Source: Legionella spiritensis (lineage in GTDB: Bacteria; Pseudomonadota; Gammaproteobacteria; Legionellales; Legionellaceae). From it: 64,000 nucleotides of DNA. The position numbers and the translations under genes were made by a program. Shown piece after piece: positions 1 to 64,000 of the stretch; within the stretch, counting starts at the first letter, position 1, and each line of letters opens with the position of its first letter. The notes beneath the pieces are model-generated. The model ran no database searches. It saw only the letters and a program-made list of their open reading frames with translations, and was not told where the DNA came from. The stretch spans positions 1,452,501-1,516,500 of the forward strand of contig NZ_LT906457.1 of the NCBI RefSeq assembly GCF_900186965.1. The letters are read 5' to 3'.

Positions 1-1
1 G

Positions 2-1237
2 TTTTGGGATCCGGTTGAAAACGCTTCGTTTATGCCCTGGTTAACGGGCACGGCACTTATCCATTCTCTGGCCGTCAGTGAAAAACGCCAGCAATTTATG
101 GCCTGGACCCTGTTATTGGCAATAGCCGCTTTTTCCCTAAGCCTGATTGGAACGTTTCTGGTTCGCTCCGGTGTGTTGACTTCCGTTCATGCTTTTGCTG
201 TCGATCCGCAACGCGGTCTTTATATCCTCGGCTTCCTTTTATTCGTCATTGGCGGGTCACTGACCCTGTTTGCTTGCCGTTGCCAGACCTTGCAACGGCG
301 TGAAAACCCGGCACCGGTTTCAAGAGAGAGCGCGTTGCTTCTTAATAATGTGTTTCTTGCCGTGGCCATGCTTACGGTATTGATGGGAACTATTTATCCT
401 TTGCTGATTGACGGTTTGGGATTGGGAAAACTGTCGGTTGGGGCGCCTTATTTTAATACGGTTTTTGTGCCGTTGATGATCCCATTGTTTTTGTTGATGG
501 GCTTTGGAATTCATCTGAAATGGCAAAAAGATGATTTTGGAACCGTAATGAAGCGGTTATCTGCTGTGTTGGCTGTCAGTGTGTTGTTACCGATGCTTTT
601 GTTGTTTTTACTGGTCGGTACGATTCATTTTAATGTTCTGACAGGACTTATCGTCGCGTTCTGGATTATGTTGAGTACCGGTAAGCTTGTTGTCTCACGG
701 AGCAGGCAGCGTGGAGGACTTCTGGCCCTGGGGCAGTCGTTCTGGGGAATGGTTCTTGCGCATTGCGGTGTTGCTGCCACGGTAATTGGTATTGCCGTAT
801 CAACCGGGTATGGCATTCAGGATGACGTCAGACTGGCTCCGGGCGGGAAAGCGGAACTTGCCGGTTATACGATTCATTTTATCGGTGAAACCGCTCTGGC
901 GGGACCGAATTATCATGGAACTCGCGCTCATTTTACAATTAATCGGGGTCAGCGTGTACGGGATATATATCCGGAGAAGCGAATCTACAACGTCGGTCAG
1001 ATGGCCATGACCGAATCCGCCATTGACGTCAATCCTTTTCGCGATATTTATATTGCGCTTGGTGAGCCAATTGGTGATACAGCCTGGTCAGTCCGCCTCT
1101 ATTTTAAACCTTTCGTACGCTGGATTTGGGGAGGCGGGTTTCTGATTCTTGCCGGCGGCCTGATGGCGTTGTCTGATCGTCGTTATTATGTGAAACAGCG
1201 ATCAGTCAGAGAACACCGCGATGTGGAGGGCACTTGA
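2..1237 (+). CDS. ccmF: Cytochrome c maturation protein CcmF, C-terminal part (5' end outside window)
   Basis: CcmF is the large inner-membrane subunit of the CcmFH heme lyase, which attaches heme to CXXCH motifs of apocytochromes c in the periplasm. The frame is open from base 2 and begins FWDPVENASFMPW, the end of the conserved tryptophan-rich WWD heme-handling motif, so roughly the first third of the protein lies upstream. Several hydrophobic helices follow, then a long periplasmic segment (about residues 255-365 of the visible part) and a last membrane helix near the C terminus. The stop codon overlaps the ATG of ccmG (shared A at 1237), so the genes are probably translationally coupled. 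The family is clear; the true start is not visible. Confidence 0.95.
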   Translation, partial: FWDPVENASFMPWLTGTALIHSLAVSEKRQQFMAWTLLLAIAAFSLSLIGTFLVRSGVLTSVHAFAVDPQRGLYILGFLLFVIGGSLTLFACRCQTLQRRENPAPVSRESALLLNNVFLAVAMLTVLMGTIYPLLIDGLGLGKLSVGAPYFNTVFVPLMIPLFLLMGFGIHLKWQKDDFGTVMKRLSAVLAVSVLLPMLLLFLLVGTIHFNVLTGLIVAFWIMLSTGKLVVSRSRQRGGLLALGQSFWGMVLAHCGVAATVIGIAVSTGYGIQDDVRLAPGGKAELAGYTIHFIGETALAGPNYHGTRAHFTINRGQRVRDIYPEKRIYNVGQMAMTESAIDVNPFRDIYIALGEPIGDTAWSVRLYFKPFVRWIWGGGFLILAGGLMALSDRRYYVKQRSVREHRDVEGT

Positions 1238-1773
1238 TGAAATTATTGCGCTGGCGATTTATTCCCTTGGTATTGTTTGTTTTGATGGCGTTGTTTTTCT
1301 GGCGAGGACTTTCCCTTGATCCGAAAAAACTGCCGTCCAGTCGTATCGGACAAGCCTTGCCGGCATTTCAGTTGCCTGTTCTCGGTGAGCCTGATTCTTC
1401 ATTCACATCGGAAGAGATGAAAGGGCAGGTGGCGCTATTGAATGTCTGGGCCAGCTGGTGTGCGGCCTGTGTTGACGAACAGGTTTTTCTCTTGCGTCTT
1501 GCCAGAGAAGGTGTGCCGATTTATGGTTTGAATTACAAAGACGACAGTCAGAATGCTCAGCGCTGGTTGACGGAATGGGGCAATCCCTATCGCGCCATTG
1601 CCGAGGATAAATCAGGGCGTGTCGCCATTGATTTGGGCGTATATGGTGCTCCGGAGACTTTTCTTGTCGATAAAATGGGGATCATTCGATATCGGCATGC
1701 GGGTGTTCTGGATGAAACAACCTGGCAAAAGGATGTTTTGCCGCTGGTGAAACAATTAAAGGATGAATCATGA
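1237..1773 (+). CDS. ccmG: Thiol:disulfide interchange protein CcmG/DsbE
   Basis: This is a membrane-anchored periplasmic thioredoxin-like reductant that keeps apocytochrome c thiols reduced for heme ligation. Residues 8-23 form an N-terminal membrane anchor. The CXXC motif is in VWASWCAACVDE (Cys75 and Cys78), followed by the thioredoxin fold with the cis-Pro segment GVYGAPETFLVD. The ATG at 1237 is preferred over the in-frame TTG at 1234 because GTGGAGGG at 1223-1230 is well spaced and the ATG overlaps the ccmF stop. At 178 aa it has the usual CcmG length. The Ala-Ala dipeptide between the cysteines differs from the more usual Pro-Thr/Pro-Ser. The gene sits between ccmF and ccmH. Confidence 0.95.
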   Translation: MKLLRWRFIPLVLFVLMALFFWRGLSLDPKKLPSSRIGQALPAFQLPVLGEPDSSFTSEEMKGQVALLNVWASWCAACVDEQVFLLRLAREGVPIYGLNYKDDSQNAQRWLTEWGNPYRAIAEDKSGRVAIDLGVYGAPETFLVDKMGIIRYRHAGVLDETTWQKDVLPLVKQLKDES

Positions 1774-2171
1774 AGAAGGGATTTGCCTGTGCCGTCTTGC
1801 TCATAGTGTTATTATTCAGCCTCCCTTTGCAGGCCGACAGCCTGTATCCGTTTGACAATAAAAAACAGGAAGTTCAATTTAATCAGTTGTTAAAAGAGTT
1901 GCGCTGTCTGGTTTGTCAGAATCAGGATTTGGCTGATTCCAACGCTGATCTGGCCAGGGATTTGAAAGGACAGGTTTACACGCTGATTAAAGAAGGAAAA
2001 AGCGATAGCGAAATCAGTCATTATTTAACCGCTCGTTATGGTGATTTTATTTTGTTTAAACCGCCGGTAAAAACGATCACGATGCTGTTGTGGTTTGGTC
2101 CATTGCTTTTTCTGTTGTCAGGATTGATGATTTTCTGGCGCACCTGTTTAAGGCGAGTTTCCAATGAATGA
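1770..2171 (+). CDS. ccmH: Cytochrome c maturation protein CcmH (CcmH/CycL N-terminal type)
   Basis: CcmH is the thioredox subunit of the heme lyase and holds apocytochrome thiols for CcmF. Residues 1-22 form a signal peptide ending LQA, the family motif LRCLVCQNQ carries Cys46 and Cys49, and a C-terminal membrane helix lies at about residues 103-123. At 133 aa it is the short CcmH form without the TPR domain, which is encoded separately by the next gene. The start overlaps the ccmG stop (ATGA at 1770-1773), and the stop overlaps the ccmI start by 8 bases, consistent with one coupled operon. Confidence 0.95.
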   Translation: MKKGFACAVLLIVLLFSLPLQADSLYPFDNKKQEVQFNQLLKELRCLVCQNQDLADSNADLARDLKGQVYTLIKEGKSDSEISHYLTARYGDFILFKPPVKTITMLLWFGPLLFLLSGLMIFWRTCLRRVSNE

Positions 2172-2823
2172 AAAATGGTTCCTGTTTTGTTTCGCGGGCA
2201 TGCTTGTTCTGGCATGGGTTGTTATCTACCTGGCACTAAGACGTTCCGGCAAACTACCGTTCGTTTTGATCCCGCTAATAAGTGCTCTGGCTGTTTTGGG
2301 ATATCTGCAATGGGGAGCATGGTTTTCATGGCGTGAATTTACCCGTGCGGAAGCCCGGCAACAACAAGTCAAAGCGTTATTGAGCAGCATCAAAAGCCCG
2401 GATGAATTAATACAAAAATTACGCCGGCATCTCGATGACAATCCGGACAGCGCAAGGGGCTGGTATTTGTTGGGAAGGCTTTATGCCAGCCGGAATGAAT
2501 GGCAGCAGGCGCATGATGCTTATAAAAAAGCGCTGCAATTAAAGCCGGATGATGAATTAACCACTATAAACTATGTCCAGACCCTGTGGCAAATGAATCA
2601 TCGGCGACTTGATGAAGAGGGCAGAACACTGATTGAGAGGGTGTTGCGAAAAAATCCCGACCAACCTGACGCGTTGACTTTTCTGGCGATGAACGCCTAT
2701 CTTGGAGGACATTTTCAGGAAGCTATCGATTACTGGCAAAAACTGTTGAGCATGGTACCTGAGCAATCCGAGGTTGCGTTGGGATTACGAAAGGCGATTG
2801 CCAAAGCGCAACAACAATTATAA
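2164..2823 (+). CDS. ccmI: CcmI-like TPR protein of cytochrome c maturation
   Basis: This is a probable apocytochrome c chaperone. Two membrane helices occupy about residues 5-25 and 33-54. A periplasmic stretch follows with tetratricopeptide repeats: SARGWYLLGRLYASRNEWQQ starts the first at about residue 95, and a second lies near ALTFLAMNAYLGGHFQEAID. At 219 aa it is shorter than E. coli CcmH-CcmI fusions but normal for a split CcmI. The start overlaps ccmH by 8 bases and it closes the ccm operon; the dodecin gene follows after 37 bases. Family assignment rests on the TPR pattern, topology and operon position. Confidence 0.88.
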   Translation: MNEKWFLFCFAGMLVLAWVVIYLALRRSGKLPFVLIPLISALAVLGYLQWGAWFSWREFTRAEARQQQVKALLSSIKSPDELIQKLRRHLDDNPDSARGWYLLGRLYASRNEWQQAHDAYKKALQLKPDDELTTINYVQTLWQMNHRRLDEEGRTLIERVLRKNPDQPDALTFLAMNAYLGGHFQEAIDYWQKLLSMVPEQSEVALGLRKAIAKAQQQL

Positions 2824-2860
2824 AGTAGAAGGCCGTTTTTTATTATTTCAGGGAAAGAAC

Positions 2861-3067
2861 ATGACAAATCGAACCTATCAGGTTGTAGAGTTGGTTGGTA
2901 CGTCCGAAGAAGGAATAGAGGAAGCCATCAATAACGCCATTGCCCAGGCGGCAAGAACGCACGGTAAACTGGACTGGTACGAAGTGGTGGGAACACGCGG
3001 GTTTATCGAAGGCAATAAAACCAAATATTATCAGGTACAGGTTAAAATCGGCTGTCACGCGCACTGA
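2861..3067 (+). CDS. Dodecin (flavin-binding dodecamer subunit)
   Basis: This is a 68-residue dodecin, a small protein that forms a hollow dodecamer and stores flavins. The sequence follows the family throughout: a TYQVVELVGTS start, one helix (EEGIEEAINNAIAQAART), the central HGKLDWYEVVGTRGFIEG strand with the flavin-stacking tryptophan, and a YQVQVKIG end strand. The ATG at 2861 is chosen, because upstream in-frame codons lie inside ccmI and the family begins at this point. It follows the ccm operon closely and could be cotranscribed, although no functional link is known. Confidence 0.95.
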   Translation: MTNRTYQVVELVGTSEEGIEEAINNAIAQAARTHGKLDWYEVVGTRGFIEGNKTKYYQVQVKIGCHAH

Positions 3068-3080
3068 TATTTTTTGATCA

Positions 3081-3174
3081 TTGATAGTCATCTCCGCGCA
3101 GGCGGAGATCTATTTTAACGTGAATGGATTCCCGATTTCTCGGGAATGACAGAACTTACCACTGTAGTACTAAT
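3081..3174. repeat. Dispersed hairpin repeat (dRS3-like), copy 1
   Basis: The segment holds two short inverted repeats: CTCCGCGCAGGCGGAG, and ATTCCCGATTTCTCGGGAAT with its flanks. Its reverse complement recurs at 43449-43541 with only a few substitutions, ending in the same TACTACAGTGGTAAGTTC arm. The ATTCCC-N-GGGAAT core resembles the dRS3/NEMIS class of bacterial hairpin repeats. It abuts a decayed coding remnant directly downstream. Confidence 0.75.
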
Positions 3175-3177
3175 TAA

Positions 3178-3288
3178 TTTGTTTATCTATCTGCCCACTT
3201 CCAGGATCGTTGGCTGGCCTCAATTGACATCTTGAATGAAGATGAAACAGTATGTGCTGAAATTGCCATGAATAAATTTGTGTTTTAA
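3178..3288 (+). pseudogene. 3' remnant of an unidentified gene
   Basis: A 36-codon open stretch runs from the edge of the hairpin repeat to TAA at 3286. It reads as ordinary protein (…HFQDRWLASIDILNEDE… then …CAEIAMNKFVF) rather than random translation, but has no start codon or ribosome site. The frame is closed by TAA at 3175-3177, at the repeat boundary, so the repeat probably replaced or cut off the 5' part. The parent family is not recognised. Confidence 0.45.
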
Positions 3289-3294
3289 AAAAAC

Positions 3295-3340
3295 TTGACT
3301 ATAACGTTGCGTTATACCTTAGCTTTGAAAACGAGGAGGT
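3295..3340 (+). promoter_or_regulatory. MerR-type promoter/operator and ribosome binding site of the TipA-like gene
   Basis: The -35 TTGACT (3295-3300) and -10 TAGCTT (3320-3325) are separated by 19 bp, the stretched spacing characteristic of MerR-activated promoters. The spacer contains a perfect dyad, TATAACG-TTG-CGTTATA (3300-3316), which is the expected site for a MerR dimer. GAGGAGGT at 3333-3340 is a strong ribosome binding site 7 bases before the ATG. Autoregulation by the downstream gene product is the natural inference. Confidence 0.8.
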
Positions 3341-3347
3341 AGAAACG

Positions 3348-4295
3348 ATGAAACAATGGTATGCAAAAGAATTGGCAAAACTTGCTCAAGTGTCGGTGCG
3401 CACGCTGCATCATTATGACAAAATTGGCTTGCTCAAACCCGGTTTGCGCCAAAGTAACAATTATCGTTTGTACTCCGAGGCGGATTTATTAAAGCTGCAA
3501 CAGATTATTGCGCTGAAATTTTTTGGTTTTGAGCTGTCTCAGATCAAACAATTGCTTGCCAGGGATGGTAATGTGCCTGGCAACTTTGCCATGCAGTCAA
3601 GGTTTTTGCGGGAAAAAGCAGAATCATTACTGGAAGCGAGCGCGATATTAGACCGTATATCTCATGATTGCAGCGATAATAAATCCATTTCCTGGAAAAA
3701 AATTATTGAATTAATTGAGGTATATAAAATGACGCAACAACTTGAAGACGTATGGGTTAAGGAAATATTCACTCCCGATGAGCTGAAAGAATATGCACAA
3801 TTTGAAACAGAGATGAAATCAAATTCAACACCGGAACAACAGGAAATATTTGAAAAGAACTGGTTTCATCTTGTGGAAGAATTCAAAAATCACCTGCATG
3901 ATGATCCAGATTCGGCAACGGGTATTTATTTAGGGAAAAAATTGATGGAGTGGGTCAACAACCTTTACGGCAAGAAATACGCTCATCTTCGAACTAAAAA
4001 ATTCGAGAAAGGTTTTGGTGAAGGAAAAGGGCTTGAACAACATGGATTGACGCCGGACATTGTCGCCTGGATGGATAAGGCAATGGACGCTTATTTGAAA
4101 CAGCGCACCTATGATATCCTGGCTAATATCGGAAAAATTTCTTCGGCAAGCCTAATGCAAAACTGGAGTGAATTCATGGATGAAGTATGTGGTGAGCAGG
4201 AAGATAAAAAAGCGGAGGTTGTAAAAATTGCCTTGCGGGATGAAAAAATCAGTCGAGAAGCTAAAGAGTGGTTAAAAACGGTATTTAAACTGTAA
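3348..4295 (+). CDS. MerR-family regulator with C-terminal TipAS-like domain
   Basis: The N terminus (about residues 3-72) is a MerR winged helix-turn-helix: WYAKELAKLAQVSVRTLHHY, then DKIGLLKP, NYRLYSEADLLKLQQI and the FGFELSQIKQLL helix. A coiled linker at about residues 75-125 leads to an all-helical C-terminal half of TipAS/antibiotic-recognition type (…FTPDELKEYAQFETEM…). TipA-like regulators bind small ligands and activate promoters with over-long spacers; exactly such a promoter lies immediately upstream. At 315 aa it is longer than TipA (about 253 aa). No target gene follows; the next feature downstream is a miniature element and an IS. The ligand is unknown. Confidence 0.88.
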   Translation: MKQWYAKELAKLAQVSVRTLHHYDKIGLLKPGLRQSNNYRLYSEADLLKLQQIIALKFFGFELSQIKQLLARDGNVPGNFAMQSRFLREKAESLLEASAILDRISHDCSDNKSISWKKIIELIEVYKMTQQLEDVWVKEIFTPDELKEYAQFETEMKSNSTPEQQEIFEKNWFHLVEEFKNHLHDDPDSATGIYLGKKLMEWVNNLYGKKYAHLRTKKFEKGFGEGKGLEQHGLTPDIVAWMDKAMDAYLKQRTYDILANIGKISSASLMQNWSEFMDEVCGEQEDKKAEVVKIALRDEKISREAKEWLKTVFKL

Positions 4296-4340
4296 AGCAT
4301 TTACCATGATTTTCTCTTTGGGCCGTGTTGTCACGGCCTA

Positions 4341-4553
4341 GGCTCTGTGAACCAATTTTTTCCGATCGAAAACAAAGCAACTATAGTTGCGCAACAAATA
4401 ATAATGTCTTGTAGCCCGTCATGAAGGCTTCGCCGTAATGCGGGAAAACGTTCATAAGTGGCACATCAAATCCGCAATACGGCCGCAGGCCTCCTTACGG
4501 GCTACTGTTTTTTCGCAAAAAATGGTGCGAAGAAAATTTTTGTTCACAGAGCC
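4341..4553. repeat. Miniature inverted-repeat element, family A copy 1
   Basis: A 213-bp non-coding element with termini GGCTCTGTGAACC and GTTCACAGAGCC, flanked on both sides by TA. Inside is a long imperfect inverted repeat starting GTAGCCCGTCATGAAGG and ending CCTTACGGGCTAC. Related copies lie at 16202-16415, 27491-27725, 11048-11165 (no termini) and 62443-62610 (one terminus). The TA flanks suggest TA target duplication. An IS630-family element starts immediately after the right-hand TA. Confidence 0.85.
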
Positions 4554-4555
4554 TA

Positions 4556-5800
4556 GTACAGCGTTTCACTGATTCTGTCCTGTGATGCTTAGGACAGGGT
4601 ACAAACGTTTTAATTTAATTCTGGCGTCCTCGGTTGTAAACTGCCAATCGATGGTCGCCTCCTCTGCATCCCTGTTCTTATTCCATTCAGCTACTTCGTG
4701 AATAAACGTCTCTTTATCTGCAATCCGCCTATTCAGACATTGTCTGCCCAGATGACTTAATTCAATTTCAGCCATATTCAACCAACTACCATGTTTTGGC
4801 GTGTAATGAATTTCCAATTTATCCAATATTCTCTTGGCTTCCGCTGGCTCGAATACCTCATATAATGAGGAACCTGTATGTGTATTTAAGTTATCCATGA
4901 CCAATACAATCTTATCGACAGACGGATAATGGTTATCAACCAACTCTTTAATAAAAAGAGCCCAATCCGCCTTTTTTCGATGGTCAGTCACTTTTGTTGT
5001 ACGTTTACCTATCAAAGGCTCACAACTTAAAAAAACATTACAAACACCATTTCTTTCATATTCAGCATCATAGCGCACACTTTCTCCAGGGCTTGCTGGA
5101 ATAGGTGTCCTTGTTTCTTTGACCAACTGCTTATTCGTTTCATCCATACAAACAACTGGCCGTCTTGCATCATAAGGACGTTTGTAAATATCCAATACAT
5201 CCTCCATTTTACAAACAAAATCAGCATTTGCTTCGGGTGGAATACACCATTCTCGTTTTTGCCATGGCTTTATTTCGTTTTTTTTAAAACCCTACTCACT
5301 GTTACAGGGGACACACTATCAACGATTTCCAGTTCTATCAGCTTGTTGGCTAACAGCTTTAATGTCCACCGATTCCTTCCTTCTGGAGGTGTTGAACAAC
5401 ATAGAGCAACTAGATGAGCTTCTCGTTCCCCATCAATTTTACGACCCTTGGGATTAGTATGTGCTCTACGTGATAATGCTGACTCCATTCCTTCCTCAAC
5501 AAATCGTTGTCTTATTCGTGCCACCGTTTTAGTACATATATGCATTTCAGTGGCTATTTCTTCATCTGTTTTAGGCTTTACTTTTTTATCGTTTTCATCT
5601 GCTGATAATAAAACTCTCGCATGCATTAATTTATTTGCTGCTGTTTTTCCCACTCGAATCAACGTTAGTAATTCTGTGCGTTCTTCTAATGTGAGTTTTA
5701 CTATATACTTGTCCATGTGTGCTTCTTCCCAATGCGCCTCAAGAACGCGGGAGGTTAGCACACGTCCCTATTGCAGGACAAAATCAGTGAAACGCTGTAC
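4556..5800 (-). mobile_element. IS630-family insertion sequence, copy 1
   Basis: A 1245-bp element bounded by inverted ends GTACAGCGTTTCACTGATT (left) and its near-perfect complement at 5777-5800, with TA on both sides (4554-4555 and 5801-5802), the target preference of the IS630/Tc1 group. It carries one transposase split into two frames, on the minus strand. It is inserted between the end of a family A miniature element and the 3' end of recQ, 11 bp from the recQ stop codon. A second copy at 16418-17662 shows no difference on reading. Confidence 0.93.
4566..5716 (-). CDS. IS630-family transposase, two frames joined by -1 frameshift (copy 1)
   Basis: DDE transposase. The first frame (ATG at 5716 to TAA at 5270, about 148 aa) holds a helix-turn-helix DNA-binding half (KTDEEIATEMHICTKTVARI). 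The second frame carries the catalytic half: VVCMDETNKQ (first Asp), VLVMDNLNTHT (second Asp) and NMAEIELSHLGRQC (Glu), ending TTEDARIKLKRLYP. The frames meet at a run of eight A (5278-5285 on the minus strand) that forms an A AAA AAA slippery heptamer in frame one. A -1 slip continues as NEIKPWQKREWCIPPEAN, a normal IS630 join, and gives about 383 aa, the family length. It is therefore probably an active programmed frameshift, not a broken gene. Confidence 0.9.
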
Positions 5801-5811
5801 TAGGGCGTGTC

Positions 5812-7653
5812 CTAATTATCTTCAATCATCGCAACCGCTTCCTTCTCGTTTATCGCTTTTAGAAACGATAAACCGTAATGAGTCAGTTTGTGCTGCCCAA
5901 CGCCGGAAACGGTAAGCATTTGCTCCAGGGTTGCCGGTTTTTTTCTTACCATGTCATGCAGGGTCGTATCGCTGAAAATCATAAATGGCGGTTTTTCCTC
6001 TTCCTCGGCCAACCGGCGGCGAAGCTTGCGCAATTTGTCAAACAGGGGATCCTGGGTCATGACCAAGTCATGAATTCGTGATTTTTTCTCGCTTTTGCCA
6101 GTGACTTCAACGCGAGGGACGGTCAGTGAAATGGTTTCCTCGCCTTTTAACAGTGGAATCGCTTTGCTGTTCAGGCGCAAGACATTGAATTGAGCGGTAT
6201 CCTGATAACAAAATCCCTTATGAATCAACTGCCAGGCCAGATTTTTCCAATAATGCGCCGATTTGTCACGGCCGATACCAAACGTGCTGAGCGTATCATG
6301 GTGTGCCTGCTTGATCTTGTCCGAATTGCTGCCGCGTAACACGTCAATGGTGTAGGTCATGCCGTAATTTTGTCGGAGTCTATAAATGCAGGATAGGAGT
6401 TTTTGCGCGTCCTCGGTGGCGTCTACGGTTTGGGGCGGAGAATCGCAAACGTCGCAATATCGGCACGCTGTCTGTGTGGATTCATCAAAATAGTTCAGTA
6501 ATATCTGCCGGCGGCAATGTGTGGCCTCGGCAAAAGCCAGCATCTGATTTAATTTGGAGGTTTCAACACGCTGCTGCATTTCACTGGTCATGGTCGCAAT
6601 CCAGCCCCGCAAACGGCCGCTGTCGGCCGGATCATATAAAAGTAGCGCTTGGGCCGGCAAACCGTCGCGTCCGGCCCGTCCGGTTTCCTGATAATAACTT
6701 TCTATGTTTTTGGGTAAATCGTAATGAACAACGAATCGTACGTTGGGCTTATCAATACCCATACCGAAGGCCAGGGTGGCAACGACGATGTCAATTTGAT
6801 CATGCCGAAACAGGGTTTGTGCCTCGCGTCGTTGCATATGGGACAAGCCGGCATGGTAGGCTCGGGCTCGAAATCCGTCCTTCTGTAATTTTTCGGCCAG
6901 TTTCTCCACGCTGTTGCGAGTACCGCAGTAAATAATTCCGGCCTGATTATCCTGCGTCTGTAAAAACTGTTTCAGTTGTCCGGACGGGTTGTTTTTCGTC
7001 AAGACCCGGTAATGAATATTAGGACGGTTAAAGGATGCGACGTATTGTTTGGGTTTGTAATGCAAGCGCTCTACGATATCCTGGCGGGTTTGTTGATCCG
7101 CTGTTGCGGTCAAAGCAATGACAGGAACGGTCGGGAAATGATTTTTTAACAAACCAAGTGCCGCGTATTCGGGACGGAAGTCATGTCCCCATTGTGAAAT
7201 ACAATGCGCCTCATCAATGGCGAACAGACTTAATTCGCAAGATTTCAGACGATCAAGAAACGCCGGATTAACCAGTCGTTCCGGGGCAATATAGAGCAAA
7301 TCCAGTTCGTTGTTGTGCAGTTGGGTCAATACTTGTTTGGCTTCGTCGCTTGACAGGGACGAATTGTAATACGCTGCCCTGATCCCCTGGGTTTTCAGAG
7401 CGGCTACCTGATCTTCCATTAATGCAATCAGAGGGGATACAACAACGGCAACGCCGTATCGCACCAGAGCGGGAATTTGATAGCACAGGGACTTTCCGCC
7501 GCCGGTGGGCATCAAGACCAGCAAATCATGGCCGGCTATCAACTCCTCAATAATCGATTCCTGCAGCCCCCGGAATGTGTCAAAACCGAAATATTCTTTT
7601 AAAACCGATCGGGCTACTGTGAGATCGGCTGTCGACTGGATGGTCGTTTCCAT
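5812..7653 (-). CDS. recQ: ATP-dependent DNA helicase RecQ
   Basis: RecQ is a 3'-5' DNA helicase of the RecF recombination and fork-repair pathways. At 613 aa it has the usual length. Motif 0 is FGFDTFRGLQ, Walker A is MPTGGGKS at about residues 48-55, the helicase box is DEAHCISQWGHDFRPEY, and motif VI is QETGRAGRDG. The RQC zinc-binding cysteines follow (CRRQ…CRYCDVC), with a winged helix and a C-terminal HRDC domain (LEQMLTVSGVGQHKLTHYG). The start is the ATG at 7653. The IS630 copy sits 11 bp beyond its stop codon and leaves the reading frame intact. Confidence 0.97.
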   Translation of the reverse strand: METTIQSTADLTVARSVLKEYFGFDTFRGLQESIIEELIAGHDLLVLMPTGGGKSLCYQIPALVRYGVAVVVSPLIALMEDQVAALKTQGIRAAYYNSSLSSDEAKQVLTQLHNNELDLLYIAPERLVNPAFLDRLKSCELSLFAIDEAHCISQWGHDFRPEYAALGLLKNHFPTVPVIALTATADQQTRQDIVERLHYKPKQYVASFNRPNIHYRVLTKNNPSGQLKQFLQTQDNQAGIIYCGTRNSVEKLAEKLQKDGFRARAYHAGLSHMQRREAQTLFRHDQIDIVVATLAFGMGIDKPNVRFVVHYDLPKNIESYYQETGRAGRDGLPAQALLLYDPADSGRLRGWIATMTSEMQQRVETSKLNQMLAFAEATHCRRQILLNYFDESTQTACRYCDVCDSPPQTVDATEDAQKLLSCIYRLRQNYGMTYTIDVLRGSNSDKIKQAHHDTLSTFGIGRDKSAHYWKNLAWQLIHKGFCYQDTAQFNVLRLNSKAIPLLKGEETISLTVPRVEVTGKSEKKSRIHDLVMTQDPLFDKLRKLRRRLAEEEEKPPFMIFSDTTLHDMVRKKPATLEQMLTVSGVGQHKLTHYGLSFLKAINEKEAVAMIEDN

Positions 7654-7996
7654 GTGATTTTTTCTTTTTTTATTTCACGAACGCCAAAAATTGGCAATAA
7701 TAGCATTTTTTCAAGACATGAATTAGAAATAATTGTGCGGGTTTGAAAAAATAAAAAATCAAACCCGCTTTTTTATGAGTTTTTGTTTTTTGTAGTCAAT
7801 TGGCTGGTATAAAGAGAATTCATACCGAATATGGACTATGATTAGCAGTTATGAATTCTTACCCTGTAATAATAGACCGGTATACTCTGTTTCCCGCTGT
7901 TTTCAGAGCCTGCCTGAATAGTGGCGGGGCATGTCCGGGAGGTGGTACGTTAAGGGTTATAGAGGATATAAAACTCGAACGAATTAAGGACCATAT
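7654..7996. other. Intergenic region between divergent recQ and the acyl-CoA dehydrogenase operon
   Basis: A 343-bp non-coding stretch. It contains a strong intrinsic-terminator-like hairpin at 7737-7774, an inverted repeat AGAATTCATA/TATGAATTCT at 7815-7824 and 7850-7859, and a TATACT -10-like hexamer at 7881-7886. The inverted repeat reaches the position expected for a -35 and could be the operator of the catabolic operon. AAGGA at 7984-7988 is the ribosome site of the first gene. No coding sequence is seen. Confidence 0.5.
7737..7774 (+). terminator. Rho-independent terminator between divergently transcribed genes
   Basis: GCGGGTTTG (7737-7745) pairs perfectly with CAAACCCGC (7760-7768) and is followed by TTTTTT, so termination would act on plus-strand transcripts. 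No plus-strand gene ends here: recQ runs away to the left and the next gene starts at 7997. It may end a small RNA, or act as a leader attenuator. Confidence 0.75.
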
Positions 7997-9151
7997 ATGG
8001 ATTTTAAATTGACTGAAGAACACCTTGCTTTTAGAAAAATGGCTGCGGATTTTGCACGTGATCGATTAGCTCCCAACGCGGAAAGCTGGGATGACAACAG
8101 TTTTTTTCCTGTTGATATTCTACGGGAAGCAGCCGGGCTGGGTATGGCCGGTATGGCCGCTTCAGGGGATATAGGTGGAACGGATTTAACGCGGCTGGAT
8201 GCGGCTATTATTTTTGAACAGCTTGCGGCCGGATGTGTGACCACCAGTGCTTATCTATCCATCCACAATATGGTGACAACGCTCGTTGATCGTTACGCCG
8301 ATGAACCTTTGCGGACCACATGGGGTACGCGTTTGACCAGCATGGAGGCTTTGGCAAGCTATTGCCTGACGGAACCGGATTCCGGCTCCGACGCCGCTTC
8401 CCTGAAAACAAAAGCGGTGAAAGAAGGCGAGCATTATATTCTTAACGGAGCAAAGGCTTTTATTTCCGGTGGTAGTGTGAGTGATGTTTATTTGTGCATG
8501 GTCAGGACAGGCGATAATACTCACCAGGGTATTTCCTGCCTGTTAATTGAGAAAGACACGCCTGGACTGAGTTTTGGTAAACAGGAGAAAAAACTGGGCT
8601 GGCGCAGCCAGCCGACCAGCATGGTTTATTTCGAGAATTGTCGCGTTCCGGTCAGTAACCGGGTTGGACAGGAAGGCATGGGCTTTAAAATTGCCTTAAA
8701 CGCCTTGAATGGCGGACGGGTTAACATTGCCGCTTGCTCACTGGGCGGGGCGGCAGCCTGCTTGCGCCTGTCCCAATCCTATATGAATGAGCGTAAACAA
8801 TTTGGCAGTAAATTGAGTAAGATTCAGGCGCTTCGTTTTTATTTCGCGGATATGTTGACGGAATTTGAGGCGGCGCGTCTGATGGTATATCGCGCGGCTG
8901 ACGCGCTTGATAAGGAGGAAAAGCACGCTCCCATGTATTGTGCCATGGCCAAACGTATGGCAACGGACATCGCGTTTCAGATCAGTGATAAAGCGATGCA
9001 GATCCATGGTGGTTATGGTTATTTGCATGACTATAAAATTGAGCGGATATTCCGTGACCTGCGTGTTCATCAAATCCTGGAAGGAACGAATGAGATCATG
9101 CGGGAAATCATAGCCAAGCTGGCTCTGGATGAAGAATATTATATTGAATAA
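7997..9151 (+). CDS. Acyl-CoA dehydrogenase, probably isobutyryl-CoA dehydrogenase
   Basis: FAD-dependent acyl-CoA dehydrogenase of normal length (384 aa). It shows the signature YCLTEPDSGSDAASL, the substrate-loop region FGKQEKKLGWRSQPT, and the C-terminal QIHGGYGYLHDYKIERIFRD followed by ILEGTNEIMREIIA, which places the catalytic Glu in the EGTNE position as in the short-chain/isobutyryl branch. Its operon partners, an enoyl-CoA hydratase and a 3-hydroxyisobutyryl-CoA hydrolase, point to the valine pathway step isobutyryl-CoA to methacrylyl-CoA. The ATG at 7997 has AAGGA 8 bases upstream. Substrate choice is inferred from context. Confidence 0.9.
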   Translation: MDFKLTEEHLAFRKMAADFARDRLAPNAESWDDNSFFPVDILREAAGLGMAGMAASGDIGGTDLTRLDAAIIFEQLAAGCVTTSAYLSIHNMVTTLVDRYADEPLRTTWGTRLTSMEALASYCLTEPDSGSDAASLKTKAVKEGEHYILNGAKAFISGGSVSDVYLCMVRTGDNTHQGISCLLIEKDTPGLSFGKQEKKLGWRSQPTSMVYFENCRVPVSNRVGQEGMGFKIALNALNGGRVNIAACSLGGAAACLRLSQSYMNERKQFGSKLSKIQALRFYFADMLTEFEAARLMVYRAADALDKEEKHAPMYCAMAKRMATDIAFQISDKAMQIHGGYGYLHDYKIERIFRDLRVHQILEGTNEIMREIIAKLALDEEYYIE

Positions 9152-9163
9152 CAGGAGTTTGTA

Positions 9164-9940
9164 ATGAATCTGATTGAACAATCGCTGGATAACAACGGCA
9201 TACTGACCTTGACTTTAAATCGTCCCGAGAAATTGAACGCGCTTAGCCAGGACGTGCTCGTAGCGTTGCAGGAAATTTTTACCCATGCTAAAGAAAATCA
9301 GAAAGTCAGGGCGTTGCTTTTGACCGGATCAGGCAAAGCGTTCTGTGCGGGGGCTGATATTTCCCGTCTTGCCGAATGTAACGCCGAGACCGGTTATCGT
9401 TTTGCCTGTGACGGCCAGAATGTATTTAAACAACTTGAGACACTGGGCAAGCCCTCGTTGGCTGCCGTCAACGGTTTTGCATTTGGCGGCGGATGTGAAC
9501 TCGCCATTTCCGCAACCTTGCGAATCGCTGCAACTTCGGCAAAATTCGGCCAGCCTGAAGTGAAGTTAGGCGTGATCCCGGGATACGGTGGAACCCAGCG
9601 TCTGGCAAGGCTGATAGGCAAGGGGAGAGCGCTGGATTTATGTATGACCGGACGTTTTATAGACGCCGATACCGCGTTACAGTGGGGGTTGGTCAGTTCG
9701 GTTGTGGAGCCTGATTTGTTGCTGGAAGAGGCCAAACAGATACTGAACACTGTTTTAACCATGGCGCCGTTGGCCATTCGTAGTGTGATGGATGTGATTG
9801 ACAGGGGTTATGATATGACACTGGATGACGCCTTGCATCTGGAGGCGGTGCATTTTTCCAAAGTATGCGCCACCGCGGATAAACGGGAAGGTGTGGCCGC
9901 GTTTTTAGAGAAACGCAAAGCAGAATTTAAAGGAGAATAA
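9164..9940 (+). CDS. Enoyl-CoA hydratase/isomerase family protein
   Basis: Crotonase-fold enzyme of 258 aa, the usual length. It has the CoA-binding AFCAGADISRL region, the oxyanion-hole glycines in AVNGFAFGGGCELAI, and the catalytic glutamate segment FGQPEVKLGVIPGYGGTQRL with both Glu positions in place. In this operon it would hydrate methacrylyl-CoA to 3-hydroxyisobutyryl-CoA. It begins 12 bp after the dehydrogenase with AGGAG just upstream and ends 3 bp before the next gene, so cotranscription is very likely. A role in general beta-oxidation cannot be excluded. Confidence 0.93.
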   Translation: MNLIEQSLDNNGILTLTLNRPEKLNALSQDVLVALQEIFTHAKENQKVRALLLTGSGKAFCAGADISRLAECNAETGYRFACDGQNVFKQLETLGKPSLAAVNGFAFGGGCELAISATLRIAATSAKFGQPEVKLGVIPGYGGTQRLARLIGKGRALDLCMTGRFIDADTALQWGLVSSVVEPDLLLEEAKQILNTVLTMAPLAIRSVMDVIDRGYDMTLDDALHLEAVHFSKVCATADKREGVAAFLEKRKAEFKGE

Positions 9941-9943
9941 GAT

Positions 9944-11005
9944 ATGTCTGCCGATCTCCGTATTGCCAGGCATGATCATATCGGATTGATTACCCTGACA
10001 CGTCCCCAGGCGTTAAACGCACTGAATCTGGCTATGATACAAACCATGCAACGGCAGTTATTGCAATGGCAAATTGATGACTCAATTCATGCGGTTGTCA
10101 TTATGGCCGAGGGTGACAGGGCTTTTTGCGCGGGCGGTGATGTGCGTTGGTTGTATGAGGCCGGGCGCGCTCATGATCCACAGCAGATGCAGTTTTTCTG
10201 GCATGAATACCGTTTAAACCACTTTATCCACCGATTTGGCAAACCTTATATTTCCCTGATGAATGGTATTACGATGGGAGGCGGCGTTGGTATTTCCCTG
10301 CATGGTTCTCATCCGGTGGCCAGTGAACGGTTTCATTTTGCCATGCCGGAAACCGGCATCGGATTCTTCCCTGATATTGGAGCGAGCTATCTGCTGGCAG
10401 GTTGTCCGGATTATTTTGGCATGTATCTGGGATTAACCTGTCACCGTTTAAACGCTTCGGAAGCTCTGGCGTGCCGCCTTGTGAAACAGATTGTCTCTTC
10501 TGAGCAGTTTCCGGCTTTATTATCCGACCTCATTGAAGCTGATTTATCCCGGAACGCTTTTGAGCGGGTGGATGGATGTATCCTGAAATATGCCTTGACC
10601 CTGGATGATGCCGCTATTTTCGATCATAAAGAGATTATTAATTCGTGTTTCAACCATGATAATGTTGAAGCGATTATTTCCTCCCTGAACCAGATGGATC
10701 ACCAGTGGGCTGCGGATACGGCACGTCAATTATTGCAAAAATCACCCTTAAGTCTGAAGGTCACTTTTGAGCAGATCCGCAAAGCCCAATCACTGTCTAT
10801 GGGCGAATGTGTAAAAATGGATTACCGTTTGGTCGGGCATTTTATGCAGGATAGCGATTTTTACGAGGGCGTTCGCGCACTTCTGGTCGATAAGGATAAA
10901 TCCCCCAAATGGCAGCCGGATAGTCTGGAGAAGGTTACGGCAGCCAAAGTGGCCGATTACTTTGAATGCGGTCAGCAGGAATTATCTTTAATTACAGATG
11001 GTTAG
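9944..11005 (+). CDS. 3-hydroxyisobutyryl-CoA hydrolase (HIBCH type)
   Basis: A 353-aa member of the enoyl-CoA hydratase superfamily in the hydrolase branch. It has AFCAGGDVRWLYEAG, MNGITMGGGVGISLHG (oxyanion hole), FAMPETGIGFFPDIGASYLL with the hydrolase glutamate/aspartate residues, and the branch-specific C-terminal extension (…SLKVTFEQIRKAQSLSMGEC…). Length and extension separate it from plain hydratases. It releases 3-hydroxyisobutyrate in valine degradation, completing the three-step run dehydrogenase, hydratase, hydrolase. AAAGGAG lies directly upstream. The downstream dehydrogenases (mmsB/mmsA) are not in this window. Confidence 0.93.
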   Translation: MSADLRIARHDHIGLITLTRPQALNALNLAMIQTMQRQLLQWQIDDSIHAVVIMAEGDRAFCAGGDVRWLYEAGRAHDPQQMQFFWHEYRLNHFIHRFGKPYISLMNGITMGGGVGISLHGSHPVASERFHFAMPETGIGFFPDIGASYLLAGCPDYFGMYLGLTCHRLNASEALACRLVKQIVSSEQFPALLSDLIEADLSRNAFERVDGCILKYALTLDDAAIFDHKEIINSCFNHDNVEAIISSLNQMDHQWAADTARQLLQKSPLSLKVTFEQIRKAQSLSMGECVKMDYRLVGHFMQDSDFYEGVRALLVDKDKSPKWQPDSLEKVTAAKVADYFECGQQELSLITDG

Positions 11006-11047
11006 CGCTTAAGGTGTGTGATTTGTTTCTTTTTTGTAGTGTTTTCT

Positions 11048-11165
11048 GTAGCCCGCCATGAAGGCGAAGACGTAATGCGGGGTAATATTGGTGCATAAAA
11101 CCCGCAATACGGCCGCAGGCCTTCTTACGGGCTACGATTATTTTACAAAAAAATGGTGCCAGGAC
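11048..11165. repeat. Degenerate family A miniature element interior
   Basis: GTAGCCCGCCATGAAGGCG to CTTACGGGCTAC reproduces the inner inverted repeat of the 4341-4553 element, and the following AAAAAATGGTGC resembles its right arm. No GGCTCTGTGAAC terminus is visible at either end, so it is a decayed or partial copy lying between two convergent genes. Confidence 0.7.
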
Positions 11166-11173
11166 ATTGATGA

Positions 11174-13015
11174 TCATAACGGGTTCTTATTCGGCAAGGA
11201 TAACTGCGCGTTAATTTTGATGGTGCTTTCTGCCTGTTCTACAAAGAACGCGCCGTGGCTTTTAACCGGACGTTGTAAAATGGCGTGTTTCAGGGCACGA
11301 AAAAGACGGTTAAGCCAGTCATCATCACGATGCCTCTCAAGTATGTCTTTTGTTCTATTTAAATTTCTATCAAGGGCCCTCAGGGTTTTATCGGGAGACG
11401 CTTTTTGTTTTAGAATGTTGCCGAGACTGGCAATAATTTTTTTCTTGTCTTTAAGTAACAGCCTGTTCATTAAGGAATCCCCTTCGTATCCGGCTGATCG
11501 TAAATGTTTGGCGTAGGTGTTCATGATCTGATTGAAATTAAGCAATTTCTCGGTTTGTTTAAGAACCAGTTCCTGAGCGGATTCATTCGTAGCCGATGTG
11601 ATCAAGGCTTGTTGCGCATTCTCGATGATAATGAGTGTGTATGCCTTTTCCGAGGCGAACACATTACTCTGCAAATATTTGTTCCTCAATTCGGCAAGCC
11701 GGACTAAATTAGTTTGATGTGATAACTGAAGCTTGAGCTCGTCGATGGATTGTGGTGGAGACAGAAAGGCGGTGGATTCCAGCCATGGCTGGAATCCAGG
11801 AAACAACTTTCGCCTGAAAAGCGCGTGTGTTTTGGGGTCGGTCGTTTTTTCGGAGTTGGCAAGCCACTGTAAAGAGTCGCTTTGCAGTTGCAAACGTCGC
11901 TGCATGAGGCCGTCCGGAGTCAGATAAGCATTGTAGATATGTAATAAATAGTCTTTATTTTCGTCCAATTCGATAAAATCGTCGTCTAAAATATACGATG
12001 TGAGGCGGGGAGCGGCCTGAAACAAGGAGCAGGCGATGTAGTCTCTGACCTTGTCAAAATCGCGGGTATATTTTGAGATAGGGATATCCGGGCTGCCTAT
12101 GACCGCGTGATCTCTGCTTCCGTTTTTAACCGGCGGAATAATTATTTCGGCCTCCTCGGTGACCGGTACCTCGTTGTATAATTGTTCTCTTACCCAATCT
12201 ACATCATTATAAGCTACCAGATCGAGCATGCCGCCGCGGGCGTACGAAGGTCTGTTTTTATCCGGTTTTCTTAAAACGGAAGGCGTGTTTGTTTTATAAG
12301 TGGAATCGTATGAAAAGCGATGATTACCCATAGGGGCCATGAGAAGGCTGTGCATGGCCGGTTGCGGATTATCAGACCAGGACGATTTGCTGGACAGGGC
12401 GCCGTCCTTTTTAATCAGGTGATTACGGGTATTGGCGTCAAAGCCTGTAATTACCATGTCGGGAATCGTCTCGCATAATTCTTCAAAACTGTTCGCAGAA
12501 ATCGTATTGGCTCGGGTATTGTGTAAATTAGCCCAATCCTGGGCGCGGGTTGCGTCCGTAAACGCATCAAGATGGGCGTTGGTTAAATCCAGTACGTAAG
12601 TTTTTCCGGGTTTCTCGTCATTACGTTTTTGTATTGTGAGGCGTGAAAATATACCGCCTTTATTATAGGCGCTGGAAAAGCGGCTTTTACCACGTCGCAC
12701 TTCCTGATCATGATGTTCTATATTGATATTTTTTTTATGAATAGCTATAGTCATGATACCTGTGGAATGATGAAATTGCGTTGACAATTTGGTATGGGTA
12801 ACCATTTGATGAAGAACGGTGATCTCGTAATTTTCATCGTTGTTTAAAGATTTTCGCAATTGCTTGACCGCTTTGTTGAAATCCGTTTCCTGACAATGCA
12901 GCAAGGTTAAATCCGTATCATTATCGGTAATGGATTGAATAATATCACGGCTGGCTTTTTTCCCGGGGCCGCTATTACCACAATTGAGGGTTATTGCTTT
13001 CAGGGTTAAGGGCAT
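11174..13015 (-). CDS. Endonuclease/exonuclease/phosphatase-fold protein, candidate effector
   Basis: A 613-aa protein whose first ~310 residues carry the full motif series of the DNase-I/inositol-phosphatase superfamily: TLNCGNSG at 9-16, HCQETD with Glu43, NAHLD at 146-150 (His148), GFDANTR at 191-197 (Asp193, Asn195), GMLDLVAY (Asp265) and SRDHAVIG (Asp302-His303). An active metal-dependent phosphodiesterase or phosphatase is therefore likely. The C-terminal half is helical and lacks cysteine-rich or membrane segments. No signal peptide is seen. Size and architecture fit a translocated Legionella effector, but the substrate (nucleic acid, phosphoinositide or sphingomyelin) cannot be told. 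It converges on the HIBYL-CoA hydrolase gene. Confidence 0.72.
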   Translation of the reverse strand: MPLTLKAITLNCGNSGPGKKASRDIIQSITDNDTDLTLLHCQETDFNKAVKQLRKSLNNDENYEITVLHQMVTHTKLSTQFHHSTGIMTIAIHKKNINIEHHDQEVRRGKSRFSSAYNKGGIFSRLTIQKRNDEKPGKTYVLDLTNAHLDAFTDATRAQDWANLHNTRANTISANSFEELCETIPDMVITGFDANTRNHLIKKDGALSSKSSWSDNPQPAMHSLLMAPMGNHRFSYDSTYKTNTPSVLRKPDKNRPSYARGGMLDLVAYNDVDWVREQLYNEVPVTEEAEIIIPPVKNGSRDHAVIGSPDIPISKYTRDFDKVRDYIACSLFQAAPRLTSYILDDDFIELDENKDYLLHIYNAYLTPDGLMQRRLQLQSDSLQWLANSEKTTDPKTHALFRRKLFPGFQPWLESTAFLSPPQSIDELKLQLSHQTNLVRLAELRNKYLQSNVFASEKAYTLIIIENAQQALITSATNESAQELVLKQTEKLLNFNQIMNTYAKHLRSAGYEGDSLMNRLLLKDKKKIIASLGNILKQKASPDKTLRALDRNLNRTKDILERHRDDDWLNRLFRALKHAILQRPVKSHGAFFVEQAESTIKINAQLSLPNKNPL

Positions 13016-13224
13016 ACTACTTTTCCTTACCGCGACGTTATTATTTCAGGCGTTTTATTAATCAGATATAGACTAATTGATGTTATAACACAAATAACGA
13101 TCAAATATTATACAATACTTTGGTGGCAGAGGAAAACGAACAAAACATTTGGTTTTAAAAGCAATTGTCAAAAGACCGCCATTTCACTTAAAATTCGTTC
13201 TGATATCGCACACAGGTTTTATTT

Positions 13225-14805
13225 ATGCCAGATTTTTACCAGGATTTTTCCAAAAGACGTACCTTTGCTATCATTTCCCACCCTGACGCGGGTAAGACCA
13301 CGGTTACGGAAAAATTATTGTTATTCGGTGGAGCTATACAGCTTGCCGGTACGGTAAAAGGTCGAAAAGCCGATCGCCATGCCACATCAGACTGGATGGA
13401 AATGGAAAAAGAGCGGGGTATTTCCATTACCACCTCGGTGATGCAGTTTGTGCATAATGAGCATGTCATGAATCTTCTTGATACCCCGGGGCACGAGGAT
13501 TTTTCCGAGGATACTTACCGTACGTTAACGGCGGTTGATTCGGCGTTAATGGTGATTGATGTTGCCAAGGGGGTTGAGGAGCGAACCGTTAAACTCATGG
13601 AAGTGTGCCGCTTGCGCGATACGCCCATTATGACTTTTATCAACAAACTCGATCGGGAAGGGCGGGAACCGGTGTCGCTGCTCGATGAAGTGGAATCGGT
13701 TTTGGGTATTCAATGCGCGCCAATAACCTGGCCTGTGGGGATGGGAAAACGTTTTAAAGGCATTTATCACTTGTATCAGGATGTTATTTATCTGTATCAA
13801 CCCGGTAAAAATGCTCAAAAACAGGACGCCATGCAAATCAAGGGGCTGGATAATCACCAACTGGATGAATTATTGGGTAGCGGTGCGCAAGAATTGCGCG
13901 ATGAAATTGAGTTGGTAAAAGGCGCTTCTCATGAATTCGATCTGAACGATTACCTTGCCGGCAAAACGACACCGGTTTATTTTGGTTCCGCTATTAATAA
14001 TTTTGGCATCAGGGAGCTGTTGGATGATTTTGCCCAATACGCACCCGGTCCCGTGCCTCGTGTCGCTGTTGAGCGGATTGTACGGCCGGAAGAAGAGGCG
14101 TTCAGTGGCTTTGTCTTTAAAATTCAGGCCAATATGGATCCCAAACACCGTGATCGCATCGCGTTTCTGCGTATTTGCTCAGGTATTTTCAAAAAAGGAA
14201 TGAAACTAAGTCATCTTCGTTTGGGAAAGGACGTGTCAATTGCCAACGCCCTAACATTCATGGCAGGAGAAAGAGCGCATGCCGAAACGGCTATGGCCGG
14301 CGATATTATTGGCTTGCACAACCATGGCACAATCCGGATTGGCGATACGTTTACCCAGGGAGAAACACTGAAATTTACCGGCATACCTAATTTTGCCCCG
14401 GAATTGTTTCGACTGGTGCGATTAAAGGATCCATTGAAAAGCAAGGCCTTGATTAAGGGGTTGATTGAACTTTCCGAGGAGGGAGCAACGCAGGTATTCC
14501 GACCTTTGAACAGTAATCAGCTTATTTTAGGGGCCGTCGGTGTCTTGCAGTTTGATGTAGTGGCTCATCGTTTAAAACATGAATATAAGGTGGATTGCGT
14601 TTATGAGGCAGTCAATGTGTCCTGCGCTCGCTGGGTGTATAGTGATGATGATAAGGCCATGACGGAGTTTCGTACCAAGGCGTATGATTATCTGTCTTTG
14701 GATGGCAGTGATTGTCTGATGTATCTTGCGCCAACCCGTGTTAATTTGACTATGGCACAGGAGCGTTATCCCAAAATACAATTTTCCGCAACGCGTGAAC
14801 ATTAA
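13225..14805 (+). CDS. prfC: Peptide chain release factor 3
   Basis: RF3 is the GTPase that recycles RF1/RF2 from the ribosome. At 526 aa it is full length. GTP-binding motifs are clear: [15 protein letters not shown] (G1), [11 protein letters not shown] (G2), [14 protein letters not shown] (G3, with the RF3-specific extension) and [12 protein letters not shown] (G4). The ending [13 protein letters not shown] matches the family. The gene is monocistronic here; a short perfect hairpin lies 24 bases after the stop codon. Confidence 0.97.
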
Positions 14806-14828
14806 CAGTTAGAGTTGCTTCAGATAAA

Positions 14829-14849
14829 TGTCGGGCACTTCGCCCGACA
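14829..14849. terminator. Hairpin between prfC and a convergent gene
   Basis: TGTCGGGC (14829-14836) and GCCCGACA (14842-14849) form a perfect 8-bp stem with a 5-base loop, between two convergent genes. No U-run follows on the plus strand and only TTTA on the minus strand, so it is a weak or bidirectional terminator at best. Confidence 0.5.
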
Positions 14850-14868
14850 ATGCTTCGGGAAGAACAAA

Positions 14869-15249
14869 TCAGGTTTTACAAACGGCTTTTATACTGTGTA
14901 CACCCTGATTGGTTAATGCCACTTCGGCGCCTGAATCGGCTGAAATTTTCAGTTTATCTTTATCATGAACGGTTAGCACGAGAGAGTCGCCCTGACTGAT
15001 GCGGGTACCATTGACAGTTCCCTTCTTCTTCAATCCCTTTATTAATAACGGACTAGCGGCGTCCTGGGAGTGAATGATGCATTCTGCGGTAATGGTCCAG
15101 AAAAAAGAATTGGAAAACGTCTGTGGGGAATTAGGCGGCAGTTCATATTCTATAGTAAGGTTTGGTGCCAAATTGTAGGTGTTGGCAAACGTATCGGCGG
15201 AAAAAAAGATTCCAAGTGAGAGAAAACCATATCCAAAGTTTCGCAGCAT
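14869..15249 (-). CDS. Small exported protein of unknown function
   Basis: Not recognised. The start at 15249 is chosen over an upstream ATG at 15321 because AAGGAG lies just before it and the protein then begins with a signal peptide (MLRNFGYGFLSLGIFFSADTFA), giving 126 aa. The mature part is short strands with two cysteines (TAECIIHSQ and KAVCKT), possibly a disulfide-linked beta sandwich. The motif DSLVLTVHDKDKLKI lies near the C terminus. A periplasmic or secreted location is inferred from the signal peptide. It converges on prfC. Confidence 0.7.
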   Translation of the reverse strand: MLRNFGYGFLSLGIFFSADTFANTYNLAPNLTIEYELPPNSPQTFSNSFFWTITAECIIHSQDAASPLLIKGLKKKGTVNGTRISQGDSLVLTVHDKDKLKISADSGAEVALTNQGVHSIKAVCKT

Positions 15250-15431
15250 ATAAGGCTCCTTGTTGATAAAATAACGTGCTAACATACAATTATTTGTTTT
15301 CAATGGCAAATTAAATGGCATTTATGTTGGTCATGGTTACAAATCTCGCTTTTTTAGTTTAGCCGCTTTGCTAAAAAATAGTATGTTTCTGTCCTTGTGG
15401 CAGCGGGCTTGATGTCAGGACTGAGAAAATA

Positions 15432-16139
15432 TCAGTTGCAGCGTTTATCTGAACAGATATCCTCCTGAACGTTATTTCGATGATCCTGCAATACGTGTTC
15501 CCTGTTATTTCTATTGCGGTAAAAAAAATTGTTTCGTTTGTTTTTCCGACAGTCAAGCAGCCATTGCTCTATTGATTTTATTGCTTTTATTGGTGTTTTC
15601 GCAGTGATTTCATCATCGGTTTCATCGGAGCCGGGGGCGTACAGATATTGGATCACCGAGCGAACAGGAACAAGCCTGTTATTTAGCAAACTCCATTGTT
15701 TCCCCTTTGAATCCGGGGCGTACAGGCAACCACCATAATAATTAATCTGGGGAGGATAGCGTAGTAAATTGGATTGTAACTGCTGAGCCATTTCTTTATT
15801 TTTAGCCTGATCACCGCAGCAATACATATGAATATTGGAAATATTGTAGGCCACAGGCAGAAAGTCCGAGTTCAGGCGATCGGAAACGGTAACGATATCA
15901 ATAATGGTCGCTTTTGATTCGTCACTGTGGTTACTCAAGGCAGTAGAATCATAGTCCCCGTGAACGCAAACATAAATTTCAAAACTATTTTCATTGAGGC
16001 TTTCATCCAGTTCATCCTGGTGGAAGATAATTTGTATAGGCGTATTACTGTTTTGAATATGGTTTTTTTGCCAGTTAATAACCATTTGGTGCAAATTACC
16101 CGAATCGTTTTTGGCAAATGGAACGTAAAGTATAATCAT
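15432..16139 (-). CDS. Unknown protein with a possible His-Gly/Cys catalytic pair
   Basis: Not recognised as a named family. A frame of 235 aa starts at ATG 16139; a TTG at 16160 would add seven residues and neither has a good ribosome site. Two predicted strands end in EIYVCVHGDYDS and NIHMYCCGDQAKN, so a His-Gly and a Cys-Cys-Gly follow consecutive strands, the arrangement of caspase-fold (clan CD) peptidases. A later segment INYYGGCLYAPDSKGKQW could form the substrate loop. The C terminus is Arg/Asn-rich (RKNKRNNFFYRNRNN). The peptidase idea is inference from motif order only; an effector or stray accessory gene is equally possible. Confidence 0.5.
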   Translation of the reverse strand: MIILYVPFAKNDSGNLHQMVINWQKNHIQNSNTPIQIIFHQDELDESLNENSFEIYVCVHGDYDSTALSNHSDESKATIIDIVTVSDRLNSDFLPVAYNISNIHMYCCGDQAKNKEMAQQLQSNLLRYPPQINYYGGCLYAPDSKGKQWSLLNNRLVPVRSVIQYLYAPGSDETDDEITAKTPIKAIKSIEQWLLDCRKNKRNNFFYRNRNNREHVLQDHRNNVQEDICSDKRCN

Positions 16140-16201
16140 ATGTGAGTGTTTTAAGATCAAGTTGATGGCTATTTTACTTTTTTTTCCTTAATTTAATATT
16201 A

Positions 16202-16415
16202 GGTGTCGTGAACAAAATTTTTTCCGATCGAAAACAAGGCAACTATTATTGCGCAACAACTAATAATTTCTTGTAGCCCGTCATGAAGGCGAAGCCGTAA
16301 TGCGGGAAAACGTTCATAAGCGGCACATCAAACCCGCAATACGGCCGCAGGCCTCCTTACGGGCTACTGTTTTTTCGCAAAAAATGGTGCGAAGAAAATT
16401 TTTGTTCACGGAACC
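16202..16415. repeat. Miniature inverted-repeat element, family A copy 2
   Basis: Nearly the same 213-bp interior as 4341-4553, with more decayed termini (GGTGTCGTGAACAAAA on the left and GTTCACGGAACC on the right). TA flanks both ends. As in copy 1, an IS630-family element begins exactly after the right-hand TA. Confidence 0.85.
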
Positions 16416-16417
16416 TA

Positions 16418-17662
16418 GTACAGCGTTTCACTGATTCTGTCCTGTGATGCTTAGGACAGGGTACAAACGTTTTAATTTAATTCTGGCGTCCTCGGTTGTA
16501 AACTGCCAATCGATGGTCGCCTCCTCTGCATCCCTGTTCTTATTCCATTCAGCTACTTCGTGAATAAACGTCTCTTTATCTGCAATCCGCCTATTCAGAC
16601 ATTGTCTGCCCAGATGACTTAATTCAATTTCAGCCATATTCAACCAACTACCATGTTTTGGCGTGTAATGAATTTCCAATTTATCCAATATTCTCTTGGC
16701 TTCCGCTGGCTCGAATACCTCATATAATGAGGAACCTGTATGTGTATTTAAGTTATCCATGACCAATACAATCTTATCGACAGACGGATAATGGTTATCA
16801 ACCAACTCTTTAATAAAAAGAGCCCAATCCGCCTTTTTTCGATGGTCAGTCACTTTTGTTGTACGTTTACCTATCAAAGGCTCACAACTTAAAAAAACAT
16901 TACAAACACCATTTCTTTCATATTCAGCATCATAGCGCACACTTTCTCCAGGGCTTGCTGGAATAGGTGTCCTTGTTTCTTTGACCAACTGCTTATTCGT
17001 TTCATCCATACAAACAACTGGCCGTCTTGCATCATAAGGACGTTTGTAAATATCCAATACATCCTCCATTTTACAAACAAAATCAGCATTTGCTTCGGGT
17101 GGAATACACCATTCTCGTTTTTGCCATGGCTTTATTTCGTTTTTTTTAAAACCCTACTCACTGTTACAGGGGACACACTATCAACGATTTCCAGTTCTAT
17201 CAGCTTGTTGGCTAACAGCTTTAATGTCCACCGATTCCTTCCTTCTGGAGGTGTTGAACAACATAGAGCAACTAGATGAGCTTCTCGTTCCCCATCAATT
17301 TTACGACCCTTGGGATTAGTATGTGCTCTACGTGATAATGCTGACTCCATTCCTTCCTCAACAAATCGTTGTCTTATTCGTGCCACCGTTTTAGTACATA
17401 TATGCATTTCAGTGGCTATTTCTTCATCTGTTTTAGGCTTTACTTTTTTATCGTTTTCATCTGCTGATAATAAAACTCTCGCATGCATTAATTTATTTGC
17501 TGCTGTTTTTCCCACTCGAATCAACGTTAGTAATTCTGTGCGTTCTTCTAATGTGAGTTTTACTATATACTTGTCCATGTGTGCTTCTTCCCAATGCGCC
17601 TCAAGAACGCGGGAGGTTAGCACACGTCCCTATTGCAGGACAAAATCAGTGAAACGCTGTAC
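16418..17662 (-). mobile_element. IS630-family insertion sequence, copy 2
   Basis: Same 1245 bp, same orientation and same ends as the copy at 4556-5800, offset by exactly 11,862 bases. No difference was noticed on reading, and the encoded proteins are identical. TA flanks it at 16416-16417 and 17663-17664. Identity implies recent duplication, or gene conversion between the copies. Confidence 0.93.
16428..17578 (-). CDS. IS630-family transposase, -1 frameshift (copy 2)
   Basis: Identical in both frames to the transposase of copy 1, with the same eight-A slippery run (17140-17147 on the minus strand), the same HTH half and the same DDE residues. The fused product would again be about 383 aa. 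It lies between an unknown minus-strand gene and the F-box-like gene. Confidence 0.9.
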
Positions 17663-17876
17663 TAGTACAACGTTTAATAGTAATAGTATCATCTGGTGGA
17701 CTTTAGCCATTTTCCAAAACCGGCTATAAGATAACCTAACTCATCAAATGACCTATTTCCCATGCAGACGCTCCCCTCTCCTCAAAAACAGCGTAGTGTG
17801 GGTTGGGGAAAAATTTGTTCACAAAGCACATTAATTGTTCTATGATAGGCGCAAATTCCTTTAATAGATATCTGAC

Positions 17877-19037
17877 ATGGGCGATCCCAAAAGTAAAGTT
17901 ACAAACCCAATTCTCGATTTTAAAACATTATATCAACAGGTTGTAACAATGATTAAAGAAGGGAATCTTAAATTCAACACAATTTCAGAAGAGTTAAAGA
18001 ACGCTTTTTTGAAGTTTAATGACTCATATCATAATGAGCAACTTGAACTGATAAGCAATCTATCGAAGATTCAAGATCTGCCGGAAGAGATGGATAATGT
18101 TGTTAAGAAATACCCTTGGTTTGATACGCTTCCTGACCACATGCTGAAGGAAATTGGTAGCCATATAGTCGAAGAGAAAGACAAAAGCGCTTTTGTAGCG
18201 ACAGGCGAGAGAGTGCATACCTTATTCCAAGCCGACAGGCTTTCACCATGCTTCCTCCAGTACGTGGCTTATGGAAAGCAAGATGAAGCAGAGAATCTGT
18301 TTACACGATTCAAACAGGAGGAAAAGAAACAAGAGTTGTTATGTAAACCGGGTACATTCACCGACTATTCGCATCGAGAGTTCAGTTGCACCGCATACGA
18401 ATACGCCTACTGGGCAAAGGATAAACACATGTGCCGGATGCTGGAAAAACAGATGGATGATAACACCAAGTCCCAGATGCTAAAACGCTGTGAAGATATA
18501 GAGAAAAATGGGTTAACGTATAAACAAAATGGGGTCGAGGTTAAAGGTTCAAAGCATTTTGACTTTACCCCGCTTAAAACGGCACTGAAAAATTATATTG
18601 ATGGATATGATAACTGGTATAAAACGAACAATTGGACGGCAATGAAAGCGGCCTGGATGCAAGTGGGTATGGCGCAGCGCGAGCTTCCGGTGCATGTGAT
18701 TAATGAATATTGCCGGAAAGATCGCTCGTTTGACCCCGCGCCTAAGTTTAATGAAGATAGTTTGCCGCGAGAGGTAGCATTCTATAATTATCAAACAGGC
18801 AGGGCTGAGGTGTTGTTTCCGTTACAGGCTATTGCCACTTCCGGACTCGGGGTAGATTTTGCATTATATAGGGGGGCGGGAGGGCGTGTGCGGGTGGGGG
18901 AGAGCAGGGGGGGGACACGGTCGGTCCCGATTGATTTGGCGGCGGTCAGCCGCCTTGATGAAGTAAGAAGCGCCGATCTCACGCAGTCGCTTGAAAATCT
19001 AAAGGCTGTTGATCCGGTGCACAAGCTTGGTAAGTAA
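17877..19037 (+). CDS. F-box-like Legionella protein, candidate Dot/Icm effector
   Basis: A 386-aa cytosolic protein. After a helical N terminus, residues ~80-118 read WFDTLPDHMLKEIGSHIVEE then DKSAFVATGERVHTLFQ, matching the Leu-Pro start and helical pattern of an F-box, the motif that docks proteins to Skp1 in host SCF ubiquitin ligases. The region FLQYVAYGKQDEAENLF and the later FSCTAYEYAYWAKDKHMCRM resemble a repeat-poor domain I associate with other Legionella proteins. The last ~60 residues are encoded by an unusually G-rich tract and end in a basic/polar tail. The ribosome site is weak. Host-directed function is inferred. Confidence 0.65.
   Translation: MGDPKSKVTNPILDFKTLYQQVVTMIKEGNLKFNTISEELKNAFLKFNDSYHNEQLELISNLSKIQDLPEEMDNVVKKYPWFDTLPDHMLKEIGSHIVEEKDKSAFVATGERVHTLFQADRLSPCFLQYVAYGKQDEAENLFTRFKQEEKKQELLCKPGTFTDYSHREFSCTAYEYAYWAKDKHMCRMLEKQMDDNTKSQMLKRCEDIEKNGLTYKQNGVEVKGSKHFDFTPLKTALKNYIDGYDNWYKTNNWTAMKAAWMQVGMAQRELPVHVINEYCRKDRSFDPAPKFNEDSLPREVAFYNYQTGRAEVLFPLQAIATSGLGVDFALYRGAGGRVRVGESRGGTRSVPIDLAAVSRLDEVRSADLTQSLENLKAVDPVHKLGK
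18871..18914 (+). other. G-rich tract with G-quadruplex potential inside a coding region
   Basis: In an otherwise AT-rich gene, 44 bases hold runs of six, three, three, three, five and eight G. The coding frame stays open (a Gly/Arg-rich segment near residue 335). Four or more G3+ runs at short spacing satisfy the usual quadruplex rule, and the eight-G run is a slippage-prone homopolymer. Confidence 0.8.
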
Positions 19038-19281
19038 TATTGATGGCTTTCTGAAGGAACCAGGCAGTGTAGATTAGCTCTTTGATTTACAGCTTTCTTT
19101 GGCCGCTTAAAGGGCTAAAGTCGAGATGATCTTACTCTGATTTATTGTTTGTTATTTGCGCATTTATATCGAATTCACATTATTTTAATTGATAGGACTA
19201 TTATTATCGGCTTGATAGTTGAGCATTAGATTGAAATAATAGCCAGCTACGCCCTGTAAATTTGTAACGAAGGAATTATTG

Positions 19282-20838
19282 ATGAGAGTAAAAATTTCTG
19301 GTGAGGTTAATAATCAGGATGACCTGGAGGCTCTGATCAAAAATATACAGGCAATGGATGAAACTGTGGAAATATTAGATTTAACCGCCTTTAACCTTGA
19401 AAATTTTTCGTTGCAAGCCTTACGGCGGGTTCTGGCAAATCTGCCATCAACTATTAATGACGTGTTGCTTGATTATTCCTTTGATAAATACAAAAGCGTA
19501 CTTATACGTCAAGTCAATCCTGATGCCGGTGATCTGGTGCTTGTTTTTGAAAAACAAACACACTCTGAATCTGGGGAGATCTCCAGGTTATTTAACAAAG
19601 CGGAAGATTTGGATGAATCAACCGCAAAAATCACATGGGTACGTGAAAGCAATCAACATGCAGTTTTACTGGTTGAGCTGCTTGAAGAGGAAAGGCATGA
19701 CGTTTATAAAGTTCATTTACGAGGTGATCTTGTGGTAAGAAAGCCTTTAAATTTGCTAAAAGGCCGATTTTTTTGGGGAACGCATTACCGGGATGGTCGG
19801 GTTGAAGTGAAGGATTTAACGGATAAAGCGATCAATATTGCAGAAATTTTAACCCATTGGTATGTAAATAAGGAGGATGCACAACACCTGCTGGCTTATG
19901 CGAGGCGTAAAGAACAAGAAAAGCAATACTTCAATATCCTGGGAGAAGGTGCTCTTTCAAGTATGTTCATGGCCACTGTTGCCAATCAGCTTTCTCATAG
20001 TTGTGTAACCTGGTCTCGTGAAGCGTTACTGCATGCAGGAATTAATGTGCCTCTGTCCAGGCTAATCAATTTCGCAACGATCACCAGTTTTGAGGCAAAA
20101 GCCGCCAGAAATGAGCCTATGGATGAAATTGCTCTGGCAAGACTCGCGAGATTGGGCGAATATCAAACGATTCAGACTTATTACCCTAATAATCAACAAA
20201 ATCCTGATATTGACAACTATGTTGATCCTAATACGATACTGCATAGAGCTACCCGTGGGCCGTCAGAATTTATTCTTGGTACATACACCCCATTTATGCT
20301 GGCTTGTGCCTATGGCCATGTCCAAACTGTTAACACCTTACTTGGCGAATACGGGGCTAATCCGTACGTCAATACCAAATCCAGATTCTGTTTTGGTTTA
20401 TTTGGACGCTACAGCGCTTTTGATTGCGCCCAAAGTTTATTATTGAGACCTTATATCTCAAAAAATATTCAGCAACAAACCCTGGAGCAATTAAAGGCCG
20501 TTGATAACAAAGCGATGATCATTGATGCGCTTGAAAGATATATTGAAACTCGTTCTGAAAAACCCGAATATCAAAGTACATTAGGTTTCTTTGGTAACAC
20601 GTTAATGCAGTTTGGTTATAGCCGCGATGAAAAAATTGAAGCGGCGTGTTTATTTAAAGAAGCAGTGGAATCCGGGTTTACTTCTATAGATATCCAATTC
20701 AAGGGTGCTTTGAACCAGGGTGAACTTGGTAAACTTTTCAAGGACTATCATAAATATAGTGAGTGTGAAGCAATCACTTTTATTAGTCCCGATCTCAATG
20801 AGACAACGCCATTCATGTCATTGGGCGGCAAATACTAG
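19282..20838 (+). CDS. Ankyrin-containing protein of unknown function, candidate effector
   Basis: A 518-aa protein with no signal peptide. The ATG at 19282 is preferred to the TTG just before it; CGAAGGA is correctly spaced upstream. Residues ~1-70 have a leucine-rich-repeat-like rhythm (VEILDLTAFNLENFSLQALR). A central helical region contains SHSCVTWSREALLHAGI. One clear ankyrin repeat (TPFMLACAYGHVQTVNTLLG) lies at about residues 337-356, with a degenerate neighbour before it (NTILHRATRG). The C terminus (about 430-518) is a further helical domain. The architecture is typical of Legionella host-interaction proteins; activity is unknown. Its stop codon lies at the edge of a miniature element. 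Confidence 0.65.
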   Translation: MRVKISGEVNNQDDLEALIKNIQAMDETVEILDLTAFNLENFSLQALRRVLANLPSTINDVLLDYSFDKYKSVLIRQVNPDAGDLVLVFEKQTHSESGEISRLFNKAEDLDESTAKITWVRESNQHAVLLVELLEEERHDVYKVHLRGDLVVRKPLNLLKGRFFWGTHYRDGRVEVKDLTDKAINIAEILTHWYVNKEDAQHLLAYARRKEQEKQYFNILGEGALSSMFMATVANQLSHSCVTWSREALLHAGINVPLSRLINFATITSFEAKAARNEPMDEIALARLARLGEYQTIQTYYPNNQQNPDIDNYVDPNTILHRATRGPSEFILGTYTPFMLACAYGHVQTVNTLLGEYGANPYVNTKSRFCFGLFGRYSAFDCAQSLLLRPYISKNIQQQTLEQLKAVDNKAMIIDALERYIETRSEKPEYQSTLGFFGNTLMQFGYSRDEKIEAACLFKEAVESGFTSIDIQFKGALNQGELGKLFKDYHKYSECEAITFISPDLNETTPFMSLGGKY

Positions 20839-20933
20839 GGTGTGTTTTTAAAGTTTCGCCAGGAGCGAAAAAGCAAGAAATTTAGGCCAACTTATTGCTT
20901 TTGTAGCCCGGCGATAATTCTAAAAACACGCCC
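20838..20933. repeat. Miniature inverted-repeat element, family C
   Basis: A 96-bp element with imperfect inverted ends GGGTGTGTTTTTAAAG and CTAAAAACACGCCC. The interior has GTAGCCCG, as in family A. It starts on the last base of the preceding gene's TAG stop codon, so the insertion may have set the present C terminus. Confidence 0.65.
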
Positions 20934-20984
20934 TGGTGTTATCCTGTAGTCCCTAATCGCTGGTTCAGTATTTGTTGGCCTATC

Positions 20985-22394
20985 CTATATTTCACCAAGA
21001 GCCTTTGCAATCGATTCGGTCATGACCTTGGCGTCGCCAAAAAGCATATAGGTGTTGTCCCGGAAAAACAAATCATTATCAACACCTGCGTAACCGGCTG
21101 ATAAACTGCGTTTTACAAACAGCACGGTTTTCGCTTTTTCTACCTCAAGAACGGGCATCCCGTAAATAGGGGAGTTTGGATCGGACTTCGCGGCAGGGTT
21201 GGTGATATCATTGGCGCCGATGACAAAGGCTACATCACAGGTTGCAAAATCCCGGTTGATTTCACTTTGTTCAAATACCCTGTCATAAGGGATATTGGCT
21301 TCGGCCAACAGAACATTCATATGCCCCGGCATGCGCCCGGCAACGGGATGAATGGCGAAACGAACGCGAATGGAATGGCTTTCCAGCTCGTCAACCAATT
21401 CTTTCACGGCATGTTGGGCGTGTGCGACGGCCATGCCGTATCCGGGTATGATAATGACATCTTTGGCGTTGCTCAATAGAAACGCCGCATCCTCGCCGTT
21501 AGCCTGACGCACCGATTGTTGATCACGATTAATTCCGCTTTGCGAGGAAGCGTCTCCACCTTGCAAACCACCAAAGATCACGTTGATGATGGAGCGGTTC
21601 ATACCAACGCACATGATATAACTCAGAATAGCCCCGCTTGCCCCTACCAGGGCGCCGGTAATAACCAGCAAATGATTGCTCAAGGTAAAGCCGATGCCTG
21701 CCGCTGCCCATCCCGAGTAGGAGTTCAGCATGGAAATCACTACCGGCATATCGGCACCGCCAATAGGAATGATGAGCAAAACGCCTATCAGCAAGGATAG
21801 GGCGGCGAGACCAAGAAACAGGTTCAGGGATTGATAGGGTATGAATAAACCCAGCAAAGCCAGTATACTCAGGCCAATAACGCCATTGACCAGACCTTGC
21901 CCTGTGAAACGAACGGGTTGGCCGGACATGATGCCCTGCAACTTCAGAAACGCGATAATAGAACCGGTAAAGGTGATTGCCCCGATGATTAAGCCCAGAC
22001 TCATTTCTATCAGACTGGCTGTTTTAATGCTGCCCGGCATGCCGATTTGAAAGGACGCGGGTGAAAGAAAGGCGCAAAAAGCGACCAATACGGCAGCAAG
22101 ACCGACCAGGGAGTGGAATCCCGCAACCAGCTGGGGAATCGCGGTCATATTAATTTTAAGGGCGATAAGGGTACCTATCACGCCTCCGGCTATAATCAAG
22201 CCGATGAGCAACAGGTGATGATTGATGGAAGGCATCATCAGTGTCGAGATGATGGCGATAGCCATACCCAATATTCCGAGGAGGTTTCCCCGCCTTGAAG
22301 TGGCCGGACTGGCCAGTCCTTTAAGAGCCAGAATAAAACAAACGGCTGCAATCAGATAAAAATAGGGAACCAGAGTGGTCATATGATTTTTCAT
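20985..22394 (-). CDS. pntB: NAD(P) transhydrogenase subunit beta
   Basis: PntB couples proton entry to hydride transfer from NADH to NADP+. About 9 membrane helices fill residues ~5-265 (dII), followed by the cytosolic NADP-binding domain dIII with VIIPGYGMAVAHAQHAV, FAIHPVAGRMPGHMNVLLAEA and FVIGANDITNPAAK, all family signatures. At 469 aa it is full length. The ATG at 22394 or the in-frame ATG at 22382 could start it; AGGA precedes both, with better spacing for the inner one. It is last in the pntAa-pntAb-pntB operon, 11 bp after pntAb. Confidence 0.96.
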   Translation of the reverse strand: MKNHMTTLVPYFYLIAAVCFILALKGLASPATSRRGNLLGILGMAIAIISTLMMPSINHHLLLIGLIIAGGVIGTLIALKINMTAIPQLVAGFHSLVGLAAVLVAFCAFLSPASFQIGMPGSIKTASLIEMSLGLIIGAITFTGSIIAFLKLQGIMSGQPVRFTGQGLVNGVIGLSILALLGLFIPYQSLNLFLGLAALSLLIGVLLIIPIGGADMPVVISMLNSYSGWAAAGIGFTLSNHLLVITGALVGASGAILSYIMCVGMNRSIINVIFGGLQGGDASSQSGINRDQQSVRQANGEDAAFLLSNAKDVIIIPGYGMAVAHAQHAVKELVDELESHSIRVRFAIHPVAGRMPGHMNVLLAEANIPYDRVFEQSEINRDFATCDVAFVIGANDITNPAAKSDPNSPIYGMPVLEVEKAKTVLFVKRSLSAGYAGVDNDLFFRDNTYMLFGDAKVMTESIAKALGEI

Positions 22395-22405
22395 CCTGTT
22401 AGGTG

Positions 22406-22702
22406 TTATTTTTTATACATGCGCAGCATACGCTGGGTGACGACAAAACCGCCAAAGATATTAATGGCCGTAATAAAGATACCCAAACCGCCCAATATGG
22501 TAATGGTTCCTGTCATCTGACTGCCCGCGGCTATCAGTGCGCCCAGTATGATAATACTGGAAATGGCGTTGGTGACGGACATTAGAGGAGTATGTAAAGC
22601 TGGTGTCACTTTCCAGACTACATAATATCCAACGAAACAGGCCAATACAAAAATGGTTAGAATCGCAACGTAGAGGTTGCCTAGGGAGTTGAACTCATGC
22701 AT
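22406..22702 (-). CDS. pntAb: NAD(P) transhydrogenase subunit alpha part 2
   Basis: The membrane part of the alpha subunit as a separate 98-aa protein, with three hydrophobic helices ([20 protein letters not shown], then [12 protein letters not shown] and [18 protein letters not shown]) and the usual [10 protein letters not shown] end. The split alpha subunit is common outside enterobacteria. It overlaps the end of pntAa by 8 bases and leads directly to pntB. Confidence 0.95.
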
Positions 22703-23834
22703 GGACGGTCTCCTTGCTGGGAATGGATTGAAAAGGCAGGTATTTATTTTGATGGCACAGCAGCGCCTGTTTCATAATTTCATCGTCCTCTTTAAAATCA
22801 AGGGCTTCCGGTGATGTAGCCAATGTTTTGACAAGATTGAGGATGTTGTTGGCATAGAGTTCGCTTGCGGTGGCCGGAATAAAGCCAGCCATGTTACTGT
22901 AGCCGATAATGGTGACTTCATTATGTAGTGCGACTTTATCGCATTGGCTCAATTCACAATTTCCTCCCCGCGAGGTAGCCAGATCGACAATAACCGAGCC
23001 GGGCTTCATCGTTTCAACCATTGTTTTGGTGATCAGTAGCGGTGCCTGTCGTCCGGGAATCAAGGCGGTTGTGACGACGATATCGGATTGCGCAACGTAT
23101 TTGGCAATTAACTCGGACTGCTGGCGTTTATAGTCTTCACTCATTTCCTTCGCATACCCACCACTGGTTTCGCTGTCTTCTTCCATCTCAACTTCTATAA
23201 ATTCAGCGCCAAGGCTTTCCACCTGTTCCTTGGCTGCGCGTCTGACATCAAACGCGTAAATCACGCCTCCAAGCCGTTTGGCTGTAGCTATAGCCTGCAA
23301 GCCTGCAACACCGGCTCCCAAAATAAGAATTTTGGCCGGATGGATCATGCCGGCGGCGGTCATCATCATGGGAATGGCTCGTTTAAAATGGCAGACGGCC
23401 TCCAAAACGGCCCGGTATCCTGCCAGGTTGGCCTGGGAAGACAGGCTGTCCATGCCTTGCGCTCTGGTAATGCGTGGAACCAGGTTCATGGAGAAAGCGC
23501 TGATGGATTGTTTCATGCACCACTTTATAAGGGGGCTGTCCGGTTCGTTGTCCAGCGGTGCGATCAAGAGAGCCTGTGATTTCAACTCATCCAAATCTTT
23601 GGGATCAGGCGCCTGGACACAAGCCAGAATATCCGCTTGCTGTAATAATTGCTTGCGATCTTTTACAATGGCCGCTCCGGCTTCTTCATAGGATTTATCG
23701 GTAAATCCGGAAGCGATGCCGGCGTTTTTCTCACATTGTACCTTTAAGCCGAGCTTGAGATAATGTTTAACCATGTTGGGCGTCATGGCCACACGCGTAT
23801 CGTTGGCACTTTCATTTAAAACGGCGATAATCAT
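22695..23834 (-). CDS. pntAa: NAD(P) transhydrogenase subunit alpha part 1
   Basis: The soluble NAD-binding domain dI, related to alanine dehydrogenase, 379 aa. It begins [20 protein letters not shown] and has the Rossmann motif [20 protein letters not shown], then [18 protein letters not shown] and [17 protein letters not shown]. The ATG at 23834 has AAGGATGG upstream. A plausible promoter lies farther up on the minus strand: -35 TGGCAA (23890-23895) and -10 TACGAT (23867-23872) with 17 bp between. First gene of the operon, divergent from comEC. Confidence 0.96.
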
Positions 23835-24025
23835 GAGTAACCATCCTTATTACCTGCGATTAACTTATCGTATTGCAATCTGTTTGATATTGCCAGGGTT
23901 TTACGGCTGTTAACGGTATAATTTTTTGTGAAACACCCGGTTTTAAAAGTTGTTGCCCGGACACATTGTTTCTTTATCTATCCTGATATACATTACGCCC
24001 ATGGAAGTAAGTCCAATCGTCATTT

Positions 24026-26239
24026 ATGGAAATTCTCTGTTTTTGCGCAGGGATTGTGTTTTTTTATTCGCAGTCTTTTTATCCTGTGCTGTTTCTCATT
24101 GCCATGTTGCTGTTACGAGTACACTGGCGGGCTATTATCTGGTTTGTTTTTGCCGTGTTGTGGGCTTGTGTCCATCAACAATGGCAAGCCGACAGAAATA
24201 TGCCTGGTGAACGAGTGCTTAATAACGTTGTTATTAGCGGTCGGATCATTTCCATACCATCGATAAATCCGGACAAAATACAATTTCAATTCCAGGTTGC
24301 CAAACTGGACAATCGTTTCGTGACGGCAAGAATCCTCTTGAGTTGCTACAATCGTTGTCCTGCTTTTCGAATCGGGCAGACATGGCGTTTTCAGGCCAAG
24401 TTGAAAAAACCGGTCAATCTGGCTAATCCCGGCGGTTTTGATTACGTTCGCTTCCTGAAATCAAAACATATAGTCTGGACAGGGTATATAAAAAACGGTC
24501 GAGCAACGTTGCTTGACGATCCGGGGCGAGTCGGAGGATTACATAATCTGCGTGTGCGTTTGTCGGAAATCTTGAGTAATAATATTTCCGATGGTGATGC
24601 GTCAGGCATTGCACAGGCCTTGACGCTGGGCGTTACGGATCCGATTGATAAATCGTTGTGGGAACTGTTCAGAAGAACAGGCACCACTCATTTAATGGTT
24701 ATTTCCGGCGCCCATATCGCACTTGTTGCCGGCGTGGTATTTTGGCTGGTCAATCGATTATGGCGCTTTTCAACAAGACTGTGTCTGCTTTTTCCTGCTC
24801 AGCAGATAGCAGGCTTGGCCAGTCTGGGGAGTGCGTTGATTTATGCCTTGTTAGCCGGATTTGGTGTGCCGGCGCAGCGTGCATTGATAGCCTGCGTGTT
24901 TTTATTATTACCCTATTTGTTCAGTCACCGGTTCTCAACGTGGCAAGGATGGCGATATGCCTTGTTGATGGTGCTTCTTTGTGAACCGCACGCCGTGCTT
25001 TTACCGGGTTTTTACTTTTCCTTTCTGGCCGTGGCTATCCTGATATTGATGAACAAACGTCTTACCTGTCGTGGGCTTAAGAAATTAATTTTATTGCAGG
25101 CGGCGTGTCTGTTCGGTTTGATGCCGCTTACCTTGTATTGGTTTTCTTATGGGGCGATAACGGGATTGATTGCCAATTTATTGGCGATTCCCTGGGTGGG
25201 TTATGTGATTGTGCCTCTGGCTATCGTCAATTTGATACTGCTTTCGTTAACTCAGGTTACAGCGCTGGTGATGCCTCTGGTGTGGGCTATTAAGCTATTG
25301 TTGTCGTATTTGAAATACCTGGATATGTTTTCTTTTGTTAACCTGCAAATTTCATTGCCGCATTTGGTCTCGGTCGTCGCTTTGATGATGGTTATGGTTT
25401 TGTTTCTATTTTTACCGGTACGTGCCTTGCTGCCGGTGATGTCGGTAATCGCAGTCGCTGCCTGTTACCCGAATTATCCCCGTCCTGATAATAAGGAAGC
25501 ATGGATTTATGTGCTCGATGTAGGGCAAGGGCTTGCGGTTGTTGTACAAACCGCCCGTCACACGCTTGTCTATGATACCGGCGTAAAATTTTATCATGGC
25601 AGCGATATGGGTAAACTAGCGGTCATTCCATTTCTGAAAACCATGGGGGTTTATAGGCTCGATAAAGTGGTGATTAGTCATCCGGATCTCGATCATCGCG
25701 GCGGACTGGCCTCCATTGAGGAACAGTATCCAATTTCAGAACTGATAGTGGATAATACCTCTTTTTATCACCGAGGGGTGACCTGTCATGGCTATCCTGA
25801 CTGGCAGTGGGATGGCGTTCGGTTTCGTTTTCTGGCGATTCGGAAAAAAACGGGTAATAAAAATAATTTGTCCTGTGTGCTGCAGATAGTCAGCGACCAG
25901 AACAGCCTGTTATTAACCGGGGATATTGAGCGACCCGCAGAGGAATACTTGCTATCCGTTTATTCGCGACAAGTCCAGTCATCAATACTGATTGTGCCTC
26001 ATCATGGCAGCAAGACGTCTTCATCTCGCAATTTTATACGGCAGGTTGCTCCGAAATATGCTGTGATTTCAGCAGGATTTGATAACCGCTATCATTTTCC
26101 TCATGGGCAAACCCTGCATACCTTGCGAGAAGCTGGGGTATCCGTATTGAACACGATAGATTGCGGAATGGTTACTATAAAGATGGCACAAGGTTATGAT
26201 AAATTGATACCATCCTGTTATAGAACAAATCATTTATGA
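24026..26239 (+). CDS. comEC: DNA internalization competence protein ComEC/Rec2
   Basis: ComEC forms the inner-membrane channel that brings single-stranded DNA in during natural transformation. At 737 aa it is full length: an N-terminal membrane/OB region (about 1-150), the multi-helix competence domain (about 195-460, with FRRTGTTHLMVISGAHIALV), and a C-terminal metallo-beta-lactamase domain starting YVLDVGQGLAVVVQ, with ISHPDLDHRGGL (HxDxDH), LLTGDIE and VPHHGSKTSS. The metal-binding residues are present. The start at 24026 has no strong ribosome site and could be slightly different. It is divergent from pntAa. Confidence 0.96.
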   Translation: MEILCFCAGIVFFYSQSFYPVLFLIAMLLLRVHWRAIIWFVFAVLWACVHQQWQADRNMPGERVLNNVVISGRIISIPSINPDKIQFQFQVAKLDNRFVTARILLSCYNRCPAFRIGQTWRFQAKLKKPVNLANPGGFDYVRFLKSKHIVWTGYIKNGRATLLDDPGRVGGLHNLRVRLSEILSNNISDGDASGIAQALTLGVTDPIDKSLWELFRRTGTTHLMVISGAHIALVAGVVFWLVNRLWRFSTRLCLLFPAQQIAGLASLGSALIYALLAGFGVPAQRALIACVFLLLPYLFSHRFSTWQGWRYALLMVLLCEPHAVLLPGFYFSFLAVAILILMNKRLTCRGLKKLILLQAACLFGLMPLTLYWFSYGAITGLIANLLAIPWVGYVIVPLAIVNLILLSLTQVTALVMPLVWAIKLLLSYLKYLDMFSFVNLQISLPHLVSVVALMMVMVLFLFLPVRALLPVMSVIAVAACYPNYPRPDNKEAWIYVLDVGQGLAVVVQTARHTLVYDTGVKFYHGSDMGKLAVIPFLKTMGVYRLDKVVISHPDLDHRGGLASIEEQYPISELIVDNTSFYHRGVTCHGYPDWQWDGVRFRFLAIRKKTGNKNNLSCVLQIVSDQNSLLLTGDIERPAEEYLLSVYSRQVQSSILIVPHHGSKTSSSRNFIRQVAPKYAVISAGFDNRYHFPHGQTLHTLREAGVSVLNTIDCGMVTIKMAQGYDKLIPSCYRTNHL

Positions 26240-26255
26240 TCAATCAAAGGGCTTA

Positions 26256-26284
26256 TTGACAATAAAATATACATGATGTAGCAT
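26256..26284 (+). promoter_or_regulatory. Sigma-70-type promoter of the ecto-NTPDase gene
   Basis: TTGACA (26256-26261), a 17-bp spacer and TAGCAT (26279-26284) lie 30 bp before the ATG. The -35 is a perfect match, so the apyrase gene probably has its own promoter and is not merely read through from comEC. Confidence 0.6.
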
Positions 26285-26314
26285 GGCGATTCTTTAATCG
26301 TTCTGGTATTGGAA

Positions 26315-27460
26315 ATGGGTCTGTCCGCTCGTGTTATTTTCCTGTTGTTTCTGATTTTTAACAGTTTTGCCGATTATGCCGGATCTCTTGATTGTCGTGA
26401 GAAGCATTGCGTTGCCGTAGTTGATGCCGGTAGTACCGGTTCACGCCTGCATGTGTATTCGTACGATGTTGATGAAACGAATACACCAGTTCATATCTCC
26501 GAAAAATGGTCAAAAAAAATAAAGCCCGGGTTTGCCTCCATAGAGGGTAACCAGGCAGCCATTGATGCGTATTTAACGTCTCTGTTTTCAGACGTTTCCA
26601 ACGAATCCTTACCCGTATTCTTTTATGCAACAGCAGGGATGCGCCTGCTTCCGCAACCCCTGCAACAACAACGTTATGCCTACCTGAAAAACTGGTTTCA
26701 CAACCAGTCGCAATGGACTCTGATTGATGCGAGAACCATTACGGGTAGCGAAGAGGGGTTATTTGACTGGCTTTCTGTTAATTACCAGTTAGGGAATTTG
26801 AATAGCGAGGATAAAAACACGGCAGGAGTGATGGATATGGGGGGCGCTTCCGTACAAATTATTTTCCCCGTGCCCAATAACATGGCTGGCTCCGGTGATA
26901 TCAAGGATGTCAGCGTTTATGGTCGTCATTTCACTATTTTTATCCATAGCTTCCTTGGACTTGGCCAGACCGAAGTGACCCATCAGTTTCTAAACTCCAA
27001 CAACTGTTTTATTACCGATTACCTGTTACCTGACGGTTTGAATGCGACTGGTGATGCGTATCGTTGTAAAAAAGTGGTGTCACCATTGATGAAGAATGTT
27101 CATCATGTCAACCGTATCGTTCATCCGGCTATTGAGGCCACTCCTGCGACTGATTGGTATGTGATGGGTGGCGTTGCGGATTTGGTAAAAAGCAAACCAT
27201 TTAATTTTCCGGATTCTCAATTTACCAATGAAGAATTACTAGTCCAGGCTGACACGGAGGTTTGTCGACAGCAGTGGTCAAACTTGCAAAATCAATATCC
27301 TGATAATGATTATCTCTATGGCTATTGCCTTTTTCCTGCTTATTATTATGCTCTGATGGTCGAGGGTTATGGATTGGAAGCCAAACAGCCTGTCCATATT
27401 ATGAACGAAAACCAGAGTGCTGACTGGACTATGGGTGTCGTGTTACACCAGCCATCCTGA
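26315..27460 (+). CDS. Secreted ecto-NTPDase (apyrase, GDA1/CD39 family)
   Basis: Hydrolyses extracellular nucleoside tri- and diphosphates. The apyrase conserved regions are in order: VVDAGSTGSRLHVYSYD (ACR1, about 35-51), FFYATAGMRLLP (ACR2), TGSEEGLFDWLSVNY (ACR3 with the catalytic Glu), VMDMGGASVQIIF (ACR4) and WYVMGGVADL (ACR5). The ATG at 26315 gives 381 aa starting with a signal peptide (about 1-24), and cysteine pairs such as LDCREKHC fit a periplasmic or secreted enzyme. This eukaryotic-type family is rare in bacteria but established in Legionella, where such enzymes aid intracellular growth. It is a homologue of those, with the exact paralogue unknown. Confidence 0.92.
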   Translation: MGLSARVIFLLFLIFNSFADYAGSLDCREKHCVAVVDAGSTGSRLHVYSYDVDETNTPVHISEKWSKKIKPGFASIEGNQAAIDAYLTSLFSDVSNESLPVFFYATAGMRLLPQPLQQQRYAYLKNWFHNQSQWTLIDARTITGSEEGLFDWLSVNYQLGNLNSEDKNTAGVMDMGGASVQIIFPVPNNMAGSGDIKDVSVYGRHFTIFIHSFLGLGQTEVTHQFLNSNNCFITDYLLPDGLNATGDAYRCKKVVSPLMKNVHHVNRIVHPAIEATPATDWYVMGGVADLVKSKPFNFPDSQFTNEELLVQADTEVCRQQWSNLQNQYPDNDYLYGYCLFPAYYYALMVEGYGLEAKQPVHIMNENQSADWTMGVVLHQPS

Positions 27461-27490
27461 AATGAAATGTTGCATGGACGCAATATTTAA

Positions 27491-27725
27491 GCTCTGTGAA
27501 CCAATTTTTTCGCAAAGCGAAAATGTAGATAATTGGCACCCTTTTTTTGCGGAAAGGCAGTAGCCCGTAAGGAGGCCTGTGGCCGTATTGCGGGTTTGAT
27601 GTGCCAATTAGGAACGTTTTCCCGCATTACGGCTGCGCCTTCATGACGGGCTACAAGACATTATTATTTGGTGTGCAACAATAGTTGCCTTGTTTTCGAT
27701 CAGAAAAAAATTTGTTCACAGAGCC
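27491..27725. repeat. Miniature inverted-repeat element, family A copy 3
   Basis: A 235-bp element, inverted relative to copies 1 and 2, with termini GCTCTGTGAACCAATTTTTT and TTTGTTCACAGAGCC. The interior is the same GTAGCCCGTAAGGAGGCCTG/…ATGACGGGCTAC inverted repeat. Its left arm also matches the right arm of the family B element at 48965-49124. It fills most of the 442-bp gap 27461-27902; the rest looks like an AT-rich promoter region. Confidence 0.85.
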
Positions 27726-27902
27726 TGGTGTTTATCAGATCATAACGCAGCCACAATCTAATTGTTAGCAGCTTTGCCCTGGTATTTCGACCCCAATGTA
27801 AGATGTAATTTAATCAACAAAATGATTTTATGTTGATCCTGTTAATCGCAAAATAAACACATAATATAATTGCCATCTTTTTTATAATAAGTTGGGGTTT
27901 GG

Positions 27903-28325
27903 ATGTTTAAATTTATCTATATAGTTCCGAGAAATAGCAATTGTTATACTGAAAATCAAGGGGGAACAGGAAAACAATTTGTAATTCCCGGTTCTTTATT
28001 GAATCGAGAGAACTGTGTGGAATTTGGTCAAGCATGGTGTAAACAGGAAGGCTGTGAGGAAAGTGACGCTCGGATTGTTCAAATTTATTTGAGTGAAGAG
28101 CAGTATAAAGCCCTAAAACATCAGAGTACTTATATAGATGAAACGTCTTTAAATAAAATTCTGACTGAAAACAATAAGGCCAAACTTGGAAATCCTCCGT
28201 CATTAAAGCATATTGCCGCAAAATTTCTGGCAGACCGATCAGATTTCTTTAAAAGAATAAAATCAAGAGCGACTGGCGATGCAATAGAATTGGTTGAAGA
28301 AATTAATAACAGACGATGTTTGTAA
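27903..28325 (+). CDS. Hypothetical protein
   Basis: Not recognised. 140 aa, soluble, mixed alpha/beta, with the acidic/Gln-rich segment GCEESDARIVQIYLSEEQYK in the middle and a basic helix near the C terminus (FLADRSDFFKRIKSRATG). TGGGGTTTGG precedes the ATG. It stands alone between a miniature element and the tRNA-Thr gene, and is plus-strand like the tRNA. Confidence 0.55.
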   Translation: MFKFIYIVPRNSNCYTENQGGTGKQFVIPGSLLNRENCVEFGQAWCKQEGCEESDARIVQIYLSEEQYKALKHQSTYIDETSLNKILTENNKAKLGNPPSLKHIAAKFLADRSDFFKRIKSRATGDAIELVEEINNRRCL

Positions 28326-28490
28326 TGACGAAGTTACAATTCGTTTAAATCCAGTCTCTCCGGTGTGTGTCGTCACTAGACGCCCTAGCCAGGATTTATC
28401 TATTTCAGACTACAAAAGATATTTGTTTGGTTCCTTTTTTGTAATGAAATCTTGCAGAGAAGCGATGCTGAATATATACTCGCGTACGTT

Positions 28491-28563
28491 GCCGTTGTAG
28501 CTCAGTCGGTAGAGCAATTGATTCGTAATCAATAGGTCTGCGGTTCGATTCCGCACAACGGCA
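28491..28563 (+). tRNA. tRNA-Thr (anticodon CGT)
   Basis: A 73-nt cloverleaf: acceptor GCCGTTG pairs with CAACGGC (28556-28562), the D arm GCTCAGTCGGTAGAGC, anticodon stem ATTGA/TCAAT around TTCGTAA with anticodon CGT at 28524-28526, T arm TGCGGTTCGATTCCGCA, discriminator A. CCA is not encoded. The 3' half is the integration target of the element to its right. Confidence 0.96.
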
Positions 28564-28575
28564 TAGTAAAATCAA
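28521..28575 (+). repeat. attL: 55-bp direct repeat at the 3' half of tRNA-Thr
   Basis: The sequence from the anticodon loop through 12 bases beyond the tRNA end is repeated without mismatch at 39079-39133. Integration therefore left the tRNA gene intact on the left. Confidence 0.95.
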
Positions 28576-28610
28576 TAAGTTAGCAAATCCAGCCAAATTT
28601 TAAATCTTCA

Positions 28611-28630
28611 TGTGTCGAATATGTGTCGAA
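28611..28630 (+). promoter_or_regulatory. Putative integrase arm-type sites, left end
   Basis: TGTGTCGAA occurs at 28611-28619 and 28622-28630, 11 bp apart, 36 bp inside attL. The same 9-mer appears three times at the other end (38929-38959), in the same orientation and phase. Confidence 0.6.
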
Positions 28631-28748
28631 GGTTGGAGGGAATCCAGGGTACTTCACTCATCCGCATATTACCCTAACTCTCATCTTAAAAAATGGATCT
28701 ATACTCTTCTTATAAAAAACGACTCCAAATAATTGGGGTCATAATGAA

Positions 28749-29096
28749 ATGGAATTAATGATGAATCAACAAAACATGGATAAACTGGTAAATTATCTTT
28801 CGAAATTTATAAAAAATGTAAGAAGTGATTGCTCTATGTATAACCCTACTAATATTCAGTATTCTTTTTATTATACAAATATCTTTCTAGATGAAAGTGA
28901 ACAGATAGGTAGTTTTTGTGATGAACTTGTTCGTAGATTGATAATAGATAAACAAATTGTAGGGTTAGATACCAGTGATAAAAGTTATGATCCAAATAGT
29001 CCACAACAAAAGAGGTATGAAATATTTTATAATACATGGTATTCATGGAATATATTATATGATGCTCTCCAAAAAAATGGAAAAATTAAACCTTGA
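28749..29096 (+). CDS. Hypothetical protein near the left end of the island
   Basis: Not recognised. 115 aa (111 from the second ATG at 28761), rich in Tyr, Asn and Lys, soluble, mostly helical, with FYNTWYSWNILYDALQKNG at the end. No strong ribosome site. It lies between attL and the IS256-family element, so it is island cargo whose promoter side faces attL. Confidence 0.5.
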   Translation: MELMMNQQNMDKLVNYLSKFIKNVRSDCSMYNPTNIQYSFYYTNIFLDESEQIGSFCDELVRRLIIDKQIVGLDTSDKSYDPNSPQQKRYEIFYNTWYSWNILYDALQKNGKIKP

Positions 29097-29240
29097 TTTA
29101 CTTAACCACTACATCGTAAGTTTTTTTATCCGGGACAAAAGGGACAAATGGGGCATCAGCACTGCTTATGGGCTAAAGTGCCATAGCCCAAATTAGCGTA
29201 GCATAATGTGGGAACTGACTACCCGAACTACACATCTTCG

Positions 29241-30563
29241 GAGTCTGTAAAATTTTCTGTGTAACTAGCCATTCCATTATTCAGTAACTCTATCACCGAA
29301 TTCGATCATAAACCGATTCATAGCTGGCTTCCAGTTGTGGATCGGCATTGTCCATTTCCGAGCAATTCGTTCAATCGCAAGATAGAGCAATTTAAAAACT
29401 GATTCGTCAGATGGGAACATTCTTTTATTTTTAATTACCTTTCGCAAAGTCATATTCAACGATTCGATGGCATTTGTCGTATATATGGCTCGACGGATGT
29501 CAGCTGGATAATCAAAAAATGGGGTAATACGTATCCAGTCTCTGCGCCATGAGGAGCTTATGGATGGGTATTGGTCGTCCCATTTCTCAGAAAATGCTTC
29601 CAGCGCCATTTCAGCCTCAATGAGTGTTTTGGCACTGTAGATTGTTTTTAAATCAGCAGCAAGGATTTTACGGTCTTTCCAGCTGACATAAGCCAATGAA
29701 TTTCGAATTTTGTGTACAATGCAAAGCTGAACTTTAGCGTGTGGATATACTGTTTCAATGGCTTCTGGAAAGCCAGTAAGTCCATCAACACACGCAATAA
29801 ATATTTCATCCAGGCCACGATTTTTTATATCTGTCAGTACGTTTAGCCAAAATTTTGCGCCTTCATTTTGGCTAATCCACATGCCCAGAAGTTCTTTGTA
29901 GCCATCTGTATTAACACCCAATGCCAAATAGACGGATTTGTTAATAATACCTTTGTCAGTCTTTACTTTAACGACAATACAATCCAAATAAACAATGGGG
30001 AAGCAACTATCCAGAGGCCTTGCCTGCCAGGCACGTACATCTGATAAAACCGCGTCTGTCACGCTTGAAATCAATGTGGGTGATATGGTTGTACCATAGA
30101 TTTCTTCAAGCTCGCTTTGGATGTCGCGTGTACTTAAACCTCGGGCATAAAATGAAATGATTTTTTCATCAAGACCATCAAAGCGGGTAGCGTATTTAGG
30201 GATAATATGAGGTTCAAATGTGCCTGTTCGGTCACGTGGCACCGCAATTTCCATTTCGCCTTCATTAACCTGAATAGTCTTCTTGCTGTACCCATTACGG
30301 CTGTTGCTTTTGCGTTCAACAGCCTTGGCATGCTTGTCATAGCCTAAATGATGCGTAAGTTCTCCGGATAGCGCAGCCTCTAAGCCTCGACGCTTTAGCT
30401 GTTTAAAAAACTCAGTGAAGTCTTCTTGCGTTTTACACGTCTTGGCTATTTCCTGAGCCAATTCATCTATATCATGAGTCATAGTTTGTCTCTTCTTCAA
30501 TGCCTGTCTGAAAATAGGCAGATTATATACTATGACCAATTACACAAAATTATTTACAGACCC
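29241..30563 (-). mobile_element. IS256-family insertion sequence with 8-bp target duplication
   Basis: A 1323-bp element with imperfect inverted ends GAGTCTGTAAAATTTTCTGT (left) and, read inward, GGGTCTGTAAATAATTTTGT (right), 19 of 24 terminal bases matching. Flanked by the direct repeat CATCTTCG at 29233-29240 and 30564-30571, the 8-bp duplication expected of IS256. It has inserted into non-coding DNA of the island. Confidence 0.95.
29277..30482 (-). CDS. IS256-family transposase
   Basis: Mutator-type DDE transposase, 401 aa from the ATG at 30482; an in-frame ATG at 30539 lies upstream but MTHDIDELAQEIAKT is the natural beginning. Family signatures: SRNGYSKKTI near residue 60, FPIVYLDCIVVKV (first Asp), ACVDGLTGFPEAIE (second Asp), VQLCIVHKIRNSLAYV, and TTNAIESLNMTLRK (Glu). 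The frame is intact and the ends are present, so the element could be active. Confidence 0.95.
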   Translation of the reverse strand: MTHDIDELAQEIAKTCKTQEDFTEFFKQLKRRGLEAALSGELTHHLGYDKHAKAVERKSNSRNGYSKKTIQVNEGEMEIAVPRDRTGTFEPHIIPKYATRFDGLDEKIISFYARGLSTRDIQSELEEIYGTTISPTLISSVTDAVLSDVRAWQARPLDSCFPIVYLDCIVVKVKTDKGIINKSVYLALGVNTDGYKELLGMWISQNEGAKFWLNVLTDIKNRGLDEIFIACVDGLTGFPEAIETVYPHAKVQLCIVHKIRNSLAYVSWKDRKILAADLKTIYSAKTLIEAEMALEAFSEKWDDQYPSISSSWRRDWIRITPFFDYPADIRRAIYTTNAIESLNMTLRKVIKNKRMFPSDESVFKLLYLAIERIARKWTMPIHNWKPAMNRFMIEFGDRVTE

Positions 30564-30637
30564 CATCTTCGCCTAATCCGGGCTCCATTACTACTTCCTA
30601 AATAAGTGTTCTAAACATAAGTTCAAACTATTTATTC

Positions 30638-30901
30638 CTAATTCTTTTCTATATGAATAGCAAATAAGTACTTTTCGGGATATTTTTCTTGATCAAAAAC
30701 TTGAAATTTTACATTATCGCCTTCCTCTAAAAAGAGCGTTTCTTCATCATGTTTTCCATATAGTTTATCTTCGTTATGTTTTATATCTCCTAAATGACAA
30801 AAGTAAATTTTTTTATCATCACCTTGTATTTTAAAACTATGCGGGTTTCCATCTTCTTTATCGGTATTCGCCTTAAGAACTGTTCCTGTGACCCATTCCA
30901 T
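30638..30901 (-). CDS. Small soluble protein, possibly OB-fold
   Basis: 87 aa, beta-strand-rich, beginning MEWVTGTVLKANTDKEDG with HSFKIQGDDKKIYFCHLGDI in the middle and a strongly acidic centre. The pattern of a glycine-started strand followed by basic/aromatic strands resembles cold-shock or S1-like OB folds, but the classic RNP motifs are missing, so this is only a suggestion. AAGGAGAT lies 6 bases before the ATG, which supports it as a real gene. It lies downstream of the DUF927 gene on the same strand. Confidence 0.6.
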   Translation of the reverse strand: MEWVTGTVLKANTDKEDGNPHSFKIQGDDKKIYFCHLGDIKHNEDKLYGKHDEETLFLEEGDNVKFQVFDQEKYPEKYLFAIHIEKN

Positions 30902-31068
30902 AATGATCTCCTTATCTAATCACATAAATTCATTCTCTATGCTATATTCTAGCTCAAAATTTGAACAGTATTGTTGTAGCCATTATCTAGGTGCATCCGT
31001 AATACAGGGTAAATCCCTGGGCAAATCCGAGACAACAAAATAGATCTTTCACAGACTTAGAAAAAATG

Positions 31069-31160
31069 GTGGAACAAATGGGACAAGTGGAACAACTTCA
31101 TGATTACTGGGCTAGCGACGTTCCACAATCAAAATCAACAGTGGAACGGGTGGGACAATT
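31069..31160. repeat. GTGGAAC/TGGGAC repeat cluster, left
   Basis: The 25 bp at 31069-31093 is GTGGAAC, then TGGGAC, then GTGGAAC. The exact inverse complement of this 25-mer lies at 34738-34762. Further related units are GTTCCAC at 31120-31126 and GTGGAACGGGTGGGAC at 31141-31156. It lies just beyond the end of the DUF927 gene. Confidence 0.75.
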
Positions 31161-32913
31161 AATAGTCGTCTGACCAGACTTTCTCAGTAAAAACATAACA
31201 TCTGGGAATTCCAACCCCTCTAATTCTTCGTTTTTGAGAGGCTTTGCCGTCATTACCAGGGATTATCCAGCCAGCATCGATGAGCACCTTATTCACCATT
31301 TTAGGATTGAATCCTTGACAGATTTCATTTCTGTAGACTTCTGATAAAACCAAAAAGATACGAAAACCTGCATTATCAGTATGAAAAAATCCAGCTCGAT
31401 TATAGACTCGTTCGTTATTCGGGTTATTTTCACTTTCAAACCGACTAGCGCCTTCTTTTTCAAAAAATGCTCGGACTTGCGATAGGATGGCTCTGTCTTC
31501 TCGATTACCATGCTCCCCAAAATCCTCTAACCAGGCATTAAAGCATTTTTCCGCTGCCTGATACGCTGCTCCACGGTTCCATCCGGTTAATTCATAATGA
31601 CTCGTTAATTCTCCAGCCATGGCAACCAAAGCGAAGCGTCTGGCTACCCGTTGAATTTGACCAGAATGATCGGGTCTTGTTATCTTCTCTACAAATTGTT
31701 GAATTTTCTTGGTGAGTAGGGGAATTAATTCAGATTGATGATTCACAATTTTATGAAGCCATGCCTTCCCCACCGCACCATAACATTGATTAGCCGCTTT
31801 TTTTAAAGCGAGTGACATGGCAGTAGGGTTTTCATGGTCATGTAATTCTTCGAATAACCCCATCTGAGCACCAGCATCAGCCTCAATATCCGCCAAACGA
31901 ATTTCCTGCCCTGCATTACATCGCTGTCCAGCTTTAGCCATTAAAGAGGTTAGCGATTCCTCTCCAGCCGATAAAAAGAGCAAAGACCATTGCATGGCTT
32001 GCCTTGCTGTACCACAACGAGAGGCGCGTGTTTTACCTTGACCATTAGCAAGCAGATAAGCACATTCACCCGCATCTTTGGGATCTATCTGGCTAAGCTC
32101 ATCCAAGATTAACAACCCATCATTATGCAGAGCTGCTAATCCTTCCAAACCATTAGCCGTACTTCGCCATAACCGTATATAACTATCTGGCTTACCCCAA
32201 ACAGAAGCAGCCACTTTCAAAGCGGTTGTTTTACCAGACGAAGAAGCGCCGCGGAAATGAAAGCCTCCAGAGTCTTCACCAACAAGCTTGGCAAGGCTTG
32301 GTGCAAAGGCAGTTGAAATCGCAAATATTAATCGAGAGTTGCCATCTGCCAATCGGGCAACAGAATTTTGCCATTCTTCAACGCTACCAGCAACGGATAA
32401 TCCCGGTTCAAGACTGTTCGCATTTTGAAAAACGATTTGATCGCTATATTGTCCTATGGCTTCATTAGCAGTAATAAACACATTGTCATACCAGCCCAGT
32501 TTATCAACACAACGAGCTCGGTCTTCAACTGGGAATACCTGAATGTAAGATGTTAATAAATCCCGAGCCGCTTTACTGGGTGAAATGGTCAATCCCAAGC
32601 TTGCCAGTTCTCGTCTTACATCACTGGAATCTCCTTGCAATAAAGCCAAAGGCATCGCCCATTGATGTTTAATGCCATCGTCATCGACCCACTCAAGCAA
32701 GCGTCCCCACTCACCACTATTAGCATCACGAGTCTTGGCAACCACATACAAAGAAGAACAGATCCACCGCGGTGGCAGTTCATTATTGTCTTTATCTTTA
32801 CCAATAAAAATGACCCCATCCGATGTTAATTGAAAACACCCGCCAGCATATTGAAACGTTTTGATTCGTTTAGACTGTTTAAAGTCGACATGATATATTT
32901 GATTCGAATTCAT
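31159..32913 (-). CDS. DUF927-domain helicase/primase-like ATPase
   Basis: 584 aa from ATG 32913 (GGAGAAA upstream; the in-frame TTG at 32931 is less likely). An N-terminal region (about 1-190) with PPRWICSSLYVVAKTRD and HQWAMPLALLQGDS leads to an ATPase core with Walker A FRGASSSGKTTAL, the Walker-B-like LLILDELSQIDP, and arginine-rich segments (TRASRCGTARQAMQW). This is the DUF927 family found in phage and integrative elements, where it acts as a replicative helicase or primase partner. With the adjoining HTH gene and repeat clusters it probably forms the replication module. A truncated second copy lies at 35597-36127. Confidence 0.82.
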   Translation of the reverse strand: MNSNQIYHVDFKQSKRIKTFQYAGGCFQLTSDGVIFIGKDKDNNELPPRWICSSLYVVAKTRDANSGEWGRLLEWVDDDGIKHQWAMPLALLQGDSSDVRRELASLGLTISPSKAARDLLTSYIQVFPVEDRARCVDKLGWYDNVFITANEAIGQYSDQIVFQNANSLEPGLSVAGSVEEWQNSVARLADGNSRLIFAISTAFAPSLAKLVGEDSGGFHFRGASSSGKTTALKVAASVWGKPDSYIRLWRSTANGLEGLAALHNDGLLILDELSQIDPKDAGECAYLLANGQGKTRASRCGTARQAMQWSLLFLSAGEESLTSLMAKAGQRCNAGQEIRLADIEADAGAQMGLFEELHDHENPTAMSLALKKAANQCYGAVGKAWLHKIVNHQSELIPLLTKKIQQFVEKITRPDHSGQIQRVARRFALVAMAGELTSHYELTGWNRGAAYQAAEKCFNAWLEDFGEHGNREDRAILSQVRAFFEKEGASRFESENNPNNERVYNRAGFFHTDNAGFRIFLVLSEVYRNEICQGFNPKMVNKVLIDAGWIIPGNDGKASQKRRIRGVGIPRCYVFTEKVWSDDY

Positions 32914-32990
32914 ATTCTTTTTCTCCAACAACCATTATCGGAAGGTGCCAGCCTTCCAATCGTTCAACCAAAATGAAAGAGCAACCAGAG

Positions 32991-33239
32991 TTAACCGGCT
33001 TCGCGGTTAACGTAATGGACACGCTGTTGTTGGAGAAATGTAAGAATATCTTCTTTACGATATCGGACAGTTCGACCAATTTTAATATAAGGCACACCCT
33101 GACCCGCCCAACGGTTGCGTTCGAGCAAATGCGTTGAGCAATCAAGCACAGCAGCTAAGGTTTTTTGATCGAAAAGAGTGGATTGAGGAGCAATTTCAAA
33201 TTCATTGATGAGATCAATACGCGAAGTTTTATTAGACAT
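32991..33239 (-). CDS. AlpA/excisionase-like helix-turn-helix protein
   Basis: 82 aa with FDQKTLAAVLDCSTHLLERNR followed by GVPYIKIGRTVRYRKEDIL, the winged-helix pattern of MerR-like excisionases and AlpA regulators. Such proteins control integrase expression or excision in P4-type elements. It precedes the DUF927 gene on the same strand with a 77-bp gap. The ATG at 33239 has GAGGTAAC upstream. Confidence 0.85.
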   Translation of the reverse strand: MSNKTSRIDLINEFEIAPQSTLFDQKTLAAVLDCSTHLLERNRWAGQGVPYIKIGRTVRYRKEDILTFLQQQRVHYVNREAG

Positions 33240-33746
33240 GGTGTTACCTCGTAGTTAATAGAATTTTCATGGCATTCATAATGCCGTTTATGTGGCTTTT
33301 TCCTTAAATCCATAAACTGAAAATCCCAGTAACATACTGGTAAATATTCATCCTAAATCCATAAAGCTTTAAAGCCATATTTATAAAGCTTTTTAAAACA
33401 ACGGTTAAATTATTACTTGGTTTAAAAATGTAAGTCAACAATTGAAAACAAATTAAAAGAAATTGTAAATATATAGACCAAATATCGCTGAAATGTCCCA
33501 CCCGCTTCACCATCCATTTTGACTGTGGGACGTCGATAGACAAGTAACCATGAGGGTGTACCACCTGTACCACAAGTTCCACTAATTAATACATTTAAAC
33601 GAATCGCCATTAAAAAGCATTAGTTTTTTTGCAGACTCACAAGTTTTTGATCACCACATCAAGAAAATGCTAAAATATTGGCCAAAAATATAAGTGACCT
33701 TAATTTCTGCTCTTTAAAAAAGTTAACACTATGTTAAGGAGCTAAA
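33240..33746. other. AT-rich non-coding region between divergent island genes
   Basis: 507 bp with no convincing gene. It contains short direct repeats (AAATCCATAAA near 33305 and 33354; ATAAAGCTTT at 33361 and 33383) and, at 33490-33590, further TGGGAC/GTGGAAC-type units (GTCCCACCCG, GTACCACCTGTACCACAAG). Low G+C content, short repeats and the neighbouring DUF927/HTH genes make it a candidate replication origin or control region, though this is inference. Short frames that read through it are repeat shadows. Confidence 0.4.
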
Positions 33747-34424
33747 ATGGATGATTGGTTTAAGATGATTGATTTATTGTGGTTGCCAGGTTTATGTTTA
33801 GCATTTGGTTTTATTTCAGGAATATTTACAAGAAAATATATTAAACCTAGCCTAGCGGCTGAAAATTATGGAGAAGCTCAAGTTAGGGAAACCCTGGCAA
33901 GGTATTGTGAAAATCGAGAGGCTCATGTTCTGAGCAATGTTACCTTACGTTTACAGAATGAAACCACCCAGATTGATCATATCTTGGTTACTACGAAAGG
34001 AATATTCGTCATAGAAACCAAGCATTATACAGGATGGATATTTGCAGACGCCAAATCAAAATTTTGGGCTAAAATCATCTTTCGAAAGAAGTTTAGATTT
34101 CAGAATCCGATATTTCAAAATTATAAGCATGTTAACGCGGTACAAAAGCTTTTTGAATTCTTAAAACCTCACCTTATTCATAATATTGTTGTTTTTAGTG
34201 GCAATGCTGAATTTAAAACGGCTATACCAGATCAAGTATGTTCTATAGAGCAATTAATCCCGACAATAGAACAATATTCGGAACAAGTTATCAGTTTAAA
34301 CCGTATTCAGTTTTGTGTTGGACGGTTAGAGTATATGCGCCTAGAATTAACACGACAAACTGATATAGAGCATCAGGAATATTTAACGAAAAGGTTTGGT
34401 CAAAAGCAAGAGCTGCAAATGTAG
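33747..34424 (+). CDS. NERD-domain (nuclease-related) membrane-anchored protein
   Basis: 225 aa. Residues ~8-28 are one membrane helix. A NERD domain of the restriction-endonuclease-like fold follows (about 40-160), with VLSNVTLRL, the TTQIDHILVTTKGIFVIETK core (Asp, then Glu-x-Lys, the expected catalytic residues) and a DAKSKFWAKI stretch. The C-terminal ~60 residues are helical. AAGGAG precedes the ATG. NERD proteins occur on plasmids and islands; a DNA-processing or defence role is plausible, but the specific role is unknown. Confidence 0.82.
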   Translation: MDDWFKMIDLLWLPGLCLAFGFISGIFTRKYIKPSLAAENYGEAQVRETLARYCENREAHVLSNVTLRLQNETTQIDHILVTTKGIFVIETKHYTGWIFADAKSKFWAKIIFRKKFRFQNPIFQNYKHVNAVQKLFEFLKPHLIHNIVVFSGNAEFKTAIPDQVCSIEQLIPTIEQYSEQVISLNRIQFCVGRLEYMRLELTRQTDIEHQEYLTKRFGQKQELQM

Positions 34425-34488
34425 TTCACAGTAGCGAAGCATATTCGGGCTACAATCTACTGTTGTATTTTCAGGTAATTCTTTATGA

Positions 34489-34643
34489 TGATTCTAGAAT
34501 AGAATAAGTCATTTTTTGGGGATTCTAAAATATTATAATCTATTTTTTAGGAATTTCAGGATATTATAGCCCTATATTTGAGAACCTCAGAATACTATAA
34601 GTTATTTATTGGGAATATGAGACTATTTTAAATGATATATTTT
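34489..34643. repeat. Tandem array of five degenerate 31-bp repeats
   Basis: Units start at 34489, 34520, 34551, 34582 and 34613 with exactly 31 bp each. Shared features are an initial GGAATyTCAG-like segment, a central ATAyTATAA and a final T-rich TATTTwTTG. The two outer units are the most diverged. It is A+T-rich, non-coding and without spacers, so it is not a CRISPR array; it resembles plasmid iterons or a partition site. Confidence 0.75.
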
Positions 34644-34737
34644 TAACTCCAAAAAATTATTTTTTTGTTTTTTGTCCCACTCGTACCACAACTCTTTTTT
34701 AACGGTGGAGCGCCGCTAACCCTGTAATCATGCGGGT

Positions 34738-34762
34738 GTTCCACTTGTCCCATTTGTTCCAC
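34738..34762. repeat. Inverted exact copy of the 25-bp GTGGAAC/TGGGAC repeat
   Basis: GTTCCAC-TTG-TCCCA-TTT-GTTCCAC is the exact reverse complement of 31069-31093, 3.6 kb away. A related GTCCCACTCGTACCAC lies at 34674-34689. Together with the left cluster it brackets the DUF927, HTH and NERD genes. Confidence 0.75.
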
Positions 34763-34817
34763 GCATATTTATTATCATCTCCAAGAAAAATTAATGATGA
34801 AAAAATACTATGACGTT

Positions 34818-34846
34818 TTGCGTTATATAACGTCATGCGTTATACT
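34818..34846 (+). promoter_or_regulatory. higBA promoter with palindromic operator
   Basis: -35 TTGCGT (34818-34823) and -10 TATACT (34841-34846) with 17 bp between. A perfect 12-bp palindrome CGTTATATAACG (34821-34832) overlaps the -35, and the half-site GCGTTATA recurs at the -10. This is the expected layout for HigA autorepression. Confidence 0.65.
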
Positions 34847-34878
34847 TGCAAATAATAATAACAACATGGCATAAAAGA

Positions 34879-35160
34879 GTGATTAATAGTTTTAGCTGCA
34901 AGGAGACTAAAAAAATATTTGATGGCACGATGTCTCGTAAATTTCCACAAGACATTCAGCAACGTGCTCGAAGAAAATTGAGAATGTTAAATAATGCAAA
35001 AGCGCTCGATGACTTAAGGATACCGCCAAGTAACCATTTAGAAAAACTTGTCGGTGACAGGGTGGGGCAGCACAGCATTAAAATCAATGATCAGTGGCGT
35101 ATATGTTTTGTTTGGCAAGATGGCATTGTCCTTGATGTTGAAATAGTAGATTACCATTAG
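34879..35160 (+). CDS. higB: HigB-family toxin (RelE superfamily)
   Basis: A ribosome-dependent mRNA interferase of a type II toxin-antitoxin pair. It reads VINSFSCKETKKIFDGTMSR, then FPQDIQQRARRKLRMLNNA, LRIPPSNHLEKLVGDR, and ends QWRICFVWQDGIVLDVEIVDYH, a full HigB. By family comparison the start is the GTG at 34879 (93 aa), not the upstream ATA-region frame. Toxin-first gene order, 6 bp before the antitoxin gene, is the HigBA hallmark. Confidence 0.9.
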   Translation: MINSFSCKETKKIFDGTMSRKFPQDIQQRARRKLRMLNNAKALDDLRIPPSNHLEKLVGDRVGQHSIKINDQWRICFVWQDGIVLDVEIVDYH

Positions 35161-35166
35161 GAGTAC

Positions 35167-35493
35167 ATGATGATGAAGTTAAAAAATATCCACCCGGGTG
35201 AAATCTTGCTTGAAGAATTTTTGCTTCCAATGGAGATCAGCCAGAACAAGCTCGCGAATGATATTGGTGTGTCACCTCGGCGCATTAATGAAATCGTTCA
35301 CGGCAAGCGTTCGGTTACGGCGGACACCGATCTGAGATTATCCCGTGCACTTGGAACGTCTGAGGGTTTCTGGTTAGGGTTACAAGCTGATTATGATTTG
35401 GAGGAAAAAAAAGCCAGTCTCAAGAGTGCGTTAGGAAAAATTAAGTCTTTGGTTTCTTCTGAACCAGAGATTGGTGTTTTTGCTGGCCGGTAA
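35167..35493 (+). CDS. higA: HigA-family antitoxin
   Basis: An HTH (XRE) antitoxin of ~107 aa. It begins with LKNIHPGEILLEEFLLPMEI and has the DNA-binding helix pair QNKLANDIGVSPRRINEIVHG, with SEGFWLGLQADYDLE as the HigA C-terminal signature. Three ATG codons in a row (35167, 35170, 35173) could start it; AGGAG at 35159-35163 favours the second or third. It neutralises HigB and represses the shared promoter. Confidence 0.92.
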   Translation: MMMKLKNIHPGEILLEEFLLPMEISQNKLANDIGVSPRRINEIVHGKRSVTADTDLRLSRALGTSEGFWLGLQADYDLEEKKASLKSALGKIKSLVSSEPEIGVFAGR

Positions 35494-35596
35494 GATCAGA
35501 TTCATTTTTTAAAGGTGTATGTGAACTTCATCCAAGTCTGTTTACGGAACAATAAAAAAGAGATTAAGTGGTATGCGAAAAAATTAACGCGCTCAA

Positions 35597-36127
35597 TTGG
35601 CACCTAAATGGATATGTTCACCATTGTATGTGGTTGCCAAGACTCGTGATGCTAATAGTGGTGAGTGGGGGCGCTTGCTTGAGTGGGTCGATGATGATGG
35701 CATTAAACATCAATGGGCGATGCCCTTGTCCTTGCTGCAAGGTGATTCTTCCGATGTAAGGCGGGAGCTGGCAAGACTTGGGTTGACTATCTCACCCAAT
35801 AGAGCAGCACGTGATCTGCTTACCTCCTATTTGCAGGTTTTTCCGGTTGAAGCGCGTGCACGCTGCGTGGATAAATTAGGCTGGTATGAAGATGTCTTTG
35901 TCACCTCTTCTCAGTGTGTCGGACAGTCAACAGAAAAGATTGTATTTCAGAATACACACGCTATTGAACCCGTATTATCCTCAAAAGGCAGTATCAAAGA
36001 ATGGCGAGATTCAATAGGACGGCTTGCAGCAGGGAATTCAAGGCTGTTGTTTGCTATATCAACAGCCTTTGCGCCAACTCTGGCAAAGCTCGTTAAAGAA
36101 CTCTTAAGGCTGACCAGAAATAGGTGA
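35597..36127 (+). pseudogene. Truncated second copy of the DUF927 gene
   Basis: Codons from 35597 match residues ~50-215 of the intact DUF927 protein closely (PKWICSPLYVVAKTRDANSG against PRWICSSLYVVAKTRDANSG), but with many substitutions. The homology ends at ISTAFAPTLAKLV, just before the Walker A region, and the frame then runs into an unrelated KELLRLTRNR tail. There is no start codon or ribosome site for the fragment. It lies on the opposite strand from the intact gene, 100 bp after higA. Confidence 0.85.
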
Positions 36128-36169
36128 CATTCAATTCAAGGTAAATTAAATATTGATAGGGCACAAGTA

Positions 36170-36418
36170 TTAATATTTAAATGTCGTTTGCCTAATTTCA
36201 ATGGTTTTATCGTGTTGTTTGTTTGAGGCACTTCGGAAGAATGTTGGGTAACCAAATAAACCCGAATAGGGTTTTTGAGGATCGTCTTTAGCGTTATATT
36301 TAATTTTACTGGCTTCAAAGGCAGCGCTTGCTTCACTTTCTGAAGGATATTCGTCTGAGGCTATATGAGTGTAGCTTTCTGAGGTATATTCCACTATGTT
36401 GATGAGATGTTTTGGCAT
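36170..36418 (-). CDS. Small hypothetical protein
   Basis: Not recognised. 82 aa, beginning MPKHLINIVEYTSESYTHIA and rich in Ser, Glu and Lys, with PYSGLFGYPTFF near residue 50. AAAGGTG lies 6 bases before the ATG, which supports translation. It could be a regulator or inhibitor encoded next to the RhuM-Fic gene, but nothing in the sequence shows this. Confidence 0.5.
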   Translation of the reverse strand: MPKHLINIVEYTSESYTHIASDEYPSESEASAAFEASKIKYNAKDDPQKPYSGLFGYPTFFRSASNKQHDKTIEIRQTTFKY

Positions 36419-36631
36419 AACGACACCTTTGTTGATTAAGCAAAAAATTAAAAACCGACTCTATGTCAACACTTATTTTAACCCTACGCCTAATATTGAT
36501 GAGCTAATTTGATTGCAGGCTTCTCTGCCAGTAGATCAAATCATTTTATCCCGCAGAAAGAATTTTCCAAGGGCGCAATATACATTGCTTTGCAATGTTA
36601 AAAAAATACGCGGTAAACGGTTCTGAATTTA

Positions 36632-37627
36632 CTAGTCACCGTCCCGGATTAAGTTGATGATGAGTTGAATCATTATGTCTTTTTGCGAAGGCTCACTTTG
36701 TGCCACAAGCAGAGCAATAGCAACAAGAGCATTATCGTTGATTTTCACTCGGCCATTTTGTCTTAAGTGATGGTTATTGAGTTGTAAAAACCAAATAAAC
36801 ATGAATGCTCCAATGCGTTTATTGCCATCAGTAAAGGGGTGGTTCTTAATAATAAAGTACAATAAATGGGCTGCCTGTTCCTCAATACTGGGGTATAAAT
36901 ATTCACGGCCAAAGCTTTGGACAATATTCCCAAGAATACCTTCGAAACTATTGTCTTTGGTCCTGCCAAATAAAGGGGTTGCTTCATTTATTGACATTAA
37001 ACGTGATTTCAAATCCTCTATAGCATCCATTGCTGAAGCATAATTAATTTCCTGAGTAATATTCGTATTTAGTTTGGATTTAGGGAAATTACCCGTGTCA
37101 TATTGATTTAATAAAACAAAGGAATGGGTGTATTCAGTTAATACTGATAACAATCCGCTAGTCTCAGATTGGCTAATGCTGCCAGATTGTGCTTGTTGAA
37201 ATAATTTAAGTGTTTTACTAAGGTTTCTAATTTGATCGGTTTGCTTCATGAGTTGCTCTTGATTAAGCGCATAACCTTGAAGTAAATACTCCTTTAATAT
37301 TTTGTTTGCCCAAATTCTAAATTGAGTTCCTTCTTTAGACTTGACTCGATAACCAACTGAAATTATTGCGTCAAGGTTATAATGCTCAATATCTCGTGAT
37401 ACTTTACGTTTCCCTTCTTCTCGAACTATCCGGAATTTCCGGATGGTTGCCTCTGGTGAGAGCTCATTTTCATTGAATATATTTTGAATGTGTTCATTTA
37501 TTGTTCGAATGTCTTTATTGAAAAGGGCTGACATTTGCTTTTGAGTTAACCATACCGTTTCATTTTCAACAGGAACTTCAACTTGAAAACTACCATCTTC
37601 AGTTTTATAGAGTGAAATATTTTTCAT
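36632..37627 (-). CDS. RhuM-family protein with C-terminal Fic/Doc domain
   Basis: 331 aa. The N-terminal RhuM/virulence domain (about 1-150) includes VWLTQKQMSALFNKDIRTIN, then SRDIEHYNLDAIISVGYRVK and FRIWANKILKEYLLQGYALN. A coiled linker leads to a Fic/Doc domain (about 225-331) with the active-site HPFTDGNKRIGAF. The Fic motif has His, Asp, Gly-Asn-Lys-Arg but lacks the second Arg of canonical AMPylators, so it is closer to Doc-like members; the modification made is uncertain. No inhibitory (S/T)xxxE(G/N) motif was noticed. It sits beside the integrase on the same strand. Confidence 0.88.
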   Translation of the reverse strand: MKNISLYKTEDGSFQVEVPVENETVWLTQKQMSALFNKDIRTINEHIQNIFNENELSPEATIRKFRIVREEGKRKVSRDIEHYNLDAIISVGYRVKSKEGTQFRIWANKILKEYLLQGYALNQEQLMKQTDQIRNLSKTLKLFQQAQSGSISQSETSGLLSVLTEYTHSFVLLNQYDTGNFPKSKLNTNITQEINYASAMDAIEDLKSRLMSINEATPLFGRTKDNSFEGILGNIVQSFGREYLYPSIEEQAAHLLYFIIKNHPFTDGNKRIGAFMFIWFLQLNNHHLRQNGRVKINDNALVAIALLVAQSEPSQKDIMIQLIINLIRDGD

Positions 37628-37667
37628 GAGAAGGCCTTGAAGGATATTTTTATATTTGAGGAGTTAT

Positions 37668-38912
37668 TCACTTTACACGCTCCATTTTGGATGGTTGGAT
37701 TGCAATAATATCAGCGGTTTTCACTTCGCCCGAGCACTTCAAAATAAAATCCGTAATTAATTGCATAGGGCGTCTTAATCGTTCGACATCAACAATAATG
37801 TATCCCGCCGTCACATCGTTTGTCATTTTGTGATTAAGTAATCGTTTTAAAGCATAGGCCGGTATATCTAAACTTTCAGCGATGGTAATAAAAGTCCTTC
37901 TCAAATCATGAACCGTAAATTCAATGCCCGTGGCTTTGGTAACGATGGCCATTTGTTTTCTTGGCTCAATCAGATGACCGGCTACGCCATTACCCGGGAA
38001 GACGTAGTCATTTACTTTGTCTAATTGTCGTTGCAGGAATAAATCATATAAAAAATCAGATAGGGGTAGGGTGTGGGTTTCATTGTTTTTTGTATCTTGG
38101 ATGCTCAAGGTACGGCCTTTCATATCAATGTCTTGCCATTTTAACGTGGCTGCTTCTTGCCGCCTTAGTCCGGTAAATAACACTAACAGTAAATAATCGG
38201 CCATTATCTGATTATCTAATTGCTTTACGGCTTGATACCAAGCAGCTAACTCATGCGATTTGATATATGATTTACGTCTCTCAACACGATACCAAGAGCG
38301 GGTTTGCGATAAGCGTCTAACAGGATTTTCAATAATGAGTGAACGGCCTTGTGCATCTTCATATTGACCTGCGGCAAAATTAAATAGGGCTCTTAATACC
38401 CTCATGGAGAGGTTCGCATAGGCGGCACCATGTTCTTGACCTAACTTTTCATGCTGACGAGCCACATGATCTTTACTGATGTTCATTATCGGCTTATCAA
38501 GCCATTTGGCAAAAGCTTTATTCAACACTTGTTCATAATTGATCTTAGTTGATGGCTTTAATGATTTTCTTGCGATGAGGTAATCATTAAATACTTCCTT
38601 CAAGCTAATTTGAGCCATCCTCTTGGCTTTTTTCTCAGCAACCGGATCAAACCCACAAGCAATTTGCCCTAAGATCTCCAACGCCTTCTTGCGAGCCATT
38701 TCAGGCGTCAACTCAGGATATCTACCCAGGGTGATACGCTTAACTTTTCGGTTGATTAATTTTTCAACAAAAAAGGCTTTTGTTCCTCCTGAAGTGACTC
38801 GTATGCCAAAGCCTTTTAATTGGTCGTCGTAATATTTTTTTTGAGCGGTTCTACCGGGTTGGGTTACCATTGGAATGGATAAATTTTCGACGGCAGACTT
38901 GTTAATTTTCAT
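37668..38912 (-). CDS. int: Tyrosine-type site-specific integrase (P4-like)
   Basis: 414 aa. An N-terminal DUF4102-type domain (QKKYYDDQLKGFGIRVTSGG, then RKVKRITLGRYPELTPEMAR) and a central SAM-like domain precede the catalytic domain with LFTGLRRQEAATLKWQDID (first Arg), FTVHDLRRTFIT (His-x-x-Arg), LLNHK (His) and AGYIIVD (nucleophile Tyr). AAAGGT lies upstream of the ATG at 38912. It lies 167 bp inside attR and reads away from it, as usual for tRNA-targeting islands. Confidence 0.95.
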   Translation of the reverse strand: MKINKSAVENLSIPMVTQPGRTAQKKYYDDQLKGFGIRVTSGGTKAFFVEKLINRKVKRITLGRYPELTPEMARKKALEILGQIACGFDPVAEKKAKRMAQISLKEVFNDYLIARKSLKPSTKINYEQVLNKAFAKWLDKPIMNISKDHVARQHEKLGQEHGAAYANLSMRVLRALFNFAAGQYEDAQGRSLIIENPVRRLSQTRSWYRVERRKSYIKSHELAAWYQAVKQLDNQIMADYLLLVLFTGLRRQEAATLKWQDIDMKGRTLSIQDTKNNETHTLPLSDFLYDLFLQRQLDKVNDYVFPGNGVAGHLIEPRKQMAIVTKATGIEFTVHDLRRTFITIAESLDIPAYALKRLLNHKMTNDVTAGYIIVDVERLRRPMQLITDFILKCSGEVKTADIIAIQPSKMERVK

Positions 38913-38928
38913 CGCTTTTTACCTTTGT

Positions 38929-38959
38929 GTGTCGAACATGTGTCGAATATGTGTCGAAG
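38929..38959 (+). promoter_or_regulatory. Putative integrase arm-type sites, right end
   Basis: Three copies of TGTGTCGAA start at 38929, 38940 and 38951, exactly 11 bp apart, one helical turn. They lie just upstream of the integrase gene, where binding could also control int transcription. Confidence 0.65.
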
Positions 38960-39078
38960 AATTAGGTAAAAAAGCTTAATAGAACTTATAACTTAATACA
39001 AGAGTAGTTGGTTGTATTTATGATGATTTTAAAAGAAATTAAAAGTGTGTCGTAGTGTATAAAATATACAAAAATATA

Positions 39079-39133
39079 ATTCGTAATCAATAGGTCTGCG
39101 GTTCGATTCCGCACAACGGCATAGTAAAATCAA
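39079..39133 (+). repeat. attR: 55-bp direct repeat (displaced tRNA-Thr 3' half)
   Basis: Identical to 28521-28575. It contains only the 3' half of the tRNA and is not a functional tRNA gene. Confidence 0.95.
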
Positions 39134-39170
39134 GGAGTTAAAAGTCATAAGTCAAAATTGTAAGTTTTGT

Positions 39171-40358
39171 TTATTGCAAGTCTCTTATCCGCTTGGCAAT
39201 CATCCGATCAAGCAAATTTTTTTTCTTATCGGTCATTTCGAAGGTAAACAAACCTGGATAATATTTTGTAAAACGTTTTAACAGCTTATCCAGTGTGGCG
39301 TTCATTACTTTAACAGAAATCTGATAACGCTCAGCGAAATCAGTGAATATTTTTCTTTTCATATTATCATCTCGACCATCCATTTTGATTGCCATATTGA
39401 AGTCACTATAAATCGCAGTCGAAATCAAATCATAAAGCGGCGTAAGGGTAATGGTTTCATCTTCTAATGTCTGCAGACTGATGTTTTTTGCATGTAAATC
39501 ACCATTGCAAATCAGGTAGGAAAAAGCAATTTGACTGAGCAAATTTAAAATCTCTAGTTGTGGGGCATTGGCAATGAGCATGATTGCATCGGCAATTTGA
39601 TTCACCGTTATGCGGTATTTGTCCGCTGGGTAACGGTTTAAAAATTGGCAGGCATCTTCTTGATGTATTCTTTTTTCATTGTATCTATCGAATCTTTCAA
39701 CCAACAGGCCTGTATTTTTATTTTTGTCGTAAACCAGTTTTGCTTTTGCAACCGTGAAGCCACACTGCTTCGCTAATTGTAAACAGCAAAATTCATTTTG
39801 AATCAAGTTATTTTTGTCGCCAGGGTTTAACTTTAAAATATAACTTTTACCTGTTTTAGTTAATTTTAAGGGGAAACTGATCATAGATGCGGATATTTTC
39901 TCCTGTACGCCAGCTAGTGCTTTGCTATCAAATAAAGGGCTCTCAGGGGCAATGGTTTCTTCAAACAATGAATAAAAGTTTACTTCTTCCAGTTTTTTAG
40001 CTGGTGGAAATTCAGCTTTAGCGGGGTTGCCTACGTAAATATCCCCAATGCAATCACTACCTACGGCGGAAAAAAGGGAGAACAAATCATCTTTTGAGGT
40101 TTTAATTTTATCGACCAAGGCATTAAGCCTTCTTCCTTCAGGTAAAAGACCTGCAAAAAAAGGCGGTAAATTATCACCCTGCATTACAATTTTAGCGGTA
40201 TCTTTTGTGATACAATATGAAAAATAGGCTTCGTTTGAATGAGATCTAAATGTTGAATTAAGTTCAAATTCACATCCGTATTCAGTTCTTCGTAAGACCC
40301 CTGCAAACTCCGTTTTTTTATAAATCTCTAGTTCGTTGATGGCTTTGTAATCATTCAT
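39171..40358 (-). CDS. hipA: HipA-family serine/threonine kinase toxin
   Basis: 395 aa. The N-terminal HipA domain (FAGVLRRTEYGCEFEL, PPFFAGLLPEGRRLNALV, FSLFSAVGSDCIGDI) is followed by the kinase-like domain with KLNPGDKNNLIQNEFCCLQL and the catalytic loop ICNGDLHAKNISL, then LTPLYDLISTA (metal-binding Asp). These residues indicate an active kinase; E. coli HipA targets GltX. hipB overlaps its start by 8 bases. The pair lies just outside attR, 37 bp away, so it belongs to the chromosome side, or to an older neighbouring insertion. Confidence 0.9.
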   Translation of the reverse strand: MNDYKAINELEIYKKTEFAGVLRRTEYGCEFELNSTFRSHSNEAYFSYCITKDTAKIVMQGDNLPPFFAGLLPEGRRLNALVDKIKTSKDDLFSLFSAVGSDCIGDIYVGNPAKAEFPPAKKLEEVNFYSLFEETIAPESPLFDSKALAGVQEKISASMISFPLKLTKTGKSYILKLNPGDKNNLIQNEFCCLQLAKQCGFTVAKAKLVYDKNKNTGLLVERFDRYNEKRIHQEDACQFLNRYPADKYRITVNQIADAIMLIANAPQLEILNLLSQIAFSYLICNGDLHAKNISLQTLEDETITLTPLYDLISTAIYSDFNMAIKMDGRDDNMKRKIFTDFAERYQISVKVMNATLDKLLKRFTKYYPGLFTFEMTDKKKNLLDRMIAKRIRDLQ

Positions 40359-40599
40359 TGTGGTTCACCACACCAGCTGTTCCCTTCTCTATGACAAGCT
40401 GCATGCCCAAAATTTGCAGAACATCAATGACCTTAGCAATTTGGGCTGTTTTTTTGCCTCGTTCAATTTGACTGATAAAATTAATACTGGTGCCGGATAG
40501 ATCAGCCAACTGGCCTTGAGTCAACTTTCTCCGCTTCCTCTCGGCCTCTATGGCCTCTCCTAAAATGCGGACAGATGATTTTTGCATATTAATTTTCAT
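40351..40599 (-). CDS. hipB: HipB-family HTH antitoxin
   Basis: 82 aa XRE-type regulator: LGEAIEAERKRRKLTQGQLA then DLSGTSINFISQIERGKKTA. It binds HipA and represses the operon. Antitoxin-first order and an 8-base overlap with hipA are typical. The ATG at 40599 is used; a second ATG is four codons in. Confidence 0.9.
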   Translation of the reverse strand: MKINMQKSSVRILGEAIEAERKRRKLTQGQLADLSGTSINFISQIERGKKTAQIAKVIDVLQILGMQLVIEKGTAGVVNHNE

Positions 40600-40813
40600 A
40601 TGTTCATGTGAAATAATAGTGTTGAATAACTTGATTTTAGCATAAATTAATTTTTTTCACGCGATCGCATTAAAAAAGTTGAAATTTATCAGTATAACGA
40701 GATATTTTAATTGAATTCACTTGATCGAAGTAATTTTTTTATTTCCAAGGCCGAAGCAAAATCAAGGTAAAGCAAGATTAGAGCAAGTAATTTGGCACTG
40801 TATAAGGGAGAGT

Positions 40814-41059
40814 TTACAGTTTGATTTTTTCAATAGAGATAATTCTCACCTGATCATATCTGTCAAAAATAATTCGCCATGATCCAATACGCAGGCGAAA
40901 ATAGGGGAGGGGGGGCCCTGTAATTTTTTATATCAAAATTGGGTTATCTGGATTTTTTCCCAATAACACAATCTTTTTAGTTATTCTGCTTTTATCGGGT
41001 TGTGGTACACTTTGCAGTGCTTTCTTAGCCTGTTTTTTGATGAGCAACGTGTATGACAC
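40814..41059 (-). pseudogene. Decayed RelE/ParE-type toxin
   Basis: The 5' part (GTG at 41059) reads VSYTLLIKKQAKKALQSVPQ then PDKSRITKKIVLLGKNPDNP, a RelE-type N terminus, and stops at 40928. In another frame, FRLRIGSWRIIFDRYDQVRI then ISIEKIKL gives the matching RelE C terminus up to TAA at 40814. The 20 or so residues that should join the halves are missing or frame-shifted, in a stretch that includes a run of seven G at 40910-40916. No partner antitoxin was seen. This accounts for the otherwise empty gap 40600-41134. Confidence 0.75.
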
Positions 41060-41134
41060 CCTTTAAACCACGTCAAAAGTAAATGCGTGCACAGAGCCTG
41101 GAAGAGAAATACTGTAATCAACCAATTAATCGTA

Positions 41135-41830
41135 ATGAATATGGATAAAGAATACTGGCAGCAACGATGGCAATGCAATGAAATTGGATTTAACCAATCG
41201 CAACCCAATCCTTTAATGCAACGCTATTTTCCCAAGTTGAATCTCAACCCTGGTGATTGTGTTTTTGTTCCTTTATGCGGTAAAAGCATCGACATGATAT
41301 GGCTCGCTGGTCAGGGTTATAAAGTAGTCGGTGTTGAACTTAGCGAGCAGGCATGCAAAGCGTTTTTTAATGACAATAAAATTCGTTTCAAGGTGACTGA
41401 AATGAATGGATTTTCGGTCTACAAGAGTGATGAAATGACTTTGTTTGCTGGTGATTTCTTTAAAATCAATAAAAATTTACTTGATAAAATCGATGCTGTG
41501 TATGACCGTGCGGCCCTCATTGCACTCCCACAGGAGCTTAGAAAGCCTTATTCAGAACAACTGGCCAAATTGCTTGAGCCTGATGCCAAAGTATTACTAA
41601 TCACAACCTCATACGATCAGCAGGAGATGCAAGGCCCGCCATTTTCAATAAACCAAATAGAAGTGAATGAGTTGTTTAAAACCAACTTTGATATGACACA
41701 GGTTTATAGTAAAACGGTAAAAAATATACCAGTGCACCTCAAAGCTAAAGGATTAAGGCTTGCAACCGAGCAAGTTTATTCATTGGTAAAGAGAAAGGAC
41801 AAAAGCCTCTCAATCAAAGTAGAATCTTAA
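41135..41830 (+). CDS. tpm: Thiopurine S-methyltransferase-like protein
   Basis: 231 aa from ATG 41135 (a second ATG at 41141; ribosome site weak). Family landmarks: DKEYWQQRWQCNEIGFNQ, the SAM-binding VFVPLCGKSIDMIWLAGQGY with VVGVELSEQA, DAVYDRAALIALPQELR and LLITTSYDQQEMQGPPFSI. Bacterial TPMTs methylate thiopurines and selenium or tellurium oxyanions; the native substrate is unclear. Isolated gene between the decayed relE and an unknown gene. Confidence 0.93.
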   Translation: MNMDKEYWQQRWQCNEIGFNQSQPNPLMQRYFPKLNLNPGDCVFVPLCGKSIDMIWLAGQGYKVVGVELSEQACKAFFNDNKIRFKVTEMNGFSVYKSDEMTLFAGDFFKINKNLLDKIDAVYDRAALIALPQELRKPYSEQLAKLLEPDAKVLLITTSYDQQEMQGPPFSINQIEVNELFKTNFDMTQVYSKTVKNIPVHLKAKGLRLATEQVYSLVKRKDKSLSIKVES

Positions 41831-42002
41831 ATTATCCGGCATCTGAAGTGCCTGACATTCATCTTGTAGTAGATTTCACGGATCCAGAGATATTCTGACG
41901 GACAACTTAATTTGGGCTTGAAGTGACTGGCGGGGTGACAAAGTTGGATGAACACATCTCAATGTAATCCTTTACATCAAATGTAATTGGATCGGTTGGT
42001 TG

Positions 42003-42551
42003 TTATTTGCGGAAACTTATGCCTTTATTGCCTTTGGCCCATAATTCATAGTTCAAAACTTCTTCGTGCGTACTATCCTTATCAATAGGTGGAAGTGGCA
42101 TGGCATTCGAGGCTTTAATAAAAAATCCAATGTTATAACCTTTAATTTTTTGTTGTGTTGTGATTTCGATGTCCTTGCTCCCATCGCGGTAAGATGTCTT
42201 ATTGTGCGAAACATTGTCTTGTTGAAGCTTGACCGGGACACTGCCTAACGGCAATTTCGCCGCAACATCCAAATTGACCGAAGCCGTTCGGTTTGTGTTG
42301 TTTACATCATGAATGGATCCTTGTCCTGTAATCTGGCTAACATTACAAAATCTTGAGTTCGCTGGATCCGCTTCCTTTAAATCCATCTTAATGTGATGTT
42401 GTTTTCCGTTTGGAGTTTTTACAGTTTCATCTTGTATTGTTCCATGTATCCTGCATTTAACAGGGCCTACCAAAGGGATAGTATTGGTTGACTCTACAGT
42501 TGCCCTGTACTCTCTTATTTTATTAGTAGCTTTAGTATTATTTACTGGCAT
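42003..42551 (-). CDS. Hypothetical protein
   Basis: Not recognised. 182 aa, soluble, no signal peptide, strand-rich (VGPVKCRIHGTIQDETVKT; ASVNLDVAAKLPLGSVPVKL), with DGSKDIEITTQQKIKGYNI near residue 125. It may be a beta-sandwich. AGAGAGTG is a possible ribosome site. It forms a minus-strand pair with the small gene at 42890-43186. A host-directed role is possible but unsupported. Confidence 0.55.
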   Translation of the reverse strand: MPVNNTKATNKIREYRATVESTNTIPLVGPVKCRIHGTIQDETVKTPNGKQHHIKMDLKEADPANSRFCNVSQITGQGSIHDVNNTNRTASVNLDVAAKLPLGSVPVKLQQDNVSHNKTSYRDGSKDIEITTQQKIKGYNIGFFIKASNAMPLPPIDKDSTHEEVLNYELWAKGNKGISFRK

Positions 42552-42889
42552 AACATCACTCTCTCTAAAATTAGCTTATGTCAATGGATAAATTAACATC
42601 ACCACTCATGAAGTGGCAATATATTTTACACTTTGTTTACGTTTTTTCAAAAAACAGGAAAAAATTGAACAAAAATTTACAATAATGGATGAGGGAAAGA
42701 ACTTTAATGAAAGTAACGCACACGCAAATCAACGAACAACTATAGCGGCTAGCGTCCTCATAAAATACCATGTTCAGGAACAGATGACTTCAACAAACAC
42801 GAGCAACATGTGATGGATTAACGTCATTTATTGTTTGAGTAAATGTGTAAATCAACCACATGCGTGGCTGTAAGACGATCTGATAACGG
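42552..42889. other. Non-coding gap
   Basis: 338 bp between two minus-strand unknown genes. A 66-codon plus-strand frame (42613-42813) exists but has no ribosome site and unusual composition. Nothing else is seen. Confidence 0.4.
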
Positions 42890-43186
42890 TTACAAGGTAT
42901 AGCTTCGATTACGTGTCAAGACCGCCTGTTCATTAACGTCGTCTTCAGTAATAGGCTTCATCTCATTATTGCTAAATATATTAAGCGCCATGTATGCCAT
43001 GTATGCCTGAGCCGCCTTTTCACATTCAACGGATGGCTTATCACCGGTCTCATTGGATTTGGCACATTGCGATAAATTAGCAACAATATCTTCTCTTGTT
43101 ACTGTTCCGTTAGTAATGTTATCCATTAGTTTTTGAGATGGGGCATCAAATTCTACGCTTACCTCACCGGTCAATTTTTTCGTCAT
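42890..43186 (-). CDS. Small hypothetical protein
   Basis: Not recognised. 98 aa, acidic and helical, with MTKKLTGEVSVEFDAPSQKL at the start and a CAKSNETGDKPSVECEKAAQ stretch with two cysteines. AAGGGAG lies 7 bases upstream of the ATG, a strong site, so it is likely expressed. There is no signal peptide or membrane segment. Confidence 0.6.
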   Translation of the reverse strand: MTKKLTGEVSVEFDAPSQKLMDNITNGTVTREDIVANLSQCAKSNETGDKPSVECEKAAQAYMAYMALNIFSNNEMKPITEDDVNEQAVLTRNRSYTL

Positions 43187-43448
43187 ACATTTCTCCCTTT
43201 GAAAAGTCTAAACGCAAACAATATGATCTTTTTAAGCACACAATGATAACGTATTTATAGTTCTAAAGCTATACAATCAGCAAGTTTTTTAGTGAGCATT
43301 TCTGGCAGTAAAGACAGTAAATGTTCCGAAGGATTGCAGGTACTGTCATAAACCACGAAATAATCGTTCTATCGAGGTTAAATTGACGTATCTTGACGAG
43401 AAGCTAATTTTGAAAAACAGGTGCATGAAATGACATATCAACACCCTC

Positions 43449-43597
43449 TAATACTACAGTGGTAAGTTCTGTCATTCCCGAGAAATCGGGAATCTATTCA
43501 GATTAAAATAGATCTTCGCCTGCGCAAAGATGACTGTCACTGAGCAAAAATGAGTACATAAACAGGGATCTTTTTCAAAATACAACTGTAGTACTAA
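43449..43597. repeat. Dispersed hairpin repeat (dRS3-like), copy 2, with inverted ends
   Basis: The first ~93 bp are the reverse complement of 3081-3174, including GTCATTCCCGAGAAATCGGG. Here a right end is also visible: ACAACTGTAGTACTAA is the imperfect complement of the left TAATACTACAGTGGT, so the full element is about 149 bp and looks like a miniature transposon. It fills most of the 450-bp gap before the next gene. Confidence 0.75.
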
Positions 43598-43637
43598 TCT
43601 ATAATCAGTATTATATTCCAAAGGTAACGGGTGAATA

Positions 43638-44114
43638 ATGACTCAAATTAGACATGATGAAAATAAAGCCTTTAAAATTATTGAACGATTTAATCATTTA
43701 AATGCCTCCAGAGCTCCAATATCTGATTTTTTACCCATTGTTGATGCAGACAATTTAATTGTCACTATACGAGATAGTGATATTGTTTTTAAAGGAATTG
43801 CGGGACTGGCGGATCATCAAATTGGCAAATTGAGTTTTTTCGATCAAAAATTCGATTGCGAACTGGTTAAAAGCGAGTATCAAAAAGAGCGCCTTACGAT
43901 GAATACGAAAGGTGTTTGGTATGCAACAATTTGGCAATCCCCCGCTCCCTATAGCCAAAAATTAATCGCAGATTTAGTCCATACCTGGATTTTAAAACGG
44001 ACGGAGCAATCAACTTACATCATCGACACGCATATTTGTGAATACTTTAAATATAGAGACGGGTTTTCTCCCAGGGATTTTTCGGACAAAGATTTCCACT
44101 ATACCTTGAAATAA
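43638..44114 (+). CDS. Hypothetical protein, possibly NTF2/SnoaL-like fold
   Basis: 158 aa, soluble. An N-terminal helix (KAFKIIERFNHLNASRAPIS) followed by strand-rich segments with long aromatic strands (GVWYATIWQSPAPYSQKLIA; STYIIDTHICEYFKYRDG) is reminiscent of the cone-shaped NTF2/SnoaL fold. No catalytic residues were identified. AAGGTAACGGG lies upstream of the ATG. It stands alone, directly after a miniature element. Confidence 0.6.
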   Translation: MTQIRHDENKAFKIIERFNHLNASRAPISDFLPIVDADNLIVTIRDSDIVFKGIAGLADHQIGKLSFFDQKFDCELVKSEYQKERLTMNTKGVWYATIWQSPAPYSQKLIADLVHTWILKRTEQSTYIIDTHICEYFKYRDGFSPRDFSDKDFHYTLK

Positions 44115-44336
44115 ACGGCATCCTGACTGAAGCACCGTCATGGCCATGTTCCAACCCTGGCCATGAAATATCAACACGTCCTGTACCTATTTTATCTATC
44201 TTAAGACAAGACTCACTCACGCCACTTTTTTGCCACACTAAAAACTCTTTGGTTGATAAAATTAAATCCTAATTAATAAAATCTTAATCTAACTGTATTA
44301 AAATAACTCAAATTAAGATTATTGAGAGAGAGTTTT

Positions 44337-45719
44337 ATGTCTTACAGCAATTTCTTTTCAAAAACGTCCAGGTTTGGCGCGCCATTTAAAAAAAAATCCA
44401 GAGCACTAATATCATTAACCGTTGGTACTGGTGGAACATTTTACGGATTTGATTTTAGAGATCAACAAAGATACCAATATGCCATTGAGCTTCACCGCAA
44501 AGATCAGGAACATTTGAAAAACAAGTCTATTGAACAATTCGATTCCCCCCAGCAATTACTTCAATTTATTGAGCAATTGCCATCAGGGCCTGTCGCCCAC
44601 CCGTATAAAGAGGGCTATACGCCAAGTCGCTCGCAGGAATTGGTTGTACAAGGGTTTATTGGTAATCTGTTATTTTTGTTTCAGCAACCCAATGAGCACG
44701 CTAAATTAGTTAAGGCTTGTGGTGATGCCATGATGCATCACTTCAAATGTTTAACTGAGAAAGGGCTCAAATATCAATCCGATTTGGCGCTTGCAAATAC
44801 CGCTTTGGAACTCCCTCGGGAAATACTGCATGAAAGAGCTAAAGATATCGGAATACCTTTGGAAAAATATATCTCTGTATTAAAGGACAGAAACCAGCAT
44901 GCTATAGATGGGATTGAAGCTACTCTTGCTTTGAAAGCCGATATTGAGTATCGACTGGCTGTCCATAACAGGCTCGTTGCTAAATACCCGCAAGCAAGGG
45001 ATGCACTTGAAAAATTAACAAAAGTAGATATATCTGAATTATCTAAAATCACTGAGCTATCCGAATCAGAATGCCGGAATATAATCGAAGCAGGAATTAG
45101 CTCGGCAATGTATGGCATTGGTTTAATCACCGGTCAAACGGTAGCCGGTTTAGAGGGTCAGGTTATAAAAGACGAACACCTGGATTCCATTGTAGAAATT
45201 GCTGAAACACTAGGGAAGCATGCCATGCGCCTTGTCCATTTTTATGAAGCCGTAAAGGATAAGAGTTTAACCGATCAACAACGCCACGATATAACGAAAA
45301 AAATAAAGGCTGATTACCGTGAAAATATCAAAATGATGCGAAAAAAAGAAGCTTCATTAACAATGGATACCGCTTTGGACGGTGAGTTTTCCATCGCTTT
45401 AGCTCATCTGTTAGCCTGGTCGCAAGGCCCAAAAAATCTGTATTCCAATGTTAATCTCAGTCGGAAAGCTGGTGGGGCAGTTGCGATTCAACCAGGCGAC
45501 ATACTTGCTTTACATCACCAGGGCCCCCACTGCATTAACGAGGATCATAGTCATGGATCACAGAAACTGAGCAAACCCCGTGTCCCTGGTTTGCTGGAAC
45601 GTATGAGATATACCATGATAGGTGGAAACCAGCCTTGGCTAATAGATTCAGACAGTAAAAAACTGGATATCGACAAGGCCTATCATGATACAAAGGAACG
45701 CATTGGATTGGCCGGATAG
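44337..45719 (+). CDS. Large helical protein of unknown function
   Basis: Not recognised. 460 aa from ATG 44337 with GAGAGAGAG as a strong ribosome site (a TTG 15 bases upstream is unlikely). A basic N terminus and one short hydrophobic patch (ALISLTVGTGGTFYGF) are followed by an almost entirely helical protein with Gln, Lys and Glu-rich segments and a His-rich stretch near residue 395 (LALHHQGPHCINEDHSHG). A metal-binding or effector role is conceivable, but this is inference. AT-rich upstream DNA with TTAATCT-type motifs was examined and no clear PmrA site was found. Confidence 0.6.
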   Translation: MSYSNFFSKTSRFGAPFKKKSRALISLTVGTGGTFYGFDFRDQQRYQYAIELHRKDQEHLKNKSIEQFDSPQQLLQFIEQLPSGPVAHPYKEGYTPSRSQELVVQGFIGNLLFLFQQPNEHAKLVKACGDAMMHHFKCLTEKGLKYQSDLALANTALELPREILHERAKDIGIPLEKYISVLKDRNQHAIDGIEATLALKADIEYRLAVHNRLVAKYPQARDALEKLTKVDISELSKITELSESECRNIIEAGISSAMYGIGLITGQTVAGLEGQVIKDEHLDSIVEIAETLGKHAMRLVHFYEAVKDKSLTDQQRHDITKKIKADYRENIKMMRKKEASLTMDTALDGEFSIALAHLLAWSQGPKNLYSNVNLSRKAGGAVAIQPGDILALHHQGPHCINEDHSHGSQKLSKPRVPGLLERMRYTMIGGNQPWLIDSDSKKLDIDKAYHDTKERIGLAG

Positions 45720-45834
45720 TTGGGAGACTTCGAGGGGGCCGGCTTATCCCTTTTAAACGAAAAGCCTGTGATCCCCTCCCCAACTTTTAAAAAAGGAACA
45801 GACAAACATCTTTACCGACAGGATCATGGACAGG

Positions 45835-46890
45835 CTACAAAGTCTCTATTTGTATGTCACTACTTCCTGGCAGTTTTGTGACAAGATTGGCTCCCATTAA
45901 TCGCGCGGGGGTTATATAGCCACCCGTCACATTATTTTTTAGCAGATATTCAACCACGGTTAAGCTGCCGGTGACGGTCAAGGCATAGCCATTGGCCGTT
46001 TTAATTCGCGCTACCTTGCACTCTCCCCTGGCGTTTTTAGCTTCTCCCCAAACATAAGTTGTAAGGTTTTTACGTTGCTTGGGATCTGGACCAATTTGTT
46101 TGGCCGCTTTCTTTTTAAGAAAAGTTTGTATAGGTGTTAGCCCTAAAAACCAGCGGATATAATTCGCTTTCTTTAGAATATCTATGTTTCTTTGAGACAT
46201 TGGTATATACACTTCAATATTTGGTATACCGGTTGTGTAATAAGCTGTGCTGACATCCCCCCAGGGGATAGTCACAGCCGATTTTTCACCATGTCCAAAA
46301 TCAATGTTACGAGTTTTCCAGGCAAGTGGTACTTTTGTAATTTTGCCATTCAAGCGGACTCTTCCTCCAAGCGCCAGGCCTTCTACCGCTGTTTTTGCCG
46401 TGCCAGGGGATAGCCCGGAGTCGGAGTCAAATCCCAGGGTTAGCTGGTTGGCGTCAGGCAGCGCCTCCTTTAAAGCGGCTGCTATACAGTCGGTAGGTAT
46501 GACATCAAATCCCACACCCGGACAAAGTACGACATTGGCCGCTTCGGCATGCGGGTGTTGACTATTGGCATATTCAAATACGGCGATCTCGCCAGTAATA
46601 TCGATATAGTGAACGCCTGCTTGAAGACAGGCGTTTATCATGGGAACGCTTGTGGAAGAAAATGGGCCGGCACAGTTTAATATCAGTGATACTCCTGCTA
46701 ATTGTTTCTTGATGTTGTCTTGATCAGTTAAATCGAAAATCAGGCTTTGAAAACCCAACTCATCAGCCATGGCTTTAATGTCATGTTCATGACGCCCGGC
46801 CAGGATTGGATTGAGTCCTTGTACTTTGGCTTCCCTTGCTATCAATTCTCCGGTATACCCGTTTGCTCCATAAATCATCCAATTCGTCAT
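45835..46890 (-). CDS. Saccharopine dehydrogenase-like NAD(P) oxidoreductase
   Basis: 351 aa from the ATG at 46890, which has AAAGGA seven bases upstream; an ATG six bases earlier sits too close to that site. It begins with a Rossmann motif, WMIYGANGYTGELIAREA, then LILNCAGPFSSTSVPMINAC, HYIDITGE and VVLCPGVGFDVIPTDC. This is the saccharopine-dehydrogenase-like / trans-acting enoyl reductase group, not true lysine-pathway saccharopine dehydrogenase. Substrate unknown; membrane or lipid metabolism is typical of the group. Confidence 0.85.
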   Translation of the reverse strand: MTNWMIYGANGYTGELIAREAKVQGLNPILAGRHEHDIKAMADELGFQSLIFDLTDQDNIKKQLAGVSLILNCAGPFSSTSVPMINACLQAGVHYIDITGEIAVFEYANSQHPHAEAANVVLCPGVGFDVIPTDCIAAALKEALPDANQLTLGFDSDSGLSPGTAKTAVEGLALGGRVRLNGKITKVPLAWKTRNIDFGHGEKSAVTIPWGDVSTAYYTTGIPNIEVYIPMSQRNIDILKKANYIRWFLGLTPIQTFLKKKAAKQIGPDPKQRKNLTTYVWGEAKNARGECKVARIKTANGYALTVTGSLTVVEYLLKNNVTGGYITPARLMGANLVTKLPGSSDIQIETL

Positions 46891-47095
46891 GATCATGTCC
46901 TTTGCAATTTGATACGGCGTTTATCCAGCCATTAGAAATGAATCCGAAACAATACACAAGTCATGATGTTAAATTTCGGGAAGAAGGGTTAAAAAAATGT
47001 TTATTAACGAAGAGGCCTTAAATGATTTTAAGACGACCTTAATAGTGAATCAACTCACCCAATCAAAGATGGTGATAAAAACAATGCATTCAGAA

Positions 47096-48796
47096 TTAAT
47101 TATGATAATAGGTTAATACCAGCCTGCATTTTTCCCCATCTTGCTTATAAACAATATGATCCGGCTGTTCCGCGGTGTACATCCGGATTAATCCGACCGT
47201 GAACGCCGCGTCTTCATTATCCATATCATTGGAAAATTGGGGAAGGTGGTATAAATGGCCTGTGTAGTGAATAGTGATTTTGACCTCCAGCTTACAGACG
47301 ACTTCCAGCATTATTGGTTGCTGAGTCATGTAATCCAGGCAAATGGCTTTAACAATCTGTCCTACGGAATCGACCACTTTTCCCTTTAACGCAATTGAAA
47401 TGCCCGTATTCCGTAATTTTTCTCTTAAAAGATCATTCACATTAGTATCTTTGATTATGTTTTCATTTAAAATCAAATGGATGGGTTTTTTATAAGTAAA
47501 ATTAATAATAATATTGAGGGCGATGGCAAAAAGTACTCCGAGGGATAATAACGAGCCTGTTACGGATAACATATAGCTCGGTAAAATTTGATAAAAATTG
47601 ACCAGAGCCAGATGGCTTAAAGCGATTAGCAAACATAAGCTCAAAACCAGGTTTATACGCATGGAGGAACGGTCTGCATTAATAAGCTGCAGACCACTCA
47701 TTGTCATAATTGTCCCTAGAAAAAAGAGTGCTGCGCCGCTGACAGGTACGGAAATAAAGGTAAATATCAGAAGGCATTTGGGAAAAAATGCCATTGCTAT
47801 AAGAAGGCCACCAACCGTATAGCCTAAAATTCGGCTTGTCACACCATTAATGAGGCTGATACCTACCAGACTTGGTGCGGCGGAAATGCCGGGAGCGCCG
47901 AGAAGACCAGCTATGGAACATCCCAGGCCATCGGTTACGATACCTCTCTGAGTCTGTTTGTTACTAAAATGATGACTGTTATCGTAATTGGCATTTTGAC
48001 AGGTTGCTACTATGCCTGTAACTCGAATGGCCGAGGTCAATCCCGATACAAAAAATATGGTGACAACTATCCAATCGAACCGGAGCGATACGTCATTGGG
48101 AAAAGGGATCTGAAACCAGGACAGTTCACCAGGATTTACTACGGCTATCGGTGCAAACACTTGCAAACCGTAGGCGAGAATTACACCATAAACAATACCA
48201 ACAAGAGGGGCGATAAGCCGAATGGCACCCTTTCCCCAAATGGTCAGAGCAAACATAAGTAGTGCTGTCGAGATGCCTAAAATGAGGTTGCGGTTATAAC
48301 CAGTCTGACTATAGTGGGTAATGTCCAGCATTTTGTGTAACGCCAACATGCCCAGGCTGATACCGACCAGCATAATTACAAAACCGGTTAAAAACGAAGG
48401 AAAAAAAGGCTTTAGCCAGCGAAAAATAAATCCGAGGAACATTTCAAACAAGCCGGCTATTATTGTCATGGTAAACAACAGGGGTAAACCGCCGATACTT
48501 AACGCAAATAATGAAGCTGGAAAATAAATCGCTGAAGATACCGCGGGCATAAAAAAGCCGGAACCAATCACCCATTGTCCTCGCCAGGCTTGTAATATGG
48601 TAACTATGCCGGTACTGACCAGGGTGGCTGCGACCATTTGTATAGGAACTCGCCCGGATGCCCCTGCGATATGACTTAAAAATAATGGGATAATCAAGGA
48701 AGGTACGACTAATAGCGCATACTGCAGAGACAACAACAAGGTTTTTGTAAAAGGAGGCGTATCTTCCACTTTATAATTCATGGTTGTTTCAGTCAT
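47096..48796 (-). CDS. NCS2 (xanthine/uracil) permease-family transporter with extended C terminus
   Basis: 566 aa. Residues ~20-435 hold about 12-14 membrane helices with NCS2 landmarks (GSGFFMPAVSSAIYFPASLF; TVGGLLIAMAFFPKCLLIF). The remaining ~130 residues are soluble (KDTNVNDLLREKLRNTGISI; HIVYKQDGEKCRLVLTYYH) and resemble a degenerate GHKL-ATPase or anti-sigma-like fold, which is unusual for this family. The substrate is probably a nucleobase. The ribosome site is weak; a second ATG at 48781 is possible. Isolated gene. Confidence 0.82.
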   Translation of the reverse strand: MTETTMNYKVEDTPPFTKTLLLSLQYALLVVPSLIIPLFLSHIAGASGRVPIQMVAATLVSTGIVTILQAWRGQWVIGSGFFMPAVSSAIYFPASLFALSIGGLPLLFTMTIIAGLFEMFLGFIFRWLKPFFPSFLTGFVIMLVGISLGMLALHKMLDITHYSQTGYNRNLILGISTALLMFALTIWGKGAIRLIAPLVGIVYGVILAYGLQVFAPIAVVNPGELSWFQIPFPNDVSLRFDWIVVTIFFVSGLTSAIRVTGIVATCQNANYDNSHHFSNKQTQRGIVTDGLGCSIAGLLGAPGISAAPSLVGISLINGVTSRILGYTVGGLLIAMAFFPKCLLIFTFISVPVSGAALFFLGTIMTMSGLQLINADRSSMRINLVLSLCLLIALSHLALVNFYQILPSYMLSVTGSLLSLGVLFAIALNIIINFTYKKPIHLILNENIIKDTNVNDLLREKLRNTGISIALKGKVVDSVGQIVKAICLDYMTQQPIMLEVVCKLEVKITIHYTGHLYHLPQFSNDMDNEDAAFTVGLIRMYTAEQPDHIVYKQDGEKCRLVLTYYHN

Positions 48797-48964
48797 TGTT
48801 AAATAATTGAGTTGATGTATGGTGTGGCATAATGTTCGGACTTATTTACCATACTATGGTTATTCATCGAATATTGCTAGCCAATGTAATCTATTTCTGA
48901 TGGTGGCATGGTTTATACCTGAACCAGATTTTACAGTCTGAATCGGATAAGTGCACAGAACCTG

Positions 48965-49124
48965 GGCTCTGTGAACCAAAATTTTCACAGCTGCAAATGC
49001 GGCTAATTGGCGCCATTATGTCTTTGAATTCGTTAAATAGAGCCCGCTATTCGCCTCATTCAAAGACATAATGGCACTCAATTATCCACATTTTCGCTTT
49101 GCGAAAAAATTGGTTCACAGAGCC
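48965..49124. repeat. Miniature inverted-repeat element, family B
   Basis: A 160-bp element with the same GGCTCTGTGAACC termini as family A but a different core: CATTATGTCTTTGAAT pairs with ATTCAAAGACATAATG. Its right arm (about 45 bp, TTTTCGCTTTGCGAAAAAAT before the terminus) is almost identical to the left arm of family A copy 3. Non-coding; it lies just past the end of the exporter operon. Confidence 0.85.
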
Positions 49125-49144
49125 TAGATGAAAGTCATGATTTT

Positions 49145-51283
49145 TTATTGAATCATATTAAAGAAGACACCTTTTGCCCGGAGCAATTCCTGATAATTGC
49201 CTGACTCGACACAACGGCCTTTTTCTATGACATGAATAATATCGGCATGGCGAATGGTGCTTAGACGGTGCGCTACTACAATACGAGTCACGGCGAGGTT
49301 CTGTAAAAACTGCTGAACCTCATACTGGATTTTATTATCAAGAGCGCTGGTGGCTTCATCCAGCAAGAGAAGGTGAGGGCTGGAGCTTACCGCGCGTGCC
49401 AGGATAATGCGTTGCATTTCTCCGCCTGAAAGGGTCTGGATCCCATCGTTGATAAATGTATCGATGCCCATTGGCAAATCATGTATGACTTGTTCAAGTC
49501 CAATTTTTTTTATTATATCCCATGCTTGTTCTCGAGACATTTGCATGTTACGTCCGGCAATATTCTCAAAAATAGTACCAGGAAGAATTCTGGATGATTG
49601 CAGCACGGCACCAACATGTTTTCGTAAATAGTTGCCGTCAATTTTTTGCAAGTCAATGCCATTGAATTTTATCGAACCGGAGGTTATCGTTTCCAGTCCA
49701 AGAAGTAAGCGCAACAAGGTAGACTTACCGGCACCGGATGGTCCAACGATAGCAACGAAAGAATGTGGCTTTATAGTCAAATTAAAGTCAACGAACAAGG
49801 GTTTTTCGTTTCCGGAATAACGGAACATGACTTGATTAAAATCAATGTCACCTTTAAAAATGGATTCATTACCCAGTGGTCTGGTTTCTTCTACAGGTTG
49901 GCGAAGAATAGGTAACACTTTTTGATAAATCGGTGCTATTTCTATGGATGAAAGTACGGTATTAGCCAAAAGAATCATTGCCGCGAAAAACTGCATAAAA
50001 GCAGCGTTAAAAATGATAAATTGCCCAAAACTTAAATTGGTGCCTTGCAGGAATACCAAACCATAAATAACCAGAATACTAAGCCCGCTCCATCCCAGGC
50101 TGAAGATTTGCAAATAATATTCATAGCGTGACGCATTTTGATGATGAATCATTTTTTTACCAAAAAAATGATTCCACCAGCGGAATGCGTGATGTTCTTT
50201 ATGATGGACTCGGATCTTGGCAATAATAGTGATTAAACTTAACAGGGTACTGTTAAGTTTAATTTTTTGATTGACCACTTCCCGTTGTTCACGCAATGCT
50301 CTTAGATTAACAAGGAACGTTGCTATAACCATAATTAAAAGTAATGCTATTACGGTTAAACCCAGATTTACGTTAATGACAAACATGATAACGAGGTTTA
50401 ACAGAGACAACAGGGAAGATACAATAATTTGAATGGTTCCGGTCTGAAGCTCTTGTTGTATATCGTTTACAACAGTGCAACGGAAATGGAGATCGCCGGC
50501 GGTAAAGCGGCGAAAAAATGAAAGTGGAAATCGCAACAGACGATCCCATATGGCCATCTGCAAGCGATATTTGGTTTTAAGTTGTAACTGCATAAAAATT
50601 ATCGTTTGCATCAATTGAAAAATAATAAGAACTATCAGTACTAATAAAAATAAAATAGTTGTCTGGAATAAATAATGCAGGTTGGCTTGCGGGATAATGC
50701 TGTCAATAAGATAACCGGTAAAAAAAGGAATAGTTAATAATAAAATACTCATAAATAGTTGAAGCACGACACTGTAGATTATTTCTGTTTTGAATGGCTG
50801 TAGTAAAAAATGAAGAACGGTTCCAAGTTTTAAGATTTTATCTGGTAATGCCGGACAAAATGTATAGGCCTGCGGTGTAATGTATTTAGTCATGTTGCTG
50901 GTTAATTTTACAGGGATTTCTTTTTCCGGATCTATCAAAATGTAACCTTTATTTTGCTGGAAAACAAACGCGCATGGTTGATTTTTATAAAGAGCTATAA
51001 ATGAGCCGCAATCAAAATGATGCCAATCTTTTTTTAAACGAAATTCACGAACACGAAATTTGTTGTCACAAGCAACAGATTCCAGTAAGTTCTCAAGAGA
51101 TAATGACGCAGAAAAACCACCGGGTTTTATTGTTATTTTTAATCCTGAATTCTTCGCAATTATTCGGCTAATAATAAAACATCGATCGGCAAAATCCAGT
51201 GCGCTTTTCGGCTGTTGACGATGGTTAATTACCTCCTGTAAAACGTCTTCGCAATCAGGAGGGACCTGGTGGCTATTGTTCAT
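49145..51283 (-). CDS. NHLM-type ABC exporter without peptidase (permease/ATPase)
   Basis: 712 aa. An N-terminal soluble region (about 1-150; no Cys/His pair of a peptidase) precedes five or six membrane helices and an ABC ATPase: Walker A VGPSGAGKSTLLRLLL, LSGGEMQRIILARAV signature, Walker B HLLLLDEATSALD, and the AHRLSTIRH switch. This matches the second permease/ATPase of NHLM-type bacteriocin exporters, which probably pairs with the preceding C39 transporter as a heterodimer. Its ATG overlaps the stop of that gene (ATGA at 51280-51283). Last gene of the operon. Confidence 0.88.
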   Translation of the reverse strand: MNNSHQVPPDCEDVLQEVINHRQQPKSALDFADRCFIISRIIAKNSGLKITIKPGGFSASLSLENLLESVACDNKFRVREFRLKKDWHHFDCGSFIALYKNQPCAFVFQQNKGYILIDPEKEIPVKLTSNMTKYITPQAYTFCPALPDKILKLGTVLHFLLQPFKTEIIYSVVLQLFMSILLLTIPFFTGYLIDSIIPQANLHYLFQTTILFLLVLIVLIIFQLMQTIIFMQLQLKTKYRLQMAIWDRLLRFPLSFFRRFTAGDLHFRCTVVNDIQQELQTGTIQIIVSSLLSLLNLVIMFVINVNLGLTVIALLLIMVIATFLVNLRALREQREVVNQKIKLNSTLLSLITIIAKIRVHHKEHHAFRWWNHFFGKKMIHHQNASRYEYYLQIFSLGWSGLSILVIYGLVFLQGTNLSFGQFIIFNAAFMQFFAAMILLANTVLSSIEIAPIYQKVLPILRQPVEETRPLGNESIFKGDIDFNQVMFRYSGNEKPLFVDFNLTIKPHSFVAIVGPSGAGKSTLLRLLLGLETITSGSIKFNGIDLQKIDGNYLRKHVGAVLQSSRILPGTIFENIAGRNMQMSREQAWDIIKKIGLEQVIHDLPMGIDTFINDGIQTLSGGEMQRIILARAVSSSPHLLLLDEATSALDNKIQYEVQQFLQNLAVTRIVVAHRLSTIRHADIIHVIEKGRCVESGNYQELLRAKGVFFNMIQ

Positions 51284-53457
51284 AGCTTTTCCATCCTGAA
51301 TTGTTCATAATAAATTCCCTGGCTCTTTATTAAATCCTGGTGACTTCCTGCTTCTGCAATATGACCCTTGTCCAATACCAGAATCTGGTCGCAATTTTGT
51401 ATCGCATGCAGGCGATGCGCAATAATAAACAAAGTGCGCTGTAAAGGGATAAAATTCTGATAAATGATTGATTCGGTATTGAGATCCAATGATGCCGTAG
51501 CTTCATCCAGAATAAGAAGTTCCGGCTTGTGTAACAATGCCCTGACAATTTCAAGTCGTTGACACTGTCCGCCGCTTAAATTACTTCCTCCTTCGGATAC
51601 CGTCATGTTTAAACCACCACGGCTGCCAATTTCCTCATCAAGACAAACAAGTTTTAATAAATCATGAATGTCCTGATCGGCTATTTCCTGGCTCCAGAAC
51701 GTTAAATTGTCACGTAACGTTCCTTCGAAGAAAAAAACATTCTGATCGACATAAGCAATAAACTCGCTTAATTCCTGACGATTTAAATTGCTGAGAAGAT
51801 AGTCGTTAATGAAAATTTGTCCCGAATTAACTTGATTTAAACCACAAATGAGTTGAGCAAGGGTTGATTTACCGCTGCCGCTGGCACCTACCAGCGCGAT
51901 TCGTTGCCCACGTTGAACCGTTAAGGACAGGTTATCTATCACTGGTGGCTCCAAAGGCGAGTAACTGTAGGTGATGGCATCCAGTTTTAAAATGACCGGT
52001 GATTTTTTCTGTAAAAAATCATGTCCCGCTGCGTTTTTAACGGTAAAATGAGGGTCGACCGTTGTTTCCAAAACATCATTCAAACGAATTAAATCCCCAC
52101 GGCTATCATTTATTGTGGTTGCAAAGTCCACCAAACCGCTTAAATTTGCAATAACAAGAAAAGCGAGTCCCTGTATGGCGATAATGGTTCCTACGGTTAT
52201 TTGACCAATGATCACCAGATAGGAACCGAAACAAAGAACGAGCAGGATTGTCAGTAAATTAATAAAAGAAGGAAACAAGCCAAGCATTGTTTTTCGCCAG
52301 AGAATTTGTTGTTCCGACTGCAAGGCATTGATGTAATGGCTTAACCAACGATTAAAGAAAATAGATTCCAGAGCACCTATGCGGATTGTCTCAATAATTT
52401 GTAACCCATTCATTTCAATGCCATACAACTTTCCCTGTTCCTGGGCATAACGTTGGCCCAAAGTCGTCAAGTAGTGTTTTGAAAGAACAAGGGCAACAAA
52501 ATTCATAACGATTAACAAGGTTAATAGAATGCCGATTGGCCAGCTTAAAATCATAATTACTGCCATATAGGCTATTATTTCGATGGTATTGACCAGCGCA
52601 GAAGGTATGTCGTTGGCAAGTGTTTCTGAAATTTTCTCACTGATTTCCTGTCGTTCCACAATATCCCCTGATGAACGCTGTTGAAAATAGCGAATGGGGA
52701 TATGGAGGAGATGCCAAAGAAACGATACTGTATAGAGCATTTCCAGCTTTATCTTAAGCCGAAGAAGTGATTTTTTTTGTATCCAGGTCAGTAACATCTC
52801 AATGAATGTGGCCATTGCAATACCACCAAAAATGATTGGGATTAAACTGTTTTGATGGTTCGTCAAAATGTCATCGACAAAAACTTTAATAAATAAAGGA
52901 ATAAACGTTTTAGGAAGAATTAAGAGCAGTGTAACCAGGCTGATAAACAGCATTGCGATTTGATTATGTCCAATACGCTGCCAAAGTAAATGGAAGGTGC
53001 CTGAAGGGGGCTCGCCACTGGGAACAAAATGTTCACCAGGTTCAATTTCAAGGACAACGCCGGTAAATCCCTGCTCAAACTCCTCCCAGTCAACGATACA
53101 GGAACCAACAGCCGGATCATTTAAATAGACTTTTTTTGCGCTAAATCCTTCAACAATTAAAAAGTGATTGAATTTCCAAAAGACAATAAAGGGCAGGGTG
53201 ACACCGTCCAATTCATCAATTTCCAGATTATAACCACGTGCAGACATGCCATAATGGCGTGCCGCTTTTACCAGATTGATAGCCGTGGTACCGTTTCGGG
53301 AGACGCTGCAAATAGAACGTATCTCCTCGGCAGTCACAAATTTTCCATAGTGAGCCATGAGAATAGCCAGTGCAGTAGAGCCGCACTCGGTTGCTTCCAG
53401 TTGTAAAATGACCGGGGTCTTGACACGTCTCATTTTAGTCAGAATACGGGTCGTCAT
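51280..53457 (-). CDS. C39-peptidase ABC transporter for double-glycine leader peptides
   Basis: 725 aa. The N-terminal C39 peptidase has QLEATECGSTALAILMAHYG (Gln19, Cys25), FNHFLIVEGF (His98) and VYLNDPAVG (Asp114), so the Cys-His-Asp triad and oxyanion Gln are all present. Five or six membrane helices follow, then the ATPase with VGASGSGKSTLAQLICGL, the LSGGQCQRLEIVRALL signature, LLILDEATASLD and AHRLHAIQN. Such proteins cut leaders after Gly-Gly while exporting the peptide; a matching peptide is encoded just upstream (55277-55492). Starts and stops overlap by four bases with both neighbours. Confidence 0.94.
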   Translation of the reverse strand: MTTRILTKMRRVKTPVILQLEATECGSTALAILMAHYGKFVTAEEIRSICSVSRNGTTAINLVKAARHYGMSARGYNLEIDELDGVTLPFIVFWKFNHFLIVEGFSAKKVYLNDPAVGSCIVDWEEFEQGFTGVVLEIEPGEHFVPSGEPPSGTFHLLWQRIGHNQIAMLFISLVTLLLILPKTFIPLFIKVFVDDILTNHQNSLIPIIFGGIAMATFIEMLLTWIQKKSLLRLKIKLEMLYTVSFLWHLLHIPIRYFQQRSSGDIVERQEISEKISETLANDIPSALVNTIEIIAYMAVIMILSWPIGILLTLLIVMNFVALVLSKHYLTTLGQRYAQEQGKLYGIEMNGLQIIETIRIGALESIFFNRWLSHYINALQSEQQILWRKTMLGLFPSFINLLTILLVLCFGSYLVIIGQITVGTIIAIQGLAFLVIANLSGLVDFATTINDSRGDLIRLNDVLETTVDPHFTVKNAAGHDFLQKKSPVILKLDAITYSYSPLEPPVIDNLSLTVQRGQRIALVGASGSGKSTLAQLICGLNQVNSGQIFINDYLLSNLNRQELSEFIAYVDQNVFFFEGTLRDNLTFWSQEIADQDIHDLLKLVCLDEEIGSRGGLNMTVSEGGSNLSGGQCQRLEIVRALLHKPELLILDEATASLDLNTESIIYQNFIPLQRTLFIIAHRLHAIQNCDQILVLDKGHIAEAGSHQDLIKSQGIYYEQFRMEKL

Positions 53458-54734
53458 TTGCTTGTACCTTTATTTATCACCCTGTTGGTTAGATTGATAA
53501 GAATGTCAATTGGTTTTTTTTCTTCCACATTAAACATGGCGTCTACCAGTGTGCCTTGCGTTAGCTGCAAAGGCGGCCCCTGGGACGTAGTCCATTGGTA
53601 ACCGCTGTGCGATCCTGAGTTTTTTTGCAATGAAACCTTGACTGCTAATTGAGGTTCCGATGGCAGAAACGTATTAACTATTTGCTTGTTTTTAAGTAGT
53701 GTCATCATCATTTGGGGGGTAACCGGTAGAGATGAAACCGTTTCGACGCGTCCTTTAATAGTGCCGAATTCAAATTTGTTCACCATGGTCGGCGCTATTT
53801 GTACCTTCATACCAGGCTTGATGAGTTTCCCTTTGCCGGCGGGTACGAAAATGAGTGCGTACAAATTTTGATCTGCGGGAATGATGGTCAGTATCGGTTG
53901 CCCTGGTTGAATATAATCACCCGCTTTTACACGTATTTCGGCGATGGTGCCTGCAAGCGGGCTTTTAATCAGATTGGTATGTAGCCATCGTCTTTTTATT
54001 AATTGATAGTTATGTTCTTCCTTGTAAATAATAAGAGCCAGTTCTTTTTGTCGCTCCTGCCATTTATCCTGCAGCTCCACCAGATTGCTTTTCATTGAAA
54101 TTAACTCTGCTTCATGGGAGTTGATTTCTTGCAACAACTTAAAATATTCTATGCGAGTTTCCGTCACATTTGGCAGATCAATAATTCCTTTTTTCATGGC
54201 ATTTTCTTTTAGCTTTGTTAAAACAGCAAGCTGTTTCAGCTTTTCTTTTGCTGCTCGCAGGCTAGCATGAATTTTTTCGATTTGTTCTTCTTGTTTTTCT
54301 CGCAAATCTTTTACCATAAATTCGGCGCGCTCCGATAAAATATTTTGTTCATATTTTAATTTTTTTAAATAGTTTCCTTGTATTTCCAATTGAGTTTCCA
54401 AGTCGCTTTTTATAGTTGCTAGAACGGTGTTCTTCTTTATAGTTTGCCCGGTATATACGACGATTTTTTCGATAAACCCGGAGTTTTCAGCGGCTTGAAC
54501 TGTTTCAATATCGCCAACCACACTCATGAGAACGCCTTTCCCGGATGTTTTTATAAAAAGCGTTCCCAAAAATAGCCAGGTTATACATCCACAAATTATC
54601 AAAACCAACACAAGTAGTAACAGCCAATTTTTCAAGGTGATAACTTGAAGAGTATCGTCCATGGAAGTCGGTTTATTCAGATGTTCGAGCGCCTTTTTTC
54701 GGAATTTAACAGGTTCTTCTTTATTATTTTTCAT
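53454..54734 (-). CDS. HlyD-family periplasmic adaptor of the peptide exporter
   Basis: 426 aa membrane-fusion protein. One membrane helix (about 33-55), then a short biotinyl-lipoyl half (VQAAENSGFIEKIVVYTGQT), a long coiled coil (about 115-240), the second lipoyl half (LIKSPLAGTIAEIRVKAGDY) and a beta-barrel end. This domain order is that of HlyD adaptors in NHLM-type bacteriocin systems. It links the inner-membrane ABC exporter to an outer-membrane TolC protein, which is not in this window. Overlaps of four bases with both neighbours indicate translational coupling. Confidence 0.9.
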   Translation of the reverse strand: MKNNKEEPVKFRKKALEHLNKPTSMDDTLQVITLKNWLLLLVLVLIICGCITWLFLGTLFIKTSGKGVLMSVVGDIETVQAAENSGFIEKIVVYTGQTIKKNTVLATIKSDLETQLEIQGNYLKKLKYEQNILSERAEFMVKDLREKQEEQIEKIHASLRAAKEKLKQLAVLTKLKENAMKKGIIDLPNVTETRIEYFKLLQEINSHEAELISMKSNLVELQDKWQERQKELALIIYKEEHNYQLIKRRWLHTNLIKSPLAGTIAEIRVKAGDYIQPGQPILTIIPADQNLYALIFVPAGKGKLIKPGMKVQIAPTMVNKFEFGTIKGRVETVSSLPVTPQMMMTLLKNKQIVNTFLPSEPQLAVKVSLQKNSGSHSGYQWTTSQGPPLQLTQGTLVDAMFNVEEKKPIDILINLTNRVINKGTSK

Positions 54735-55171
54735 GGCAGCTGCATCTGAAAAAGTTTATCCTGGGTTTGCCGCAGACGTTGGGCAAGCACAGGGAGTAGT
54801 TGAAGGGCAATTTCAGGATATGCCTGCATCTGGGCTTTAAAGTCCCATGCGGAGATTGCAAGCGTATTGGTTGGTTCGAGAGCGACTACACTGGCAGAGC
54901 GAGGTAGTTCGTCAATAATAGCCAGTTCTCCGATGATTTCTCCGGGCTGCAGTTGAGCGATGATAAATTTTTCATCATTATTAAAGGTACGAAATACTTC
55001 AACCTGGCCTGAAATGAGTATATAACAGAATTCTCCCAGTTGACCTTCTCGCATTAGAATGTCATCTTTGGCAAAAAATTGCTCATTACCAAGGGCTGCG
55101 ATATGCCATAAAATACGATCGTTGAGATTGGAAAAAGTAGAGGATTTTTTTAAAGCATCTATCGCATTCAC
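54731..55171 (-). CDS. Cyclic-nucleotide-binding domain protein of the exporter operon
   Basis: 146 aa, essentially one cNMP-binding (CAP-like) domain: EQFFAKDDILMREGQLGEFC, then YILISGQVEVFRTFNND, the phosphate-binding cassette ELAIIDELPRSASVVALEPT with Gly-Glu-(x)-Ala and Arg, and a helical end. There is no HTH, so it is not a transcription factor; it could gate the exporter in response to a cyclic nucleotide. NHLM-type exporters often carry such a domain fused or nearby. First gene of the four-gene coupled set. Confidence 0.88.
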   Translation of the reverse strand: MNAIDALKKSSTFSNLNDRILWHIAALGNEQFFAKDDILMREGQLGEFCYILISGQVEVFRTFNNDEKFIIAQLQPGEIIGELAIIDELPRSASVVALEPTNTLAISAWDFKAQMQAYPEIALQLLPVLAQRLRQTQDKLFQMQLP

Positions 55172-55205
55172 AATAGGTCCTTACATGAATATTTTATACT
55201 CATCT

Positions 55206-55243
55206 AAAAATAAGTTGCCGCTTTTAGCAAAGCTGCAACTTAT
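55206..55243 (-). terminator. Attenuator-like terminator between the peptide gene and the exporter genes
   Basis: On the minus strand, ATAAGTTGC (from 55243) and GCAACTTAT (to 55210) form a perfect 9-bp outer stem with an inner GCTTT/AAAGC stem, followed by a run of T. It lies 34 bp after the peptide stop and 35 bp before the next gene. A leaky terminator here would give more peptide mRNA than exporter mRNA. Confidence 0.75.
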
Positions 55244-55276
55244 GGAATTCAAAGACAACTATTCGTACGCTTTCAT

Positions 55277-55492
55277 TTAAAAAGGTTTTTTTATCTGAGC
55301 CAACCTGTCCTCGATAGACTGGTTTGTTCTGGAAGTCGGAGCAGCCCGGACAGCTTCAGGAGTCGACGGACTTGTTGGCACGGCTCGATCTCGCACTCGT
55401 CTTGCTCTTCTGGATTGCGGGCCAACGCCGCCACCGGAAATACCCTGTAAGGCCTTCTCGGAAAGCTCACCTTTTTTGTGTTTACGATTCAT
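55277..55492 (-). CDS. Double-glycine leader peptide, putative bacteriocin or secreted peptide precursor
   Basis: 71 aa. Residues 1-21 form a leader ending GELSEKALQGISGG, with the Leu-Ser, Leu, Ile and Gly-Gly positions of C39-processed leaders (cut expected after Gly21). The predicted 50-residue product starts GVGPQSRRARRVRDRA and ends IEDRLAQIKKPF. It has nine Arg, two Lys, four acidic residues and six Pro, and no cysteine. It has no hydrophobic pore-forming segment and no modification enzyme is nearby, so an unmodified linear cationic peptide is likely. AGAGGT lies 8 bases before the ATG. It is upstream of and on the same strand as the exporter genes. Confidence 0.75.
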   Translation of the reverse strand: MNRKHKKGELSEKALQGISGGGVGPQSRRARRVRDRAVPTSPSTPEAVRAAPTSRTNQSIEDRLAQIKKPF

Positions 55493-55594
55493 TTTAATTT
55501 ACCTCTCTATTGTCATGTTGCATTCTAGTCCCGATAAGATGGCAACATCAGAAATAATTACAGCAAATTTCAAAAATATCCTTTTGCAATTTAA

Positions 55595-55623
55595 ATTATA
55601 GCCCACGTGTCTTAAACTGACAG
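55595..55623 (-). promoter_or_regulatory. Candidate promoter of the double-glycine peptide gene
   Basis: On the minus strand TATAAT (55600-55595) is preceded at 17 bp by CTGTCA (55623-55618), four of six matches to TTGACA. The transcript would have a leader of about 95 nt. The 335-bp gap 55493-55827 otherwise holds an inverted repeat at 55766-55808 and no gene. Confidence 0.5.
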
Positions 55624-55765
55624 TTAAACAGATATGAAGATAGGAATGCAAACCAATTTTATTGAAAATAAAATGGTGTCCTGATTGGTGTATTTTGATG
55701 TTCCGCAAAGATAAATTTCCGTTATTAAACGGATAACATGGGCATTATACCGGATTTCAATTCAG

Positions 55766-55808
55766 GGTTTATTGACATGCCAATTGTTGGAGCAAATGTC
55801 AATAAACC
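55766..55808. terminator. Perfect 13-bp inverted repeat after the large effector-like gene
   Basis: GGTTTATTGACAT (55766-55778) and ATGTCAATAAACC (55796-55808), loop of 17, start 20 bp past the stop codon of the 1338-aa gene. No U-run, so it is either a Rho-dependent or processing hairpin, or an operator. Confidence 0.5.
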
Positions 55809-55827
55809 ATGAGATTTTTTTATTGGG

Positions 55828-58800
55828 CTATTGGGTGTAACTTTGGTTAAATTCACCGTCTTTTACTACGGGTAGCTCGATTTCCTTTGCGATGATTTTT
55901 ATGCTTGACAAATTGTCTTCCATAATGCACTTGATATTGTCTGGATGACTTAATGTTTCGTCGTTGTAAGTCATAATTCTTTCGGCATTAGACGGATCCA
56001 TTTCCTTGATGATATCCTCAAGTTTTGGAAGGTGTTTACTATCGGATATCAGGCTGCGATAGCGGTTAATAAGAGCGTCAGAAGCACTGATTTCTTCCAT
56101 GGATTCAGTGCGTTCAACTTTGTCATGTAATTTTTGCCATTTTGATGAGGTTTTAGGCGGCTCTTTCGATGTCATTAGTTTTTTACTTGATTCCAATTCT
56201 CTTTCTTCATAAATGTGAGCCACTTTTTGTTGAAATTTATGATGTTGTTTTGGTGTAATATCTTCAACGATCATAGGTCTATTTATTTCAGGTTTTACAT
56301 CCAGATTAAAAATGGTTTGCACCATTTTAGCCTGAGCTTCCGTTTTGACGGTTAAACGAAAGGAAAGACTTTTATCTGAACGCCAGGCCACCTCAACAAT
56401 TGCTTGCGAATCCTTTGGAATACCTTTATTTAAAAGGGATGTAATATATGGGAAAGTTTCTAGTCTATAGGTAGGTTCTGTCAATAATTGTTGTCGTTTA
56501 CTATGATATTGTTGATTGACATTATCCATTAGCACTATTAATTGATCCGAGGTTAAATTACAGCTAAGGCCAGTTGATGATATTTTAAAATCAAGTTTGA
56601 ATTGATGATTCAAATCATCGATGAGCTTCTGTTTCGTAGTTGATAAAACATAGGTTCCATTCTCCAATAGCTCCAATTGGAATGGTATGCGTTTTTTCAA
56701 TGGATCTATACGCATTTCATTAAGGAAAACGTGACCATCATGCGACATAACCGAGGTTGGTGATACGGTTTTTTCCATTTTATCGATGAAGTCTACTTCT
56801 TCTTTGGTTAATAATAAGCGTTTTTCAAAAACATTGAGAATGTTCCGATTACTTGTCGTGGCATGGACGGCCATTTCATCAATAAAGTCAAGATACCCGT
56901 GTAATTCTTTATAGGACATGCCTGTTTTTAATGCTTCCCTGATTAAATCAATTTTTATTTCAGCGAAATAATGATCAAAATTTGATAATTTTCCGGAACC
57001 AATTTGCACGACAAGTCCATCTACCAGATTTTGTAAGTCGCTGCCTTCATCGCAATGAATTCTAATCTCACCCAAACGACTTAATAATGTTTCCGTCGAA
57101 GGGGTGCGTTGCTGAACACGATATAGTTCCTGCCTTAATCCCGGATAACTTTTAATGACCTCTTCACTTGGATTTTCTCCGGTAATCATTTTTCTTAACA
57201 GATGAACTCCAAACATGCGATCAGATAAAGGTGTATCATAAAAAATACTGTAATTCCGGTACATAAAATGACGGGCTATGCCAATTTTAGATGATCCTCT
57301 GAATATGGCAGGGGCACTTGCCCCCGGATCTTCAAACATAAAATCATCAGTCAGAGTCCCGGAAACGCCCTTTCCTTCATAAGGTTTGCCATAATCAAAG
57401 CCATAAAACGCGCCTTCGGCGAATCCTTTATTCTGAGCGTCTTTACCTATACCGTCACGATCACCGATGGCGATACCAAAAATCAAATTTTTGCCCAAAC
57501 CAGGCACCATTTTTGATCGTTTAACCAGGGATTTTTTATCTTCAACCAAAATACCCTGATAATCAGGTTCCTGACCGCCATGTAAATAGGTACGTAATTC
57601 TTGCAAACCATTTTTCCAGCCACATGCTAACAAGGCATGGGGTCCTGTCGGTCCTTTGACCCAGGCAATGTCCTGTTTCTGGTTCTGACTACTGAAAATT
57701 CCGGCCAATCTGGTTCCGACAAATTCTCTTATCGCCTCATTATTGGCGTCGGTCCGTTTTTTACTTTCTCCTTTGCCAGCATAATCAAGTTTATACATCC
57801 AGGCGCTTAGCCTGGTATTTTTGGAAACGGCTTCTTTGATATGTTCACAAAGTTCTACAACATCCGGATCAAGATCATCTTTCTCGTGCGGATTTGGTGA
57901 CCATTTATTAATTAGTGTGGCAAATGCCATTTGCTTGTGCTTTAAACTGTCCGATTCCAATGATTTCATTAAAACGGCAAATTTATCTTCGTTTAATGAC
58001 GGTAGTATTTTCCCTAGTTCGTTAAAAAAGGTTTCATCCAAATCTATGGCCCGGAATCCTGGCTCAACACCCCCCGGTTTTTCACCATAGCAAAATTGAG
58101 TCTGGCCAAACATGGTTCCCAGACGACTTAATTTTTTACTGGAACGTAATTGGGTGTCACCGCCATCTGATTTGAGTTTGACGGAATCAACAGAGGGTGA
58201 AATGGTAGGGTTGACTATCTTTTTTGAACCAATTACAGGTGCGCTGATCGAGGGTTTCTTTGGTTGACTGGATGTATTTATAATTGGTGGCAATAAACTT
58301 TCTTCAGAAACAACGGACTGCGTTAATTTGGTCAGCATCCTTAACAGAAGTCCGTCTTTTTGTAAATGTCTGGAATTTTTTTGCAGTTCTACCCCGAAAT
58401 GCTTCATGCAAAAAGTGTTCAGATCTTTTGCCAGTCTACTGTTTGAACCGCCACTGGAATTCAGGATGGTGTTGTATTCCGTAGCAAATACATCTAATAA
58501 TGCAAAGATTCTGGCATCAGAAGACAGATCTTTGTCTTTCATTATTTTATTAATGCCTTCTCTCAACCGAATCAGACTGTCAAGGCGGCCTGTTGTTATA
58601 CGTAACTCATTGATTACTTTGGCAATCACACCATACTCATCTTTAAAGTGTTCGGTTGTAACGGCTGATTTGGAAGGGGCGTTGCCTGACAATAATTCCA
58701 GATATTTTTTGGCGAACTCGTTATCGAGTTTGTATTGCTCCGTTTTATCCGTATGAACAAAGGCTTCCTTGTCAAGGCTCATGGCAAGAAAATATTCATC

Positions 58801-59844
58801 ATCAATCACTAAATCTGACAGTAATAATCGGTAGAAGGCCTCGCGTAATTCCGGCGAGTCCGGGGCATCTTCTATGCTGTCAAGCCAGGGTGTGACCAGA
58901 TCGTCATCTGGTATTGGAAACGCATCGTGTCCCAGTAATTTATACAATGCCCGATAACCGCAACTCCACCCGTCCTTCTGTATATTTTCCGATTCGATAT
59001 GAATGTCAGGTTCAATGTCCGGGAATGCCGTGTAGGTTTTTGCAACGCCGTTAACGATTGAAACCTCATTATAATTAGCGGCAGTCTCTAATATTCCCTG
59101 AACTTCCAAACCCGCAGTCATGGAGTCACTGTAATTTATGGTGACTGTTTCATCTTCCGGATTAACGGTAATTAATGCCTCGGTCCAGTGTGAACCCTGG
59201 CTATATAAAGAACCGCTATTGCCGCAATTGATGAGCAGCGGAATGGTATACGGTTGATCGTCGCCGCCATGTTTCTCACGTTCAAAATGCAGGATCATAC
59301 CGATGTCTTCGACGTTTAATCGGGTAATATGGACTTTGTCCCTGACGCCAAGTTTGGTCAGGGTTCGTTCCAAATCCACTTCACTGAGCCATTCCTGCTG
59401 GCCCAGTTCGGCATTAAGAAATTTTTCCGCTACACCTAAATTAGCGCCTTGTGCATGCAAATCGCGCAGGGATACTGATTTTGATTTTTGTTTGATATCA
59501 AGGGATTGTAATCCCGCTTCTTTCTCATCAAAAGCAATGGTGACAGGAGGGGTATCTTCTGAAAAAATTACGGATTTATCAAGTAGTGCCACCAGGTATT
59601 GAAACTGTTTTTCATGCTCTTCTCTTGTAACCTGATTGCTGCTTCCTATGGCGTCAAGCTCCAGATTTTCAGAGTTCAGGTTGTAAAAAAAATCAAACGC
59701 CTTGATTAAATGACCGTAATTTTCCGGCGAGTCCAACCAATTCATGTGAAACGTGTCTTTGAATTTTTCACCAAGGTATAACTGGAGGAGCATCCGTTTT
59801 TTTTCTTCCTCTAATACCTTTTGTATTTCATGTGAGCTTTTCAT
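55828..59844 (-). CDS. 1338-aa protein with Ulp1-like (clan CE) protease domain, candidate effector
   Basis: No signal peptide. Residues ~200-305 show the Ulp1/adenain order: SQGSHWTEALITVNPE (His219-Trp220), TINYSDSM (Asp240), IQKDGWSCGYRALYKLLG (Gln289, Cys295). These are the catalytic His, Asp, oxyanion Gln and Cys of proteases that remove ubiquitin, SUMO or NEDD8. Mid-protein, LIFGIAIGDRDGIGKDAQN (about 787-805) followed by FYGFDYGKPYEG has the GDRxxxxxxxN…D(F/Y)G pattern of PI-kinase-like folds. The C-terminal ~500 residues are helical/strand mixed and unassigned. A PmrA-like box and -10 precede it. Effector status and both activities are inferred from motifs. Confidence 0.68.
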   Translation of the reverse strand: MKSSHEIQKVLEEEKKRMLLQLYLGEKFKDTFHMNWLDSPENYGHLIKAFDFFYNLNSENLELDAIGSSNQVTREEHEKQFQYLVALLDKSVIFSEDTPPVTIAFDEKEAGLQSLDIKQKSKSVSLRDLHAQGANLGVAEKFLNAELGQQEWLSEVDLERTLTKLGVRDKVHITRLNVEDIGMILHFEREKHGGDDQPYTIPLLINCGNSGSLYSQGSHWTEALITVNPEDETVTINYSDSMTAGLEVQGILETAANYNEVSIVNGVAKTYTAFPDIEPDIHIESENIQKDGWSCGYRALYKLLGHDAFPIPDDDLVTPWLDSIEDAPDSPELREAFYRLLLSDLVIDDEYFLAMSLDKEAFVHTDKTEQYKLDNEFAKKYLELLSGNAPSKSAVTTEHFKDEYGVIAKVINELRITTGRLDSLIRLREGINKIMKDKDLSSDARIFALLDVFATEYNTILNSSGGSNSRLAKDLNTFCMKHFGVELQKNSRHLQKDGLLLRMLTKLTQSVVSEESLLPPIINTSSQPKKPSISAPVIGSKKIVNPTISPSVDSVKLKSDGGDTQLRSSKKLSRLGTMFGQTQFCYGEKPGGVEPGFRAIDLDETFFNELGKILPSLNEDKFAVLMKSLESDSLKHKQMAFATLINKWSPNPHEKDDLDPDVVELCEHIKEAVSKNTRLSAWMYKLDYAGKGESKKRTDANNEAIREFVGTRLAGIFSSQNQKQDIAWVKGPTGPHALLACGWKNGLQELRTYLHGGQEPDYQGILVEDKKSLVKRSKMVPGLGKNLIFGIAIGDRDGIGKDAQNKGFAEGAFYGFDYGKPYEGKGVSGTLTDDFMFEDPGASAPAIFRGSSKIGIARHFMYRNYSIFYDTPLSDRMFGVHLLRKMITGENPSEEVIKSYPGLRQELYRVQQRTPSTETLLSRLGEIRIHCDEGSDLQNLVDGLVVQIGSGKLSNFDHYFAEIKIDLIREALKTGMSYKELHGYLDFIDEMAVHATTSNRNILNVFEKRLLLTKEEVDFIDKMEKTVSPTSVMSHDGHVFLNEMRIDPLKKRIPFQLELLENGTYVLSTTKQKLIDDLNHQFKLDFKISSTGLSCNLTSDQLIVLMDNVNQQYHSKRQQLLTEPTYRLETFPYITSLLNKGIPKDSQAIVEVAWRSDKSLSFRLTVKTEAQAKMVQTIFNLDVKPEINRPMIVEDITPKQHHKFQQKVAHIYEERELESSKKLMTSKEPPKTSSKWQKLHDKVERTESMEEISASDALINRYRSLISDSKHLPKLEDIIKEMDPSNAERIMTYNDETLSHPDNIKCIMEDNLSSIKIIAKEIELPVVKDGEFNQSYTQ

Positions 59845-59921
59845 GTTCTTTTCCTCTGCTGGCTGTTGGTACGTTAAAAATCCGTTTCTAACATTCCCTT
59901 GCGGTATGCCTTTATATTTAA

Positions 59922-59954
59922 AATATACTCCCGCGACCTTAAGTAAAAATTAAG
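59922..59954 (-). promoter_or_regulatory. PmrA-like tandem box and -10 upstream of the 1338-aa gene
   Basis: On the minus strand CTTAATTTT-TA-CTTAAGGTC (59954-59935) matches the Legionella PmrA tandem consensus cTTAATATT-N2-cTTAATATT at 8 and 6 of 9 positions. TATATT (59927-59922) follows after 7 bp. Confidence 0.6.
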
Positions 59955-59971
59955 TCAATTTGTAAAAAATA

Positions 59972-60003
59972 CGTAATATTAGGTTTAGAATAGTTCCTAT
60001 ACT
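59972..60003 (+). promoter_or_regulatory. PmrA-like tandem box and -10 upstream of the kinase gene
   Basis: CGTAATATT-AG-GTTTAGAAT (59972-59991) matches the tandem PmrA consensus at 8 and 5 of 9 positions, followed after 6 bp by TATACT (59998-60003). It shares the intergenic region with the divergent box of the 1338-aa gene. Confidence 0.55.
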
Positions 60004-60137
60004 GACCCCTCGCCACTTTCATTTGACAGACTGATGAAAAAAGATGCCACAGACCGTATAATTGGTTTTTATTTGTACATTATTTTGTTACAATTAGCTG
60101 TTCATGGAGATGGTGAATTAAATAAGGTATTGTTTAT

Positions 60138-61607
60138 ATGGGAAAATCAGAAGAAGACAATGAGATCGATAAACGCGGCACTCTTTTTTCAGTGCAACAA
60201 AAAAGTGGAGAGATAACCTGTTTCTTCAGTGATTTTTCCCAATTACTTGGAACTGGTGAGGCGGGTGATGTTTATAAAGGATATCGATGTAGTCCCAAAG
60301 AGGCGAGAGCAGACCACGGTCATTGTCGGATTAACGAGAGTGAACTCACTGTTTTTAAAGACCAACCGGTCGCCATAAAAAGTTACAAGGAAGGTAAAAT
60401 GCCTTCGGCGTATCAGGTAGCCAGAACTAGTATTGCGACGTTTGATCTGGAAGATAGAACGGTTCTTATTATGGAATTCCTCGACGGATTTCAGATTGCC
60501 CCGGATTTTACAGACAATAAAGAGATCAGCCGTTTCACTTTTTTGCAAACCGTTGATGTTGCATGGCAGCTGGTTTTAGGGCTGAATCAGTTGCATTATA
60601 GAAACACCAGTTGGATTCCTGTCGTTCATGGTGATGTTAGTGGTTCAAATATTAAAATTAAAAAAAGAACTGAAAAATCGATTGATGTTCATTTCCTGGA
60701 TTATGATTATACAAAGCCAATTTCCTCTATACCACAGCAGCCTCAGGGGACACCCGAGTTCATCGCCCTGGAAGTACTGGATGGGTATTATTCCGAGGCC
60801 AGTGATTTCTATGCGCTAACCCCCGTGCTGTTAAGTCTTTTCGGTGCTAAAAATCCTCTTCAAAAAATGTTTGACTATCGAGACGCCCATACGGATATGG
60901 CTGTCGAAGATTTAATAAAACGATACACCGACATCGGCTTTTGTTCGGAAGGTATGTTTAGTCAATTTAAACCGGAACCTCCTTTGCATATCTGCAAATT
61001 ACTGGACAATTTCATTAAAAAAATGGGCGCTAAAGACAAGCATTCGCGTCCTTCGCCCGAAGCTATACTGGAATTCTTTACCTCTTTACGACAGTGGTGT
61101 CTGGCTAATGAAGCGGGTGATGTGGACACCGAGTATTATCTTCTGCGACTTGGTATAGCCTCTAATAATGAACACTGGCTGCGGGAGGAGAGATACCTGA
61201 CGTTGTTTGCCGAATTGCCGGAAAATATGCAGGAGCGGCTCATTGATTTAATGAGTCCCGAACACTACACCTGTCTTTATAAATGGTTATCCCTTCATTA
61301 TCAGGACTGTAATATTCTGCCCAGATTAGAGAAAATCATAACCTCAGCTTTAATGGAAAAAAGTACCACCATTAAAACTCCGTCAAAGTTGCATGGTATG
61401 TTTAAGGCGCCTGTAACGCAAAAAGAAATAAGCTGGTTGCTGACATGTTTTGCAAATCGTGACGAAACCGGGTTTTTTTTACCTGAAAGCAGAACCTGCA
61501 GAAAAAAACTGGAACAATGCAAGGAGCCTGATCTAGCGCCTTTAATTTCTGCGCTTATGTATGGATTGCAACAACGTCAACAATTTGAAATAAAGCACTG
61601 CGGATAA
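60138..61607 (+). CDS. Eukaryotic-like Ser/Thr protein kinase (LegK-like), candidate effector
   Basis: 489 aa, no signal peptide. The kinase domain (about 30-330) has the Gly loop LGTGEAGDVYKGY (37-49), VAIK with Lys81, the catalytic loop VVHGDVSGSN (His164, Asp166, Asn171), LDYDYT (188-192) in place of DFG, and GTPEFIALEV as the APE-like segment. All phosphotransfer residues are present, with His-Gly-Asp instead of His-Arg-Asp. The C-terminal ~160 residues are helical. It resembles the LegK group of Dot/Icm-translocated kinases; the exact orthologue is not assigned. It is divergent from the 1338-aa gene. Confidence 0.85.
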   Translation: MGKSEEDNEIDKRGTLFSVQQKSGEITCFFSDFSQLLGTGEAGDVYKGYRCSPKEARADHGHCRINESELTVFKDQPVAIKSYKEGKMPSAYQVARTSIATFDLEDRTVLIMEFLDGFQIAPDFTDNKEISRFTFLQTVDVAWQLVLGLNQLHYRNTSWIPVVHGDVSGSNIKIKKRTEKSIDVHFLDYDYTKPISSIPQQPQGTPEFIALEVLDGYYSEASDFYALTPVLLSLFGAKNPLQKMFDYRDAHTDMAVEDLIKRYTDIGFCSEGMFSQFKPEPPLHICKLLDNFIKKMGAKDKHSRPSPEAILEFFTSLRQWCLANEAGDVDTEYYLLRLGIASNNEHWLREERYLTLFAELPENMQERLIDLMSPEHYTCLYKWLSLHYQDCNILPRLEKIITSALMEKSTTIKTPSKLHGMFKAPVTQKEISWLLTCFANRDETGFFLPESRTCRKKLEQCKEPDLAPLISALMYGLQQRQQFEIKHCG

Positions 61608-61723
61608 AAGGGAGGCAGCGATTGATAACTTGAATGATCTATCCTTGGGTTCTGCAATGATATTTGAAGCGTAGGAGGATTGATTGAAGGCGTCGATTCA
61701 ACTCCTTCAATCAACAGAATATT

Positions 61724-62308
61724 TTATCCGTTATTGCCAGCATTTTGTGTAGTACGGCTGGATTTTACAACGCGAACGATGCCGTAAATTCCCGGAATCA
61801 TCGGTAAATAAAAGGTATAAAGTCCCGGGAAATAAGCATAATGGTCAGTAAGCCCTTTTGCCCAGGCGATTAACGGAAAAATGGCGTGCGTAATTTCTGC
61901 AACACCCGGCCCAATAAAAATAAACCAGGCTATAAAGTTTGCAAGCGGATTATGGTAATTTAAACCTGCTGCGGTAAAAAAGTAGATAGCCGGTCCGGCG
62001 AGCATAAAGATATAAATAAAAGTTGCCATGGTAAAATGAACATGAAACAGCTGGCTTATCGCCAGTGGGAAGTTCATAGTGTACTCTTCCACAATATGGA
62101 GCATTAAAAAACCGCATGTCAGTAAAAATGGCACTAGAATAATCTCGGAAGGGGTTGGGCGGGTGAAGGAGAATTTTAGCCAGCACACCCAACCAATCAG
62201 CCCCGAACCGCCTACAATCAATAAAACTGGCCAACCGATGGCGTTTGCTCCCATGTAACCCAAACCGATGATAAGAAAAATTGCCAAACCTGCGTAAAAT
62301 ATTCTCAT
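61724..62308 (-). CDS. HXXEE-motif membrane protein
   Basis: 194 aa with six or so hydrophobic helices and the sequence LMLHIVEEYT that fits the HXXEE family, plus a second His/Glu group (GPGVAEITHAIFPLIAW). Family function is unknown; the conserved acidic/His residues in the membrane suggest metal binding. It is an isolated minus-strand gene that converges on the kinase gene. A poor ribosome site (AAAGGAATAAT) precedes the ATG. Confidence 0.75.
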   Translation of the reverse strand: MRIFYAGLAIFLIIGLGYMGANAIGWPVLLIVGGSGLIGWVCWLKFSFTRPTPSEIILVPFLLTCGFLMLHIVEEYTMNFPLAISQLFHVHFTMATFIYIFMLAGPAIYFFTAAGLNYHNPLANFIAWFIFIGPGVAEITHAIFPLIAWAKGLTDHYAYFPGLYTFYLPMIPGIYGIVRVVKSSRTTQNAGNNG

Positions 62309-62442
62309 GTATTATTCCTTTAAAACTGTGAAAAACATTCAAGAGTAAAGTTACGCAATCGGTAAAGTCAAGGGAGTACCAAAGGTGTTTTGGGTTTGTT
62401 GGCATGACATGTCAGCCAAATTCTTCCAGGGGACAAAAATCT

Positions 62443-62610
62443 GTAGCCCGCAAGGAGGCCTGCGGCCGTATTGCGGGTTTCATGGGTCAATAGGGTATCA
62501 GGAGATCAGTGGGCGACCAAATGAACGTTATCTCGCCACAGGAAACTATCAAATGTTGTTGAACCATAGTCGCTTTGTTTCCACTCAGAAAAAAAATTAT
62601 TCACAGAGCC
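62443..62610. repeat. Partial family A miniature element
   Basis: It starts with GTAGCCCGCAAGGAGGCCTG, the inner repeat of family A, and ends with the terminus TTCACAGAGCC at 62600-62610. The left terminus and about half of the interior are replaced by other sequence, so the copy is truncated. It fills much of the 374-bp gap before the HAD-like gene. Confidence 0.75.
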
Positions 62611-62619
62611 TAATAAATC

Positions 62620-62650
62620 GTTAATATTACTCTGATATTCTGTCTACAAT
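62620..62650 (+). promoter_or_regulatory. PmrA-like tandem box and -10 upstream of the HAD-like gene
   Basis: GTTAATATT-AC-TCTGATATT (62620-62639) matches the PmrA tandem consensus at 8 and 6 of 9 positions; TACAAT (62645-62650) follows after 5 bp. Confidence 0.6.
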
Positions 62651-62682
62651 TTTTATACATAGTTGAATAAAACGGTGGAATA

Positions 62683-63738
62683 ATGACTAAAACTGCTCTT
62701 GTTGATATTGATGGTTGCCTTGTCCAGAATCGTACGTTAAACAGCGCACTGGTTGAAAAACTGAAACAATACGATGACGTTGTTTTATTTACCCAGCGTA
62801 GCAAGTTTCTACAAATTGGCCAGATTTCTCGTGCTTATGCGCTATCTGATGTTCTGGTGACAGCAGATTCGATAATCACGACCCATGACGCGGTTGAGAA
62901 ATTGTCCAATGCCCTGGGAAAGCGAGTCAAGGTGTCTACTTCAGTTGATCCCTATTTTGCTGATACGGCTCGCCAGGGTTATTACGTTGATGAGTTGAGT
63001 GATTTTGAAAGGCGGCTAAAAACCAATCTGGAAGATAATAAACTTCGCCCTGATTTTCTTGAAAAAATGCAAAATTTTCTACAGCCTTTTAATGAGGAAG
63101 TAGAAGAAGAAGCCGATGCTTTAAGAAAAAAATTGGAGAAAGATGAAAGGGATGCGCCTGATACATTTTACCCCACGGGAAAGGTAGAACAATATCAATA
63201 CCTGTTAGAGTGTTTACCGGACGATGAAGACATCGAAATTGATTATTTTGATGACAGCCCTGCTAATCTCGATGAAATTAGACAAGAAGAGGGGTTGTCC
63301 ATACAACCAAAATGCCTGCTGGTAGCCGGGCGATATGCTTGTTCACTCGAGCAATTTAAAGTCGTATACGGTGAGCGTGTTGATAAACACGATAGAGATT
63401 TTGAGAGTAAAGTACACACAGTACAGACGATTGAAGACTTGCAGGATTACGCTCAAACGAGAAGAAATGAGAAAGCGCAGTCAACAAACAACTCGGAGTA
63501 CCATACTATTTGGGCAAGGCTTTTCTCCTCTCCAAAAAGAAGTGCTACCACCAAAATTAATGCTGCGGAAAAGGCTATTAGAATATTGCAAGGAGACGAG
63601 GGCGTGACCATGTCCGCCCATGAAATGGCGGCTCTTGAAGACGGACGATTGAAAAACACGATTGGTCCCATGATCGGAGCTATAAAAAGCTACAAAAATG
63701 AGCATGAAGCCTTAGATTTTGGCCGTCAATTAAAATAA
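62683..63738 (+). CDS. HAD-like protein, candidate Dot/Icm effector
   Basis: 351 aa. It begins TKTALVDIDGCLVQNRTLN with the HAD nucleophile pair Asp8/Asp10, followed by VLFTQRSKF (motif II position) and DYFDDSPANLDEI (Asp190-Asp191, motif IV). A helical insert rich in Glu (FNEEVEEEADALRKKLEKDE) lies between. The last ~90 residues form a helical tail (…INAAEKAIRILQGDEG…) of a kind common on Legionella effectors. GGTGGA lies upstream of the ATG, and a PmrA-like box precedes the gene. Phosphatase activity and translocation are inferred. Confidence 0.7.
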   Translation: MTKTALVDIDGCLVQNRTLNSALVEKLKQYDDVVLFTQRSKFLQIGQISRAYALSDVLVTADSIITTHDAVEKLSNALGKRVKVSTSVDPYFADTARQGYYVDELSDFERRLKTNLEDNKLRPDFLEKMQNFLQPFNEEVEEEADALRKKLEKDERDAPDTFYPTGKVEQYQYLLECLPDDEDIEIDYFDDSPANLDEIRQEEGLSIQPKCLLVAGRYACSLEQFKVVYGERVDKHDRDFESKVHTVQTIEDLQDYAQTRRNEKAQSTNNSEYHTIWARLFSSPKRSATTKINAAEKAIRILQGDEGVTMSAHEMAALEDGRLKNTIGPMIGAIKSYKNEHEALDFGRQLK

Positions 63739-63755
63739 ATCATTACAAGCGCAGT

Positions 63756-63790
63756 AAAACCAGGTCGGTCGTTTCGCTCGACCTGGTTTT
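63756..63790. terminator. Strong bidirectional terminator
   Basis: AAAACCAGGTCG (63756-63767) and CGACCTGGTTTT (63779-63790) form a perfect 12-bp stem with an 11-base loop and A/T tails on both sides. It lies 18 bp after the HAD-like gene and 28 bp from the end of the convergent hydrolase gene, serving both. Confidence 0.9.
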
Positions 63791-63817
63791 AGCCAAAAGA
63801 TAATGTTGCCTGCAATT

Positions 63818-64000
63818 CTAACCTTTTTTAAGCGCATTGGTGACATCTTTCGCCAAATCGGCCGGATGATCCACCGGTATCCTTAATATCGGCGCGTTTG
63901 CACTGAAATCAATTTTATTCAAATCAATCCGTTGCAACATGGGGTAGTCATAACTTTTGAAGTAAAATGTTGCATTGGCCAGATCTTTAAAGACCGTCCA
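63818..64000 (-). CDS. Choloylglycine-hydrolase/penicillin-acylase-like Ntn hydrolase, C-terminal part
   Basis: An open frame of 60 codons enters from the right edge of the window on the minus strand and ends at TAG (63818-63820). It reads WTVFKDLANATFYFKSYDYP, then QRIDLNKIDFS and ends VTNALKKG. The pattern WTxxKDLxNxxxYFxxYD with a following IDLxKID is the C-terminal beta-sheet of linear amide C-N hydrolases (bile salt hydrolase/penicillin V acylase group). The catalytic N-terminal cysteine lies beyond the window, so activity cannot be judged. Confidence 0.75.
   Translation of the reverse strand, partial: WTVFKDLANATFYFKSYDYPMLQRIDLNKIDFSANAPILRIPVDHPADLAKDVTNALKKG

What the first reader, a model, noticed from the sequence alone, without database searches (positions are those of the whole stretch)
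49145..55492. A double-glycine, Arg/Pro-rich peptide with its own C39/ABC exporter in a Legionella-like genome
Sequence shows a 71-aa precursor with a GELSEKALQGISGG leader just upstream of four coupled genes (cNMP-binding protein, HlyD adaptor, C39 ABC transporter with an intact Cys25/His98/Asp114 triad, second ABC exporter). C39 transporters of this type export Gly-Gly peptides (microcins, NHLM-type products). The predicted 50-residue product is cationic and cysteine-free, with no pore-like hydrophobic segment and no modification enzyme nearby. It could be a linear antibacterial peptide, an intra-species signal, or a peptide aimed at the host. I know of no described Legionella system of this kind.
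Basis: partly seen in the sequence, partly recalled or inferred. Interest (0 to 1): 0.88.

Follow-up and report, generated by a model that had tools for sequence, protein, structure and literature searches.

The report
Exported Arg/Pro-rich peptide family in Legionellaceae
A short Arg/Pro-rich peptide beside its own cutting-and-export pump looks like one member of a large family of small exported peptides scattered through the genomes of Legionella relatives, and it gives a likely cargo to pumps that were known but had none named.

Summary
A 71-aa double-glycine precursor (55277-55492, minus strand) precedes four coupled genes: cNMP-binding protein, HlyD adaptor, C39 ABC exporter with intact triad, and second ABC exporter. 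The exporter is NHLM-type. Brown et al. 2020 described such exporters in Legionella as LB2SS/LB3SS, without a substrate in the parts I read, so the exporter kind is not new. The cargo appears to be. Relatives keep the leader (hydrophobic at -4, -7, -12 in 100 of 100 precursors collected) while the core changes. A leader profile hits 24 of 38 exporter-bearing genomes of the family, 4 of 105 without the exporter, and one genome outside the family among 369 searched across the class. Some genomes give up to 13 matches, mostly scattered lone genes, with one such exporter. A different 48-aa leader type (EAGG) goes with a sister exporter clade and also carries basic, nearly Cys-free cores. Cores of the first type are basic, Pro-rich, nearly Cys-free and conserved between orthologues, with basic C-terminal tails. 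I saw no recurring immunity gene, and the own genome lacks LanC-like and YcaO proteins. Best reading: a repertoire of unmodified linear peptides, cut and exported by NHLM-type exporters; their target is unresolved.

The parts
55277..55492 (-). 71-aa double-glycine precursor; leader 55430-55492 (21 aa, ends ISGG), core 55280-55429 (50 aa, +7)
   Evidence: ORF; ribosome-site-like stretch, hydrophobic -4/-7/-12; leader kept in relatives
55210..55243 (-). 14-pair hairpin followed by a T run between precursor and cNMP gene; possible partial terminator or mRNA stabiliser
   Evidence: -16.8 kcal/mol, z -3.9, 0 of 200 shuffles as stable; not listed by the terminator scan; the part of the same gap folded in L087 was not special (z -1.3, 16 of 200); function inferred
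55595..55623 (-). sigma-70-like promoter (CTGTCA-17-TATAAT) about 100 bases before the precursor
   Evidence: 10 of 12 positions, but the number of sites found (3, both strands) is at the shuffled mean (2.8)
54731..55171 (-). 146-aa stand-alone cyclic-nucleotide-binding protein; cassette GEIIGELAIIDELPRSAS
   Evidence: PF00027 78.9 bits; homologue in 19 of 43 exporter loci
53454..54734 (-). HlyD-type periplasmic adaptor, NHLM class
   Evidence: TIGR03794 213.2 bits, over its cut-off 156.2
51280..53457 (-). ABC1: C39 peptidase + ABC exporter (peptide cutting and export)
   Evidence: PF03412; TIGR03796 760 bits (cut-off 853); triad; one search match to PCAT1 (4ry2) over residues 6-721
49145..51283 (-). 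ABC2: second ABC exporter without a peptidase hit, NHLM partner
   Evidence: TIGR03797 629 bits (cut-off 709)

Best explanation
The locus makes and exports an unmodified, linear, Arg/Pro-rich peptide. The ribosome makes a 71-aa precursor. The C39 domain of ABC1 grips the short leader helix by its hydrophobic residues at -12, -7 and -4, cuts after Gly21, and the ABC1/ABC2-HlyD machine with a TolC-type protein encoded elsewhere sends the 50-residue core out. The cNMP-binding protein probably couples export to a cyclic-nucleotide signal. The peptide is one member of a family-wide repertoire: in related genomes the same leader type sits on very different basic, Pro-rich cores, from one to 13 leader-profile matches per genome, many of them encoded far from the exporter. 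Shown by sequence: the parts, leader conservation, association with the exporter, conservation of cores between orthologues. Inferred: cutting, export, signal control, one exporter serving the scattered copies. Most likely use: interference against neighbouring microbes (about 45%), then host-protist targets (25%) or signalling (20%).
For: Leader fits the published C39 recognition rule (hydrophobic -4, -7, -12; passages of PMC10885120) in 100 of 100 precursors; my collecting rule fixed -4 and -7 and asked for a hydrophobic residue anywhere from -10 to -12. Exporter and leader profile co-occur: 24 of 38 exporter genomes against 4 of 105 without (Fisher p 1e-13). The profile is specific: 3 of 369 genomes across the class, two of them in this family. 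Leader type follows the exporter tree: 8 label changes against 24.5 in shuffles, 0 of 200 as low; near-copies contribute. The closest relative (69% identical ABC1, L087) keeps gene order and a similar leader (14 of 21) but not the core (16 of 50). Cores conserved between orthologues: pooled pN/pS 0.29 over 43 pairs. Own genome: no LanC-like or YcaO protein; 29 TolC-family (OEP) matches.
Against: No experiment. ABC1 and ABC2 score below NCBIfam's curated cut-offs. Four genomes with leader hits have no exporter at my threshold (one of them, G109, has an LB1SS-like leader), and 2 of 43 exporter loci have no precursor that I found. The window's own leader scores weakly (E 4e-4 and 4e-3). No recurring immunity gene, as a classical bacteriocin would have, was seen (by eye). 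A kinase-like gene at 60138-61607 has a weak match to the LanKC lanthionine synthetase (23.9 bits, cut-off 575), so modification is not fully excluded; other modifying enzymes were not searched genome-wide. The 43 pN/pS pairs are not independent and were chosen for core identity of at least 55%, which lowers pN; profile rows come partly from the genomes counted.
Confidence: 0.82

Rival explanations
1. Antibacterial linear microcins (class II-like or PrAMP-like): cores enter competing bacteria and block an internal target such as the ribosome.
For: Double-glycine leaders and C39 exporters are typical of bacteriocins (established knowledge); cores are basic and Pro-rich against control ORF tails (P 12.6% v 5.6%, R 13% v 5.8%; the controls are mechanical ORFs without GG, many not genes); some cores (L049-L052) resemble insect PrAMPs such as oncocin by eye (recalled, no call).
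Against: No recurring immunity neighbour (by eye); PRP/RPxP motifs not above shuffles, 7 of 97 v 9.6; one PrAMP-like core has no PDB sequence match (a weak test because chains under 20 residues are not held); 0 of 97 cores has a 15-aa window hydrophobic enough for a membrane segment.
Confidence: 0.45
2. Host-directed peptides: released by the bacterium inside or near protist hosts and acting on host targets.
For: The own genome carries the Dot/Icm gene icmQ, which points to an intracellular lifestyle; repertoire differs between species; no self-immunity needed; a recurrent core motif (DEIRRI-type) in 6 of 97 cores, 0 in 300 shuffles, though the motif was picked after seeing the cores and two of the six are near-identical.
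Against: SH3-type motifs only slightly above shuffles (11 of 97 v 7.7, and 11 of 97 v 8.2); no route from a type 1 exporter into host cytosol shown here.
Confidence: 0.25
3. Kin signals: diffusible peptides read by a receptor, like ComC-type double-glycine pheromones.
For: C39 exporters such as ComA process signals (PDB match to ComA); a cNMP-binding gene suggests regulation.
Against: No obvious receptor gene recurs beside the scattered precursors (first residues only, not annotated by domain); many different cores per genome would need many receptors.
Confidence: 0.2
4. Chance open frame: the GG motif is a coincidence and the real cargo lies elsewhere, for example the two GG peptides of the second C39 locus (L005).
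For: The window leader's E-value is weak; another C39 exporter with GG peptides exists in the genome.
Against: 33 of 374 v 0 of 440 ORFs; GG peptide in the same place in L087; -4/-7/-12 rule; the leader profile finds only this frame in the genome.
Confidence: 0.04

Closest known systems
LB2SS / LB3SS, NHLP-type type 1 secretion systems of Legionella (Brown et al. 2020, PMC6959600; abstract, part 1 of the results and passages read)
   Same: C39 ABC exporter with a second ABC protein at the locus (stated for LB2SS), NHLP-type, in Legionella; the window exporter is probably one of these (not tested against their named sequences)
   Different: No substrate for them in the parts read; here precursors, scattered copies and a cNMP gene are added
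NHLP/N11P precursor-exporter systems (Haft et al. 2010, PMC2887384; passages read)
   Same: Same three exporter families (TIGR03794/03796/03797), GG leader, hypervariable core, several precursors per genome
   Different: Leaders here are 21-34 aa or about 48 aa and match no NHLP/Nif11 model; cores nearly Cys-free; no LanC-like or YcaO protein in the own genome
Prochlorosins (recalled: one enzyme and exporter, many scattered precursors)
   Same: Many scattered precursors with conserved leader and diverse core, one exporter
   Different: No LanC-like protein and almost no Cys
PCAT1 / LahT / ComA peptidase-containing exporters (passages of PMC10885120)
   Same: C39 + ABC architecture and leader rule
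   Different: Here paired with a second ABC protein and an HlyD adaptor
Class II microcins with CvaB-type exporters (established knowledge)
   Same: Unmodified GG-leader peptide exported by C39 ABC + HlyD
   Different: Cores are hydrophilic, Arg/Pro-rich, without a visible immunity gene

Membership tests
NHLM/NHLP-type exporter | HlyD adaptor of TIGR03794 | tested here: met
   213.2 bits, cut-off 156.2
NHLM/NHLP-type exporter | ABC1 over TIGR03796 cut-off | tested here: not met
   best family but 760.3 of 853.3 bits; hence 'NHLM-type', a divergent relative
NHLM/NHLP-type exporter | ABC2 over TIGR03797 cut-off | tested here: not met
   best family but 628.6 of 709.4 bits; the L049 relative passes with 794.4
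NHLM/NHLP-type exporter | HlyD, C39 ABC and second ABC adjacent | tested here: met
   same set in relatives shown
LB2SS/LB3SS | ABC1 groups with the named Legionella sequences | not tested
   named sequences were not in hand
NHLP (TIGR03793) or N11P (TIGR03798) precursor | long nitrile-hydratase-like or Nif11-like leader domain | tested here: not met
   window peptide: no Pfam or NCBIfam hit; two EAGG, one IVGG and one ICGG precursor: no NCBIfam hit
Double-glycine leader peptide | GG with hydrophobic -4, -7, -12 | tested here: met
   I, L, L in the window; 100 of 100 collected precursors
Class II microcin/bacteriocin | dedicated immunity gene beside the precursor | tested here: inconclusive
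   no recurring neighbour of the 70 scattered precursors, judged by eye within about 1.5 kb; an unrecognisable immunity protein is not excluded
Class II microcin/bacteriocin | antibacterial activity | not testable with these tools
   bench work
Proline-rich antimicrobial peptide | PRP/RPxP motifs beyond composition | tested here: not met
   7 of 97 cores v 9.6 in shuffles
Prochlorosin-like lanthipeptide library | lanthionine cyclase and Cys in cores | tested here: not met
   no LANC_like in own genome; Cys in 8 of 97 cores; a weak LanKC match of a kinase-like gene noted

The most novel reading that the evidence does not exclude
Legionella relatives carry a natural library of unmodified exported peptides: a conserved leader, dozens of different basic cores scattered mostly as lone genes, and one exporter for all of them, with two dissimilar leader types converging on the same kind of basic, nearly Cys-free core. 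The library serves not classical bacteriocin warfare but the encounter with protist hosts or mixed communities, a prochlorosin-like strategy without modification chemistry.
Probability: 0.3. Interest if true: 0.88.

Novelty: new variant of a known kind. Interest (0 to 1): 0.74.

Why it matters
It gives a plausible cargo to the LB2SS/LB3SS-type exporters of Legionella and defines a searchable peptide family. It shows a repertoire logic (one exporter, many scattered cores) known for modified peptides, here without the modification enzymes tested, in a family of intracellular bacteria. It also raises a testable question: why one lineage needs up to a dozen different secreted basic peptides.

Tried and rejected
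Fused cNMP domain in long ABC2 proteins of loci that lack the separate gene: no Pfam cNMP match in the 3 tested (L049, L078, L081), dropped. PrAMP identity: motif test negative, no PDB match for one core (weak test). SH3-ligand idea: 11 of 97 cores against 7.7 and 8.2 in shuffles, not convincing. NHLP or Nif11 leader: no family hit. Phage or defence origin: no PHROG hit for the peptide or the cNMP protein; the PADLOC hits of the cNMP protein and ABC1 I take to reflect shared domains. Rfam: nothing at gathering threshold in 54700-56000. Naming the species through genome contigs: of 80 loci returned none is titled Legionella, and the tool may leave out near records. Among 9109 small ORFs of those 80 loci the SGG leader profile gave 15 matches at E<=1, each with a GG motif, several with long leaders; the EAGG profile gave 1, without GG. 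Plasmids: 28 records with exporters under 60% identity; no Legionella among the genera named or the 20 of 28 rows shown. Dropped rows: L304 (LB1SS-like leader) before all core counts; L293 held no motif ORF, so 59 of 60 fetched scattered stretches did. A first count of EAGG cores used a pattern that missed five genomes (15 cores); I replaced it by a profile count (36), in which Pro is lower than first seen. Literature searches listed no paper that I recognise as describing these precursors; I saw the listings only (20 of 71 papers, 15 of 18), and the library lacks most subscription journals. LB2SS/LB3SS as terms occur in PMC6959600 (the other hit is unrelated).

Full report
WHAT IS THERE. On the minus strand a 71-aa precursor (55277-55492) is followed by a cNMP-binding protein, an HlyD adaptor, a C39 ABC exporter (ABC1) and a second ABC exporter (ABC2); the four exporter genes overlap by 4 bases each. 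Pfam and NCBIfam name the parts. The closest NCBIfam models are the NHLM set: TIGR03794 for HlyD (over its cut-off), TIGR03796 for ABC1 and TIGR03797 for ABC2 (each the best family, each under its cut-off). Cys25, His98, Asp114 and Gln19 are invariant in 14 of 14 ABC1 proteins aligned. ABC1 matches PCAT1 over residues 6-721 of 725. A strong hairpin with a T run lies between precursor and cNMP gene (z -3.9), as expected if the precursor is made in excess of the exporter (inference); the part of the L087 gap that I folded shows nothing special (z -1.3).

THE EXPORTER IS KNOWN IN KIND. Brown et al. 2020 (PMC6959600; abstract, part 1 of the results and passages read) named NHLP-type systems LB2SS and LB3SS in Legionella, in 9 and 11 of 45 species, and a ColV-like LB1SS. 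In what I read no substrate is given for them. I could not test the window exporter against their sequences.

THE CARGO IS A FAMILY. ABC1 homologues at E<=1e-140 occur in 38 of 143 genomes of the family, at 43 places; all 43 were fetched. GG-leader ORFs cluster at them: 33 of 374 small intergenic ORFs near, 0 of 440 far, in 35 of 43 loci (8 loci not centred by the script, rule made after a first look). The nearest relative, L087, has the same gene order, a similar leader (14 of 21 identical) and a different core (16 of 50). A leader alignment from exporter loci (A3, 22 rows) and a broader one (A4, 81 rows) were run on whole genomes. A4 at E<=0.01 hits 28 of 143 genomes: 24 of 38 with the exporter and 4 of 105 without (G058, G063, G109, G138; the G109 leader is of the LB1SS kind) (Fisher p 1e-13). 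Rows of these genomes helped to build A4, so their hits are partly by construction, but the genome-wide search did not know where exporters lie. Across the class 3 of 369 genomes hit, two of them from this family.

SCATTERED COPIES. Genomes whose exporter has no precursor beside it carry many elsewhere: G126 13 matches, G007 11, G006, G119 and G125 10 each; G120 has 13 and G123 11, with two of each at the exporter. I fetched 60 stretches from 12 of the 27 genomes hit; 59 hold a motif ORF. In total 101 precursors, 30 at exporters; one (L304) was dropped, leaving 100 with 97 distinct cores. Most scattered genes stand alone, some in pairs, among unrelated genes with no neighbour that I saw recurring outside orthologous places (by eye). 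Some cores recur across species, for example one ending PDPDEIRRILDERLKR.

LEADER AND CORE. The 100 leaders all have Leu at -7 and hydrophobic residues at -4 and -12 (my rule fixed -4 and -7 as hydrophobic and allowed -10 to -12), the rule reported for C39 peptidases (passages of PMC10885120). Cores average 29.6 aa, charge +3.2, 83 of 97 positive, 12.6% Pro and 13% Arg against 5.6% and 5.8% in 443 control ORF tails (mechanical ORFs without GG), Cys in 8 of 97 against 234 of 443. Their last five residues are 41% Lys/Arg against 22% in shuffles. Between orthologues both leader and core show more silent than replacing change (pooled pN/pS 0.32 and 0.29); the 43 pairs are not independent and were chosen for core identity of at least 55%, which favours a low ratio.

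A SECOND LEADER TYPE. Loci L096-L099 and L104 carry tandem precursors with a dissimilar 48-aa leader ending EAGG. Its profile hits 10 of 140 genomes, all 10 exporter-bearing. From the fetched loci I read 36 distinct cores (35 leaders end in GG): 33 of 36 positive, 9.7% Pro, 11.7% Arg, Cys in 2, last five residues 41% Lys/Arg against 24% in shuffles. In the ABC1 tree EAGG loci form one clade (100/100), a third type (xVGG) one side of a branch (90/85), and the SGG type lies in two exporter clades; 8 label changes against 24.5 in shuffles (labels assigned by me; 2 of 43 loci had no precursor; near-copies and several long branches weaken the test). The cNMP gene is present in 19 of 43 loci; the 9 SGG ones keep the Arg of the phosphate-binding cassette, the 10 EAGG ones have Thr there (the meaning of that Arg is recalled from CRP).

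READING. Best supported: a repertoire of unmodified, linear, basic peptides cut at GG and exported by NHLM-type exporters, possibly under cyclic-nucleotide control. The own genome lacks LanC-like and YcaO proteins and has 29 TolC-family matches; a kinase-like gene 4.6 kb from the precursor matches LanKC only weakly, and other modifying enzymes were not searched for. The target is not settled: PrAMP motifs are not above chance and SH3 motifs only slightly, and immunity genes were not seen, which weakens but does not exclude classical bacteriocins.

Noticed in passing
G000:C1:1890000-1908000 (L005): A second C39 exporter of the same genome lies with two other GG peptides (57 and 58 aa) whose leaders differ; perhaps the ColV-like LB1SS (not tested).
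   Followed up: partly
window 55828-59844 (-): 1338-aa protein next to the precursor with no Pfam, NCBIfam or PADLOC match; perhaps a Dot/Icm effector (impression only).
   Followed up: partly
window 60138-61607 (+): 489-aa protein with weak matches to MAD6 and to a middle part of LanKC; likely a protein kinase.
   Followed up: partly
L090, L092-L099, L104: cNMP proteins of the EAGG exporter clade have Thr in place of the cassette Arg in 10 of 10, while 9 of 9 in the SGG clade keep Arg.
   Followed up: partly
L079, L102, L093, and G002:C1:718515-720623 (L053): Exporter genes that look split or interrupted (ABC2 in two frames in L079 and L102, HlyD in two in L093, in-frame stops reported for one ABC1 match). 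Left as found.
   Followed up: no
L053-L055, L079, L091, L100, L103: A third precursor type with leaders ending ICGG or IVGG; the L053-L055 cores look hydrophobic rather than basic.
   Followed up: partly
L140 (Asaia), L106 (Cohnella), L151: Distant NHLM loci also hold short GG precursors with Cys-free, partly basic cores, so the unmodified type may be wider.
   Followed up: no
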